Origin: an uncultured Saprospiraceae bacterium
Lineage (GTDB): Bacteria > Bacteroidota > Bacteroidia > Chitinophagales > Saprospiraceae
Reading direction: 5' to 3'
Length of the DNA: 50,102 nt
Assembly: GCA_937942435.1 (NCBI GenBank)
Contig: CALDEM010000011.1
Span: 1 to 50,102, forward strand
The notes under the pieces are model-generated. The model had not been told where the DNA came from. It did no database searches and saw only the letters and a list, made by a program, of their open reading frames with translations. Below are positions 1 through 50,102 of this stretch, piece after piece (the stretch's first letter is position 1; each line of letters begins with the position of its first letter). Both the position numbers and the translations under genes were made by a program.

Positions 1-505
1 AGCTGATTTTAGAAAAGATAACACTGAGGGATTCGCTAATCTGTTTGTTCACTTCCGAGACTTTTGTCTCAACCAAGGATTATATGGGCGAACTACCGTT
101 GCCATTGATGGATCTAAGTTCAGAGCTCAGAATTCTAAAAATATGAGTGAGCATCTTGGAAGGATGATGTATGGGATACATCAAAAGGAAGGAACTGTGT
201 AGCAGATGGGAAGCATGAACGTAAAATCAAAAAGCATGTTGAATATATGGTCTATCTATCCCGATGCCAGAGAACTCCCACTTCATATGCACATAGTTGA
301 AAGAGGCAATGGAGGTTCCAGACATACTATGTTCAAAACTATTCCCAAGCTACAGACAGAGTGCTCCATTATTATGCTGAGTTATAATTTTAAGCGTTCA
401 ATATTAAAACTGGAGGCAAATAAGTTAAAAATTACTCTGAAAAGGGCTGATTTTGATCTTCTAAGAACCTCTTTCTTTATAATACATGTCAGATACATAT
501 TCTGA
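1..505 (+). pseudogene. Degenerate IS1182-type transposase remnant
   Basis: Frame 2 reads to a stop at 202 and contains ADFRKDN followed by VAIDGSKFRAQNSKN. This matches the N-terminal catalytic part of IS1182-group DDE transposases, where the first catalytic Asp lies in the V-A-I-D-G-S-K motif. A second open stretch (206-505) has a segment around QTECSIIMLSYNFKRSI that resembles the C-terminal end of the same family. The two parts are too short and too close together to make a full enzyme of about 450-500 residues, so the middle has been lost and the reading frame broken. The 5' part lies outside the window. No terminal inverted repeat was recognised. The family call is from motif memory. 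Confidence 0.7.
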
Positions 506-606
506 TAGATAGGCTTACATACTTCTCAGAGAATGTCATTATCTTAAGGCTTGTGGAGTGCGTGGTATTTGCACGGGCTGCCGTTAGTGATCATAAAAAG
601 ATCTAA

Positions 607-1374
607 ATGAAGTACTTAATAGTCTTAATCTTGCTGATTTTATTAGGGTGTAAACAAAATAGGAGCTCTATAAAAAATGAAATCAATAATAGCTTCTCAT
701 TTGCAGTAATGGAAGGTAAGCCGATTTTCGAGGATGAATACATGTTTGACAAAGTAACTAAGCAGTACACCACAAAATTAATTGATGATAGTGAAATCTA
801 TCTAATTGATTGGAATGAGAATCAATCATTTATTGATATAAATGAAGATTACATAGGTGTGAAAATGAGTACAGAAAATAGGCCAACAATAGATGTCCTA
901 GTCGAAGAAAATTATATAACCATAAATGGGAAATCATATCTGCTTTCTATAGAAGAAAATGATTTTGTCTTGGAAAAATTTGACACCAGTGTTTCAACAA
1001 ACTTAAACACACTAAATACATACTTTCCAATTGAACTAACAAGTGGAGAGCTTCTTAACCCAAAATTTAATGTGGATACTACAATAATTTACTTCTGGGC
1101 GACATGGTGTAAACCATGCGTTGAGACGATAAAAAATGTTACACCTCAATTAGATGAGTTAGCTGCAAATAATATTGAGTTCATACCAGTAGCGCATGAT
1201 TGTGGAACGTGTAAGGAGTACCTACAGGAAAATAGCATGCCTTATAAATACTATCACATAACTGAAGATCATGCCAAAAAAGTCAATATTCAATTTTTGT
1301 CCAAACAACTCACATTTTTAGAAGACAAATCATTAGCTCAGAAAAACACACGCTTAAAGAATTACTATCACTAA
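607..1374 (+). CDS. Thioredoxin-fold (TlpA-like) lipoprotein
   Basis: The protein has 255 residues. The N-terminus is a lipoprotein signal (hydrophobic run ending LLGC), so the mature protein is probably anchored in the envelope. Residues about 25-145 match no family I recognise. The C-terminal third is a thioredoxin fold: a strand and then W167-C168-K169-P170-C171, the CxxC redox site of TlpA/ResA-type thiol-disulfide oxidoreductases. A second cysteine pair, CGTC, follows about 30 residues later. The usual cis-Pro region reads SKQLTFLED, and the protein ends soon after in a basic tail. The C-terminus is therefore a little short for TlpA, and a late frameshift is possible. The gene stands alone next to the transposase remnant. 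Confidence 0.75.
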   Translation: MKYLIVLILLILLGCKQNRSSIKNEINNSFSFAVMEGKPIFEDEYMFDKVTKQYTTKLIDDSEIYLIDWNENQSFIDINEDYIGVKMSTENRPTIDVLVEENYITINGKSYLLSIEENDFVLEKFDTSVSTNLNTLNTYFPIELTSGELLNPKFNVDTTIIYFWATWCKPCVETIKNVTPQLDELAANNIEFIPVAHDCGTCKEYLQENSMPYKYYHITEDHAKKVNIQFLSKQLTFLEDKSLAQKNTRLKNYYH

Positions 1375-1525
1375 CGTGGGATCATCACATCATCCTTTTG
1401 AATGCCCCTTTTATTATCAAGTAGCCAAAGTATGTAAAATGGCGCTGTACGTTGGTGAGCATATAAATGGTTGTTCGTATCCTTTGCAAAGTTTGCCTAA
1501 CTTAGGTGGAGTATAAATCATCGAT

Positions 1526-2461
1526 ATGAAAGCCCTTCCTTTATTGCATCTCACCTTATTGGCTTTGTGGACATCTTGTGCTACCACCACGAAGTTTAGC
1601 CAAGATGAAGTATTAAATGATTTAGAAATTATCGATCTATCACAAGCAGAATTAGTACTTCTTAACCAATACAACAAAGGAACTAAATCAGAAAACGATC
1701 AGGAGAACTTAAGACGCTTTTACAATCAGAACACGCATCTATGGGAAGGATACGTAGGCGATGAAGATGAGTTTGTAAACTGGATACACAATAAGGGCCT
1801 CGATGATCTTGCAACTTTCAATCATAAAGCAGATAGATTTGATCTCAAAGAGATGAACAAGTTGTTCAATAAGACAGCTCATGAGATGGCTAACTTTACG
1901 GGTTATAAACCAAGAGGTAAGTGGTATATCTTTTGGGGACCTGGATGGACAGATTTAGGAGGCTTTGTAGATGGCTCTATGTTGATAGACTTGGGTAGTC
2001 AATTTATAGAAAAGTTGTCAGATGCGACCAGCGCATTTCCTCATGAGTTGAATCATCAGATATATACACATACCATACCTGATAAAGACTTGTATAACGT
2101 TATCTCTCGAGTAGTAGATGAAGGCTTTGCTTGTTATGTAAGTATGTTGTTCAAAGAGGGTAGTAGTGCTATACATAAAGAGTTGGGATATAAAAAAGAG
2201 GAGTATAACTTCTGTAGAGCAAATGATCGAGAACTAATAGATTTGATTAGGTCTAATTATAATTCCACCAATGATGAAGAGATCGATAACCTTGTTAACA
2301 GATATTACACTTTTAAAGATGACTACCCAGGAGCTATCGGATATTATATTGGATTTAGGATAGTTGAAGAATATGTCAAGAGACATGGAGCGTCATCATG
2401 GAAAGACATATACACCATGCATCCTGAAGAAGTGTTGGCTAAAAGCGAGATCTTCAATTGA
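1526..2461 (+). CDS. Lipoprotein zinc metalloprotease, DUF2268/GldB-like
   Basis: The protein has 311 residues and starts with a lipoprotein signal (LLALWTSC). It contains a zinc site, H173-E-L-N-H177 (HExxH), and a downstream DEGFA with E199 as the likely third ligand, the gluzincin arrangement. The C-terminal block GAIGYYIGFRIVEEYVK is typical of DUF2268 predicted zinc proteases and of the related gliding protein GldB. It is probably an envelope protease or protease-like protein of unknown substrate. The upstream spacer of about 150 bp holds no other gene. GldB proteins usually have a degenerate HExxH, so the intact motif here argues for the peptidase side of the family. Confidence 0.7.
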   Translation: MKALPLLHLTLLALWTSCATTTKFSQDEVLNDLEIIDLSQAELVLLNQYNKGTKSENDQENLRRFYNQNTHLWEGYVGDEDEFVNWIHNKGLDDLATFNHKADRFDLKEMNKLFNKTAHEMANFTGYKPRGKWYIFWGPGWTDLGGFVDGSMLIDLGSQFIEKLSDATSAFPHELNHQIYTHTIPDKDLYNVISRVVDEGFACYVSMLFKEGSSAIHKELGYKKEEYNFCRANDRELIDLIRSNYNSTNDEEIDNLVNRYYTFKDDYPGAIGYYIGFRIVEEYVKRHGASSWKDIYTMHPEEVLAKSEIFN

Positions 2462-2482
2462 GCTTTTTTCAAATAATCCAAT

Positions 2483-2506
2483 TTTTGAGTAGAACACTAC
2501 TTAAAA
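2483..2506. terminator. Candidate bidirectional terminator between convergent genes
   Basis: TTTTGAGTAG and CTACTTAAAA form a stem of about ten pairs with one G-U pair and a 4-nt AACA loop. The stem has T-runs on one side and A-runs on the other, so it could end transcription from both the protease gene on the left and the SDR operon arriving from the right. It lies in the 60-bp convergent gap. Confidence 0.45.
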
Positions 2507-2521
2507 TGTTGAAACTCACTT

Positions 2522-3325
2522 TTATAAAAATGATTTGAGGATATTAGGAAGCCCCATTTTGTCTGTGTTGAGATGGGCGGCACCATCTACATACATCGTT
2601 ATACCTGTGATATAAGATGATAATGGAGAACTAAGAAAGCAGACAGCATTGGATATATCTCCAACGGTGCCAAATCGCCTTAGTGGATTTGTTTTTCGTC
2701 CTTCTTCAAACTGATCTTGGATGGGTTGTGGATAGGTGCTTAAGCCAGAACTTTCAATTGTGCCAGGTGCTATACAGTTTATTCTTATGTTGGCATGACT
2801 CCATTCTAATGCAAGTGTCTTAGTCATGTTTTCTACTCCAGCGCGTGCTGCGCCAGTATGTACCATACCCGGAAATCCTCGATGTATGTCAGCTATGATA
2901 TTGACAATGACTCCTTCTTTCTGCGGCAGAAAGAAGTTGACGGCCATGTCACGTGTCATATAGAATGTTCCATTAAGGTTGTTGTTGATGACTGCATTCC
3001 ACCCTTTGTTGTTGGTGTATTCGGCTAACGTGGGAAATTGTCCTCCGGCGTTGTTTACCAAGATGTCTAAACGACCATGTTTTTCTTTTATAAACGCTAC
3101 AAGTTTGCTGATAGCTTCTTCTTGTCGAATGTCACAAGGGGTTGCGCTTACTTCGCCAAAAGCAGATAGCTCCTCTTTAGCCTTCATGAGTGGTTCTTCT
3201 TTTCGAGAACAGATGATCACCTTCGCACCCATTTGGAGCATGTCTTTTGCTATTTGATAGCCGATCCCAGAACGACCACCAGTAACCAAAGCAACTTTAT
3301 CTTGAAAAGTGTTTTCCTTGAACAT
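2522..3325 (-). CDS. SDR oxidoreductase, PECR/DECR-like enoyl-CoA reductase family
   Basis: The protein has 267 residues and a Rossmann glycine motif TGGRSGIG at 15-22, followed by NNAGGQFP and a C-terminal VDGAAH. The NNAGGQFP, GAARAGVENMTK and LEWSHANIRINCIAPG blocks resemble peroxisomal trans-2-enoyl-CoA reductase (PECR) and 2,4-dienoyl-CoA reductase. These act on 2-enoyl- or dienoyl-CoA with NADPH. The classical SDR YxxxK is absent: the aligned positions are T157 and R161, as I remember for PECR. It is the last gene of the leftward operon that starts with the acyl-CoA carboxylase. It is separated from the BKACE gene by 100 bp containing a strong hairpin. An enoyl-CoA step fits the operon, but the exact substrate is unknown. 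Confidence 0.75.
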   Translation of the reverse strand: MFKENTFQDKVALVTGGRSGIGYQIAKDMLQMGAKVIICSRKEEPLMKAKEELSAFGEVSATPCDIRQEEAISKLVAFIKEKHGRLDILVNNAGGQFPTLAEYTNNKGWNAVINNNLNGTFYMTRDMAVNFFLPQKEGVIVNIIADIHRGFPGMVHTGAARAGVENMTKTLALEWSHANIRINCIAPGTIESSGLSTYPQPIQDQFEEGRKTNPLRRFGTVGDISNAVCFLSSPLSSYITGITMYVDGAAHLNTDKMGLPNILKSFL

Positions 3326-3383
3326 GGATATATTTATTTATAGTTTATACGGGTCGACTAGTCTATCAATTATAAATATTCTA

Positions 3384-3422
3384 ATAGTAGTTTGATTGTG
3401 GATTGATCAATCAAACTACTAT
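3384..3422 (-). other. Intra-operon hairpin, 15-bp perfect stem
   Basis: ATAGTAGTTTGATTG (3384-3398) and its exact reverse complement (3408-3422) are separated by a 9-nt loop. It begins 3 bp past the stop codon of the BKACE gene, within the leftward operon. No T-run follows, so it is not a standard intrinsic terminator. It may stabilise the upstream mRNA 3' end or reduce read-through into the SDR gene. Confidence 0.6.
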
Positions 3423-3425
3423 GAT

Positions 3426-4313
3426 CTAAGCTGTTGCTTCTGCGGGAGCATTACTTACTCTATTGATCCCTAACCATTCTCTGGTTTCTGCTATAGTGGC
3501 GGGTTCTCTGCCTATTGCTCTTGCCAGTTGAGTGGCTTGGGCGACCAACTCACCATTGGATGTTGCCATCTTGCCATCAGGTAAGTAGAAGTTATCTTCT
3601 AATCCAACTCTTATATTACCGCCTAACACAGCTGATTGTGCTGTTAACTTCCATTGAGCGCGGCTGATGACGATGCTTTGCCAAAAAGCTCCTTCGGGTA
3701 CTTGCTTTATTTGATGGATCAGATTTTCTGGAGTCGCAGGGATGCCGCCCAGTACGCCCATCACTAAGCTGTAACATGCATTGTCTGGTATCAATCCCAT
3801 GGCCCTCAGTGGTTCTGCGTTTCTGATGTGTCCTGTATCAAAGCATTCCATTTCTGGGCATACACCATTCTCATTCATGACCGTGACGATCTCAGACATA
3901 GTATCAAAAGAATTTTCAAATACGGCATTCCATAAAAACTTCTTTTTGCTTTTAGAAAATATAGCGTAGTTCATACTGCCCATATTAAATGCAGCCATCT
4001 CGGGTTTAGTGATAGGCAGGTGTGCAGTGCGTTCTGCAACACTTAGTCCGATGGCTCCAGTAGACCAGTTGATAAGTATATCAGGACAATGCTTTCTGAC
4101 CTCTCGCTGAATAGCCGAAAAAACTTCGGTTCGCCAACTCGGCATTCCATTATCTTCGCGAGCATGGATGTGTACTATAGATGCACCCGCCTCTTGAGCA
4201 CGCTTTGCTTCTTCTCCTAACTCCACAGGTGTATAGGGTATGGCAGGACAGTGAGAGCGATTAGTCGCTCCACCAGTAAGTGCTGCGGATATGATGATTT
4301 TGTCTTTATTCAT
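3426..4313 (-). CDS. Beta-keto acid cleavage enzyme (BKACE / Kce family)
   Basis: The protein has 295 residues, normal for the DUF849/BKACE family. The zinc motif I-V-H-I-H is present with H48 and H50. E239 in GLEDN is the likely third protein ligand, corresponding to E230 of 3-keto-5-aminohexanoate cleavage enzyme. The family condenses a beta-keto acid with acetyl-CoA and releases acetoacetate plus the CoA ester of the remaining acid. Subfamilies differ in the side chain they accept, and I cannot assign one here. The gene lies 28 bp downstream of the CoA-transferase B gene. That pairing makes sense because acetoacetate is the usual substrate of the transferase. Confidence 0.88.
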   Translation of the reverse strand: MNKDKIIISAALTGGATNRSHCPAIPYTPVELGEEAKRAQEAGASIVHIHAREDNGMPSWRTEVFSAIQREVRKHCPDILINWSTGAIGLSVAERTAHLPITKPEMAAFNMGSMNYAIFSKSKKKFLWNAVFENSFDTMSEIVTVMNENGVCPEMECFDTGHIRNAEPLRAMGLIPDNACYSLVMGVLGGIPATPENLIHQIKQVPEGAFWQSIVISRAQWKLTAQSAVLGGNIRVGLEDNFYLPDGKMATSNGELVAQATQLARAIGREPATIAETREWLGINRVSNAPAEATA

Positions 4314-4341
4314 GACCGATTTATTTTTGCCAAATTCGTTT

Positions 4342-4995
4342 TTATAATTTCATTTCTGGTACATCGTCAGGTACTATGAGTGTGCCTGCAGTAGCATCAA
4401 TAATTTCTTGAACAGATACTCCCGGAGCTTTTTCTAAAAGATGAAAGGCACTGTCTCTTACTTCTAAGACTGCCATATTAGTTACGATTTTAGTGACGCA
4501 GTTTACGCCAGTTAAAGGAAGCGTACATTTTTCAAGGAGCTTTGATGCTCCTCGCTTGTTGGTGTGCATCATTGCAACGATTATGTTTTCAGCAGAGCCG
4601 ACTAAGTCCATTGCACCACCCATTCCTTTTACCATTTTTCCTGGTATTTTCCAATTTGCTATATCTCCATTTTGGGCAACCTCCATGGCGCCCAGTACTG
4701 TTAGTTGTACATGTTGCCCACGTATCATAGCAAAACTCGTAGCACTGTCGAAGTAAGCTGCGCCGGGTAGTGCCGTTATGGTTTGCTTTCCAGCATTGAT
4801 TAGATCCGCATCCTCTTCTCCTTCAAATGGAAACGGTCCCATGCCCAATATGCCATTCTCTGATTGAAACTCTACATTGACACCTTGCGGTATGTGATTA
4901 GCAATTAGGGTAGGGATGCCTATCCCCAGATTGACATACCATCCATCCTTTAGTTCTTGTGCTATTCTTTGTGCTATTTGATCTTTACTTAGCAT
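4342..4995 (-). CDS. scoB: 3-oxoacid CoA-transferase, subunit B
   Basis: The protein has 217 residues. It contains the SENG motif with catalytic glutamate E46, which forms the CoA-thioester intermediate, and the GGAMDLV and VTNMAVLEV blocks of SCOT/AtoA-type beta subunits. With subunit A encoded 78 bp upstream, it would transfer CoA between succinyl-CoA (or another acyl-CoA) and acetoacetate or a related 3-oxoacid in the cytoplasm. Succinyl-CoA as donor is the commonest case but is not shown by the sequence. Confidence 0.92.
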
Positions 4996-5073
4996 GACTT
5001 ATTTTTTAACTGTACACATATGCTTATGCATGATTGAAAGTGTTGTTTCCTCGTGGTCTTGATTAATTGTTCT

Positions 5074-5778
5074 TTACACCTTTGGTCTTGTGGTTACTCT
5101 TTCTATTCTCTTCTCATAATCCACTCCTTGAAATATGCGCTGCACAAAAACACCTGGTGTATGTATTTGGTTAGGATCTAATGCTCCGACAGGTACTAAT
5201 TCTTCTACTTCAGCGACAGTTATTTTACCAGCCATGGCCATGACAGGATTGAAGTTTTTAGCAGTTGCCTTAAATATTAGATTGCCCGCAGTGTCTCCTT
5301 TCCAAGCTTTGACAAATGCGAAGTCCGCATGAAATGCCATTTCTAATATATGTGGCTTACCATTAAAGTTACGTACCTCCTTGCCTTCTGCTACTTCAGT
5401 GCCATATCCAGCTGGGGTGAAAAATGCTGGTATGCCTGCACCTGCTGCTCGACATCGTTCTGCAAGTGATCCTTGGGGTACAAGGTCAACCTCTAATTCG
5501 CCAGAGAGCATTTGACGTTCAAACTCTTTATTCTCTCCAACATAGGACGATATCATTTTTTTGACCTGCTTACCCTGCAAGAGTAGGCCCAATCCAAAGT
5601 CATCTACCCCTGCATTATTGCTAATGCATGTGAGCCCTTTTATATCTCGACGTACAAGCTCTTTTATCGCATTTTCTGGGATGCCACACAGGCCAAAACC
5701 TCCGACCATAAAGGTCATGTTGCTTTGTACCCCTTCAAGCGCTTTTTGTGCATTTTCAACTAATTTATTTAGTGCCAT
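5074..5778 (-). CDS. scoA: 3-oxoacid CoA-transferase, subunit A
   Basis: The protein has 234 residues and the diagnostic [13 protein letters not shown] glycine-rich CoA-binding loop near residue 30. [15 protein letters not shown] follows in the middle. It pairs with subunit B just downstream. It starts 22 bp after the biotin carboxylase gene, so it belongs to the same transcript. Together the subunits would convert acetoacetate (for example from BKACE) to acetoacetyl-CoA, ready for thiolysis. Confidence 0.92.
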
Positions 5779-5800
5779 ATCTAAACTTTATATCTCTATT

Positions 5801-7774
5801 TTATTCCACCTTCAATAATAAGAAACCGGCCTCAACATTTTGTCCTTCCTCCACATATACTTCAGTGACCTTTCCATCTTTACTTGCAGCAATGGTATTC
5901 TCCATTTTCATAGAGGAGATGATCATTAATGGATCATCAGCCTTTACCTCCTGGCCTGATGTTACTAAGACCTTTATAATCTGAGATGGCATAGGTGCTT
6001 CATATCCACCTTCTACTTTGTCAGATACCCTAGAAGGAAATCGATCCTTCCTAAGCAGTGTTATGTTTCCTGTCTCAGGTATGTGTATATATCGCTCATT
6101 GTCACTTTGAGCTATTGCTGCCTGATATTGTACACCATCTACTCTAAATGAGAGACGTGGTGACGCTACCTCGTTTAGATAAACTGTATGCTTACTGTCT
6201 CCTATTTCAAATTCAAACTCACGATTACCTTGTGCTACATATTGTACTTTTAGTTCTTGATCTTCTTCTAAAAGATAGGTCTCTTCTTGTGATGTATATC
6301 TATTGCTCCGCCAACCCGAGGGCATGCTTCTTAATATTGTTCTCTTTTGATCTCTTTCATGCCAGTTGAGCAGAGTGCTGGCTATAGCAGCTAATTCTAA
6401 TTGTTGTGCTGTCTTTTTGTTGAAAGTAGCAGCATCAAAATGATTACTTATATAGTGTGTGTCGTAGTCTCCTTTTCGAATAGCGGACTGTTCAAAAAGG
6501 TGAAGTAAGAAGTCCTGATTAGTCGTTAGCCCCAAGCATTTTAGATGCCTCAATGTATAGGCTATCTTTCGATGAGCTGTACTTCTGTTTTTATCCCAGA
6601 CGATTATTTTTGCAATCATCGGGTCATAGTGGATAGATATTTGTGATCCGCTTTTGATAGCAGTTTCTATTCTTAATCCTTCTACTTCTGGGATATCCCA
6701 GAGTATTACATTTCCAGTGGCGGGAAGAAAATCATTGCTGGGGTCTTCTGCATACAATCGCGCCTCTATCGCATATCCGTTACCTTGCACTTCTGCTTGT
6801 GTGATGGGTAGTGGATTGCCTTCTGCAACTTCTATTTGTAGTACTACAAGATCTAATCCAGTTACCTCTTCTGTTACAGGATGCTCTACTTGTAGTCGTG
6901 TGTTAACCTCTAAAAAGAAAAAATCGTTGGTTGTATCGTCATATATAAACTCTACTGTGCCTGCATTGTCATAGTTCAACGCTTTAGCAGCTTTGACAGC
7001 CGCATCACCCATCTCTTGTCTTAAGGATTCTGTCAATACCGGTGAAGGGCTTTCTTCAAGAACCTTTTGATATCGTCGTTGTATGGTACACTCTCTCTCT
7101 AAGACATGTATGGCGTTGCCGTGTTTGTCACCAAATATCTGAAACTCGATATGTCTTCCCTTGGCGATGTATCTTTCTATAATTAGCTCATCATCTCCAA
7201 AAGCGGACTTACTTTCTCGTTTAGCTGCTTTTATGTTGTTTTCTAAGTCAGCGACTTTATGAACGATGCGCATTCCTTTTCCCCCACCTCCTGCTGTAGC
7301 TTTGAGCAGTAATGGGAAACCTACCTCTTTTGCTTCCTTAACTAGTCGGTCTATAGATTGATCTTCGCCTTGATAGCCTGGTATGACAGGTACATCATGA
7401 GCGCGCATGATGGACTTAGCTCGTGACTTAGATCCCATCGCTTCTATAGCCTTAGCATTAGGGCCTATAAAGATGATGCCAGCCTCTTCACACTTTTGAG
7501 CAAAGTGGGTGTTCTCGGATAAAAAACCATAACCAGGATGGATCGCATCTACATTATAATCTTTCGCAACTTCTAAAATCTTCTCTTGATCCAGATAAGA
7601 CGCGGCAGGACTGCTCTTTCCAATGTGTACTGACATGTCTGCTTCATCGACAAAGAGTCCATCACTATCAGCATCTGAAAAAACTGCAATGCTCTTTATT
7701 CCCATTTTACGGCAAGTGCGTATAACGCGAGAAGCTATTTCTCCTCTATTGGCGATAAGTATAGAATTGATCAT
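5801..7774 (-). CDS. Acyl-CoA carboxylase alpha subunit: biotin carboxylase plus BCCP
   Basis: The protein has 657 residues, the size of methylcrotonyl-CoA or geranyl-CoA carboxylase alpha. The order is a biotin carboxylase domain (about 1-450, with the ATP-grasp loop KATAGGGGKGMR and the catalytic block RLQVEHPVTE), a linker domain, then a biotinyl domain ending near the C-terminus with SSMKMEN. K623 is the predicted biotinylation site. It carboxylates biotin with ATP and bicarbonate and passes the carboxyl group to the beta subunit encoded just upstream. MCC-type alpha subunits usually have AMKMEH, so the S-S-M-K-M-E-N version is slightly unusual. Substrate assignment depends on the beta subunit. 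Confidence 0.9.
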   Translation of the reverse strand: MINSILIANRGEIASRVIRTCRKMGIKSIAVFSDADSDGLFVDEADMSVHIGKSSPAASYLDQEKILEVAKDYNVDAIHPGYGFLSENTHFAQKCEEAGIIFIGPNAKAIEAMGSKSRAKSIMRAHDVPVIPGYQGEDQSIDRLVKEAKEVGFPLLLKATAGGGGKGMRIVHKVADLENNIKAAKRESKSAFGDDELIIERYIAKGRHIEFQIFGDKHGNAIHVLERECTIQRRYQKVLEESPSPVLTESLRQEMGDAAVKAAKALNYDNAGTVEFIYDDTTNDFFFLEVNTRLQVEHPVTEEVTGLDLVVLQIEVAEGNPLPITQAEVQGNGYAIEARLYAEDPSNDFLPATGNVILWDIPEVEGLRIETAIKSGSQISIHYDPMIAKIIVWDKNRSTAHRKIAYTLRHLKCLGLTTNQDFLLHLFEQSAIRKGDYDTHYISNHFDAATFNKKTAQQLELAAIASTLLNWHERDQKRTILRSMPSGWRSNRYTSQEETYLLEEDQELKVQYVAQGNREFEFEIGDSKHTVYLNEVASPRLSFRVDGVQYQAAIAQSDNERYIHIPETGNITLLRKDRFPSRVSDKVEGGYEAPMPSQIIKVLVTSGQEVKADDPLMIISSMKMENTIAASKDGKVTEVYVEEGQNVEAGFLLLKVE

Positions 7775-7811
7775 TTATATTTTTTTAGAAGTCAGAAGAA
7801 CTGTTCGCGGT

Positions 7812-9410
7812 TTAGTGTCTCCAGACTCCATAGCTATCTGTCCCTTTTATTTCTTGATTGTAAACGATGGCTAGTGACATACCCATGTAGCTTCTTGTTT
7901 CTCTAGGATCTATGACGCCATCATCCCAGATTTCAGAAGTAGAATACCATGCTGTCGCTTTAGATTCTGCATCATGGATGAGCATTTGCTTTAACATAGC
8001 TCCTTGCTCTTCGTCAAATTCCACTCCTTTTGCTTTTGCAGATCCTCGTTGTACTATTTCCATAACGCCCGCTAATTGCTCTCCTCCCATAACGCCAACC
8101 TTTGCATTAGGATATGTAAATAGAAAGCGGGGTTTGTAAGAGCGCCCATTCATGCCATAGTTACCAGCACCATAAGAGTTGCCTACCATAAGAGTGAGGT
8201 GAGGTACTTCACTATTAGAAACTGCATTGATGAGTTTTGCACCATTTTTTATAATCCCACCTTCTTCATATGCTTTGCCTACCATATAGCCAGTCGTGTT
8301 ATGGATGAAAAGTAGAGGGATATCATTTTTGTTGCAGAGTTGGACAAACTGTGCACCTTTATTAGCAGACTCAGAAAAGATAACTCCGTTGTTGCCTATT
8401 ATGCCCACTGGGTATCCATGGATCTTTGCCCAGCCAGTCACTATCGTGCTACCGTATTCTGATTTGAATTCTGAAAACTCTGAACCATCCACTATCCGCA
8501 TGATTAGCTCTCTTATATCAAATGGTGTCTTGGTGTTAGCTGGTACGACTGATATCAGTTCTTCGGCATCATACAGTGGCTCTGTGATGTCACCCGTCGG
8601 CTCGAGATGAGGCTTAGTTACCTTGATATGTCGCATGATATCTCTGGCGATTTTTATCCCATCGTATTCGTCTTCTGCGAGGTAATCTGTAACACCAGAT
8701 ACTCGACTATGCATCTCAGCACCACCTAACTCTTCAGCGGAGGTCTCTTCATTAGTTGCCATTTTGACCAGTGGCGGTCCTGCCAAAAAGACCTTAGCAG
8801 ACTTCTTTTGAAAGATAGCATAATCTGACATGCCCGGCACATAAGCACCTCCCGCAGTGGCGTTGCCAAAAACTACAGAGATCGTGGATATACCTTCTTT
8901 AGATCGGTTCGTGATGTCTCTAAATGAACGACCACCGATATTAAAACATCTAGCTTGGTCAGGCAGGTTGGCGCCACCGCTTTCTACGAGATTGATAGAA
9001 GGTAGCTTGTTCTCCATATTGATGTCATTCATCCTCATGGATTTGGCCATCGTGGCATAATCTACGGATCCTCCCTTGCGTGTTCCTACATTAGAGTTCA
9101 CACAACAGAGTTTTCCCTGTACCAAACCAATACCACTTACTGATGTCCCACCTGCTCCAAAACCTTGACCCTTGAGCCCAGCTAATGGCATCAACTCTAA
9201 GAAGGGGCTATCCTGATCTAAGACCAATTCGATCCTTTCTCTTGCCAATAGTTTGCCTCGTTTTCTCGCTCGCTCGATCTGGTGCTCTTTGCCTTGAAAG
9301 CGGCTTTCCTCCATGTACTTGTCAAGCTGTTCTATCAAAGACAGCATCTCTTTTTTGTTGTCTTTAGCAGCTTGGCTGTTTATATTAATAGATGATTTTA
9401 ATATTCCCAT
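7812..9410 (-). CDS. Acyl-CoA carboxylase beta subunit (carboxyltransferase), MCC/geranyl-type
   Basis: The protein has 532 residues, typical for the beta chain of 3-methylcrotonyl-CoA carboxylase. It contains VESGGANLPDQA, the oxyanion-hole glycines in FGNATAGGAYVPGMSDYAI, and GNSYGAGNYGMNGR followed by GGEQLAGVMEIV. It transfers CO2 from carboxybiotin to an enoyl-CoA or acyl-CoA. It is the first gene of the leftward operon. The leucine-pathway partners of MCC (isovaleryl-CoA dehydrogenase, methylglutaconyl-CoA hydratase, HMG-CoA lyase) are not in the window, so a role in leucine breakdown is not established. A geranyl- or other branched enoyl-CoA substrate is possible. Confidence 0.88.
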   Translation of the reverse strand: MGILKSSININSQAAKDNKKEMLSLIEQLDKYMEESRFQGKEHQIERARKRGKLLARERIELVLDQDSPFLELMPLAGLKGQGFGAGGTSVSGIGLVQGKLCCVNSNVGTRKGGSVDYATMAKSMRMNDINMENKLPSINLVESGGANLPDQARCFNIGGRSFRDITNRSKEGISTISVVFGNATAGGAYVPGMSDYAIFQKKSAKVFLAGPPLVKMATNEETSAEELGGAEMHSRVSGVTDYLAEDEYDGIKIARDIMRHIKVTKPHLEPTGDITEPLYDAEELISVVPANTKTPFDIRELIMRIVDGSEFSEFKSEYGSTIVTGWAKIHGYPVGIIGNNGVIFSESANKGAQFVQLCNKNDIPLLFIHNTTGYMVGKAYEEGGIIKNGAKLINAVSNSEVPHLTLMVGNSYGAGNYGMNGRSYKPRFLFTYPNAKVGVMGGEQLAGVMEIVQRGSAKAKGVEFDEEQGAMLKQMLIHDAESKATAWYSTSEIWDDGVIDPRETRSYMGMSLAIVYNQEIKGTDSYGVWRH

Positions 9411-9483
9411 TTACATAAATGAATTAAGTGCTCAGTGTGAATATATAGTAGACCTCATGACACTATGATGTATGCGGATAAAA

Positions 9484-9519
9484 CAAATGTATCATATTTT
9501 GTACAAAGGTGACTAAATG
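9484..9519 (-). promoter_or_regulatory. Candidate leftward operon promoter with TetR half-site
   Basis: On the minus strand TACATTTG (9484-9491) fits the Bacteroidota -7 element TAnnTTTG and lies about 75 bp before the carboxylase start. A TGACTAA (9510-9516) sits near the expected -33 region. It matches one arm of the perfect palindrome at 9671. No good TTTG -33 element at the usual 19-21 bp spacing was found, so this is a moderate promoter call. Confidence 0.4.
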
Positions 9520-9670
9520 TTTCATGTTGTTACATGCTTGCCTGGTAATATCGCTAAGTTTTGTTTGGCCTGCCCAATAATATTTTGCAAATGGTTGGTT
9601 TGGAGAAAATAATTATTAGTTTTGCTAATGAGGAAAGGCCTGTGATATTTGATATTACGATATGCCAAAA

Positions 9671-9684
9671 TGACTAATTAGTCA
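9671..9684. promoter_or_regulatory. Perfect 14-bp palindrome, likely TetR operator
   Basis: TGACTAATTAGTCA is its own reverse complement. It lies 31 bp upstream of the TetR start, in the divergent gap between the regulator and the carboxylase operon. A further half-site, TTGACTAA, follows at 9688-9695, and TGACTAA recurs at 9510-9516 next to the leftward promoter. Location and symmetry suggest autoregulation and control of the operon. Confidence 0.6.
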
Positions 9685-9715
9685 GCTTTGACTAATGGTT
9701 TGTTAACTCGCTGAT

Positions 9716-10378
9716 ATGAAAGGTTCAAGAAAAGAAGAGATACTAACTACAGCGATAGTCTTATTTAATAAGCACGGATATGGAGCTGTAAATCTCTATG
9801 ACGTTGCTAAAGATATGGGCATTTCTAGAGGTAATGTGACATATCACTTTAAGGCAAAAGATGACATACTTGAAGCTCTTGCAGCTGACATGTGGCAGAA
9901 AATGGATGTTATATTATCTGCTTCAAGAACATTTCCATCATTTAAAAATTTGCATGACCAGACAAAAGCGTATATCGCTTGTCAAAACGAGTATGCTTTT
10001 ATATTCATGGATCATCAGGTGTTGACTCATCCTTTGATTGAACATGATTTCAAGGCTTTTACAAAGCAAGGCATTGAATCTAACAAGATGGCCCTCGCCT
10101 TTGCTATATCAAATGGTAATGTTCAGCCAGAACCATTTAATGGTGCATATAATAATGTTGCTTTTCTTTCATGGAATATAGGCTCCATCTGGACACTCCA
10201 ACAAGTAAAGAGTGGAGAGCTATCTGTTGAAAATATAGAATTGCTGATGTGGAGTATTATATATCCCCACTTTACTGAAAAGGGCAAGAAAGCGTTTTAT
10301 GCATTTTTTGGTGATGATGTTATGGATAAGTTAGGAACTGCATTTGAAACTGAGGCAAAAGATTTTATAATATTTTGA
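9716..10378 (+). CDS. TetR/AcrR family transcriptional regulator
   Basis: The protein has 220 residues with an N-terminal TetR helix-turn-helix. AILLF-type helix 1 is followed by VNLYDVAKDMGISRGNVTYHFKAKDDIL (about 26-52), the canonical recognition helix ending in YHF-K. The C-terminal two thirds is the usual divergent helical ligand domain. The Y/F/W-rich core suggests a hydrophobic ligand such as an acyl-CoA. It is transcribed away from the carboxylase operon and towards the acyl-CoA ligase, so it is the obvious candidate regulator of the whole cluster. The palindrome at 9671 is its likely operator. Confidence 0.88.
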   Translation: MKGSRKEEILTTAIVLFNKHGYGAVNLYDVAKDMGISRGNVTYHFKAKDDILEALAADMWQKMDVILSASRTFPSFKNLHDQTKAYIACQNEYAFIFMDHQVLTHPLIEHDFKAFTKQGIESNKMALAFAISNGNVQPEPFNGAYNNVAFLSWNIGSIWTLQQVKSGELSVENIELLMWSIIYPHFTEKGKKAFYAFFGDDVMDKLGTAFETEAKDFIIF

Positions 10379-10385
10379 TAGTGGA

Positions 10386-10411
10386 TATCTTTTTAGAATA
10401 TCAAAAAGATA
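10386..10411 (+). terminator. AT-rich hairpin after tetR
   Basis: TATCTTTTT (10386-10394) and AAAAAGATA (10403-10411) form a perfect 9-bp stem just after the tetR stop. The stem is A/T rich and has no separate T-run, so it is a weak terminator candidate. A 12-bp palindrome, TTGTAATTACAA, follows at 10414-10425, ahead of the ligase gene. Confidence 0.3.
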
Positions 10412-10468
10412 ATTTGTAATTACAATCACGATTAGGATATTGACTTTATCAACATAATAACTAAAGTA

Positions 10469-12151
10469 ATGAGTGAATCAACGCAACACATACCTACGCT
10501 GATTGAGAGATTCTATCATTGGGAAAAAACTACACCCGATAAAGTTTTTTTGCGCCAACCCAAAGGAGATACATGGCACACGATTACTTACGCCCAAGCA
10601 GGACAAGAAGCTAGAAAAATGACTACTGCCCTTCGATCAAAGGGGTTGAAAGAAGGAGATCACATTGGGATTTATTCTAAGAACTGCTACCATTGGATAC
10701 TGGCTGATTTAGCTATTTTAATGGGCGGTTATGTTTCTGTACCTTATTATGCTAGCTTAACGAAAGATCAACTATCTCAAGTCATAGAACTAAGTGATAT
10801 TAAAGCCATCTTTATTGGTAAATTAGAATCATGGGGAGATAAGGCCGAGGCGATTCCAAGTGCCGTTACGGCCATTAAGTTTCCTCACTACAACGGAAGC
10901 GCAGAAGTAACTGTAGGAGATAGTTGGCATAATCTAATAGCTGATGTCAAACCTGCAAATGATAATTATGTTCCAGACTTGGACGACTTATGGACCATCA
11001 AGTTTACTTCGGGGACCACTGGTACACCTAAAGGAGTGATGCATCCACATCGCAATCCAGCCATGATTATGGTCAATGAAGAAAAGACCAATTTTATAGG
11101 ACTTTATGATATTCCTGAGATTAAATGTTTATCCTTTTTACCATTAAATCATGTTGGAGAACGATTAGGATTAGAAGTGCCGACGATCTGGCTGGGTGGA
11201 ATGATATCCTTTGCTGAAAGCCTTGATACTTTTGCAAAAAATCTCCAAGATACACAGCCTACTGTATTCTTTGCTGTGCCACGCATATGGACGAAGTTTT
11301 ATTTGGGTGTACTCGCTAAGATGCCTCAAAAGAAAATGGACATGCTCTTAAAAATTCCAATTGTAAAAGGAATAATAAAAAATAAATTGCGAACAGCTTT
11401 GGGCATGCGAGATATACGCGTTGCTGCTACGGGTGCGGCTATCACTCCTTCATTTATAAAAAACTTTTATAAAAAACTGGACATACACCTAGTAGAGGCT
11501 TATGGTATGACTGAAGTATGTGGATCTATGACCAACGGGGTTGATCCTAATGGCCCTCAAGATTCAGTTGGAGTTGCCATCCCTTTTGGCGAAGTGAAGA
11601 TCGATCCAGATACGCAGGAGATTCTTATGAGTACGCCCTACATGATGACGGGTTATTATAAAAACCCAGAAAAGACTGCCGAAGTTTTGATAGATGGCTG
11701 GATGCACAGTGGGGATAAAGGGACGATAGATGAGCAAGGAAATGTGCGTGTAGTTGGAAGAGTCAAAGATGCATTTAAAACTTCAAAAGGTAGTTATGTC
11801 ACGCCTAATCCTATGGAAGAAGTGTTGATGAAAAATGACTATATCGAACAGGTATGTGTTGCGGGACTCGGTATCCCTCAACCCATTGCGTTGGTTAATT
11901 TGTCTGAGATTGGGATGGCTGCAGATAAAGAAGCTGTATCACAATCTATTCTAGACAGCGTACAACTTGTCAACAGTACCAGAGCCAATTTTGAAAAAAT
12001 ATCTACGGCTATTATTCAAAAAGAAGTATGGTCTATAGACAATGATATTTTAACGCCTACACTAAAAGTAAAAAGAGGTAATCTGGATGCTAAATATCAA
12101 AAAGAGTATAGTAATTGGCATGAAGCAGATGAAAAAATAATATGGACTTAG
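10469..12151 (+). CDS. AMP-dependent acyl-CoA ligase (long-chain type)
   Basis: The protein has 560 residues. The A3 P-loop TSGTTGTPKG starts at T180, AYGMTEVCG is the A5 motif, the SGDKG block is present, and LTPTLKVKR at the C-terminus carries the conserved lysine. The architecture matches the long-chain acyl-CoA synthetase group (FadD15-like) rather than acetyl-CoA synthetase. It would activate a carboxylic acid with ATP and CoA through an acyl-adenylate. It lies between tetR and the PQQ dehydrogenase in the same direction, so it may activate the acid produced by that dehydrogenase. The natural chain length cannot be read from the sequence. Confidence 0.88.
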   Translation: MSESTQHIPTLIERFYHWEKTTPDKVFLRQPKGDTWHTITYAQAGQEARKMTTALRSKGLKEGDHIGIYSKNCYHWILADLAILMGGYVSVPYYASLTKDQLSQVIELSDIKAIFIGKLESWGDKAEAIPSAVTAIKFPHYNGSAEVTVGDSWHNLIADVKPANDNYVPDLDDLWTIKFTSGTTGTPKGVMHPHRNPAMIMVNEEKTNFIGLYDIPEIKCLSFLPLNHVGERLGLEVPTIWLGGMISFAESLDTFAKNLQDTQPTVFFAVPRIWTKFYLGVLAKMPQKKMDMLLKIPIVKGIIKNKLRTALGMRDIRVAATGAAITPSFIKNFYKKLDIHLVEAYGMTEVCGSMTNGVDPNGPQDSVGVAIPFGEVKIDPDTQEILMSTPYMMTGYYKNPEKTAEVLIDGWMHSGDKGTIDEQGNVRVVGRVKDAFKTSKGSYVTPNPMEEVLMKNDYIEQVCVAGLGIPQPIALVNLSEIGMAADKEAVSQSILDSVQLVNSTRANFEKISTAIIQKEVWSIDNDILTPTLKVKRGNLDAKYQKEYSNWHEADEKIIWT

Positions 12152-12225
12152 GCCTCAGAAAGATTAACTGATAAACATTCGAATTCCAATAAATAGAACA
12201 AGCGTAGAATAAAAAAAAGCAACTT

Positions 12226-14469
12226 ATGATGAACACATATTTAGGTTATACCAACCCATCAGTCTTGACATTCTTTATAGCCATCGGTCTTATGATTCTT
12301 TCAAGTTGTGAAAATGAAAAGAATCTCGATCCTGGAACATTAGAGCACATAGAAGCAGTGGCATCCAAGATAGATGATGCTGCTCTGGTAAAGGCAGACG
12401 CAACAGGTGATTGGTTGACCTATGGCGGTAGTTATCAAGAAGACAGATTTAGTCCATTGGACCAAATCAACAAATCAAATGTAAAAGATCTTGGTCTTGC
12501 TTGGTCTCTAGACCTGGGTGTAATGAGAGGGATTGAAGCCTCACCATTGGTTGTCGATGGCATCATGTATCTCACAGGCCCTTGGAGTGTTGTTTGGGCA
12601 GTTGATGTAAGAAAGGGTGAAGTTATATGGGAGTATGATCCAGAAGTGCCAAGAGACTATGGAGAGAAGGCCTGTTGTGATGTTATTAATAGAGGAGTTG
12701 CTCTGTATAAAGGAGCTGTATTTTTTGGAACAATAGATGGACGACTTATTTCTTTGGACGCTGCTAACGGTTCTGTCATCTGGGAGAAAGTTACAGTTGA
12801 CCGTAGCTTAGATTATACAATTACGGGTGCCCCTAGAATTGTAAAGGGTAATGTTGTAATTGGTAATGGAGGAGCAGAATATAATGCAAGAGGATATGTA
12901 TCTGCATATGCTGCAGATACTGGTGAGCAAGTATGGCGTTTTTATACAGTTCCTGGTGACCCTTCCAAACCTTTTGAAAATCCGGATTTAGAAGAGGCGG
13001 CTAAAACATGGACAGGAGAATGGTGGACTATGGGTGGTGGTGGTACCGTCTGGGATGCTATTGTATATGATCCAGAGTTAAATTTAGTTTATATCGGTGT
13101 TGGCAATGGTACACCTTGGGATCAGACTCATCGTAGTCCAGATGGGGGAGACAATCTATACCTCTCAAGCATTGTTGCCTTAAACGCTGATGATGGATCT
13201 TATGTTTGGCATTTTCAAACCACCCCAGGTGATACTTGGGACTTTACAGCGACGCAACCGATCACTCTAGCTGATATAGAGATAGAAGGAAAGATGCGCA
13301 AAGTATTGATGCAGGCACCAAAGAATGGTTTTTTCTATGTTATAGATAGGACCAATGGCGAGTTTATATCTGGAGAGGTATATACTAAAGTGAACTGGGC
13401 TACTGGACTAGATGATGAGGGTCGTCCTACAGAGTCTGCTTTTGCCAGATACAAAGACCCAAGTAAAAATGTAGTCATAGCACCTGGGGGTTATGGAGGC
13501 CATAACTGGCAACCACAAGCATATAATCGGGAAACCAAGTTGATGTATATTCCTACTCATACTGTAAGTAATGTCTTTTCTACAGAAAAAGAAAACAGCT
13601 TTGGCCAAGTACATAGAGCAGCTTCTGGCTCTGGATGGAATGTCAGTTTTGGCGATAAGATGTATAAACCCATTGATACAGCATCTGCAGACGCCCCCAA
13701 TCCTCTTGCGCCTTTTGGTCGTTTGATTGCTTGGGACCCTGTAGAGCAAAAAGAAGTTTGGGGTGTTGACCATAAACTAACACATTGGAATGGTGGTCTA
13801 TTGACAACAAAGGGAGGATTACTTTTTCAAGGTGATGCTACAGGGCATCTCACTGCCTACGATGCAGAAGACGGTACAGTGCTTTGGAAAGAAAATCTTT
13901 TAACAGGTATTATAGCTCCTCCTGTTACATACACTATAGATGGCGAGCAGTATATCTCAATAGCTGTCGGTTGGGGTGGCATAGTTGGGTTAACTAGAAA
14001 GTTTACTAAGCATGTACATCCCGGCAGGTTATATACATTCAAGATAGGAGGGCAAGCGGAGCTACCTGAAGAAATGACAGCAGTAGCCAGCCAATTAACT
14101 TCTTTACCTTTTGAAGGAGAACCGTTATCAGTCGGACGTGGGTTAAATCACTATATAAAGTTTTGCCTCCAATGTCATGGCGACGCCTTTGGAGCAGGAG
14201 GTGGCGCCTTACCTGACTTGACACATAGTTCTGAGGCTGTCTTTAATAATCATAAAGCTATCATCTTAGAAGGTGCGTTAGCTAATAATGGGATGCCTAG
14301 TTTTGAAGGCCGATTAACAGAAGAAGAAGTTGATGAGATCGGGCATTTTGTAAAGTATGTTTCTCACTCTTTTAGAAATGGAGATGATCCTATGACTTTG
14401 TTAACAAACTTAGCGGGTACGCAGTATCTGGCAGATACACAACCAAAACCAGAAGTGCTTAAAGAATAA
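12226..14469 (+). CDS. Quinohemoprotein (PQQ + heme c) alcohol dehydrogenase, lipoprotein
   Basis: The protein has 747 residues, the size of type II quinohemoprotein alcohol dehydrogenases. A lipoprotein signal (LMILSSC) places it outside the inner membrane. An eight-bladed PQQ propeller follows, with the vicinal disulfide C150-C151 (KACCD) and the TPGDTWDF motif whose aspartates D336/D339 include the likely catalytic base. A C-terminal cytochrome c domain has C647-L-Q-C-H651 and a distal Met in GMPSFEG. It oxidises primary or secondary alcohols (sometimes aldehydes) and passes electrons to the respiratory chain. The lipid anchor is less common than the soluble periplasmic form. In this cluster it probably starts breakdown of an alcohol or diol. 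No pqq biosynthesis genes are in the window. Confidence 0.9.
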   Translation: MMNTYLGYTNPSVLTFFIAIGLMILSSCENEKNLDPGTLEHIEAVASKIDDAALVKADATGDWLTYGGSYQEDRFSPLDQINKSNVKDLGLAWSLDLGVMRGIEASPLVVDGIMYLTGPWSVVWAVDVRKGEVIWEYDPEVPRDYGEKACCDVINRGVALYKGAVFFGTIDGRLISLDAANGSVIWEKVTVDRSLDYTITGAPRIVKGNVVIGNGGAEYNARGYVSAYAADTGEQVWRFYTVPGDPSKPFENPDLEEAAKTWTGEWWTMGGGGTVWDAIVYDPELNLVYIGVGNGTPWDQTHRSPDGGDNLYLSSIVALNADDGSYVWHFQTTPGDTWDFTATQPITLADIEIEGKMRKVLMQAPKNGFFYVIDRTNGEFISGEVYTKVNWATGLDDEGRPTESAFARYKDPSKNVVIAPGGYGGHNWQPQAYNRETKLMYIPTHTVSNVFSTEKENSFGQVHRAASGSGWNVSFGDKMYKPIDTASADAPNPLAPFGRLIAWDPVEQKEVWGVDHKLTHWNGGLLTTKGGLLFQGDATGHLTAYDAEDGTVLWKENLLTGIIAPPVTYTIDGEQYISIAVGWGGIVGLTRKFTKHVHPGRLYTFKIGGQAELPEEMTAVASQLTSLPFEGEPLSVGRGLNHYIKFCLQCHGDAFGAGGGALPDLTHSSEAVFNNHKAIILEGALANNGMPSFEGRLTEEEVDEIGHFVKYVSHSFRNGDDPMTLLTNLAGTQYLADTQPKPEVLKE

Positions 14470-14562
14470 TGTAAGCGTTTTCTAAATAGATTTGGATACA
14501 GAGTGATTGTGATCCATGGATGATTCTATTATTAGATTCTAATTGATCTCATAGCTTGTGGT

Positions 14563-14593
14563 AAGAGTTTATAACCAATGGTTCTAAACTCTT
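14563..14593. other. Inverted repeat in convergent gap
   Basis: AAGAGTTTA (14563-14571) and TAAACTCTT (14585-14593) form a 9-bp stem, with a further AACC/GGTT pairing inside the loop. It lies in the 261-bp gap between the PQQ dehydrogenase and the dehydratase, which converge. No T-run is present on either side. It is a possible mRNA 3'-end structure. Nothing else was recognised in the gap except the palindrome TTGTAATTACAA at 14687-14698. Confidence 0.35.
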
Positions 14594-14730
14594 ATCGATT
14601 ATGACAATTAAGTAATCAAGTCAATATAATGGAGAAGCCATTTCTCTTTTATTATAAAAGAGTTTACAACGTTGCTTTGTTGTCTATTGTAATTACAAGT
14701 TCTAAGACTATGATCATGAAGCACGATCTG

Positions 14731-16263
14731 TCATTCCTTTTTAGACTTGATGCCTGCTAAATCACGTGCAAATTGTTTCTTCTCTTCTACATTCATCCCT
14801 CTAAATATCTGGATACGTTGTGCTTGAGGAGAGCCCGCTCCATGCATTGATTCTGTGAGATAACCCACGGCGTTTCTTCCGAGTGTCATATTCTCTATTA
14901 ATCTAAGTATACGCATTCTATCTTCTGTTGGTATATCATCTCTACCACGTAAGAATCTATCTACTATGGGGCCTATCTCTTCGCTTTTATAATCTGCCTC
15001 TGATGGCATCGTCACCATGATTCCGCCTGCTATATCTTGAGCGATCCGAGACAATTCGTATGGAAACCTTGTTACGTTATGCTTACATACATTAGACAGC
15101 ATAGTATCGTTCATGTAAGCCCCTGATGGTAACTCTTTTGCCTCATGTGCAGATGCTATACCTGAAGAATATATAGTTTCATTTAGATGGACCATCTCTA
15201 CCAGTTTGTCCTTTATGTGCGACACTTTTTCTATCCCATTGTAGTCGGCTATGGATGCAGCAGCCCCAGTTATCACATCTCCAAGCCCAGTCTTACAGAC
15301 ATAACTTGCCCTGTGATAAGCTGTAAACCGTGCGACTAGCTCCTGGGCAAATTCATACTCTCCATCTAAAAATACATGCTCGTGAGGTATAAAGACACGA
15401 TCAAAAAATACAAGTACTTCCTGACCACCATAGTTGGCGTTACCTTGATCGATATTGCCACCACCCATGGCTCGCATGTCGCATGATTGTCGACCGTAGA
15501 TAAAGGTGATGCCTTCTGCTTGCACGGGGATCATACCCATGATGGCATACTCTTTATCCTCTGGCAACATATTCATCGTCGGCATCACACAGATCCAGTG
15601 TTGATTCCAACCTCCGGTCATATGTGCCTTTACGCCAGTGACATATACGCCGCGATCATTTCGCTCGACGACCCTCATGAACATATCTTTGTCTACCTGC
15701 TGATGAGGACGCTTACTTCTGTCGCCTTTTGGATCAGTCATACCCGCTGATACGAGGACATTATTCTTTTGCGCTTTTTTAAGAAACTCGATATATCTCT
15801 GATGGTATTGAGTATTGTGCTTCTTATCTACATCGTAAGTGATAGAATGAAGTACGCTTAAGGCATCAAGACCAGTGCAACGTTGAAAACAAGTACCTGT
15901 CAGCTGTCCCAGTCGGCGTTGCATTTTATGCTTTTGTACTAGGTCTTCCGGACTCTTCGGGATATGTAAAAACCGATTGACCTTTGCAGAAATGTAAGGC
16001 GAATAAGCTGTCGCCAAATCAGGATGCTCGATCGCTAAATCATATGTCTTCTTCAGTGCATTGATGGATGGCTTTATAATCGGATGATCCGCAGGTTCTT
16101 CGATGGTGTGCCCAAACATATAAAGCTTCGTACCTCGATTTCTTATACTTTCAAGATAGTCCTCTCCGGTAATGATAGGGGCAAAATCTGCCCATTGTTC
16201 ATCAACAGTCCTTTCTGTTCTATCTTCAAATGTTGATGCTGAAACCATCGATTCTGATATCAT
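14731..16263 (-). CDS. 4-hydroxybutyryl-CoA dehydratase / vinylacetyl-CoA isomerase family (AbfD-like)
   Basis: The protein has 510 residues in the 4-hydroxyphenylacetate 3-hydroxylase/AbfD fold. It is clearly on the AbfD side. TCFQRCTG carries C125 and C129 (C99 and C103 in Clostridium AbfD), and MTDPKGDR, RFPYE, EADYKSE and TESMHGAGSPQAQRI are shared blocks. These cysteines, H317 and C323 would bind the [4Fe-4S] cluster next to FAD. The enzyme would dehydrate 4-hydroxybutyryl-CoA to crotonyl-CoA and isomerise vinylacetyl-CoA. The His-Cys spacing is H-x5-C (YHRASYVC), one residue shorter than the H-x6-C I recall for AbfD. Flavin monooxygenases of the fold lack the CxxxC pair. In this cluster it may turn a hydroxyacyl-CoA from the ligase into an enoyl-CoA for the SDRs. 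Confidence 0.85.
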   Translation of the reverse strand: MISESMVSASTFEDRTERTVDEQWADFAPIITGEDYLESIRNRGTKLYMFGHTIEEPADHPIIKPSINALKKTYDLAIEHPDLATAYSPYISAKVNRFLHIPKSPEDLVQKHKMQRRLGQLTGTCFQRCTGLDALSVLHSITYDVDKKHNTQYHQRYIEFLKKAQKNNVLVSAGMTDPKGDRSKRPHQQVDKDMFMRVVERNDRGVYVTGVKAHMTGGWNQHWICVMPTMNMLPEDKEYAIMGMIPVQAEGITFIYGRQSCDMRAMGGGNIDQGNANYGGQEVLVFFDRVFIPHEHVFLDGEYEFAQELVARFTAYHRASYVCKTGLGDVITGAAASIADYNGIEKVSHIKDKLVEMVHLNETIYSSGIASAHEAKELPSGAYMNDTMLSNVCKHNVTRFPYELSRIAQDIAGGIMVTMPSEADYKSEEIGPIVDRFLRGRDDIPTEDRMRILRLIENMTLGRNAVGYLTESMHGAGSPQAQRIQIFRGMNVEEKKQFARDLAGIKSKKE

Positions 16264-16313
16264 GTTATCGTCTTTGTCGCTTTATAAACTTTTGTAAGAG
16301 TACTCGTTTATTA

Positions 16314-16724
16314 TTATCGATTCTTTTCACTCTCTTGCTGATATTTTAGTGATCGTACACCGTAACTTTTGTCTTCGACTATATCAAAGCGAGCATAGCC
16401 GAGTGCGAGGACAAAATACAACTTCTTTAGACTCGTGCCAAGCCAAATGATTTTATCTCTATATATCCTCACTAGTTCTTGAGGGAGCTTCTCGCATAAT
16501 CGACTACACCCTTTGGCTAATCTTAGATAGATTATCCTCCGTACCTCTACGTGCCAATAAATAAAAAGATAAATGACCGTTATAGATGTACTCCGTTGCA
16601 AAGAGATGCTATAATTGTACATATGTTGACAACCGTCCGGTATAATAGAAACAATCGGATGTTCAGACATCATGATCATGCCATCGATAAGTCTTATGAT
16701 GGGTAGCTTGTCAGGTGGATGCAC
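16314..16724 (-). CDS. Hypothetical protein upstream of the dehydratase
   Basis: This is an open frame of 136 residues that I do not recognise. The last 60 residues are basic and read like real coding sequence; the first half is rich in Ile and Met and less convincing. It lies 50 bp upstream of the dehydratase on the same strand and would be co-transcribed with it if real. No signal peptide, metal site or clear domain was found. It could be a decayed gene or a spurious frame in a long 5' region. Confidence 0.35.
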   Translation of the reverse strand: MHPPDKLPIIRLIDGMIMMSEHPIVSIIPDGCQHMYNYSISLQRSTSITVIYLFIYWHVEVRRIIYLRLAKGCSRLCEKLPQELVRIYRDKIIWLGTSLKKLYFVLALGYARFDIVEDKSYGVRSLKYQQESEKNR

Positions 16725-16735
16725 GACAGAATAAA

Positions 16736-16747
16736 CTAATTAATTAG
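16736..16747. promoter_or_regulatory. 12-bp palindrome in divergent gap, possible second TetR-type site
   Basis: CTAATTAATTAG is a perfect palindrome between the leftward dehydratase transcription unit and the rightward SDR. Each arm contains the ACTAAT-like core found in the palindrome upstream of tetR, but the two arms are 4 bp further apart. Shared regulation is a guess based on half-site similarity and position. Confidence 0.3.
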
Positions 16748-16800
16748 AAAGGTGTTAGGCCGCTCATTTAGATTATAAAATCAATAGTTAAAATATAAAA

Positions 16801-17571
16801 ATGAAAATTGAAAACAAAGTAGCTGTCGTGACAGGTGGCGCTTCTGGACTCGGAGAAGCAACAGTGAGAAATATCGTTACCAATGGGGGTAAGGTGCTCG
16901 TGATGGACCTGAATATGGAAAGAGGCAATGCTCTTGTAGAAGAGCTGGGCAAGGATAAAATGATCTTTGAAAAGACCGATGTCACAAGCGAAATTCAGGT
17001 CAAAGAAGCTTTAGCTCGTGTAATCAAAGCGTTTGGCACCGTTCATATCTGCGTTAATTGTGCTGGGATAGGTGCTGGGCAAAAAACAGTGCATAGAGAT
17101 GGTGCTCATGACTTAGCAACATTTGAAAAAGTAATTAAGATTAACCTTATTGGTACATTCAACGTACTTCGATTATCTGCAGAAATCATGCAGCATAACG
17201 AGCCAGATGACAACTTGGAAAGAGGCGTGATTATAAATACTGCGAGTGTTGCGGCATTCGATGGACAAGTAGGACAAGTTGCATATTCTGCTTCCAAAGG
17301 AGGGATTGTTGGTATGACATTGCCAATCGCCAGAGATTTGTCCAGATCGGGTATCCGTTGTGTGACAATCGCTCCAGGCTTATTTATGACTCCATTGTTT
17401 CAAGCTGCCCCAGCGGAGGTTATTGAGTCTTTAGAAAAGCAAGTCCCTTTCCCATCGCGATTAGGCAAGCCATCAGAATACGGTAAGATGGCCCAGGCAA
17501 TTATAGAAAACCCAATGTTGAATGGTGAAGTAATCAGACTGGATGGAGCGATAAGAATGGCGCCGAGATAG
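16801..17571 (+). CDS. 3-hydroxyacyl-CoA dehydrogenase type 2-like SDR (HSD10 family)
   Basis: The protein has 256 residues with a complete SDR active site: TGGASGLG at 11-18, S149, Y162 and K166 (YSASK). The 20-residue insertion after NCAGIG, and the segments VAAFDGQVGQVAYSASKGG and LFMTPLFQAAP, are typical of HSD17B10 / type 2 3-hydroxyacyl-CoA dehydrogenase. That enzyme oxidises (S)-3-hydroxyacyl-CoAs, including short branched ones, with NAD+. It would supply the 3-hydroxyacyl to 3-ketoacyl-CoA step for enoyl-CoAs generated in the cluster. It is divergent from the dehydratase unit and has its own upstream region. Confidence 0.85.
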   Translation: MKIENKVAVVTGGASGLGEATVRNIVTNGGKVLVMDLNMERGNALVEELGKDKMIFEKTDVTSEIQVKEALARVIKAFGTVHICVNCAGIGAGQKTVHRDGAHDLATFEKVIKINLIGTFNVLRLSAEIMQHNEPDDNLERGVIINTASVAAFDGQVGQVAYSASKGGIVGMTLPIARDLSRSGIRCVTIAPGLFMTPLFQAAPAEVIESLEKQVPFPSRLGKPSEYGKMAQAIIENPMLNGEVIRLDGAIRMAPR

Positions 17572-17742
17572 AGTTTTTAAGTGTTAGGTGGTAAGAGTTT
17601 GATATGAGATAATAAATAAGACATGTTATTATAGCTTTTGGTTTGGCAACGATCTATTCATTTCGTAGTAACTTGATGTTCTTCCTGTTATGCTGACGAT
17701 AAAATATTATCAGGATTATTTACCTAAGTATCAACAACCACC

Positions 17743-18669
17743 ATGTCCCAATTAAAAATGAAGGTCGAGCAATTAGAAGAACAAAGACTTCAGTTGCAAA
17801 AGAAAAAAGACAAAGTGTCGATATGCTTAGCTATTGTAACGTTGCCGATCGTCATAGCTGGTTTGTGGGGTATGAGTAAAGGTCATGATTTTTCGTTGTT
17901 TTTAGCAGGTCTCGCAGTAGCTGGAGCATTTTGGGTTTATTATAAACAAGTCACTAAGCCATTCAAAAAACTTCTGGGCGAAGTAAAGGCTGGCTTTATC
18001 CAAGACTTTATGGACAAGATGCATCCAGATGTTATTTATGATTATCAATTTGAAGAGAAAAGAGGCTACGAGCTAGCAAAGAGGATCGACTTCGATTATT
18101 TTGGGGATTCTAATGAAGAAGATGTCTTAGAAGGTGATCTGAATGGGACAAAGTTTTACATCTCTGAATTAGAGTTAACCAAAAGGAGTAATAAGAAAAC
18201 AATTACTGTTTTCAAAGGGCTTATTGTAAATATGATAATACCGAAGAAAAATTTTCCAGAAAGCAAGATAGACACTGACAGATCTGGATTTTTAAATTTT
18301 TTCAATAGATATGAATTAGACGAAGAGTCTGATATTCATTATTCGACTTCGGACGGTGATCAGTTTGACGAACAACTGCGAGTGCTTCTTCCTTTTATAA
18401 AAAGTATACGAGGTCAGTCTGAAAGAGTAAGGGTGTATGCAGATCAAGAAGAGTTAACTGTAGTGTTGGACACTGATATGAAGTTTATGGATAACCCTAA
18501 GATTGGTATCAATAACACTTTTGATAATCCTGTTTATGCGGATAACTTATCACGAGATCTAAATACGATGCTCTATATGGTCGAAGCGCTTTCCAAGGAT
18601 CTTTCAGAATCAGAGGTAGAAGAACGCCTGAAGCTCAAGGCTTTAGAATATGCCAATCGAAAAGCTTAA
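17743..18669 (+). CDS. DUF3137 membrane protein
   Basis: The protein has 308 residues. It begins with a short charged coiled-coil segment (about 5-25), then two membrane segments (about 28-44 and 48-66), then a soluble domain. The soluble domain has the DUF3137 signature (EGDLNGTKFYISELEL, then a K-rich turn and FKGLIV). DUF3137 proteins are often encoded with LemA, but no lemA is seen here. Their function is not known. The gene lies 172 bp after the SDR and 66 bp before uxuA, and has no obvious link to either. Confidence 0.75.
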   Translation: MSQLKMKVEQLEEQRLQLQKKKDKVSICLAIVTLPIVIAGLWGMSKGHDFSLFLAGLAVAGAFWVYYKQVTKPFKKLLGEVKAGFIQDFMDKMHPDVIYDYQFEEKRGYELAKRIDFDYFGDSNEEDVLEGDLNGTKFYISELELTKRSNKKTITVFKGLIVNMIIPKKNFPESKIDTDRSGFLNFFNRYELDEESDIHYSTSDGDQFDEQLRVLLPFIKSIRGQSERVRVYADQEELTVVLDTDMKFMDNPKIGINNTFDNPVYADNLSRDLNTMLYMVEALSKDLSESEVEERLKLKALEYANRKA

Positions 18670-18737
18670 AGTAAGTCCACATCTATCCCAAGGTTGTTTC
18701 GCGAAGTGTTACATTTAGTCCAGCATAGTATGTTGTG

Positions 18738-19916
18738 ATGAAGAGTTTAGAACAGACATGGAGATGGTACGGCCCCGAGGACCCGGTAAGTCTGGCTGAT
18801 ATACGACAGGCTGGTGCTACAGGTATCGTCAGTGCCCTGCATCACATCCCTAATGGAGAAGTATGGCCTATATCAGACATTCAAAAGAGAAAAGAAGTTA
18901 TAGAGGCGGCCGGTTTAAGTTGGTCAGTTGTAGAGAGCGTTCCTATCCATGAAGATATCAAGCGTCAGTCAGGAGATTATATACAATACATAGATAACTA
19001 CAAGCAGACGATCCGTCATCTAGGTGTCTGCGGTATCCACGTCGTCACTTACAACTTCATGCCTGTTGTCGATTGGACGCGTACAGATCTTGAGTATAAG
19101 ATGTCAGATGGATCGACAGCGCTAAGGTTTGAGCAGGCTGCATTTGTGGCTTTTGAGTTGTTTATACTGGAGCATAGTGGTGGAGAAGAGAAGTATACTG
19201 CAGAAGAAGTGGCATCGGCGAAAGCGCGATATAAGTCGATGGATGAGTCGGAGAGATCACAGCTTACGCGAAATATTATAGCCGGCCTACCAGGAGGTAC
19301 AACTGAAGGACAAGCCGACTTGGCTAACTTTCGATCTGTCTTGCAATCGTATGATGAGATTGGTATGTCGGATCTGAAAGCGCATCTATTTCATTTTATA
19401 AAAGAAGTTATACCTGTAGCTGAAGCATCTGGGGTCATGATGGCCATACATCCTGATGATCCACCGTTCCCATTATTTGGATTGCCACGGGTAGTTAGTA
19501 CACAGCATGATGCAATGGAGATTATAAATGCAGTAGACTCACCTAATAACGGTTTGTGCTTTTGCACTGGATCGTATGGTGTAAGAGCGGACAATGATCT
19601 GCCCAAGATGATAGAAGCACTTGGGCATCGGATCAACTTTATACATCTAAGGGCGACTAGTAGAGATGAGCAAGGCAACTTTCATGAAGCAGATCACTTA
19701 GGTGGAGATGTAGATATGTATGCTGTGATGAAGGAGCTGGTGAAAGTGCAGCAGCATCTTAAGCGATCGATACCGATGAGACCAGATCATGGACACAAGA
19801 TGTTGGATGATCTCACTAAAGATACCAATCCTGGCTACTCGGCAATAGGTAGATTGAGAGGGTTGGCAGAGTTAAGGGGATTAGAATTAGGGATCAAGAG
19901 AAGTATGCCAGAATGA
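18738..19916 (+). CDS. uxuA: Mannonate dehydratase
   Basis: The protein has 392 residues from the ATG at 18738; an in-frame GTG lies one codon upstream. It opens with [30 protein letters not shown], standard for UxuA, and contains the metal-site blocks [23 protein letters not shown] and MRPDHGH. It dehydrates D-mannonate to 2-keto-3-deoxygluconate in hexuronate breakdown. Together with uxaC downstream it gives two of the three steps from glucuronate; the mannonate oxidoreductase (uxuB) and the transporter are not in the window. Cobalt, manganese or iron would be bound by the His and Cys residues. Confidence 0.95.
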
Positions 19917-19981
19917 AAAAGAATGGGAATATAGCCTTCATTTTTCAAATTGTAGAATAATGTATTCTGATTGTAAAATTG

Positions 19982-20758
19982 ATGATAAAAGATAGTATGG
20001 AGCGGCACATTGATGTAAAGGGCGGATATAACATCCGAGACATAGGAGGGTATAAGACGAGTGATGGGGGTACTATAAAGTGGAGAAAGCTGTATCGCGC
20101 AGGACTACTGAGTAGGATCGATATGTCAGAGCCTGAAAAGATGAAGGCTTTGCAACTACGATCCATGTGTGACTTTAGAACACTGGCAGAGCAAGAGGCA
20201 TCACCTGATCGTTGGTATCAATTAGAAAAAATGAGGCGATATTCTTTTCCGATAGGTGAAGGTCGAGTGGACAAATTAGAACAAATGAAGACTAGTGATT
20301 TGATGCCAGGCGAAGGGCATCATCTCTATAGAGCCAACCGTAGTTATGTCACGAAGGAGGCACAGCAATACCGAGACTTCTTTAAGATGGTTTTAGATGA
20401 AGATAACTATCCTATACTCTATCATTGTACAGCAGGTAAGGATAGGACTGGTTTTGCTACTTTTCTTTTACTGACAGCGCTTGGCGTAGATAGAGAGACG
20501 ATCATTGAGGATTACCTTTTGACTAACGTTTACTTAAAGGATTTTGTAGAAACTGTAGTCGGCAGCATCGCTGAAAACTTAGGAATTGAAGAGCAATTAG
20601 TAAGAACTATATTTTTAGCAAAAAGAGAATATCTATCAGGTGCGTTGAAGCCCATAGAAGAACGATATGGTACCGTAGAACTCTATCTTGAAAAAGAGCT
20701 CTATGTTGGGCCGTCTGAAATCTCAAAACTAAAAGAACTTTTAGTCGATTATGATTGA
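19982..20758 (+). CDS. Tyrosine/serine protein phosphatase family (CX5R)
   Basis: The protein has 258 residues from the ATG at 19982; a TTG precedes it. The N-terminal GGYNIRDIGGYKTSDGGTIKWRKLYRAG is the typical start of this bacterial family. The P-loop HC149-T-A-G-K-D-R155-T-G is the CX5R phosphatase site, with Lys in the position that favours phosphoinositides or phosphosugars in some homologs. It lies between uxuA and uxaC. It may remove phosphate from a protein or from a small sugar phosphate; the sequence does not decide which. It is probably cytoplasmic, as no signal peptide is seen. Confidence 0.85.
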   Translation: MIKDSMERHIDVKGGYNIRDIGGYKTSDGGTIKWRKLYRAGLLSRIDMSEPEKMKALQLRSMCDFRTLAEQEASPDRWYQLEKMRRYSFPIGEGRVDKLEQMKTSDLMPGEGHHLYRANRSYVTKEAQQYRDFFKMVLDEDNYPILYHCTAGKDRTGFATFLLLTALGVDRETIIEDYLLTNVYLKDFVETVVGSIAENLGIEEQLVRTIFLAKREYLSGALKPIEERYGTVELYLEKELYVGPSEISKLKELLVDYD

Positions 20759-20852
20759 TAATCGCTTCACGTTGTTGTTTTGCAAAAGGCAATTTTACCC
20801 AGTTATCGTCATAATATGTTTGTAATCTCGCATAGGTATTAATTGATATTTT

Positions 20853-22262
20853 ATGAAGGCATTTTTGAACCAACATTTTCTACTTGAGACCAAGTCAGCC
20901 GAGCGACTCTATCATGATTACGCAGCAGAGATGCCAATCATAGACTATCACAACCATCTGTCACCTGAGCAGCTGGCGACTAATAAAATATTTGATAATA
21001 TAACAGAAGCTTGGTTAGATGGAGATCACTATAAGTGGCGAGCCATGAGGGCCAATGGAGTTGATGAACGATACATCACTGGTGATGCTGCAGATAAGGA
21101 CAAGTTTATAAAGTGGGCAGAGACAGTCCCATATGCTATGCGCAATCCATTGTATCACTGGACGCATCTGGAGCTACAGCGATATTTTAATATCACCGAT
21201 CGGTTAGATAGTAGTTCAGCAGAAAGCATATATGAAAAGTCTTCTGGGTTATTACAACAATCGGACTATGCTACGCAAGGGCTATTAAAAAGGATGAAAG
21301 TAGAAGTCGTCTGTACAACTGATGATCCTGCCGATAGCTTAGAGCACCATGTTGCTTTTGACGAGACAACAGCAGGCTTTAAGATGTTGCCCAGTTTTAG
21401 ACCAGACAAATATTTACAAATAGAAAGCAGTGATTTTCTAACTTCTATTAAACGATTAGTAAAAGTGACCGGTCGGTCGATTGTAAACATACACGACTTG
21501 GTCCAAGCACTACAAGATAGGATTGACTTTTTTCATAGCCTTGGAGGTCGAGTGGCAGATCATGGTTTGAGTTATATCTATGCGATCGATTTTACAGATG
21601 ATCAGGCAAGTGAGATATTTACGAAAGTGATAGATGGTAAGACCGTATATCAAGGGGAGCATCTGATCTTCAAGTCAGCTATGCTTTATTATCTGGCGAG
21701 GATGTATGATGCTAAAGGATGGACGATGCAGTTTCATCTGGGGGCACTGCGCAATAATAACCAGCGCCTGATGAATCATGTCGGTGCTGACGTGGGCTGT
21801 GATTCTATAGGTGACTTCTCTCAAGCAGAAGGGATGTCTCGATTTTTTAATCGTCTTGATCTTGAAGGTAAGTTGGCTAAGACCATTATTTATAATCTCA
21901 ATCCTCGTGACAATGCAGTCTTCGCAACGATGGTGGGTAATTATAATGATGGTAGTATCGCAGCTAAAGTACAATGGGGTGCAAGCTGGTGGTTTTTAGA
22001 TCAAAAGGACGGTATAGCAGATCAACTCAATGTGCTTTCTAATATGGGCTTGCTCAGTCGATTTGTTGGGATGCTGACCGACAGCAGAAGTTTTCTTTCA
22101 TTTCCAAGGCATGAGTACTTTAGAAGGATCTTGTGCAATCTCATAGGTGCCGATATTGAAAAAGGAGAGCTGCCTAATGACATCCCTTGGTTGGGGCAGA
22201 TGGTCCAAGACATTTGCTATAATAATGCGAAGGAATATTTTGGGTTTGATCAACCTGTATAG
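20853..22262 (+). CDS. uxaC: Glucuronate/galacturonate isomerase
   Basis: The protein has 469 residues, the usual UxaC length. The metal-binding start MPIIDYHNHLSPEQLA carries H33 and H35 of the amidohydrolase-like barrel. QFHLGALRNNNQR, GGSWWFLDQKDG-like (here GASWWFLDQKDG) and MLTDSRSFLSFPRHEYFRR are family blocks. It isomerises D-glucuronate to D-fructuronate and D-galacturonate to D-tagaturonate, the first step of hexuronate use. With uxuA two genes upstream it indicates use of uronic acids, for example from algal or plant polysaccharides. Confidence 0.95.
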   Translation: MKAFLNQHFLLETKSAERLYHDYAAEMPIIDYHNHLSPEQLATNKIFDNITEAWLDGDHYKWRAMRANGVDERYITGDAADKDKFIKWAETVPYAMRNPLYHWTHLELQRYFNITDRLDSSSAESIYEKSSGLLQQSDYATQGLLKRMKVEVVCTTDDPADSLEHHVAFDETTAGFKMLPSFRPDKYLQIESSDFLTSIKRLVKVTGRSIVNIHDLVQALQDRIDFFHSLGGRVADHGLSYIYAIDFTDDQASEIFTKVIDGKTVYQGEHLIFKSAMLYYLARMYDAKGWTMQFHLGALRNNNQRLMNHVGADVGCDSIGDFSQAEGMSRFFNRLDLEGKLAKTIIYNLNPRDNAVFATMVGNYNDGSIAAKVQWGASWWFLDQKDGIADQLNVLSNMGLLSRFVGMLTDSRSFLSFPRHEYFRRILCNLIGADIEKGELPNDIPWLGQMVQDICYNNAKEYFGFDQPV

Positions 22263-22362
22263 CACTTGCTTGGGTCACTCCTTAATGAGCAACTTATATT
22301 CATGTGACATGGCTATCACTAATCCAGTCGATGGCCTTGTAGGATTGCCATGATTTTGCTAT

Positions 22363-22788
22363 ATGTTTGCTACGGAAGAAAAAGAAAGTATGTCTGTCAG
22401 GATCAACCCCATCAAAAACTTACCATTGCATATATCTTTAGGCGTCCAAGATATCAAGTCAGAAGACGGCCGTGGGACACTTGTAGCTATGGCTCATCAA
22501 GGGTCACTTAATCCTGCTGGGCTCTACCATGGTGGCATCATTTACATGTTGTGTGACGTCTGTGCTTATAGCGGTTTGTTAAGTGCGCTCAGTGATGAAG
22601 AAGATGCGGTGACCCATGATATCCATGTATCAGTACTTCGACCAGTCAAGGCAGAGAGTGAGGTAATGTATCAGTCGTCCATAGTCAAGCGAGGTAGAAC
22701 GCTATGCTTTATAGATGTCGAGGCGTCTTCTAATGGAAAACTTATAGCAACAGCTCGTGTTACAAAGAGTATAATAAAAGTCCAGTAA
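22363..22788 (+). CDS. Hotdog-fold thioesterase (PaaI-like)
   Basis: The protein has 141 residues. GSLNPAGLYHGGIIYMLCDVCAYSGL is the hotdog helix region with the HGG motif of PaaI-type acyl-CoA thioesterases, and the aspartate in the helix is at the catalytic position. THDIHVSVLRPVKAES and TLCFIDVEAS match the following strands. It would hydrolyse a short- or medium-chain or aromatic acyl-CoA. The start could also be the second Met at 22390. A degenerate copy of its 3' end lies about 1.7 kb downstream, beyond the ATPase gene. Confidence 0.8.
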   Translation: MFATEEKESMSVRINPIKNLPLHISLGVQDIKSEDGRGTLVAMAHQGSLNPAGLYHGGIIYMLCDVCAYSGLLSALSDEEDAVTHDIHVSVLRPVKAESEVMYQSSIVKRGRTLCFIDVEASSNGKLIATARVTKSIIKVQ

Positions 22789-22851
22789 GAGGTGTCATCG
22801 GCTTCATATGCTCCGAGTCCAATAAAGTGCATATCATACTAGGGGATCATC

Positions 22852-24228
22852 CTAACCAACCTCATTAATAAACCACTCCAAATAATCGTCCAGCTTAAAG
22901 CCTAAAAAGTAAGGGAGATTTAATAAATGATAAACTTTGCCTTGCCTTGATTTCAACTTATCTATTTTGAGCTCGCCGGCATATAACCGGACGGCATAAT
23001 CATGATCGCATCGATCCATATACTCATGTAAGGATCGAAGACGGCCAGTAGCCCCTGATTTTATCTCAATGGGCACGAGATACTGACGATATTGATAGAC
23101 TATATCAACTTCTGCGGATCTGTCTGATTCTTCTCTTATCCAAAAACCTGTTTTCTTGACCGTCCTCTTTGACAAGGCCTTTAGTTCTTGATTGACAACC
23201 TGCTCGATCAGTTTTCCTCTTGTACTCTGATGTAGATCACCGATAGTTAATAGTTCTGGTTGAATACCGAGTCTATTATTTATTAAGCCAACATCTAAAA
23301 ATAGTAATCTAGGCTTCTTGCGCAGATTAGGATAAATAGGTGGCGCTGTATGAGACGTCGGATAGACTAATTCGATTAGGCGTGCTTTTTCTAAGGCAGA
23401 CATCGCTTCTTTTACCTCTCTATTGCGATAGGATGAACCGGCGAAGTTGCTCATGCTTATTCTATTATCAACTTCCAGGTGTAGGTTATTGATAATGTGC
23501 CTAAGTATATTTCGCTGCAACTCGGATTTCGCATACTTTTCTACATCTTCGATGTAGGCATTCATGATACCATCATAAATCTTAAGCACATGAATTAAAC
23601 TTCCAGAATTGATATACTCCTTGACTACCTCAGGCATTCCACCTATCATGGCATATTCATGGAATCGCTGCAGGATAATTGAATTTAGATGCGTGGGATA
23701 GGGAATGATATTAAGTGAATCCAGAGCTTTGGGATTGACAGCATTAAGATACTCTTGAAATGTCACAGGGAACATCTCCAAGAACGCCACTCTTCCTACA
23801 GGAATGCGTTTAGCTGCTCTGATGCCAAACTCTAGTAAAGAACCAGTGACAATGACATGTATGTAGTTGTGCTCCTCATAAAAATATCGCAGCATCTCAA
23901 TCACCTTAGGAAGGGCCTGAACCTCATCTATGAAGAATAAGGTCTTTACATTTCGAGGGTGCTCGATACCTCGTGCTATAGATACCTGCTCTATGAAGCT
24001 ATCCAAGGTTTCTATAGACCCAAACAAGTCTAAGTCTTGTTTTAGCTCCAGATTAAAATAGAGATATTGATCGTAAGATTTACCAAATTCATTGATAATA
24101 GTAGTCTTCCCAACCTGACGTGCACCACGAAGGATCATTGGTTTCCTTACCTCGGATGTCTTCCAAGCTCTCAATTGTTCTGTTATATACCTGAAAATCA
24201 AGGTCATATATAGATTTTGCTTCTCCAA
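22852..24228 (-). CDS. AAA ATPase with DUF4143 nuclease-like domain
   Basis: The protein has 458 residues from the first Met; M8 (24207) fits the usual family start better. Walker A is GARQVGKTT, Walker B is TLFFIDEVQ, and VTGSLLEF is sensor-like. The C-terminal DUF4143 domain contains AEVDIVYQ and then VPIEIKSG, a PD-(D/E)XK-type pair. These lone ATPases are abundant in Bacteroidota and archaea; their function is not settled. It is oriented opposite to its neighbours. Four iterons lie immediately upstream and it is flanked by a partial duplication of the thioesterase gene, so it was probably acquired as a unit. Confidence 0.88.
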   Translation of the reverse strand: MEKQNLYMTLIFRYITEQLRAWKTSEVRKPMILRGARQVGKTTIINEFGKSYDQYLYFNLELKQDLDLFGSIETLDSFIEQVSIARGIEHPRNVKTLFFIDEVQALPKVIEMLRYFYEEHNYIHVIVTGSLLEFGIRAAKRIPVGRVAFLEMFPVTFQEYLNAVNPKALDSLNIIPYPTHLNSIILQRFHEYAMIGGMPEVVKEYINSGSLIHVLKIYDGIMNAYIEDVEKYAKSELQRNILRHIINNLHLEVDNRISMSNFAGSSYRNREVKEAMSALEKARLIELVYPTSHTAPPIYPNLRKKPRLLFLDVGLINNRLGIQPELLTIGDLHQSTRGKLIEQVVNQELKALSKRTVKKTGFWIREESDRSAEVDIVYQYRQYLVPIEIKSGATGRLRSLHEYMDRCDHDYAVRLYAGELKIDKLKSRQGKVYHLLNLPYFLGFKLDDYLEWFINEVG

Positions 24229-24244
24229 AATAACATCAATGCTC

Positions 24245-24360
24245 TATAATGGTACCATATTTATAGCATATATGTTCAATTATGGTGCCTAATGTTCAAC
24301 GAATTGTTCAATTATGGTATCAATTATTGATCTAATTTGTTCTAAAATGGTACCAATTGA
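24245..24360. repeat. Four iterons with ATGGTACC core, 32-33 bp apart
   Basis: Cores are ATGGTACC (24249), ATGGTGCC (24282), ATGGTATC (24314) and ATGGTACC (24347), with start-to-start spacing 33, 32 and 33 bp, about three helical turns. The middle two copies are preceded by the same TGTTCAATT and the fourth by the variant TGTTCTAAA; the third and fourth copies are followed by a similar AATT-rich tail. The array begins about 20 bp before the ATPase start, where an operator would be. Confidence 0.75.
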
Positions 24361-24439
24361 TAGTTTCATTGATATATACTGTCTACATCTTAGTTGGCTT
24401 CATACTATAATCGAAAATGGTGCGGGGATCAATCGCTCC

Positions 24440-24539
24440 GCTATGGTTAGGGAGGGAGGTCTTCTGTTCTATAGATGTGGAAGCCATATCTAATGGAAAA
24501 CTTATAGAGACAACTCGCGTTACTAAAAGCATAATATAA
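24440..24539 (+). pseudogene. Duplicated 3' end of the hotdog thioesterase
   Basis: From about 24440 the sequence aligns to the thioesterase 3' end at about 22690-22785, with an indel of one or two bases near the start. The open part (24462-24539) reads DVEAISNGKLIETTRVTKSII and then stops. The intact gene reads DVEASSNGKLIATARVTKSII in the same place. Similarity continues 15-20 bp past the stop codon (ggtgtca in both). This is a remnant of a second copy; it has no start and no catalytic helix. Confidence 0.8.
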
Positions 24540-24632
24540 GTACAATAAAAGGTGTCAGTCGTTTCTATCAAAGCGTGCTTATCTTGGCTTGTGTTTAGAT
24601 TATAGATATTTTACATATGAGACTATCGATCA

Positions 24633-27600
24633 ATGATTAGCATACATATCAACCACCTAATTTTAGTTGGCATCATTTTGCTCTTTGGGGCTTGTGGTAC
24701 CCTAAAGAGCCCATACTATAGTGATGAGGTCATTGACTGGCAGAAGAAAAGTGAAGAGATTTCTAATGAGCACATCCACTCTTTGTATCTAATCGGAGAT
24801 GGAGGAGAGCTGGATGACACTATTCAAAATAGAAACTTCGTACTTGACGCTACCGCTGCATTATTAAAAAAAGAAACTGTCGAAACGAGCCTAGTGCTAC
24901 TGGGTGACAATGTATATCCACATGGTCTACCTAAAAAGGATCATCCTTATCGCGATATGGCAGAGCGGATACTTGAGGTACAGTTGGACCTGTCTAAGCT
25001 ACATGATGGTAAGACTTACTTCATACCTGGCAATCACGACTGGAATAAGCATAAGAAAGGTGGACGTAAGGCAATATTAAGACAAGAGGATTATGTCAAG
25101 TCGTATGACAAAGACAGCAAGAAAATCAAATTTTACCCCAAGAATGCATGTGGTGATCCAGAAGTTGTAAAGATCAACAAGGATCTTGTCTATGTCTTTT
25201 TAGATACGCAATGGTGGCTTCAAGATTGGAGTCGGGAGAAAAAGATGAACCGTAAGTGTGATATCAAGTCAAGAGGCGATCTGCTTAAGAGATTAGAAGA
25301 GATATTTATAGATTATAAAAATGATGAGATCATCGTGCTCCTTCATCATCCGATAAAAAGTAATGGAAAGCATGGAGGTAAGTTTAGTCTAAAGCATCAT
25401 CTGTTTCCTCTTACAGAAGTAAAGCATAATCTATGGATCCCGCTACCCATCATAGGGTCAGCATATCCCATCTATAGAAACGTCACAGGGTCTACACAGG
25501 ATATCACAAGTGCTCACAATCAAGATCTGATGCAAGGTATGGACGCTATAGCTAGGCGTCTTCGGGTCAATGTAACATTTGCTTCAGGGCATGATCATGG
25601 CATGCAGTATTTTGATAACGATCGAGTCAAATACATAGTAAGTGGAGGAGGAAGCCGAAGGGATTACACCCAGCAGGGTAGAGATGCTGTTTATGCGAGA
25701 GATGCACGTGGGTTTGCAAAAATTGACTTTTATGAGAATAATGAATCGTGGCTTTCTATATATACCGTAGAAGGCTTTGGTCATGATCCAATATTAGAAC
25801 TTAAAACTCAATTACGCCCACCCAGAGAAGGAACTGTAGAAGAAGAAGTAAAGTATCCTGCGATTACAAAATCAGAAATGATGGTCGCTGCCAATGATCA
25901 ACTTGGAGCAGGTGCTTTCAAGCGATTGTTTCTCGGAGGCCAGTACCGCGATATATGGACCACTCCAGTCAAAGCAGAAGTCATTGATTTAGAAACAAAG
26001 CTGGGTGGACTCACACCAATTAAAAAAGGAGGCGGCTTAGCGTCTAACTCCTTGCGATTGCAAAAAAAAAATGGACAACAGTATATCCTAAGATCTATAA
26101 AGAAGGATTACACAAAGTTGGTCCCTCAGGGATTTGAAAACTTAAAACTTATAGATATTCTGGCTGATCAGAATAGTGCGAGTCATCCATATAACGCATT
26201 AGTGATACCTCAACTCTCCAAGGCAGCAGGAGTGTACTATACAGATCCAAAGTTGATTTACTTAAAGCACCAAAGAGGACTTGGTAATTATAACAGCCAG
26301 TTTCCAGAAGAGTTATATCTTTTAGAAGAGCGGCCCAGTGGAGATTGGAGTGATGCTGAGCAATTTGGAAATGCCGATGAGATCATAGGCTATGCAGACT
26401 TGTTAGATATCTTGAGAGAGAAGAAGAATCACTTTATAGATCAAGAGTGGGTGTTGAAGTCTCGGATATTTGATTTGTTTATCCACGATTGGGATCGTCA
26501 TGATGATCAGTGGAGATGGGCAAAGTTTGATCAAGATGGAAGGAACATCTATAGACCTATACCTAGAGACAGAGATCAAGCTTTTTATAAGTTTAAAGGA
26601 TTGGTGCCCTGGTACATCTCGTCCTTTGTACTGAGGAAGTTTAAGACGATGAAGGCAGATGTCAATGATGTAAAGAATCTCTCTTTTAATGCTCGGCATT
26701 TTGATAGATACTTTCTCAATGAGTTAGAATGGTCAGACTGGAAGCGTGTGATTCAGCAGATACAGCAAGACCTTACAGATGAAAAAATAATAGAAGCGAT
26801 CAGTCACTTTCCAGAAGAGATCAAAGGCATCGATGATGTAGAGGAGCTCTCTGATGTTTTAATATCAAGAAGAGAAAACCTGATAAGCATCGGAAGAAAG
26901 TTGTATGATTTTCTTTCTAAAGAAGTTGAAGTGACAGGCTCTGATAATAAAGACAACTTTGAGATCACTCAGCATGCAGATGGAAGCATGACAGTGTCTT
27001 ACACTATCGATAGAAAAAAAGATAAGGATCTAAAAAAGTATAAAAGAACATTCTATCCAAATGAGACTAATGAAGTGAGGATCTATGGATTGAGAGGCAA
27101 GGATGACTTTAAAATCGAAGGAATGGCTAACAACGCCATACGTCTTAGAATCATCGGCGGTGAAGATGACGATGAGATCAAAAACAAGGTTAATGGCAGA
27201 AAAGTATACGCGTACGATGATCCAAAAGGAATGAAGTGGAAAGGTGATGATATTATGGATAGACGATCTGATGAGTTAGAGGTAAATGAGTATGATCGTA
27301 GTGGCTTTGTCTACAATAGTAATGTGCCGGGTTTACAGTTTGGAAGTTCAGTTGATGATGGTTTATGGGTGGGTGGATCTTTACAATGGATCAGCCGTGG
27401 TTGGAGAAAGGTACCTTATAAGTCTAAGCAGGGTATAAGGTTTAGCATAGCACCGGGAAGTCAAGATGCTGTACAATTAGACTACGAAGGACATTTTCCT
27501 GATGCTTTGGGAAAGTTAGATCTTGCACCAGTTGTAGATGTTCAATTTCCACATTATGAGAATTACTTCGGATTAGGTAGCGATTCAGAAAACCCATTGA

Positions 27601-28349
27601 GAGAAACTGAATACAACTGGGTACGGATGAGAAACATAGATATTAACCCGATGTTTCGGGTTAACCTATCAGGAGCAAGTCATGTTGATTTTGGTCCGAC
27701 TTATCGATTCCGTAGTATAGATAGAACTGCGGGTAGAGTCACTGATGACGAACGCGCATTTTTTACAGATGAAGCGCTTTCTGATCGAGGATATTTTGGT
27801 GGCGCATTATCTTACAACTTTGGATTTGTAGACAACAGAGTATTTCCTGCCAATGGATTTGTGCTGACTGCTCAGGCTTCTCATCTCATCGAATCAGACA
27901 AGAGTGAGTCTGTAACACAGTTAGATATCTCAACGACCTTTTATATACAATTGTTAACTCGACCCAAGCTGGTACTTGCTAACAGCACTGGCTATATGCG
28001 GTCTTATGGCGATCTTCAGTTCCATCATTACCCTAGTCTCGGAAATGATCGAGGACTACGAGGATTTAGAAATGAAAGATTTAGAGGTACAACTGCTTTT
28101 TATAATAACCTTGATCTGAGGGTGAGTTTGTTTAAATGGAAGAATAACTTCGTTCCTATGGAGATCGGTCTTGTTGGCGGATATGATGTAGGTAGGGTCT
28201 CCTTCGCAGAAAGTACAGATAATCCTTTACAATGGAGTCGTACCTTAGGTGTATGGTTTGACATTATCGGTGTTGTTGTGGTCCAGCCATATTATTCATT
28301 CAATGATGAGCAGAATACATTTAGTCTGAGGATGGGCTTTAACTTTTAG
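24633..28349 (+). CDS. Metallophosphoesterase / kinase-like / Omp85-like barrel fusion protein
   Basis: The protein has 1238 residues. A signal ending LFGAC (Cys21) suggests a lipoprotein. Residues about 45-390 are a calcineurin-like phosphoesterase with GDGGE, GDNVYP, GN134-H135-D136-W, LLHHPI and GH320-D-H322-G, all metal-site motifs. Residues about 430-720 resemble a protein-kinase-like fold: a strand with R487 and K490, then HD619-W-D621-R-H623-DDQ and, 20 residues on, PIPRD646-R-D648, comparable to the catalytic and metal-binding loops of HipA, CotH and Fam20-type kinases. The C-terminal 340 residues look like an outer-membrane barrel with the Omp85 motif GLRGFRNERFRG. This is inferred from motifs only. 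A 10-A tract lies at 26062-26071 in the middle domain. Confidence 0.75.
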   Translation: MISIHINHLILVGIILLFGACGTLKSPYYSDEVIDWQKKSEEISNEHIHSLYLIGDGGELDDTIQNRNFVLDATAALLKKETVETSLVLLGDNVYPHGLPKKDHPYRDMAERILEVQLDLSKLHDGKTYFIPGNHDWNKHKKGGRKAILRQEDYVKSYDKDSKKIKFYPKNACGDPEVVKINKDLVYVFLDTQWWLQDWSREKKMNRKCDIKSRGDLLKRLEEIFIDYKNDEIIVLLHHPIKSNGKHGGKFSLKHHLFPLTEVKHNLWIPLPIIGSAYPIYRNVTGSTQDITSAHNQDLMQGMDAIARRLRVNVTFASGHDHGMQYFDNDRVKYIVSGGGSRRDYTQQGRDAVYARDARGFAKIDFYENNESWLSIYTVEGFGHDPILELKTQLRPPREGTVEEEVKYPAITKSEMMVAANDQLGAGAFKRLFLGGQYRDIWTTPVKAEVIDLETKLGGLTPIKKGGGLASNSLRLQKKNGQQYILRSIKKDYTKLVPQGFENLKLIDILADQNSASHPYNALVIPQLSKAAGVYYTDPKLIYLKHQRGLGNYNSQFPEELYLLEERPSGDWSDAEQFGNADEIIGYADLLDILREKKNHFIDQEWVLKSRIFDLFIHDWDRHDDQWRWAKFDQDGRNIYRPIPRDRDQAFYKFKGLVPWYISSFVLRKFKTMKADVNDVKNLSFNARHFDRYFLNELEWSDWKRVIQQIQQDLTDEKIIEAISHFPEEIKGIDDVEELSDVLISRRENLISIGRKLYDFLSKEVEVTGSDNKDNFEITQHADGSMTVSYTIDRKKDKDLKKYKRTFYPNETNEVRIYGLRGKDDFKIEGMANNAIRLRIIGGEDDDEIKNKVNGRKVYAYDDPKGMKWKGDDIMDRRSDELEVNEYDRSGFVYNSNVPGLQFGSSVDDGLWVGGSLQWISRGWRKVPYKSKQGIRFSIAPGSQDAVQLDYEGHFPDALGKLDLAPVVDVQFPHYENYFGLGSDSENPLRETEYNWVRMRNIDINPMFRVNLSGASHVDFGPTYRFRSIDRTAGRVTDDERAFFTDEALSDRGYFGGALSYNFGFVDNRVFPANGFVLTAQASHLIESDKSESVTQLDISTTFYIQLLTRPKLVLANSTGYMRSYGDLQFHHYPSLGNDRGLRGFRNERFRGTTAFYNNLDLRVSLFKWKNNFVPMEIGLVGGYDVGRVSFAESTDNPLQWSRTLGVWFDIIGVVVVQPYYSFNDEQNTFSLRMGFNF

Positions 28350-28467
28350 TTTTCTTCGCACACTAATTTCAATAGAAGAGGTTATGGTTTGTCTTTGCAT
28401 GTCTACATGCATGTATTCCCCTAATAAGATCTACTTTTTCAAATTTGTCTATATTTATTTTGGCATT

Positions 28468-28484
28468 ACATCATATTATGATGT
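28468..28484. promoter_or_regulatory. 17-bp palindrome, likely PadR operator
   Basis: ACATCATA and TATGATGT flank a single central T, giving perfect 8-bp arms. It lies 11 bp upstream of the preferred padR start (28496). PadR regulators usually bind such dyads in their own promoters. A related half, ATATTATGATGTA, occurs at 29448-29460 upstream of the uracil-DNA glycosylase. Confidence 0.55.
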
Positions 28485-28495
28485 ATATTGCATCT

Positions 28496-28834
28496 ATGTA
28501 TTCAAGAGAATTGCTGAAAGGTATTTTGAAGCCTATTATTTTAAAGTTATTATCTGATAACGGGCGCATGCATGGCTATGAGATGGTAAGAACCATCAAG
28601 GATTGGTCTGGAGAGAAAATATTGGTTAAAGAAGGGTCTCTTTACCCAACCTTGCATGCTTTAACTAGAGATGGATTGTTGACCTATGAAGAAGAGTTTA
28701 TAGGAAAGAGAGTTAGAAAATATTATAGCATATCCAAGGCGGGAAAAACTCGTTTGGAAGAGCGAAAAATTGAAATTTTGGATTTTGTTGATACCCTAAG
28801 TAATATGTTTAATTCAAAACATCTCACTACATGA
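28496..28834 (+). CDS. PadR family transcriptional regulator
   Basis: The protein has 112 residues from the ATG at 28496. The open frame extends upstream to a TTG, but MYSRELLKGILKPIILKLLSDNGRMHGYEMVR is the standard PadR start. The upstream operator-like palindrome would otherwise lie in coding sequence. The winged helix continues through VKEGSLYPTLHALTRDGLL and the basic wing GKRVRKYYSIS. It probably represses its own operon in response to a membrane or antibiotic signal. Its stop overlaps the start of the next gene (ATGA), indicating translational coupling. Confidence 0.88.
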   Translation: MYSRELLKGILKPIILKLLSDNGRMHGYEMVRTIKDWSGEKILVKEGSLYPTLHALTRDGLLTYEEEFIGKRVRKYYSISKAGKTRLEERKIEILDFVDTLSNMFNSKHLTT

Positions 28835-29286
28835 GAATAAACGATAATCAGATCAACTGTATCATAGATCATCTCAATCTGTCTGGTATTTCGCCTGGGG
28901 CACTTTTTGATGATGTTCTAGATCACTACTGTTGCAAAGTAGAAGAATTGTTAGAAGAAGAAAGCTGTTCTGTTTCTGAAGCCATTAAACGTGCAGAAGC
29001 TAGTATTTGTCCTAAAGGTGCCCTTCAGATAGAAAAAGACCTTAAATATTTACTCACTATAAATCAAAATATCATGTTACACAAGATCGTTTTTTCGATA
29101 GCTTCATTAGCGGGTTTTATCTTTTTGCTATCAGGTACTGCTTGGATGGCTAATCTTTTAGAAAGTTTTGTTGCAATTCAGTTAATGGGGCTTTCTCTGA
29201 TCGTTGCAGTTTTTGCTGTTTATCCCTACTTAATGTATAGATTGTATAGAAAAAGTGCTCGTGCTTTAAGACAGGAGTTAGCTTGA
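28831..29286 (+). CDS. Membrane partner of PadR, function unknown
   Basis: The protein has 151 residues. The N-terminal half is acidic and contains DDVLDHYCCKVEELLEEE, a helical motif seen in small membrane proteins encoded after PadR regulators in Bacteroidota. The C-terminal half has two membrane segments, about 84-105 and 113-137, ending in a basic tail. The start overlaps the padR stop by 4 bp. It may be the target or sensor regulated by PadR, similar in role to DUF1700/DUF1129-type partners, but no family was assigned with certainty. Confidence 0.65.
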   Translation: MRINDNQINCIIDHLNLSGISPGALFDDVLDHYCCKVEELLEEESCSVSEAIKRAEASICPKGALQIEKDLKYLLTINQNIMLHKIVFSIASLAGFIFLLSGTAWMANLLESFVAIQLMGLSLIVAVFAVYPYLMYRLYRKSARALRQELA

Positions 29287-29509
29287 TTTTTGTCCATATA
29301 TATGTATATCATTCTTACTAGTCATTAGAACTTGAAGTCCGCATATTATTTGAAATCGAAGAGATAGTTCATGATAACTATTGTGCTTGATTACCTCTGA
29401 TTTTATAACTCAAGATCCATATGCTAGGAAGACATTCTAATAGTAGTATATTATGATGTACGAGTATTGACATATGTGCTCATATGCTTTTTCTAATTAT
29501 TAGACTTTC

Positions 29510-30091
29510 ATGGTGGATCTAACAGTATTAAAGAAAGAAATTACAAATTGTAAGGTGTGTGAGAAGGCTATGGGACATCATGCCAGACCTGTCTGTGCAT
29601 TTGATGCTAAGAGCAAAATAGTCATTATTGGACAAGCACCAGGGACTAGAGTACACGAGTCTGGTATACCTTGGCATGATAAAAGTGGTGAGAACCTCAG
29701 ATCATGGATGGGCATCAATGAGACGACATTCTATGATGAGCAAAAGATAGCCATAGTGCCTATGGGTTTCTGTTATCCAGGTAAAGGGAAGAGTGGAGAC
29801 TTGCCACCAAGAAAAGAGTGTGCCCCTTTGTGGCATGGTCAGATCTTGGATCAACTCAAAGATATAAAGCTCACTCTGTTGATTGGCAAGTATGCGCAAG
29901 ACTATTATTTAGATGGGCGAACTAAAAGAACATTAACTGAGACCGTTAAGTCTTTTGAGGACTATCTGCCGGAGTTTATAGTTATGCCTCACCCATCTCC
30001 TCGAAATAACATATGGATGAAAAAGAACGATTGGTTTAAAAAAGATTTGTTGCCTATCTTAAAGCAAGAAGTGCAAAGTGCACTTCATTAA
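29510..30091 (+). CDS. Uracil-DNA glycosylase family protein (family 4-like)
   Basis: The protein has 193 residues. Motif A is GQAPG (41-45) and motif B is HPSPRN near 157. Four cysteines, C14, C17, C88 and C104, have the spacing of the [4Fe-4S] ligands of family 4 UDGs. The segment GIPWHDKSGENLRSWMGI matches the loop of that superfamily in Bacteroidota. It removes uracil or related lesions from DNA. No DNA-repair neighbour is present. The upstream 223-bp gap holds a half-site related to the PadR palindrome and nothing else that I recognise. Confidence 0.85.
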   Translation: MVDLTVLKKEITNCKVCEKAMGHHARPVCAFDAKSKIVIIGQAPGTRVHESGIPWHDKSGENLRSWMGINETTFYDEQKIAIVPMGFCYPGKGKSGDLPPRKECAPLWHGQILDQLKDIKLTLLIGKYAQDYYLDGRTKRTLTETVKSFEDYLPEFIVMPHPSPRNNIWMKKNDWFKKDLLPILKQEVQSALH

Positions 30092-30149
30092 GTCAAGTAT
30101 GATTATTAAGAAGCTCACTTTGTTATTCTTATTATCCTATATGGACATA

Positions 30150-30773
30150 CTATTTCTCTCCAGTAACTATAAAGATGCTGATCTCCGCTCGATCATCACT
30201 ACCACATGAGTCAGCACAACAATTGGCATTGACACAATCGATTTTTACATTTTTGAACCCCGCTTCTTTAAACCACAACTCAATATCACTTCTTTCAAAT
30301 CCCATCCACCGATCGTTTTGTTCTGTCACTAAAAACTCAAAATTGTGTTTGTCAAGATCAGTTATGATTAGCTTACCGCCAGGTTTTAAAGTTCGATGTA
30401 ACTCTTTGATGACAACAGAAGGTCGCTCTACATGATGTAAAAACATATTGGATAGGGCGTAGTCCCAAGAACTATCAGGAGTTTGGATGTTTTCTGATTC
30501 TGAGATGAGATAAGTGATGTTTGTATTTTGTGAAAACTTAGCCTTCATCACTGTAAGCATCTTTTCTGATTCGTCCACTGCAGTTATTTCAACTGGTTGC
30601 TGGACTAATCCTTCTGTGATAAATCCAGAACCTGCGCCAATATCAGCAACTTTTAATCCTTCTGACATGTCCATCTCATCTATAGCTCGCTCTCTTACTG
30701 AGATTGGAAAGAAGTCAGAACGCATGTTATCCCAGTTGTCAGCGACTTCTTCAAAATATGCTTTACTGCTCAT
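30150..30773 (-). CDS. Class I SAM-dependent methyltransferase
   Basis: The protein has 207 residues. Motif I is VADIGAGSGFITEGL (about 42-56), with ITAVDESEKML, DYALSNMFLHHVERP and LKPGGKLIITDLD following. This is the UbiE/ArsM-like Methyltransf_11 fold. The C-terminus carries an unusual cysteine cluster, CVNANCCADSCG, which may bind a metal or metalloid. It overlaps the marR gene upstream by 11 bp, so the two are co-transcribed. An arsenic or other thiophile methylation role is possible but the sequence does not prove it. Confidence 0.75.
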   Translation of the reverse strand: MSSKAYFEEVADNWDNMRSDFFPISVRERAIDEMDMSEGLKVADIGAGSGFITEGLVQQPVEITAVDESEKMLTVMKAKFSQNTNITYLISESENIQTPDSSWDYALSNMFLHHVERPSVVIKELHRTLKPGGKLIITDLDKHNFEFLVTEQNDRWMGFERSDIELWFKEAGFKNVKIDCVNANCCADSCGSDDRAEISIFIVTGEK

Positions 30774-31215
30774 TGGTTATATTTTTTGATTCTGTTTGAG
30801 ATAATTGATGAAAGACTCTTAGAAAAACTTTAATATCTTCATTTGAGATTCCTTCGAATGCAGAAGCAAAGTTCTGATCCATTTCTTTGTTGATTCTCTT
30901 GTAAAGATTAAGCCCCTTTTGGTCTAAGGAAATCTCAACTTTCCTTCGATCTTTTTTACCAGGTATTCTTTTAGCTATCTTAGATGACACTATGTTTTCT
31001 ACTTGACGGCTGATAGTACTTTTGTCTAGCCTCATCTGAGTTGCAAGTTCGTTAACAGTTATAGATGGTCTATCACCAAGCTCCATGATGACGTGGCATT
31101 GTGCAACATTGATATCAAGATGACATGATAGTTTATTTATCTTATCTATCCATCTGGTGAAGAGTCTGAGGTCTTGTCTAAATGATGATAACTGGTCTGC
31201 TTTAATAGTTGCCAT
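30763..31215 (-). CDS. MarR family transcriptional regulator
   Basis: The protein has 150 residues from MATIKADQL (31215). A longer frame starting at 31251 would overlap the operator-like palindrome and adds no MarR-like sequence. The winged helix runs ITVNELATQMRLDKSTISRQVENIVSSKIAKR and then KKDRRKVEISL, the basic wing. It overlaps the methyltransferase gene and probably controls it. The upstream 17-bp palindrome fits the TTGTnnnnnACAA type of site bound by many MarR proteins. Confidence 0.88.
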   Translation of the reverse strand: MATIKADQLSSFRQDLRLFTRWIDKINKLSCHLDINVAQCHVIMELGDRPSITVNELATQMRLDKSTISRQVENIVSSKIAKRIPGKKDRRKVEISLDQKGLNLYKRINKEMDQNFASAFEGISNEDIKVFLRVFHQLSQTESKNITNEQ

Positions 31216-31236
31216 GATATGAATGTATAAAGAAAC

Positions 31237-31253
31237 AGTTGTATGATACAACT
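31237..31253. promoter_or_regulatory. Perfect 17-bp MarR-type operator
   Basis: AGTTGTAT and ATACAACT flank a central G, with perfect 8-bp arms. On the minus strand a candidate promoter lies just upstream: a TTG, 21 bp, then TACTTTTA (similar to TAnnTTTG). The dyad would therefore cover the transcription start and leave 21 bp to the marR ATG. Confidence 0.65.
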
Positions 31254-31321
31254 AAAAGTAGAATTAACTTTTCTCATTGTTCAATCTCCTATATTTGCGA
31301 AAGCGTTATGAATACTAATCT

Positions 31322-32272
31322 TTGAAAGAGCAAATACAACAAATAGAAGATCTAATAAAGAGATATCAGCAAGTACTGAAGGAAGCGAGAAAACTGAAGA
31401 ATATAGAGCAAGAACTTTTTCAGGAGCAAGAGAAGTTACTATCGCTCAAGCAACAAGTCGATGACGAATATCAAGATATAGAGCGGCTCGAGCGGAAAGG
31501 GCTGAAGCAACTCTTTATCAATGTATTGGTCAATCGCGAAGAACAACTGAAGGAGGAAAGGCAAGAGTACCTCTTATTGGTCTTGCGGCATCGAGAAAGT
31601 GAAAAACTCATCGAGTCATTTAAAGAAGAAATACGGCTGCTCAAGTCAAGAGCTGTGGATCAAGAGCTCATCCTTAATCAAATAGAAAGAGAACTTGAAC
31701 AGCTTGATGATACAAAACTATACAAAGAATCTATACATCTATCTGAGTTGCAAGTCATCAACAAAGAGCTGCGAAAACTGCTGAGACTGGATGTTGAGGT
31801 GAAAGAAGCGATACAAGTCGCAAAGACATTGTATCATAACTTCTTAGAGTTGATTAAGTGTCTTAACCATGCTAAAGACACGGACAACTGGGGTAAGTAC
31901 TACAGTGAGATACAGAAGAACAAAAAGAAGCAAGAAGCCAACGTAGATAAGGCAAGAGTATACGCACAGGAGATCAAAAGGTTGATGGTCTTCTTGAAAG
32001 GAGAAATAGAAGATGTTATAGATGTACGGGATGAATTTCGCAGAACAGAAGCGTTCATCTATGAGTTCAACATCTCGTTCTACGATCATTTGTTAGAGGA
32101 CTGGATCGCTGATGATAACCTCGCACAGACCCTCTCAGGATCACTTAGTGGCCAAGCGCACATCTTAAAAATGATTAGTTCTTTAGAAGGACTTATGGGC
32201 AATGGCAAAAAGGAGTATGATCTTTTGCTAAAAAAGAAAAAGGAGATTGTGCAGAGTTTGATTGCAAAATAG
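31322..32272 (+). CDS. Coiled-coil protein of unknown function
   Basis: The protein has 316 residues starting at TTG 31322. An in-frame stop lies two codons upstream and no ATG is available near the N-terminus. It is almost entirely charged helix: Glu/Lys/Gln/Leu heptads from 1 to about 165 predict a long coiled coil, and a second helical region runs from 170 to the end. No signal peptide or membrane segment is seen. I do not recognise a family. It converges with the nucleoid-associated protein gene, with only 2 bp between the stop codons. Confidence 0.7.
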   Translation: MKEQIQQIEDLIKRYQQVLKEARKLKNIEQELFQEQEKLLSLKQQVDDEYQDIERLERKGLKQLFINVLVNREEQLKEERQEYLLLVLRHRESEKLIESFKEEIRLLKSRAVDQELILNQIERELEQLDDTKLYKESIHLSELQVINKELRKLLRLDVEVKEAIQVAKTLYHNFLELIKCLNHAKDTDNWGKYYSEIQKNKKKQEANVDKARVYAQEIKRLMVFLKGEIEDVIDVRDEFRRTEAFIYEFNISFYDHLLEDWIADDNLAQTLSGSLSGQAHILKMISSLEGLMGNGKKEYDLLLKKKKEIVQSLIAK

Positions 32273-32274
32273 GG

Positions 32275-33327
32275 TCAGCTCTCCTCTTCATAATATAACT
32301 TGTAAAACTTTCGGCCCATCTCATCCGTACCATGCTCGATCATCTTGCGATCACCATGGATATAGACATGAAAGTTTTTATCCAACTTAAGCACGCTTTT
32401 GAAGTCTTTAGCACTGCGCTTTACCGCAAGGTTAGATATGCCAAATTGTTCTGGTAGATCTACCTGAAGCTCTTGTGCATATTCTTGCTTATAATTTTGA
32501 AAGGACTCAATCACTCGTTCATCTCCTCCAAGCACCTCTTGTTGAAACTGATCTTCACTATATCGATCATTCTTCTTGAAGAAGGCGCCTGCATCGTTTA
32601 GGATACCCAATTGCTCACCTTTGTTCATCTCAACATCTTCGCTCATACGATGAGAGACGAAGGTCTGCGCCATATTTAGATATTGCTGTGTCTCATGGAA
32701 GGCATCATCGAGGGGCTTTACTTTGAGAAACTGATCATTCCAAAATTGAGCACCTCCGCTCTTGTCGGTGCGATCAACCGAAGCAACCACATAACCAGCA
32801 GAGGCAGCAGTATTAAAGATGATGCACCCTTTATCCAGTTTGTTGATATTGACACCTTGATCAGTATCGATGCTATAGCTACCTTCACTATACATCAGCT
32901 TTAAGAAATCATCCTTCGTCTCTGACTTCCAGATACCAATCGCATCGATCACTTCATCTTCATAGGTTACATCTTGTATCAATGCGACAATTAAATCGCC
33001 AGACTTGATATTCTGATGAGTGGACTGTTGGAAGAGGTGTTGTGCGATACGCTTTGACACATCATGAAACGGTTCCTCTTGTGTAAACATGTGACCTACC
33101 ATGATACTCAACGGATTGAGCGTCGCATCTCCATTATGATACGTGAAGGACTGATAGTCCTCGAAGTTCATAAATGGCTTGAGCGTATACTGATGTAACA
33201 ATGATGAAGCTTCGTTGTCAGGAAGCACCATTGGCTCTTCAGTTAGAAGTAGCTCTGTATTATCATCTTCATGATCCAAAAAGTGCATGCTCACACGAGC
33301 GATATGGGCTATTGATAAGTCAAACAT
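32275..33327 (-). CDS. Nucleoid-associated protein (NdpA/YejK family)
   Basis: The protein has 350 residues, the length of the 37-kDa nucleoid-associated family. The N-terminus places helix HIARVSMHFLDHEDDNTELLLTEE in the family position, followed by SGDLIVALIQDVTYEDEVIDAIGIWKSE and INKLDKGCIIFN. The C-terminal part includes GDERVIESFQNYKQE. YejK binds DNA non-specifically in E. coli; in Bacteroidota the role is inferred. The gene is isolated from other DNA-processing genes. Confidence 0.8.
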   Translation of the reverse strand: MFDLSIAHIARVSMHFLDHEDDNTELLLTEEPMVLPDNEASSLLHQYTLKPFMNFEDYQSFTYHNGDATLNPLSIMVGHMFTQEEPFHDVSKRIAQHLFQQSTHQNIKSGDLIVALIQDVTYEDEVIDAIGIWKSETKDDFLKLMYSEGSYSIDTDQGVNINKLDKGCIIFNTAASAGYVVASVDRTDKSGGAQFWNDQFLKVKPLDDAFHETQQYLNMAQTFVSHRMSEDVEMNKGEQLGILNDAGAFFKKNDRYSEDQFQQEVLGGDERVIESFQNYKQEYAQELQVDLPEQFGISNLAVKRSAKDFKSVLKLDKNFHVYIHGDRKMIEHGTDEMGRKFYKLYYEEES

Positions 33328-33462
33328 GGATGGTTCTATTAGTCTGCTGCAAATAAAATATTATTCTCGGCCTTGACGGCAAATATGGGACTCTATTATT
33401 AATGACTAGCATCAATACCGGAGTCATTTTGATGCTAAACGTATTGTAGCATTTTCGTTTTG

Positions 33463-33480
33463 TTTTGCTGAGTCTGGAAG
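33463..33480 (+). repeat. Intergenic repeat unit, copy 1 (TTTTGCTGAG family)
   Basis: TTTTGCTGAGTCTGGAAG matches 38783-38800 with one change and 42089-42106 with two. In the same gap an inverted repeat, TAGCATCA (33407-33414) and TGATGCTA (33430-33437), forms a hairpin. The gap of 180 bp has no gene. Confidence 0.55.
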
Positions 33481-33507
33481 CCTTTAGCAACTGTGACAAA
33501 CTGCATT

Positions 33508-34500
33508 CTATTTTTTCTCATTCTCTTCCAAGAGCTCGTCTAACATTTCAACCAATTGATCTCGAGTATAAGAGAAAGGCTGGTCATCATTGAGTTGTAC
33601 TAATTCGCGCAGGACTTGTTGGATCGTAATCTTCGCTTCGAACTCGTTAGGAACAACCATATATCGGCGCTTAGGAGCAATGCTGGTCATGAAGTGCAAG
33701 GCGGCGGCTGCCACATCATCTGGCTCCTTAAAGTTTGATCTGTCCAGTGGGCCTAATCCATCTAACATGGATCCATATCTTGAGTGCTCACTTGTATGGC
33801 CTGATTTCTCCATTCGCTCTACCATTGATGCCATGATTTTTGATTTATAATTGCCTGGTTCTACTGCTGCCACTTGGATTTCAAATCTTTCTAATTCTGC
33901 CGCCAACGCATCTGTATAAGCCTCAACACCATGCTTGCTCATGCTATAAGCGCCCATACGTTGTCCAGCAAGTATGCCTGATATTGAGCTGGTAGTCATG
34001 ATCCTTCCTTTGCTTTCTATCAAGAGATCAGCAAATGCCTTGGTGACTCGATATGGACCGAAAAGGTTGACATCTAATTGGAACTGCATATCTTCTTCAG
34101 AAAGTTCAATTAGTGGACCCAGAACAACAACTCCGGCATTATTGATTAAGCCATAAAGCCCTTTGCCTTGAGCTTTTACAAATTCTGCTGCTGCATCAAT
34201 CTCACTTTGTATCGTAACATCAAGCTGGATAGCTTGTACATTGTCCATAGCATCAAGACGTGCATAATCTTCTGCTGTTCGCACTCCTGCATAGACAAAA
34301 AATCCATTGGTCGATAACAGTTCTGTCATGCGGAGCCCGATGCCACTACTGGTACCTGTGATCAAGATGGCACGATCTTCTGATGCAGACTGACCTGATA
34401 ACAAAGGCAAGCTTAAAAAGAATATGGATAGCGTCAGGGCACAAATGTTGCGGATACAATCGATATTAGTTTTTGATAGATACATAATTGTCATTTGCAC
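33508..34500 (-). CDS. SDR oxidoreductase with N-terminal signal/membrane segment
   Basis: The protein has 330 residues. Residues about 18-37 form a signal-like hydrophobic segment (ICALTLSIFFLSLPLLSG), followed by a complete classical SDR. TGTSSGIG is at 48-55, NNAG at 120-123, and S172, Y185, K189 form the catalytic triad. The closest groups are retinol-dehydrogenase/17-beta-HSD-like SDRs. SDRs need NAD(P)H and are normally cytoplasmic, so the segment may be a membrane anchor with the catalytic domain inside, or the protein may be exported. M6 (MYLSKTN) is an alternative start, and still leaves the segment. Confidence 0.75.
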   Translation of the reverse strand: MQMTIMYLSKTNIDCIRNICALTLSIFFLSLPLLSGQSASEDRAILITGTSSGIGLRMTELLSTNGFFVYAGVRTAEDYARLDAMDNVQAIQLDVTIQSEIDAAAEFVKAQGKGLYGLINNAGVVVLGPLIELSEEDMQFQLDVNLFGPYRVTKAFADLLIESKGRIMTTSSISGILAGQRMGAYSMSKHGVEAYTDALAAELERFEIQVAAVEPGNYKSKIMASMVERMEKSGHTSEHSRYGSMLDGLGPLDRSNFKEPDDVAAAALHFMTSIAPKRRYMVVPNEFEAKITIQQVLRELVQLNDDQPFSYTRDQLVEMLDELLEENEKK

Positions 34501-34674
34501 TCAAGGTACTGAAGTCCGCTTTGAAGCACAACCCAATTTATGTATGTAAAACAAAAGTGCTTTTGAACTATCCCTCTCATGGAGGGGCGCAGGCGGGGAT
34601 ACCCTGAGCTTCTAATCACGCAATTAGACAAGGTTGCCACAATGGCCTAAAGACGCATTGTTAATCATGAACCC

Positions 34675-37600
34675 CTACAATTTCATAATCCTCTTCACAG
34701 CCCGCTTATCGTCAAATCGATATTCTAATATATACGTGCCAGAAGACTGATCAGAAAGGTCGATAATCGTCTCACTAAACATTTCTTTTCTTAGAATCTC
34801 TTGGCCTAAAGAATTATAAATACGCACCTCCGCATCTCTGTGTTCTTCTTGACTTTCAAGATGTAGGATGTCACTTGTTGGGTTAGGGTAGAGAAGCATT
34901 ACTTCGTCAAATACAAGGTCTTCAGTGGGAGTTGTTAACGCCCTCGATCCATTGCCCATATATACACCCCATGTTGCTCCTTCTAAAAATATAAAAGCAT
35001 CTCCACTAGAGGTGATTTTATTGGCTGCCAGATCGCTTATGCCCAATATGTCAACACCGTTATTTTGAACATTAAAGATGATACTTCCATCATCTAGTGA
35101 ATAGCTTGGATAACCTAAAGTGTTATTATCAAATATCTCATCTACATCACCATTCTCTCTATCCAGGCCAAACACTTTATAACTTTGTTCATCTGTTAGT
35201 GGATCCGTTTCTATAAAATCAAAAGCGATGACGTTGGGACTGTTTTTAGAAAAAGTAGGATTGCCGATACTGACATCTTTAGGTAGACCGGTGAATAATT
35301 TGAAGATGCTACCATCGTCAAACTGATTACGTTCATTATCCCAAACATCTAATATGCCAATGTTCCAGTAACTAAGATCTTGACCAAACGTACCATCTAA
35401 TTGGTTGAACGCATCATACATCAATTGCTCACCTGTGTGATCAAACTCCATGACATCCGCGTATTGTACTCCACCAACTGAAACATTATCTTCTGAAAAA
35501 GTAGGATTAAATAATTCAAATTCATTTTGAGTGCCTGTGCTCAAGTCAAATACAAGAATCGTATTGTCAAATTCACCCATCGTTAAGTCTCCACTCAATG
35601 CAGCTATACGTCCGCCATCTCTTGATATGACCGCGTTGCGCCAGATAGGCTCTGATCCTACAAGAAAGTCTCTTACGACCATTGATGTAGTCCAATCTAT
35701 CTCTACAGCTTGGATTTGCTTTTCAGCATTGACAAATATGACAAATCGGCCATCATCCGTTACACTAGGCCGACTGATGTGGTTAGTTGAAGATAGAATT
35801 CCAATTTCTTGACCCTGATCATTGGATATTTTGACTTCGCCTAAGCTAACGTCAGACCAAACTACAAACTCTTGACCGGGGTTGATTTCTAAGTCTTGTG
35901 CCTCTGGTGTTACATTAGTTGTTGCAATCCCAACTCTATCAAAAGCTCTAGCTGCTGCTCCTGCCACTGTGCTTCCAAAATCTTCTAAAGCTGATTGTTC
36001 TACAGCAACCCTCAGATCGGCAAAATTAGAGGTAGATCGCAAATATGTGGTAAGTGCTTTATACCAGATGCGTTCTGCGATGCCAGCTCTTTCATCTATA
36101 TCTCTTCCGTAGCTTTCATCTGTTACAAAGGTAAAGTATGCAAAGTTAGGTATGCCACTATTGATATGAACACCACCGTTGTCATCAGAACCAAAAAACT
36201 GTTGACTAACAGTAGCAGGTTGGTATCCATTATCATTAAGGCTTGTCCCGCCATTATTAGGGTTGCCCATATCTCTAAGTGTCCCTGTTCTAAATATATT
36301 AGGGTTGGTGATGTCTTCTCCTATTCTAAAATCTTCACGCTCTATCATCACGCCAAATACGTCAGCAAAGTGTTCATTAAGTGCGCCGGGCTCTCCTTGA
36401 TAAACAAGATTGGCAGTGGTTTGTATCACTCCATGTGACATCTCATGTCCAGCCACATCCAGTGCTCTTGCTAACGGAGAAGTAAAGGCCTGGTTTCCAT
36501 TGCCATAAAATATAAATTCTCCATTCCAAAAGGCGTTGTCCATATCCGTCCCGTCTTCATCTGCAACATTTACAAATGAGACTATGTTTGTTCCGTTGCC
36601 AGTTATAGACTCTCTGCCAAATGTGTTTTTAAAATATTCGTAAGCACGCCCACCATTCACATGTGCTGATACTGCGGAGGCATTATCCCAATTGTTAGCA
36701 TTAAATGATGACGCTATATCGTAGTCAAAGTTATCTCTTGAAGGGCTCGTGCCTCCAGCATCTAAAGTAAGAATCACGCCATTAAGTAGTTGGTCGCTAT
36801 TGTCACAGCTGGTTTGATTGCCTCCTTTAAACATAGCCCTTGAGGCATCTACAAGAAAGAACCCATCTGTGCATTGATAGATATTGATGTTTTGATTGGT
36901 GCCATTTAGGTCTGTTGCAGATCCATTGGCCCTTCCGTCAAATACTGGAGGATTAGAATTTAAGATGTCATGGTTGTGGTACTTGCACAGTGTTTTGTAT
37001 CTGTCGATGATCGATCCATCAATTGCATCTATGATCATCGTCTCGCGATCTGCTATACTTGGAAAGATGTCAACGTTGTACGCTAACTTAAAGGATCCAT
37101 CAGTTTTGACAATGACCAACTCATTACTGATTTGCTCATGTTGAAAAAGTGATTTCAATTTTCCACTGATGGGTTTGTAATTGTCAACAGTCTTAATCGC
37201 TATTTTTTCAATTTCATTTACGCCAAGTGATGGGATTGTGTTAAGATCTTCTGGTACGTTTTTGATCTTCCCCTGTACCATATAGATGTTGCCTTGCTCT
37301 TCATGTATTGTGAGCTCACCACCCATTACTTTGACACCATGATGTACTTGATCTATAGATGAGTGGATGCGCTGTGATTCGTCTGTTGAAGATGCGACAC
37401 TAATCAGCTGTTGTGCAGGATTCGTTAATTGAAAAGCATTCTTGACATGCTCTAAGTAGCTGATGCATCGGTCGGCATGAGTCTTTAGTTTACCTACAGA
37501 AGGGATGGTCCCATTGATCGCTATGATCTCGCCTGTTGTAGGATCAAAAGTTGGCTGCAGATCATGCTTCGCTAATGAAGGTGCAAACGTTCTTGCATTA

Positions 37601-37788
37601 TAATCCTTGGAAGTTAAGTTAGACTGTTCTCTTTCTACAGCGCCGAATATCTCTTTAGCCTCATCTGTCAAGCTAAGTTGTCGCTCTGTGTACTTTGTAG
37701 GAGCGGCCGGAGTTGTTAACTCTATCTTTTGCTGGCTCGAAAGTAGAAATTGAAAGAATACAATGATAGTTATCAGTGCTACGCGCAT
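34675..37788 (-). CDS. M4 (thermolysin-like) metalloprotease with T9SS sorting domain
   Basis: The protein has 1037 residues. A signal peptide (VALITIIVFFQFLLSSQ) is followed by an FTP/PepSY-type propeptide (about 50-260). The M4 catalytic domain has H448-E-M-S-H452 and the GALNEHFADVFG helix that supplies the third ligand, then GGVHINSGIPNFAYF. After it, about 650-940, come strands with the pattern of TolB/WD40-like propeller blades (for example DGRFVIFVN, DGGRIAALSGD, DGSIIFNVQ). The C-terminal 75 residues form a type A T9SS sorting domain (LYPNPTSDILHLESQ ... VKRIMKL). The enzyme is probably secreted and processed from a zymogen to digest external protein. An extra propeller between catalytic and sorting domains is uncommon. 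Confidence 0.9.
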   Translation of the reverse strand: MRVALITIIVFFQFLLSSQQKIELTTPAAPTKYTERQLSLTDEAKEIFGAVEREQSNLTSKDYNARTFAPSLAKHDLQPTFDPTTGEIIAINGTIPSVGKLKTHADRCISYLEHVKNAFQLTNPAQQLISVASSTDESQRIHSSIDQVHHGVKVMGGELTIHEEQGNIYMVQGKIKNVPEDLNTIPSLGVNEIEKIAIKTVDNYKPISGKLKSLFQHEQISNELVIVKTDGSFKLAYNVDIFPSIADRETMIIDAIDGSIIDRYKTLCKYHNHDILNSNPPVFDGRANGSATDLNGTNQNINIYQCTDGFFLVDASRAMFKGGNQTSCDNSDQLLNGVILTLDAGGTSPSRDNFDYDIASSFNANNWDNASAVSAHVNGGRAYEYFKNTFGRESITGNGTNIVSFVNVADEDGTDMDNAFWNGEFIFYGNGNQAFTSPLARALDVAGHEMSHGVIQTTANLVYQGEPGALNEHFADVFGVMIEREDFRIGEDITNPNIFRTGTLRDMGNPNNGGTSLNDNGYQPATVSQQFFGSDDNGGVHINSGIPNFAYFTFVTDESYGRDIDERAGIAERIWYKALTTYLRSTSNFADLRVAVEQSALEDFGSTVAGAAARAFDRVGIATTNVTPEAQDLEINPGQEFVVWSDVSLGEVKISNDQGQEIGILSSTNHISRPSVTDDGRFVIFVNAEKQIQAVEIDWTTSMVVRDFLVGSEPIWRNAVISRDGGRIAALSGDLTMGEFDNTILVFDLSTGTQNEFELFNPTFSEDNVSVGGVQYADVMEFDHTGEQLMYDAFNQLDGTFGQDLSYWNIGILDVWDNERNQFDDGSIFKLFTGLPKDVSIGNPTFSKNSPNVIAFDFIETDPLTDEQSYKVFGLDRENGDVDEIFDNNTLGYPSYSLDDGSIIFNVQNNGVDILGISDLAANKITSSGDAFIFLEGATWGVYMGNGSRALTTPTEDLVFDEVMLLYPNPTSDILHLESQEEHRDAEVRIYNSLGQEILRKEMFSETIIDLSDQSSGTYILEYRFDDKRAVKRIMKL

Positions 37789-37814
37789 TTGTAATTATAA
37801 TTTGTTAGCTATGA

Positions 37815-38246
37815 TTAGCTTTTTTTAGAAGTTAATTTCATAAGTATGCTGTGCAGTGTTCTAATCTCTTTGGCTGGATTGTGATCAGGATTGCCCCAAG
37901 TGATTTTGTTGTTGAGCGTTCCTGTTACCTCGATATAGTGATATCGATTACCAGGATAATCATGTTTCGTTGTCTTGAGATTAAAAAGATCTATCTGATT
38001 AAATAGTTGCTTCGTCGTGGCCTCAGGTATATCACCTATGTCTCCCCAGTCAGCATTGATATTTGGCTTTTGTTCTAAGCGTCCATTTGCCGAAAGGCGA
38101 AAGTCCTTTGAAAGACCTGAAAATCCTCCTCCCGAACCAAAATATATAAACTGACCTTGAGAAGTGCTTTCTTCCTTCTTTTGACTCGCGCATGACAACA
38201 CAATGGTTACGATCATCAATAGGCTAAGAATCAAAAAGATACGCAT
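37815..38246 (-). CDS. Small lipoprotein of unknown function
   Basis: The protein has 143 residues from the Met at 38246; the open frame extends upstream but MRIFLILSLLMIVTIVLSC gives a clean lipoprotein signal at the start. The mature part has GSGGGFSG and a conserved-looking segment YHYIEVTGTLNNKITWGNPDHNP. I do not recognise a named family, though similar short lipoproteins occur in Bacteroidota. It is encoded 26 bp upstream of the M4 protease start on the same strand and may be co-transcribed with it. Confidence 0.7.
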   Translation of the reverse strand: MRIFLILSLLMIVTIVLSCASQKKEESTSQGQFIYFGSGGGFSGLSKDFRLSANGRLEQKPNINADWGDIGDIPEATTKQLFNQIDLFNLKTTKHDYPGNRYHYIEVTGTLNNKITWGNPDHNPAKEIRTLHSILMKLTSKKS

Positions 38247-38330
38247 AGTAGAGTAGTTCTGGCGCAAGATACTGATCAATCAATGACCCATGTTGAAAAT
38301 TTATAATATAATTGAGTTAAAATTATCTAT

Positions 38331-38630
38331 ATGTCTTCTTCTGGAGAGAACTTTTGGGTTGGATTGCTTAAAAAAGTACTACGAATCATCCTAAAATCAG
38401 CCCTTCCTAAGAAGAAAACGCATAATCAACATGTGGTGCCTCATGAAGATGGTTGGGCCGTCAGAGGTGCGGGCAACGAACGTGTTACTGCTGTCTATAA
38501 GTATCAGGACGAAGCGATAGAACGCGCCCGTGAGATTGCCATCAACTATGAATCAAGCGTGATCATCCATGGCCGAGATGGTGCGATCCGAGATCGCATG
38601 AGTTATAAGCGGAGATCGCTGTTTGGGTAG
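38331..38630 (+). CDS. DUF2188 domain protein
   Basis: The protein has 99 residues. A hydrophobic, basic N-terminal helix (WVGLLKKVLRIILKSALPKKK) precedes a DUF2188 domain: VVPHEDGWAVRGAGNERVTAVYKYQDEAIERAREIA followed by SSVIIHGRDGAIRDR. DUF2188 is found in small stress or phage-related proteins; its function is not known. The N-terminal extension could be a membrane-associating amphipathic helix. It is divergent from the small lipoprotein gene. Confidence 0.85.
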   Translation: MSSSGENFWVGLLKKVLRIILKSALPKKKTHNQHVVPHEDGWAVRGAGNERVTAVYKYQDEAIERAREIAINYESSVIIHGRDGAIRDRMSYKRRSLFG

Positions 38631-38635
38631 ATGGC

Positions 38636-38800
38636 TGTTGTTGGGAGCGTCCAAGCGTCTAAGGTTTTTCGAAACGCGTCTCAAGCGAGGACGCTCGAGA
38701 CAACCTCATGTGTTGTTGGGAGGGTCCCTTTTCCAAACTTTATATCCGTGAGACTAAGCGAGTTGTGGACTAAGTATACTGATTTTGCTGAGGCTGGAAG
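38636..38800 (+). repeat. Intergenic repeat cluster with hairpins
   Basis: The segment holds two direct copies of a GTTGTTGGGAG(C/G)GTCC motif (about 38637 and 38712), an inverted pair GAGCGTCC/GGACGCTC, a 34-bp block (38683-38716) repeated at 42240-42273, and the TTTTGCTGAGGCTGGAAG unit (38783-38800). A 64-codon open frame across it is not credible coding. It fills the 370-bp gap between DUF2188 and the S74 gene, with the terminator at 38911. Confidence 0.65.
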
Positions 38801-38910
38801 AGTGGTAAAAGGTGCTTTCTACTGATCATATGTTTAGAGAAGTAAACTTTCACGAAATCCCTGTAGTGATTATGCGGTTGGGCTCTAAACCCCACAATCA
38901 AGCCTGATAT

Positions 38911-38937
38911 AAAAAGAGGCAAGCACAGCTTGCCTCT
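38911..38937 (-). terminator. Intrinsic terminator of the S74 gene
   Basis: GAGGCAAGC and GCTTGCCTC form a perfect 9-bp GC-rich stem (10 bp with the flanking A-T pair) and a 3-nt loop. On the minus strand it is followed directly by TTTTT. It lies about 65 bp downstream of the S74 gene stop. Confidence 0.85.
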
Positions 38938-39000
38938 CCTTCAAATTAGCATACCAAGCTTTCAATGTACCACTTCGTCTTGGTAAGTCTGTATCTCAAC

Positions 39001-41577
39001 CTACTTATTAAGATCTCCAATTTCTTGTTCAAGAGCAGCTAGTCGACCTAGTATTTGCTCATATCTTGCTGTCGCTATTTCTTCTTTATGCTTCAGAGAT
39101 TTGATTTCAAATTGTTGGGCCTCGATGAGGGCTTGTTGTTCTTGGATGGCTTTGATAGTACGGATCTGCCAAGAAAGATCATACTTGATTCGCTTGATAC
39201 CATCTTCGCCAGTGATAACTGACTCAGGAAGGACTTCTTCGACTTCTTGTGCTATAAAACCGATATCATGAGTCCCATACTCTTCTGATTTCCAGTCGTA
39301 AGTAACCGGTCGTAGTTTCTTGAATTTTTCTAATTGTGAATCAAGGTTATGTACATTCTCTTTCAGGTTGATATCTGAAGCACAGGTGCCACCTACATAA
39401 GCACCATTGGACTGATAGCATCCGGCGATATTTACATTTCCAACATTGCTAATTTTCATCGCCTCAGTAAGGTTCCCGTTATCGTAGGTGCGTATCCACA
39501 GATGTGTGTTACCCGTACTATTAGCACGTCGAGCTTGCAGGTATGAGATATCATTACTGGCATGGAAGGGCGCTATATAGATATGGCCTGGTAGATATAA
39601 GTTACCGCTATTCGTATCATCTGTACCATTTACATCATCAGTGAGATAGACATCTGCATTTTTGATGTCGATATCGAACTCACCTCTAGGAGCTGCGGTG
39701 TTGAGTCCTAGTTGGCCGTTTTTGAGAAGAGTTAATGCATTGTTTCTATCGGAATTTGATGTGCCATTCCCTACAACAAGAAGTTGATCATCATCCTCCC
39801 AAATATTTTTATTAGCATGTGTAAGTGTGTCGGCGTATCTGCCGAATACCGTCTCAGTGTAGCTCTGTGCAATATTGTCTATCCCCCAAGCAGTAGATGA
39901 TATTCCATTAGCTTGATTATTAAGACCCCAAGCAGTTGTATTTGATGCGGAGGATTGATTGTTATTACCCCAGACGATTGACTGGGAACCGGAGGCAGTG
40001 TTATTAAACCCTAATGCGGTAGAAAGAAACCCTATAGCTTTAGATTGACTTCCAAAGACAGTTGACCATTGACCTTCGGCTCGATTGTTAAAACCCCAAG
40101 CGGTCGAAGTTTCACCAGTAGCTCGATTTGAACCACCCCAGACAGTTGATTGTAGCCCTGTGGAATGATTAGCGGTACCCCAGACTGTCGATATCTTGCC
40201 AGAGGCTATGTTGTTATTTCGACCCCAAGCAGTTGACAATTCTCCTGACGCAAGAGGACCATTTCCCCAAGACATACTATTTATTCCTATACTGTCTTGG
40301 TCCCAGTGTTGCTGTCCGAAATTAGCATTCACAGCGCCAACTCGAAAAGCAGCCTTGCTGGGTACCCATATCAACTTTGGCCCTGCACCTTGAAGACTAT
40401 CACCGAAGAGCACATTACCACTTGTGTCTACATGAAGTAGGGCTTCTGGTTCAGATACATCTATACCGATATTTCCATTTTTTAGAACTGTAAGTGCATT
40501 ATTTCGATTACTGGATGAAGTTCCATTTCCTATAGCAAAAAGCTGATCATCTAAAACCCAATTAGAAGGATCACCTCCTGAGAGGGTGGCATACCGACCA
40601 ATGACAACTTCACTGAGACTTTCAGCAGTAGTAAATTCTCCAGCACTCAATGAGCTCTGACCTATCGCTCTTGTCCCTCGACCAGTTGCTATAGACCAGA
40701 CTCCTTCGGCGCTATTGACACCTCCAAAAGCAGTTGATCCATATGCAGTGGCACTATTGGCCTCGCCCCAGACAGACGATAACTGTCCAGAGGCCAGGTT
40801 AGAGCTTGCTCCCCATGCTGTGGACCGAGCACCTTTTGCCTTGGCTCCGTCGCCCCAAGACATACTCTCAATTCCTATACTGTCAAGGTCCCAGTTTACA
40901 TCAAAAACATCTCCAGCTCTAAAGGCTGACTTGCTAGGTATCCACATCATCTTCGACCCCGCACCTGCAGTACTTGCTCCAAATAAAACATCTTCTCCAG
41001 CACCAACATGCAGGCCCGTGATGGCTTCTGTTACTCCGATGCCCACATGATCTCCATAGATGATGCCATTTGTTGTAGGTGTCCATCTTGAGGTGTCATC
41101 TCCATCGCTTAGCCCTTGCGGTATGCCAGTGATGTCACTCCAGCTCACAGATCCACTTCCGCCTGTTGCTAGCTCTGTCCAAGTCGTGCTTTTATAAAAC
41201 CAGAAGGACTTTGTTATAGTATCATAGACCAGTAATCCATCCGCGGGATTAGCAATAGCGGTTCTTTGAGCTGTGGTCATGCTGGGAATGAGGATGCCTT
41301 TCTCAGTGCTTTGCACTTGTAGCATCGCAGAAGCATCGGGTGCGCTTCCATCTGAGTTGATAGAGTGGGGAAGAGCTGAGTTGGTATGCTGTGCTTGACT
41401 CGTTAAGGTTGTAAGAAGAAGGCATGTAGAAAATATACCTAGTAATCTCAAAGCAGACTTTACCTTCAACTCATGGCGGGCTACAAGCTTGATGATGAGG
41501 AGTGTTTTTTCTAATTTATGTTTGATGATTTGCATGATGTTACATTTGTGATGACTGATAAATATTTCTAATTTCAT
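39001..41577 (-). CDS. Surface protein with YadA-like head repeats and S74 (ICA) domain
   Basis: The protein has 858 residues; M15 (41535) is an alternative start that places the signal segment ([19 protein letters not shown]) more normally. Two modules, each beginning LHV-xxxx-VLFG and then GxKxxW(I/V)PSKxAFR and SMSWG, carry 14-residue repeats of the form GxxSTAWGxxNxA, like YadA/trimeric autotransporter heads. There are about five in the first module and nine in the second. A short stretch of fibre follows, and the C-terminal 120 residues (from about 735) are a Peptidase S74 intramolecular chaperone domain: SDINLKENV ... RPVTYDWK ... [14 protein letters not shown], ending in a coiled coil. 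It is probably a trimeric adhesin or fibre whose tail self-cleaves. Confidence 0.85.
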
Positions 41578-41663
41578 TAGATCTGGAGTGAGGTTGATGC
41601 AGTGATTTCTTTTGTGCTCTTGTATATTCGGATTTTATCGCTCGATGACTATAATCTCGTTGG

Positions 41664-41750
41664 TTAAAAATTGACTACTCCTTGTACATGATGGCGCTCA
41701 TAAGCAATCAAGTGGAGGACTTCTCTTTCGCGTTTGGTAATCTCTTTCAT
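41664..41750 (-). pseudogene. Remnant of a LuxR/GerE HTH gene
   Basis: A 28-residue frame reads MKEITKREREVLHLIAYE and then runs into unrelated residues and a stop. That beginning is the first helix of a LuxR-type HTH (consensus LTxRExEVLxLIA). The recognition helix and the rest are missing. It sits 87 bp upstream of the S74 gene. A leftover of a response regulator or a small HTH protein is likely. Confidence 0.55.
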
Positions 41751-41851
41751 AGTTATGTTTTAGATGTAAGTATTGTACGATACCACAAAGATGACCACCC
41801 TATATAATCCCCACAATCACCCTAACGGGTGAAAAACTGCGTTCGAGACAC

Positions 41852-42273
41852 AGAAGTGAGTATTTTGTTGCAACTTATCCCAAACCCTTCTCTTACAAGA
41901 GAAGGGCCTTGTTTCGGAGTGAGCTCAGAATTTTGGAGTTCGAAGCCTTGAATTGATTGATAAGCAAAAAATTTCCGTCCCTCTCTGGTTATACCTGTCT
42001 GCCAGTTGGTATATCTGTATACCGACGGTAGAGAGGGATCGAGGGTGAGTTGATGTAAGCTGAGCGAATTACAGATTTTGTTTTCTGATTTTACTGAGAC
42101 TGGAAGAGTGATTTTGTTACAACTCATCCCAAACCCTTCTCTTACAAGAGAAGGGCCTTTTTACGGATTAAGCTCAGAATTTTGGAGTTCGAAGCCTAGA
42201 ATTGATTGACTGGTACAAAATTTCATTCCCTCTCTAGTTAAGCGAGGACGCTCAAGACAACCTTATATGTTGT
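41852..42273. repeat. Intergenic direct repeat of about 130 bp with hairpins
   Basis: Two copies, about 41852-41990 and 42101-42239, are related with a constant offset of 249 bp in the core. Each contains the perfect hairpin CCCTTCTCTT-AC-AAGAGAAGGG (41885-41906 and 42134-42155) and the shared tail GAATTTTGGAGTTCGAAGCC. Between them lie an imperfect stem CCCTCTCT/AGAGAGGG and the TTTTACTGAGACTGGAAG unit (42089-42106). The 34-bp block of 38683 recurs at 42240-42273. With the HTH remnant this accounts for the 700-bp gap 41578-42277. Confidence 0.75.
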
Positions 42274-42277
42274 CCCC

Positions 42278-43051
42278 CTAAGTCCTCAAATAAGAAGCCC
42301 CATTGATATCCCAGATACCACCTGTCATCCAGTCATTAGCAGCTGCCATCAATAAAACACTTTGAGCGACCTCTGCCGGCTGAGCCACACGGTTCATAGG
42401 GCTTTGCGCCTTGATATTGGCGCCGGGTATGCCTTGTAGGCGGTCATGTGCCATCTCAGTCTCTACAAATCCCGGAGCTACAGCTCCTACGAATATCCCG
42501 TAAGGCGCCAACCGTTGAGCTAACGATTGAGTCAAAGAGTTGAGTCCGGCTTTGCTGGCACCATATGCCGGTTGTTCTGGTTCGCCTCGGAAAGCGCCTC
42601 TTGATGATACGTTGATGATCTTGCCGCTCCCTTGTCGGATCATGATCTGAGCTGCTTGGTAGCAGACATTGGATGGACCTATTAGATTAGTGCCTAAGAT
42701 TGTGTTCCATCCCTGCTGCCAGTCATCATATGAGCTTTTATCGACAGGGTGGTGGTAGCCCATGCCTGCGTTATTGACGACGATGTCTACTTGTCCGTAG
42801 GTCGCTTTTACTTGGTCAAACAACATTGACACTTGGCCTGCATCACTGACATCACATTGTGTGGTGAGATGATTTGAGCCGGGTAGTGATTCTAAGGCTT
42901 CTTGTGCCTTGATATCGTTGGTTCTATAGACGATGATTACTTTGGCTTTCGCTTTCGCAAATGCTTTAGATACTTCGAGTCCTATACCCCGAGATCCTCC
43001 CGTCACAAGGACAACTTTATTTTCAAAAGATAAATGATCTTGTACGCCCAT
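42278..43051 (-). CDS. SDR oxidoreductase, FabG-like
   Basis: The protein has 257 residues with a standard SDR layout: TGGSRGIG (17-24), NNAG (93-96), S150, Y163, K167 (YGASK) and a C-terminal GIWDINGAS. It is close to 3-oxoacyl-ACP reductase or glucose-dehydrogenase-like SDRs, but such families are too broad for a substrate call. It is encoded 6 bp downstream of the Met-rich lipoprotein, on the same strand. No fatty-acid synthesis genes are next to it, so a main FabG role is unlikely. Confidence 0.8.
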   Translation of the reverse strand: MGVQDHLSFENKVVLVTGGSRGIGLEVSKAFAKAKAKVIIVYRTNDIKAQEALESLPGSNHLTTQCDVSDAGQVSMLFDQVKATYGQVDIVVNNAGMGYHHPVDKSSYDDWQQGWNTILGTNLIGPSNVCYQAAQIMIRQGSGKIINVSSRGAFRGEPEQPAYGASKAGLNSLTQSLAQRLAPYGIFVGAVAPGFVETEMAHDRLQGIPGANIKAQSPMNRVAQPAEVAQSVLLMAAANDWMTGGIWDINGASYLRT

Positions 43052-43057
43052 AGTTTA

Positions 43058-43924
43058 TTAGTGTTCGTAGTATATATCTGTTGGACTATTCAAGTCTAAC
43101 TGTCCCGTCATCATGTCCATCATGCTGATAGAGTAGCTCACTGTGTTGCCTTCTATGACACCTTCAGGACAATCACATTTTGTGATCTTACCTGGTGCTG
43201 TGATGTTGATGTCAAAGGTCAACTCACCCATGAACATCTGCATCATCATCATACCTTCTCCATCCTCGCTCATCTCTTCTTGAAGTGACAATAGTTCTGC
43301 TTGATCTCCCATATCCATCGGGGGCATGTGTATATGTCCAGGTTCCCATGTCATGCCTTCATCTATGAAGCTTAACATTTCTCCAGAACCAGGTAAAGAG
43401 CCATCATCTTTCTTTAAGCTTTGGATCGACTCTTGGATCTCAGCTATTTGATCTATGTTGTCAAAGTCGATCGTAAGCCCTACGGACATCGACTCTGTCT
43501 CTTCGTCTGAGGCCATGATCATCGTGACTTGCTTGAGCAGCTCTTCATTTTTGATTGTACCCCTGAGAGAATCAGGGATCATATCGTAAAAGACAAAAGA
43601 AGTGTCTTTTACATCTCCAAATAGTCCATCGAGACTATAGTCTTCTTCATCTTCCATCTCATCAACATAGCCAGCATCGGTTTCGTCAGCGTCTTCAGAT
43701 TCCATTTCTTCATCCTCGTACTCTTCGGCGTCTTCTCCCATCATGCCACCTTCTTCTCCCATCATCTTGATCATCTCCATCATCTCACCCCCCATAACTA
43801 AGTGCATACTGACAGATCCAGATCCATCCTTGTTGAAGGTCATGTCTTGTCGCATCTCTTCACATGAGGTCAGAGAGAGGACTGCTAAGATTAATCCAAA
43901 AAGTAGCCTAAGTTGATTTTTCAT
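43058..43924 (-). CDS. Met- and acid-rich lipoprotein
   Basis: The protein has 288 residues. The signal LAVLSLTSC places the lipid anchor at C21. MTFNKDGSGSVSMHLVMG is a motif of LppM-like secreted proteins of Bacteroidota. Residues about 44-95 are almost only Met, Glu, Asp and Gly (MGGEMMEMIKMMGEEGGMMG and a long acidic run). A second Met cluster, GMMMMQMFMGE, lies near 225. The segment could bind Cu(I) or another soft metal, or may simply be disordered. Function unknown. It lies between the M20 amidohydrolase and an SDR on the same strand. Confidence 0.7.
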   Translation of the reverse strand: MKNQLRLLFGLILAVLSLTSCEEMRQDMTFNKDGSGSVSMHLVMGGEMMEMIKMMGEEGGMMGEDAEEYEDEEMESEDADETDAGYVDEMEDEEDYSLDGLFGDVKDTSFVFYDMIPDSLRGTIKNEELLKQVTMIMASDEETESMSVGLTIDFDNIDQIAEIQESIQSLKKDDGSLPGSGEMLSFIDEGMTWEPGHIHMPPMDMGDQAELLSLQEEMSEDGEGMMMMQMFMGELTFDINITAPGKITKCDCPEGVIEGNTVSYSISMMDMMTGQLDLNSPTDIYYEH

Positions 43925-43943
43925 GGTGTTGGGGTTTTTCTGA

Positions 43944-45251
43944 TTAATTCATGCCCATATAGTCTAATGTGAGCAATGTCATAGCTTTTACGCCAGTAAC
44001 CATGCCAGATTCGTCGATATAGAAGTCTGGCGTGTGATGAGGATACGCCGGCACCTCTCCAGTTGGATCCATACCACCCGTAAAAAAGTAAAGTCCAGGC
44101 ACCTTCTCAGCAAAGAAAGAGAAGTCTTCAGCGCCTGTTACAGCAGGTATGATTTTGACATTGTCTTCACCTGCAGCCTTCATAAGCGTAGGCACCATCT
44201 TGCGGGTAAGATCGAGATCATTGTAGGTGACAGGATAGCCGATGTTGATCGTTACTTCTGCTTCTGCGCCAGAGCTGATCGCTATGGCTTCTGCAGTTGT
44301 TTTGATCTTTTCATGGATGATCTTTTGCATGCCTACATCAAGTGTTCTAATCGTACCGATGAGCTCTACCTCTTCAGGTATGATATTGCTTCTGAAACCT
44401 CCTTTGATCTTGCCCACACTGATCACTGCGGCTTCTTTAGTTAAGTTCGTCTGACGTGATACGATGTTGTTCAGTCCTTGTACGATCTGAGCTGCCGCTG
44501 TCACGGGATCAACTCCAGCCCATGGTCGAGAACCATGTGTCTGTTTTCCTTTCACTTTGATAACAAAGCTGTCTGATGCTGCCATGATGCCACCCAGTTT
44601 GTAGGTGATCGAGCCAGCCGGAGCGCCTGATGATATGTGTTGACCAAAGAATACTTCGATGCCATACTTCTCTATTATACCTTCTTTGACCATCAGTTTA
44701 GCGCCGCCTTCTTCTCCTGCAGGCGCACCTTCTTCAGCAGGTTGAAAGACAAATACCACCTTACCTTTTAGTTGGCTCTTCATTTCCGTAAGGATCTTAG
44801 CTGTGCCCAGTAACATGGCGATGTGAGTATCGTGTCCACAAGCATGCATCACACCTACATCTTCTCCAAGATAAGTGGAGGTCTCCTTAGATGCGAAGGG
44901 TATAGGTGTCCGCTCTTTTACTGGTAGACCATCGATATCTGCTCTAAGGCCTATTGTCGGTCCCGGTTTCCCAGAATCCAATACAGCGATGACACCCGTA
45001 TGTGCGATACCTGTATCGGTAGGGAGTCCAAGTTTTCTGAGTTCTTCCGCTATCTTTTCTGCTGTCTTAAACTCTCTATTAGACAACTCTGGATATTCAT
45101 GGAAGTGTCTCCTCCATTCTACTACTTGATCATTGACAGCTTTGGCTTTGTCACTAATCGATGCGGTCATATCCACCTGTGCAGTAGACTTGATAGATGT
45201 ACATGACACTAAGATCAGTACGAAGAATATTACTTTGCTATACATAGTCAT
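43944..45251 (-). CDS. M20 family amidohydrolase, exported
   Basis: The protein has 435 residues. A lipoprotein-like signal (VILFVLILVSC-type, here FFVLILVSC) leads into a typical M20D enzyme. RRHFHEYPELSNREF is the start of the family, LRADIDGLPV and HACGHDTHIAMLLG carry metal ligands, QPAEEGAPAGEEGGAK is the catalytic Glu region, and TGAEDFSFF is present near the C-terminus. It is close to hippurate hydrolase and IAA-amino-acid hydrolases and would remove an acyl group from N-acyl amino acids. Envelope location suggests use of external N-acylated amino acids. Confidence 0.88.
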   Translation of the reverse strand: MTMYSKVIFFVLILVSCTSIKSTAQVDMTASISDKAKAVNDQVVEWRRHFHEYPELSNREFKTAEKIAEELRKLGLPTDTGIAHTGVIAVLDSGKPGPTIGLRADIDGLPVKERTPIPFASKETSTYLGEDVGVMHACGHDTHIAMLLGTAKILTEMKSQLKGKVVFVFQPAEEGAPAGEEGGAKLMVKEGIIEKYGIEVFFGQHISSGAPAGSITYKLGGIMAASDSFVIKVKGKQTHGSRPWAGVDPVTAAAQIVQGLNNIVSRQTNLTKEAAVISVGKIKGGFRSNIIPEEVELIGTIRTLDVGMQKIIHEKIKTTAEAIAISSGAEAEVTINIGYPVTYNDLDLTRKMVPTLMKAAGEDNVKIIPAVTGAEDFSFFAEKVPGLYFFTGGMDPTGEVPAYPHHTPDFYIDESGMVTGVKAMTLLTLDYMGMN

Positions 45252-45451
45252 AATTGTTAGTTCGGAAAACTACAAAATAATGAGGAAGCTAAGCCTTGAT
45301 ATAAGCGTAAGAATTGATGGATCGAAGAAGGGACCGTGTCTGTTTAAGAAGAAGATATCTCCTTTTGCGACTTTCATATTATAATATTCTTGTTATTCGA
45401 ACCTTTTGTTTTACTTTTCGACTGATTTTTGAAACACTTTAAAACGAATAA

Positions 45452-45790
45452 ATGAGCAAATTTGATGACTGTATGGCTGACTATAAAAAGCAGCTGACTG
45501 GGATTGGCGTATCCTTTGATGAAGCACTACTTACTAAGGTAGCTAAGGGTCTTGGCCCATCTATCTACAACAAAGATTCTTCAACTGTAGCAGCTTCTGA
45601 TAAGTCAGAGCTGGAAAGAGTTAAAGCTAACTTCCTCATTAAAAAATGTGGTCTGACAGATGACGGGTCTTTAGATGGTGCCATCGCGGATGTGGTCGCG
45701 CAGATAGGATCCAGTGTTAGAAATAAATACCGCGCTGTCGTTTACTATCTTCTTGTTAAGAAGTTAGGACAAGAAAAGGTATACGTATAA
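45452..45790 (+). CDS. DUF2853 family protein
   Basis: The protein has 112 residues, the complete DUF2853 domain: MSKFDDCMADYKKQL ... LLTKVAKGLGPSIYNKDSSTVAASDKSELERVKANFLIKKCGL ... NKYRAVVYYLLVKKLG. It is a small soluble helical protein of unknown function, common in Bacteroidota and Alphaproteobacteria. It has its own terminator and appears to be a single-gene unit. Confidence 0.88.
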   Translation: MSKFDDCMADYKKQLTGIGVSFDEALLTKVAKGLGPSIYNKDSSTVAASDKSELERVKANFLIKKCGLTDDGSLDGAIADVVAQIGSSVRNKYRAVVYYLLVKKLGQEKVYV

Positions 45791-45811
45791 GACATCTGTC
45801 TTAATGCTATC

Positions 45812-45855
45812 ATAAGGTGGACTCAATTGTTATATTTGAGTTCACCTTATTTTTT
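45812..45855 (+). terminator. Strong intrinsic terminator after DUF2853
   Basis: ATAAGGTGGACTCAA and TTGAGTTCACCTTAT pair over 15 positions with one G-U, with a loop of about nine bases, followed directly by TTTTT. It lies about 20 bp past the DUF2853 stop and ends 5 bp before the next gene. Confidence 0.85.
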
Positions 45856-45860
45856 AGCCA

Positions 45861-46190
45861 ATGTTTTATAGGATAATAGCCTTTAGCTTAGTCGGACTGG
45901 GAGCGATTCAGATATTCGCTAACCTGTCTTGGCCCTTAGATCTTTCTCAAGATTTGTTGGAGCGTTCTGCTATCGGTTTATCATCTATCTTTTTAGGTCT
46001 GCTCAACGTGGGTTATGTCTATGAGACACCTAATAGTCCTGTCCCTAAGACCGTCTTGCTCACGGCAAATATTCTTTTTATAGGATTTGCTGTGCTTCTG
46101 ATTACATCTAAAACTGACTCCATCTTCGGTTATGTTGCAGTTGCTCTATCCTTGGTCAACTGTGTGATGGTGTTGAATCATAAGGTGTAA
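45861..46190 (+). CDS. Small membrane protein, four TM segments
   Basis: The protein has 109 residues with four hydrophobic segments (about 5-22, 38-54, 62-81, 86-104) and few charged residues between them. No family was recognised. The start codon is only 5 bp after the preceding terminator, so its own promoter may be within the terminator region or it may depend on read-through. The frame ends cleanly and is uniformly hydrophobic, which supports real coding. Confidence 0.6.
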   Translation: MFYRIIAFSLVGLGAIQIFANLSWPLDLSQDLLERSAIGLSSIFLGLLNVGYVYETPNSPVPKTVLLTANILFIGFAVLLITSKTDSIFGYVAVALSLVNCVMVLNHKV

Positions 46191-46275
46191 GCAGTCGGAG
46201 CATCTCTGACTCCTAAGGATCAAGCCCAAGAACTTCACTTCTTGTCATCTGACCAAAGACCATACATCTCACCAA

Positions 46276-46371
46276 ATGAATAAACTTAATCCTTCTATAA
46301 AACATCACTTATTGATAGTGGGATTTATAGGGATTTGGATGTTCTGTTTTGTTGGTCTTAAATTAGTTTAA
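46276..46371 (+). pseudogene. 31-codon frame resembling a LytTR membrane regulator N-terminus
   Basis: MNKLNPSIKHHLLIVGFIGIWMFCFVGLKLV looks like the first membrane segment of Bacteroidota LytTR-domain membrane regulators, whose N-termini often read NKLxPxxxHHxLIG-x-WxF. It stops immediately afterwards. It is either a truncated gene or a small membrane peptide. The similarity is from memory. Confidence 0.4.
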
Positions 46372-46447
46372 TCACCCTACTTCAGCCGGGAGCATCGCTA
46401 AGGGGGACCGTATTATAAAAGGAGATGTCAAAATATGGGAGAAGAAG

Positions 46448-46744
46448 TCATACAATGACTCGTCTTACAGCACATATAGTACAAAGTATAGATACAAGTA
46501 AGGTATTAGGAGGCGTTATACAATCTTGGTGTCGAGATTTGAGAATTGGCCCACTTCCACCTGAGCATAAATCAATAATTGAACTTGCGCCGCTCTTGCC
46601 TAAAGATTGATCGATAAGCTTTACCAGATGAAGAGCTGTACCAAAGAGTCTATGCACACCACCTAACATACTTGTCATCCTGACTCTGATCCAGTCAGCA
46701 AACCATGACTGATCTTCAAATTCAAATAGATGAATCCGTTTCAC
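46448..46744 (-). pseudogene. Truncated methyltransferase-like gene
   Basis: The 98-residue frame begins MKRIHLFEFEDQSWFADWIR, the start of a Bacteroidota class I methyltransferase group. It reaches motif I as IIDLCSGGSGP and then changes into unrelated sequence and stops. The rest of the Rossmann domain is missing and no other frame restores it convincingly. It lies 3 bp downstream of the GNAT gene. Confidence 0.55.
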
Positions 46745-46747
46745 CTT

Positions 46748-47191
46748 TTACAAATCATAAGTATAAAAGAACTCGTCTTCAACTCTTGACCATCCTTCTT
46801 TCTCATACAAGCCTTGAGCTTTTGTATTACTGACTTCGGTTTCTAATTGTAGTCCTGCGGCTCCTTGCTCTTTACCAAACTGCACAGCTCTATCTAACAA
46901 GAGTGCGCCAACGCCCTTTCTACGATGATCTGGATGGACAAAGAGATCATTGAGAATGTATACTCGCTTTTGACGAACAGAAGAAAACATAGGGTAGAGC
47001 AGGGTGAATCCTGCGGCTGTCCCTGCATCATCTCTTGCTATAAAAACAAATGCCTCTTCATTAGCAAGTCGAGCTTTTAAAAACACTTTTGAAGCAACCT
47101 TGTCAGACTTTTGTTTGTAGAACTGGCGATAACCATCAAAGAGGTCTGTAAGCACATCTATATCTTCAAGTGTAGCTTGAGTTGTATTCAT
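46748..47191 (-). CDS. GNAT family N-acetyltransferase
   Basis: The protein has 147 residues. Acetyl-CoA binding is shown by VYILNDLFVHPDHRRKGVGALLLDRAV (R-R-K-G-V-G is the pyrophosphate loop), followed by LQLETEVSNTKAQGLYEKEGW. Substrate is unknown; this subgroup often acetylates small amines or protein N-termini. It lies 9 bp downstream of the M14 carboxypeptidase on the same strand, so the two probably share a transcript. Confidence 0.88.
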   Translation of the reverse strand: MNTTQATLEDIDVLTDLFDGYRQFYKQKSDKVASKVFLKARLANEEAFVFIARDDAGTAAGFTLLYPMFSSVRQKRVYILNDLFVHPDHRRKGVGALLLDRAVQFGKEQGAAGLQLETEVSNTKAQGLYEKEGWSRVEDEFFYTYDL

Positions 47192-47200
47192 ATAATTTGT

Positions 47201-49840
47201 TTAGTATGAGGGCATTAACATTACTGCGTTTTGCATCATTCGAGATGGTCCTCTCCAGAACATGCGATACTGAGTGTTATCTGTGAGGTAGACGATCTTA
47301 CCGCTCCCCATGGGTTGGACTGCTGCAAAAGCATTTCCCTTGAGGAGGTTAAGATTCTCATTAGAGATATAGCCTGAGGCATGAAGCTTGGTAGCATCTG
47401 AGTCATAGTGACCTACAGTATGTAAGCCCGCAGCTGGCTTGATGCCGTTGTTTCTAAAGGTCAACGAGTACACCTTGTCCTTGAGTCCAAAAGCCAAAGG
47501 ATGGCTCAAGTCCAAGTGACCATTGAGCGCCGTCCCTGGAGTTCTTTTCAGGCCTCGATATGACTCTCGATCTGAGTACTTGAGATACTTGACCGCATCA
47601 CTACTATCCTTGGGTACAGACGATAACTCGACCGAGGTTATTTTGGATTTTCCTTTCGTAAAGAAGTCAGCTGCACTTTCTGTAGCCACCACTATTCCTC
47701 CATTTTGTATCCATGCTTTTAGCTCTATTTGTTCCTCTTCTCCAAACAACTTGGACAAGTTGTTACCGCCACCAGCTAATATGAGTACATCGTAATCGTT
47801 AATATCTGCATAGCCATATCGACTACCCATCTTCGGGTAAGTGGTTTGTTTTAATATCGATGTTCTTACTCGATCTATAGGTAGTTCTGTCTCCTGATCA
47901 AACAAGAAGTATAGCTGCCCACATGTGTATGTGTTGAATGGTGACTCGACCATTAAAGCAACTCGTGGTTGCTTGAGTACATTGCTCTTGCGAGATGCCA
48001 AGTCGTTCCCTGACATCATACGCCCACTGTTGAGGCCTACTATGCTGACTTCAGCTTCTTTAGCAATTGACGTCATATCCTCATCGATGGATGCACTATG
48101 AGATAGATTTCGTCCTTTGAGTATAATCAACGAACCGGGAGAGAACTCGTAAGTCCCATCTGAGAACGCTTCTTCCGCAGAGCGGACTTGATATCCTTTT
48201 TGCCATAGCTTACCAAGGGCCTTGGGTGCGCCTCTTTGATTCCAATCTATGATATAGGCATAGCCAGCGTTAGCGTTAGTAACACCCTTCATCACTTCTG
48301 GAGCTTCAGCTACTTGCTCGGTTGAGATACCTAATTTTCTTGATGTGCTATAAGCATCGAGATTATAAGCGAGTGGGGCAGACCAAGTACTCATATCATA
48401 CATAACTGAGTCTTCGATGGTCATCCCCGGAGCCAGTATTGTATTGATGAGTAAGTGACGAGGTTGGTCTGTATGTATGACATAGCTACCTTCGGGGATG
48501 CTTGCACTGGTGCTACTCTTGGTACGATAGTCATGTGCATTGTCTAAGGTGCCTTTCTGCGTGGTCCGATGTACTTCGATATCATGATGAAGTAGTATCC
48601 TTACTACCTCGGGAGTATACATACCTCCATCATCCAACAAGACATACGATTTGGTAGATGATTTAGTATTTGACGATTTGCTGGTTTCATATGTGTATCT
48701 ATTGAAAAGTTCTTTTCTCTCTACCGCCTTTTTGATCGTCGCTATCGAAGTCGTGTAATGGTCAAAAGCTCTTTGTCTTAGGGTTAGGATGTTACCGTCA
48801 TTTGTTTTTATAGCTCGACCTGCACCGATGCCTCCTTGTTCTGTTAACATGCCGATGGCATTCATCACTGTAGGATAACTTGACCCATACCCAGGATAGA
48901 AAAAGTCAAATGCCTCTCTGGTAAAATAGTTGATCTGGTGCTTATCAAAAGCGGCAACGTTTGCTCGACCGATCGTATCTGCTAATACTTCATAATGGTC
49001 AGGTAATAGCATATTGCGTGGTGTAGTCCCCGGTACTGTGAAATAGTTATTGTTATATCCTTGTTCGTGATAATCCGTATGTAGCTGTGGCATCCACTTG
49101 ACGTACTCCGATGTATGACCTCGTGACTCAGGGTGGACGCCCCAGATCCAATCTCTGTTTAGGTCAAACCAATAATGGTTGGTCCGACCATTGGGCCACG
49201 GTGCATAGTGATCAAGATCTCTTGGTTGTATGCCTGGGACGTTGCGCTTCATGCCTTCATACCAATACACATATCTATCTCTGCCATCTGGGTTGATACA
49301 GATATAAAAGATCATCACCGCGTCATCAAGTATATCAGAAGTCTGTTGATCGGTCGCTGCCACTAATCGATAGCTGACTTGCATAGCTGCTTCTGTGCTT
49401 GATGCCTCATTGCCATGTATATTATAGCTATATGATACAAATACTGGCTTATTATCTATGATCTTTGCAGCCTCAATATCAGAGGTGTTGTTCGGTTGAG
49501 ACAGTAGCTTGTTTTGAGCTCGTAGTTTGTCGATATTTTGAAGGTTGGTAGGAGAGGAGATGACGACGTTGTAGAGTTTTCTCCCTTCATATGTCGTGCC
49601 ATAATGATTGATCGTCATACGGTCTGACTGCTCCGCCAAATACTTGAAGTAGGCGACTGAGTTAGCATATAGTGTAAATGATTCTCCTATCTCATATCCC
49701 AAGAAGTCAGCAGGAGATTGTATATCAGAACGATAAGTGAGCTCTGGCTCAAATGCAAATCGATCTGGAGTCAAATCAGCCTGCGCCATCCCAGAGATCG
49801 ATACTAAAAGAAAATATACGGGAAGTAATCTGGATATCAT
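47201..49840 (-). CDS. M14 family zinc carboxypeptidase, secreted
   Basis: The protein has 879 residues. A signal peptide (LLPVYFLLVSISGMAQ) is followed by a region with YxGTTYEGRKLY and the zinc motif H142-G-N-E145, then NPDGRDRYVYWYEGMKRNV, HTDYHEQGY (third His) and MLTEQGG. This is the large M14 group of Bacteroidota. The C-terminal half (about 520-879) contains VLILAGGGNNLSKLFGEEE and the following WIQNGGIVVATESAADFF, a glutamine-amidotransferase-like (GATase1/DJ-1) fold without an obvious catalytic Cys. It degrades peptides in the periplasm or outside the cell. Confidence 0.88.
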   Translation of the reverse strand: MISRLLPVYFLLVSISGMAQADLTPDRFAFEPELTYRSDIQSPADFLGYEIGESFTLYANSVAYFKYLAEQSDRMTINHYGTTYEGRKLYNVVISSPTNLQNIDKLRAQNKLLSQPNNTSDIEAAKIIDNKPVFVSYSYNIHGNEASSTEAAMQVSYRLVAATDQQTSDILDDAVMIFYICINPDGRDRYVYWYEGMKRNVPGIQPRDLDHYAPWPNGRTNHYWFDLNRDWIWGVHPESRGHTSEYVKWMPQLHTDYHEQGYNNNYFTVPGTTPRNMLLPDHYEVLADTIGRANVAAFDKHQINYFTREAFDFFYPGYGSSYPTVMNAIGMLTEQGGIGAGRAIKTNDGNILTLRQRAFDHYTTSIATIKKAVERKELFNRYTYETSKSSNTKSSTKSYVLLDDGGMYTPEVVRILLHHDIEVHRTTQKGTLDNAHDYRTKSSTSASIPEGSYVIHTDQPRHLLINTILAPGMTIEDSVMYDMSTWSAPLAYNLDAYSTSRKLGISTEQVAEAPEVMKGVTNANAGYAYIIDWNQRGAPKALGKLWQKGYQVRSAEEAFSDGTYEFSPGSLIILKGRNLSHSASIDEDMTSIAKEAEVSIVGLNSGRMMSGNDLASRKSNVLKQPRVALMVESPFNTYTCGQLYFLFDQETELPIDRVRTSILKQTTYPKMGSRYGYADINDYDVLILAGGGNNLSKLFGEEEQIELKAWIQNGGIVVATESAADFFTKGKSKITSVELSSVPKDSSDAVKYLKYSDRESYRGLKRTPGTALNGHLDLSHPLAFGLKDKVYSLTFRNNGIKPAAGLHTVGHYDSDATKLHASGYISNENLNLLKGNAFAAVQPMGSGKIVYLTDNTQYRMFWRGPSRMMQNAVMLMPSY

Positions 49841-49891
49841 GTCTTCTTATTTTGCCATTAAGGTAGCAAGATGTTAGAAAGAAGAAGACAT

Positions 49892-49923
49892 AAAAAAAGG
49901 AGCACAACATTACGTTGCGCTCC
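49892..49923 (-). terminator. Intrinsic terminator for the SPOR-domain gene
   Basis: GGAGCACAAC (49899-49908) and GTTGCGCTCC (49914-49923) form a 10-bp stem with one G-U in the minus-strand RNA and a 5-nt loop, followed on the minus strand by TTTTTTT. It lies 47 bp past the stop of the gene entering from the right. Confidence 0.8.
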
Positions 49924-49969
49924 GGTCGTTTTTCGTCTGCTCTATTTCACAGATCATATCTGGATCATG

Positions 49970-50102
49970 CTATATGTAGATATGACCTTGTATCCCATGG
50001 TTTGTTTTTAAGTCTGTTAGGTAATAATGCGCTGCCTCTGTAGTAGCAAAATTACCGATTAAGACTCTGTAGATGATACTTCCACCTTTATAGTCATGAA
50101 GG
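49970..50102 (-). CDS. C-terminal end of a SPOR-domain protein (partial)
   Basis: The last 43 residues are seen: YRVLIGNFATTEAAHYYLTDLK then a short tail and a stop at 49970. The pattern YRV-x-IG-x-F-x(3)-E-A is the central strand and helix of SPOR repeats, which bind denuded peptidoglycan at division sites. The start lies beyond the right edge, so the full architecture is unknown. Confidence 0.7.
   Translation of the reverse strand, partial: LHDYKGGSIIYRVLIGNFATTEAAHYYLTDLKTNHGIQGHIYI

Follow-up and report, generated by a model that had tools for sequence, protein, structure and literature searches.

The gene examined here lies in a window of 50,102 nucleotides, the whole stretch of DNA that was analysed, from an uncultured Saprospiraceae bacterium. 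It occupies positions 24633..28349 of the plus strand, stop codon included, and encodes 1238 amino acids in an uninterrupted frame opening with ATG. From the N-terminus onward, we assigned a putative signal peptide with a lipobox-like FGAC and Cys21 (aa 1-21; 24633..24695), a purple-acid-phosphatase-type (PAP) domain (aa 40-400; 24750..25832), a protein-kinase-like domain of a family without a name (aa 425-770; 25905..26942), an all-beta part of predicted strands that leads from the kinase fold to the barrel (aa 771-885; 26943..27287), and a predicted 16-strand Omp85 barrel (aa 896-1238; 27318..28346). A first-pass annotation had recognized a phosphoesterase, a kinase-like domain and a barrel; all three were recovered, and the all-beta part is added as a fourth. 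A database search with the window protein returned 1179 relatives at E <= 0.001 among 7996 scored candidates, and the source labels of the best 120 of these were mostly 'metallophosphoesterase', 'ShlB family' or 'hypothetical'. The closest named relative, also in an uncultured Saprospiraceae genome, was 82% identical over its full length. It was noted that directly downstream of the fusion gene a PadR-type regulator (28445-28834) overlaps a small protein (28831-29286) without a Pfam match.

The PAP signature, which we take to comprise five motifs with seven metal ligands, including the Tyr of GDxxY, was found in full. The motifs are GDGG from aa 55 (D56; 24795..24806), GDNVY from aa 91 (D92, Y95; 24903..24917), GNHD from aa 133 (N134, H135; 25029..25040), VLLHHP from aa 235 (H238; 25335..25352) and GHDH from aa 319 (H320, H322; 25587..25598), and the predicted fold is that of a PAP. 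The calcineurin-like metal motifs first reported at the N-terminus are therefore all present, and the general term phosphoesterase stands, refined to the purple-acid type. The domain differs from the mammalian-type purple acid phosphatase (TRAP, ACP5) in its fusion to kinase-fold and barrel modules, and 10 of the 57 rows of alignment A3 (the window protein and 56 relatives of 44-70% identity) carry substituted ligands.

Omp85 proteins are characterised by a 16-strand barrel whose strands 11 and 12 are joined by a loop with an RGF/Y motif. Sixteen strands are predicted here, and the RGF-type motif noticed earlier is LRGF (aa 1142-1145; 28056..28067), located between predicted strands 11 and 12 at a position that we take to correspond to loop 6 of BamA. 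No POTRA domains were recognized in the predicted secondary structure, in which aa 771-885 are all beta; such domains are usual rather than obligatory, some Omp85 subfamilies being without them (main text of PMC4104836). The same text by Heinz and Lithgow (2014) describes a 'Metallo' subfamily, outside its list of POTRA-bearing subfamilies, in which PF00149 is joined to an Omp85 barrel as in the window protein, and calls the enzyme a metalloprotease; its main text nowhere uses the term 'kinase' (PMC4104836). The architecture itself has thus been known since 2014; the present analysis adds the assignment to PAP, the protein-kinase-like (PKL) domain, the version split into separate genes and the recurrence of phosphate-related neighbours. 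We dropped the 2014 suggestion of an Omp85 metalloprotease for protein quality control (PMC4104836) as hardly credible, since the predicted fold contradicts it, and the label of PF00149–Omp85 proteins is corrected accordingly.

The predicted fold of the middle domain resembles those of CotH, HipA and lipid kinases. The first-pass annotation had proposed such a kinase-like middle and had named an unrelated fold for aa 430-720 as the result that would speak against it; the prediction instead gave a two-lobed, kinase-like fold. Both motifs behind that proposal were located, HDWDRHDDQ at aa 618-626 (26484..26510), with the predicted catalytic D621 and metal-site Q626, and PIPRDRD at aa 642-648 (26556..26576), with the predicted metal-binding D646 and D648. 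Together these correspond to the residue pattern of the PKL superfamily, in which Q626, five residues after D621, takes the place of the metal-site Asn of classical kinases. A conserved Gly-rich GGG (aa 466-468; 26028..26036) is the predicted nucleotide loop, and R487 and K491 (26091..26105), both invariant in A3, are predicted donor-binding basic residues, R487 inside and K491 just past a predicted N-lobe strand. The usual nucleotide-binding Lys appears to be replaced by Arg (R487), as has been reported for Lani_1194 in the text of PMC9758233.

The likeness to named kinase families stays under every curated cut-off. Single-sequence Pfam and NCBIfam scans named no family for the middle part, and the window domain gave no match at the Pfam gathering scores of CotH (PF08757) or HipA_C (PF07804). 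With the whole protein, phmmer against PDB sequences yielded weak PAP matches (0.04 at best) and noise. Alignment A5 comprises 45 of the 55 available kinase-fold domains; the omitted ones are six divergent domains (in L091, L092, L093, L096, L098 and L106) and another four that are close copies (L115, L121, L123, L126). Its profile against all PDB sequences ranked CtkA first (E 0.024; next match 0.4), with the match starting at the catalytic loop. Among the 25 families weakly matched in the Pfam scan of the 45 members, CotH was reached by three (best E 0.012) and HipA_C by two (best E 0.19), and CotH was outscored by an unrelated family, DUF1598 (three members, best 0.0014). With the kinase part alone, hhalign gave 0.0074 for CotH and 0.17 for HipA (0.028 and 0.29 with the beta part included), compared with 0.28 and 0.34 for the PAP and barrel controls and 0.0023 for CotH against HipA. 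The hhalign probabilities were low, 5.3% for CotH and 0.3% for HipA, with 12.5% for the accepted CotH–HipA pair at the same settings; global mode returned no result.

A kinase resemblance produced by the chance of short motifs would fit the silence of the single-sequence scans and the weakness of all sequence links to kinases. This reading was dropped as very improbable, because the predicted fold and the PDB-sequence profile reach the same superfamily with HDWDRHDDQ in register, with CtkA in the profile search and with HipA and CotH in hhalign. Ten residues in and beside the two motifs (D619, D621, R622, H623, Q626, W629, R645, D646, R647 and D648) are each invariant in all 57 A3 rows, so that, judged by this alignment, the two motifs are not chance. 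The domain remains distinct from the families that it resembles. It falls below the Pfam cut-off of the CotH protein kinases and, unlike them, is fused to PAP and barrel. CtkA and the HipA kinases (PF07804) act in the cytoplasm, whereas the window domain sits behind a putative signal peptide. Its identity to type II phosphatidylinositol 4-kinases is 9-11%, and PF00454 (PI3/PI4 kinases), sought as a bacterial bridge, was found in one of 296 genomes, below cut-off.

We compared the conservation of the two presumed active sites. The share of invariant A3 columns is highest in the kinase-fold part (55/346), compared with 29/361 in the PAP domain, 13/115 in the beta part and 16/349 in the barrel. 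None of the six predicted kinase-site residues is altered in any of the 57 A3 rows, window included, or in any of the 20 full-length loci taken from the phylum survey of 296 genomes. The full set of seven PAP ligands is present in 46 of the 57 rows (10 substituted, one gap) and in 19 of the 20 loci. As far as the alignments go, the kinase site is the constant part of the fusions and the phosphatase the variable part. Outside these counts stand 80 named loci; the kinase site is retained in 134 of 135 rows that include them, a figure that is not independent because they were found with peptide patterns drawn from the kinase motifs. In the full-length set (47 rows, the window entered twice, hence 46 distinct), G467 is present in 46 and G466 in 45. 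Kinase+barrel proteins keep D621, D646 and D648 in 19 of 21 cases each.

Substituted PAP ligands (e.g. GNHD to GEKD) beside an intact kinase site were observed in the A3 rows P0007, P0041, P0078, P0087, P0094, P0095, P0105, P0106, P0111 and P0115, and also in L124. Such full-length relatives are likely pseudophosphatases. Stand-alone kinase-fold proteins occur as two adjoining genes (L097:7436-10775) and as three (L098:6129-11148), and also as P0124, P0129, P0134 and P0151. At residue 621, the 42 short or partial proteins have D (24), S (11) or G (7), and some stand-alone copies with S or G at this position keep D619, D646 and D648. The copies without D621 are perhaps kinase-dead.

The middle domain was detected at E 1e-5 in 111 of 296 genomes drawn evenly across the phylum Bacteroidota. 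Fifty loci, chosen from the 111-genome list by architecture and not at random, comprised 20 with PAP, kinase and barrel (plus the window), 20 with kinase and barrel (~850-960 aa) and 10 stand-alone forms. Five of these ten are ~425 aa long with an N-terminal hydrophobic anchor (L101-L105, in G157, G169, G272, G142 and G264). Those five genomes also each encode one or two longer matches, with frames ~1200-1270 aa in length, so a single cell can hold short and long forms. All three domains are present in 79 of the 80 named loci, the remaining one being without a barrel match. Dyadobacter fermentans has a full-length relative (L189). A tandem pair of kinase+barrel genes was observed beside a 619-aa Omp85 protein (L079:6023-13559). 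The first 30 residues of the proteins at the 50 loci mostly resemble, by eye, a signal peptide or an anchor, which makes a location outside the cytoplasm likely for the kinase-fold domain whatever the architecture.

We also found the three parts as separate genes. In G094 (L099), three consecutive same-strand genes encode kinase plus beta part (8051-9685), PAP (9702-10910) and barrel (10910-12094), and the same trio occurs in G289 (L100). G349, from another genus, has the latter part of a kinase gene, a PAP and a barrel on one contig in the same order and strand, and the opening part of a kinase on a different contig; in G334, PAP and barrel adjoin at a contig start. These are 4 of the 21 genomes searched within their family, the others having kinase+barrel fusions or PAP alone. 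A tree of 80 rows, excluding 42 short or partial proteins that could not be assigned to an architecture, requires at least eight architecture changes, and the parts have therefore been gained and lost repeatedly. The L099 and L100 kinases group with 17 kinase+barrel proteins, the 19 rows together being supported at 100/100. This grouping suggests that the trio was assembled there, with PAP joining kinase and barrel, separately from the fusion.

The surrounding genes were then examined over flanks of about 8 kb (51 loci) and about 4 kb (80 named loci). In 13 of 41 full-length or kinase+barrel loci the gene next upstream, on the same strand, is an SdiA/phytase-like one (Pfam SdiA-regulated 1.4e-11, Phytase-like 5.1e-7), and in seven of these 13 the two genes overlap, by 1-14 bases. 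Among the 80 named loci such a gene occupies this upstream position in 25, same-strand in 24. In raw counts, PPK1 was nearby in 10/51 loci (eight different families) and 11/80 named loci, a histidine-phosphatase-superfamily gene in 8/51 and 0/80, a PAP2 gene in 6/51 and 3/80, and an HD–PycTM gene in 23/51 and 38/80. The last, in which an HD domain is fused to PycTM (Pycsar effector protein), is a repeated neighbour of the fusion gene, for example at L108:4589-5767. Almost none of these neighbours accompany the ten stand-alone loci, where PPK1 was found once. The window's own neighbours (AAA_14/DUF4143, PadR, UxaC and others) are not of the phosphate-related set.

Our preferred explanation, to which we give a probability of about one half, is that the fusion protein, by its predicted folds a PAP-type phosphatase joined to a kinase-like enzyme and to an Omp85 barrel, is an envelope enzyme that adds and removes phosphate on a periplasmic molecule. 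It is backed by the conservation of both presumed active sites, the predicted folds, the link by sequence to kinases, the wide distribution of the family, the occurrence of the trio as adjacent genes in other genomes and the phosphate-related neighbours. The protein would be anchored in the outer membrane by its N-terminal lipid and its C-terminal barrel alike, its PAP and kinase-fold domains facing the periplasm. In the kinase-fold domain, the GGG stretch together with R487/K491 would bind the phosphate donor, a nucleotide or another compound, and D621, Q626 and D646/D648 would serve in phosphate transfer. The PAP domain would hydrolyse phosphate esters, either on the same substrate or to free phosphate. 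Many relatives that have no PAP, or a degenerate one, keep the kinase site, so the kinase-fold domain and barrel look like the core and the PAP like an accessory; kinase-type transfer would be the function kept throughout, to which PAP adds that of a phosphatase. The substrate is more likely to be a phosphorylated compound of the envelope than a protein, because the neighbouring SdiA/phytase-like protein, PPK1 and histidine-phosphatase-superfamily protein are phosphate-related.

The main obstacle to a kinase in this compartment is its donor, since the periplasm is not known to contain available ATP. For this reason an appreciable probability, if clearly lower than that of phosphate transfer, goes to the reading that the kinase-fold domain is a nucleotide- or phosphate-binding sensor, or a transferase of another group, that regulates the PAP or the barrel. 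SelO and SidJ are kinase-fold proteins that transfer another group, and the Arg and Gln at two classical kinase positions and the loss of D621 in some short relatives point the same way. The retention of D621, Q626, D646 and D648 in 57/57 and 20/20 full-length proteins is a pattern of catalysis rather than of mere binding, and against a sensor stands also that some architectures have the domain but no PAP.

The phosphate-related neighbours would also suit a protein that secretes itself, its barrel exporting the PAP and kinase-fold domains to the surface to scavenge organic phosphate. PlpD-type (patatin–Omp85) proteins offer a precedent, with an enzyme N-terminal to the barrel as in the window protein; PlpD has a POTRA domain (text of PMC4104836), whereas the window protein has an all-beta part, two enzyme domains and a lipobox. 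We consider self-secretion unlikely. The lipobox, on which the earlier lipoprotein label rests, precedes both enzyme domains; its pattern matches 25 of the 29 rows of set A1, where Cys21 is nearly invariant, and in two of the other four rows a Cys still lies near the end of the hydrophobic stretch. Of the Bacteroidota surface-export signals given in the text of PMC5080379 (K-(D/E)2, Q-A-(D/E)2, SDDDD and SDDFE), none follows Cys21 in this single sequence, which continues C-GTLKSPYY. A scavenger would, moreover, need the phosphatase, yet this is the less conserved half.

More doubtful still is a broader form of the preferred explanation, in which a kinase family acting outside the cytoplasm in about a third of Bacteroidota, with the window type as its founding fusion, would write and erase envelope phosphate without cytoplasmic ATP. 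The donor would be another compound, possibly polyphosphate, since PPK1 is a recurrent neighbour; polyphosphate may be worth testing on that ground, and no more is claimed for it. Among the papers listed by literature searches, no title or abstract reported a kinase-like domain in an Omp85 protein; no paper combined three of the four subjects kinase domain, Omp85, calcineurin-like phosphoesterase and ShlB, and the phosphate-starvation data in the main text of PMC8115612 gave no match to metallophosph, calcineurin, purple acid or ShlB. The likely location outside the cytoplasm is an unexpected place for kinases, and the fusion is a concrete candidate for asking whether bacteria perform kinase-type phosphorylation there, and from what donor. 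A widespread unnamed domain also gains a predicted fold. Natural controls are at hand in the phosphatase-degenerate fusions, the kinase+barrel forms, the D621-less stand-alone copies and the split three-gene version. It was also noted that the window genome encodes a separate true CotH (G000:C27:15128-16132; E 5.2e-48), a useful internal comparison.
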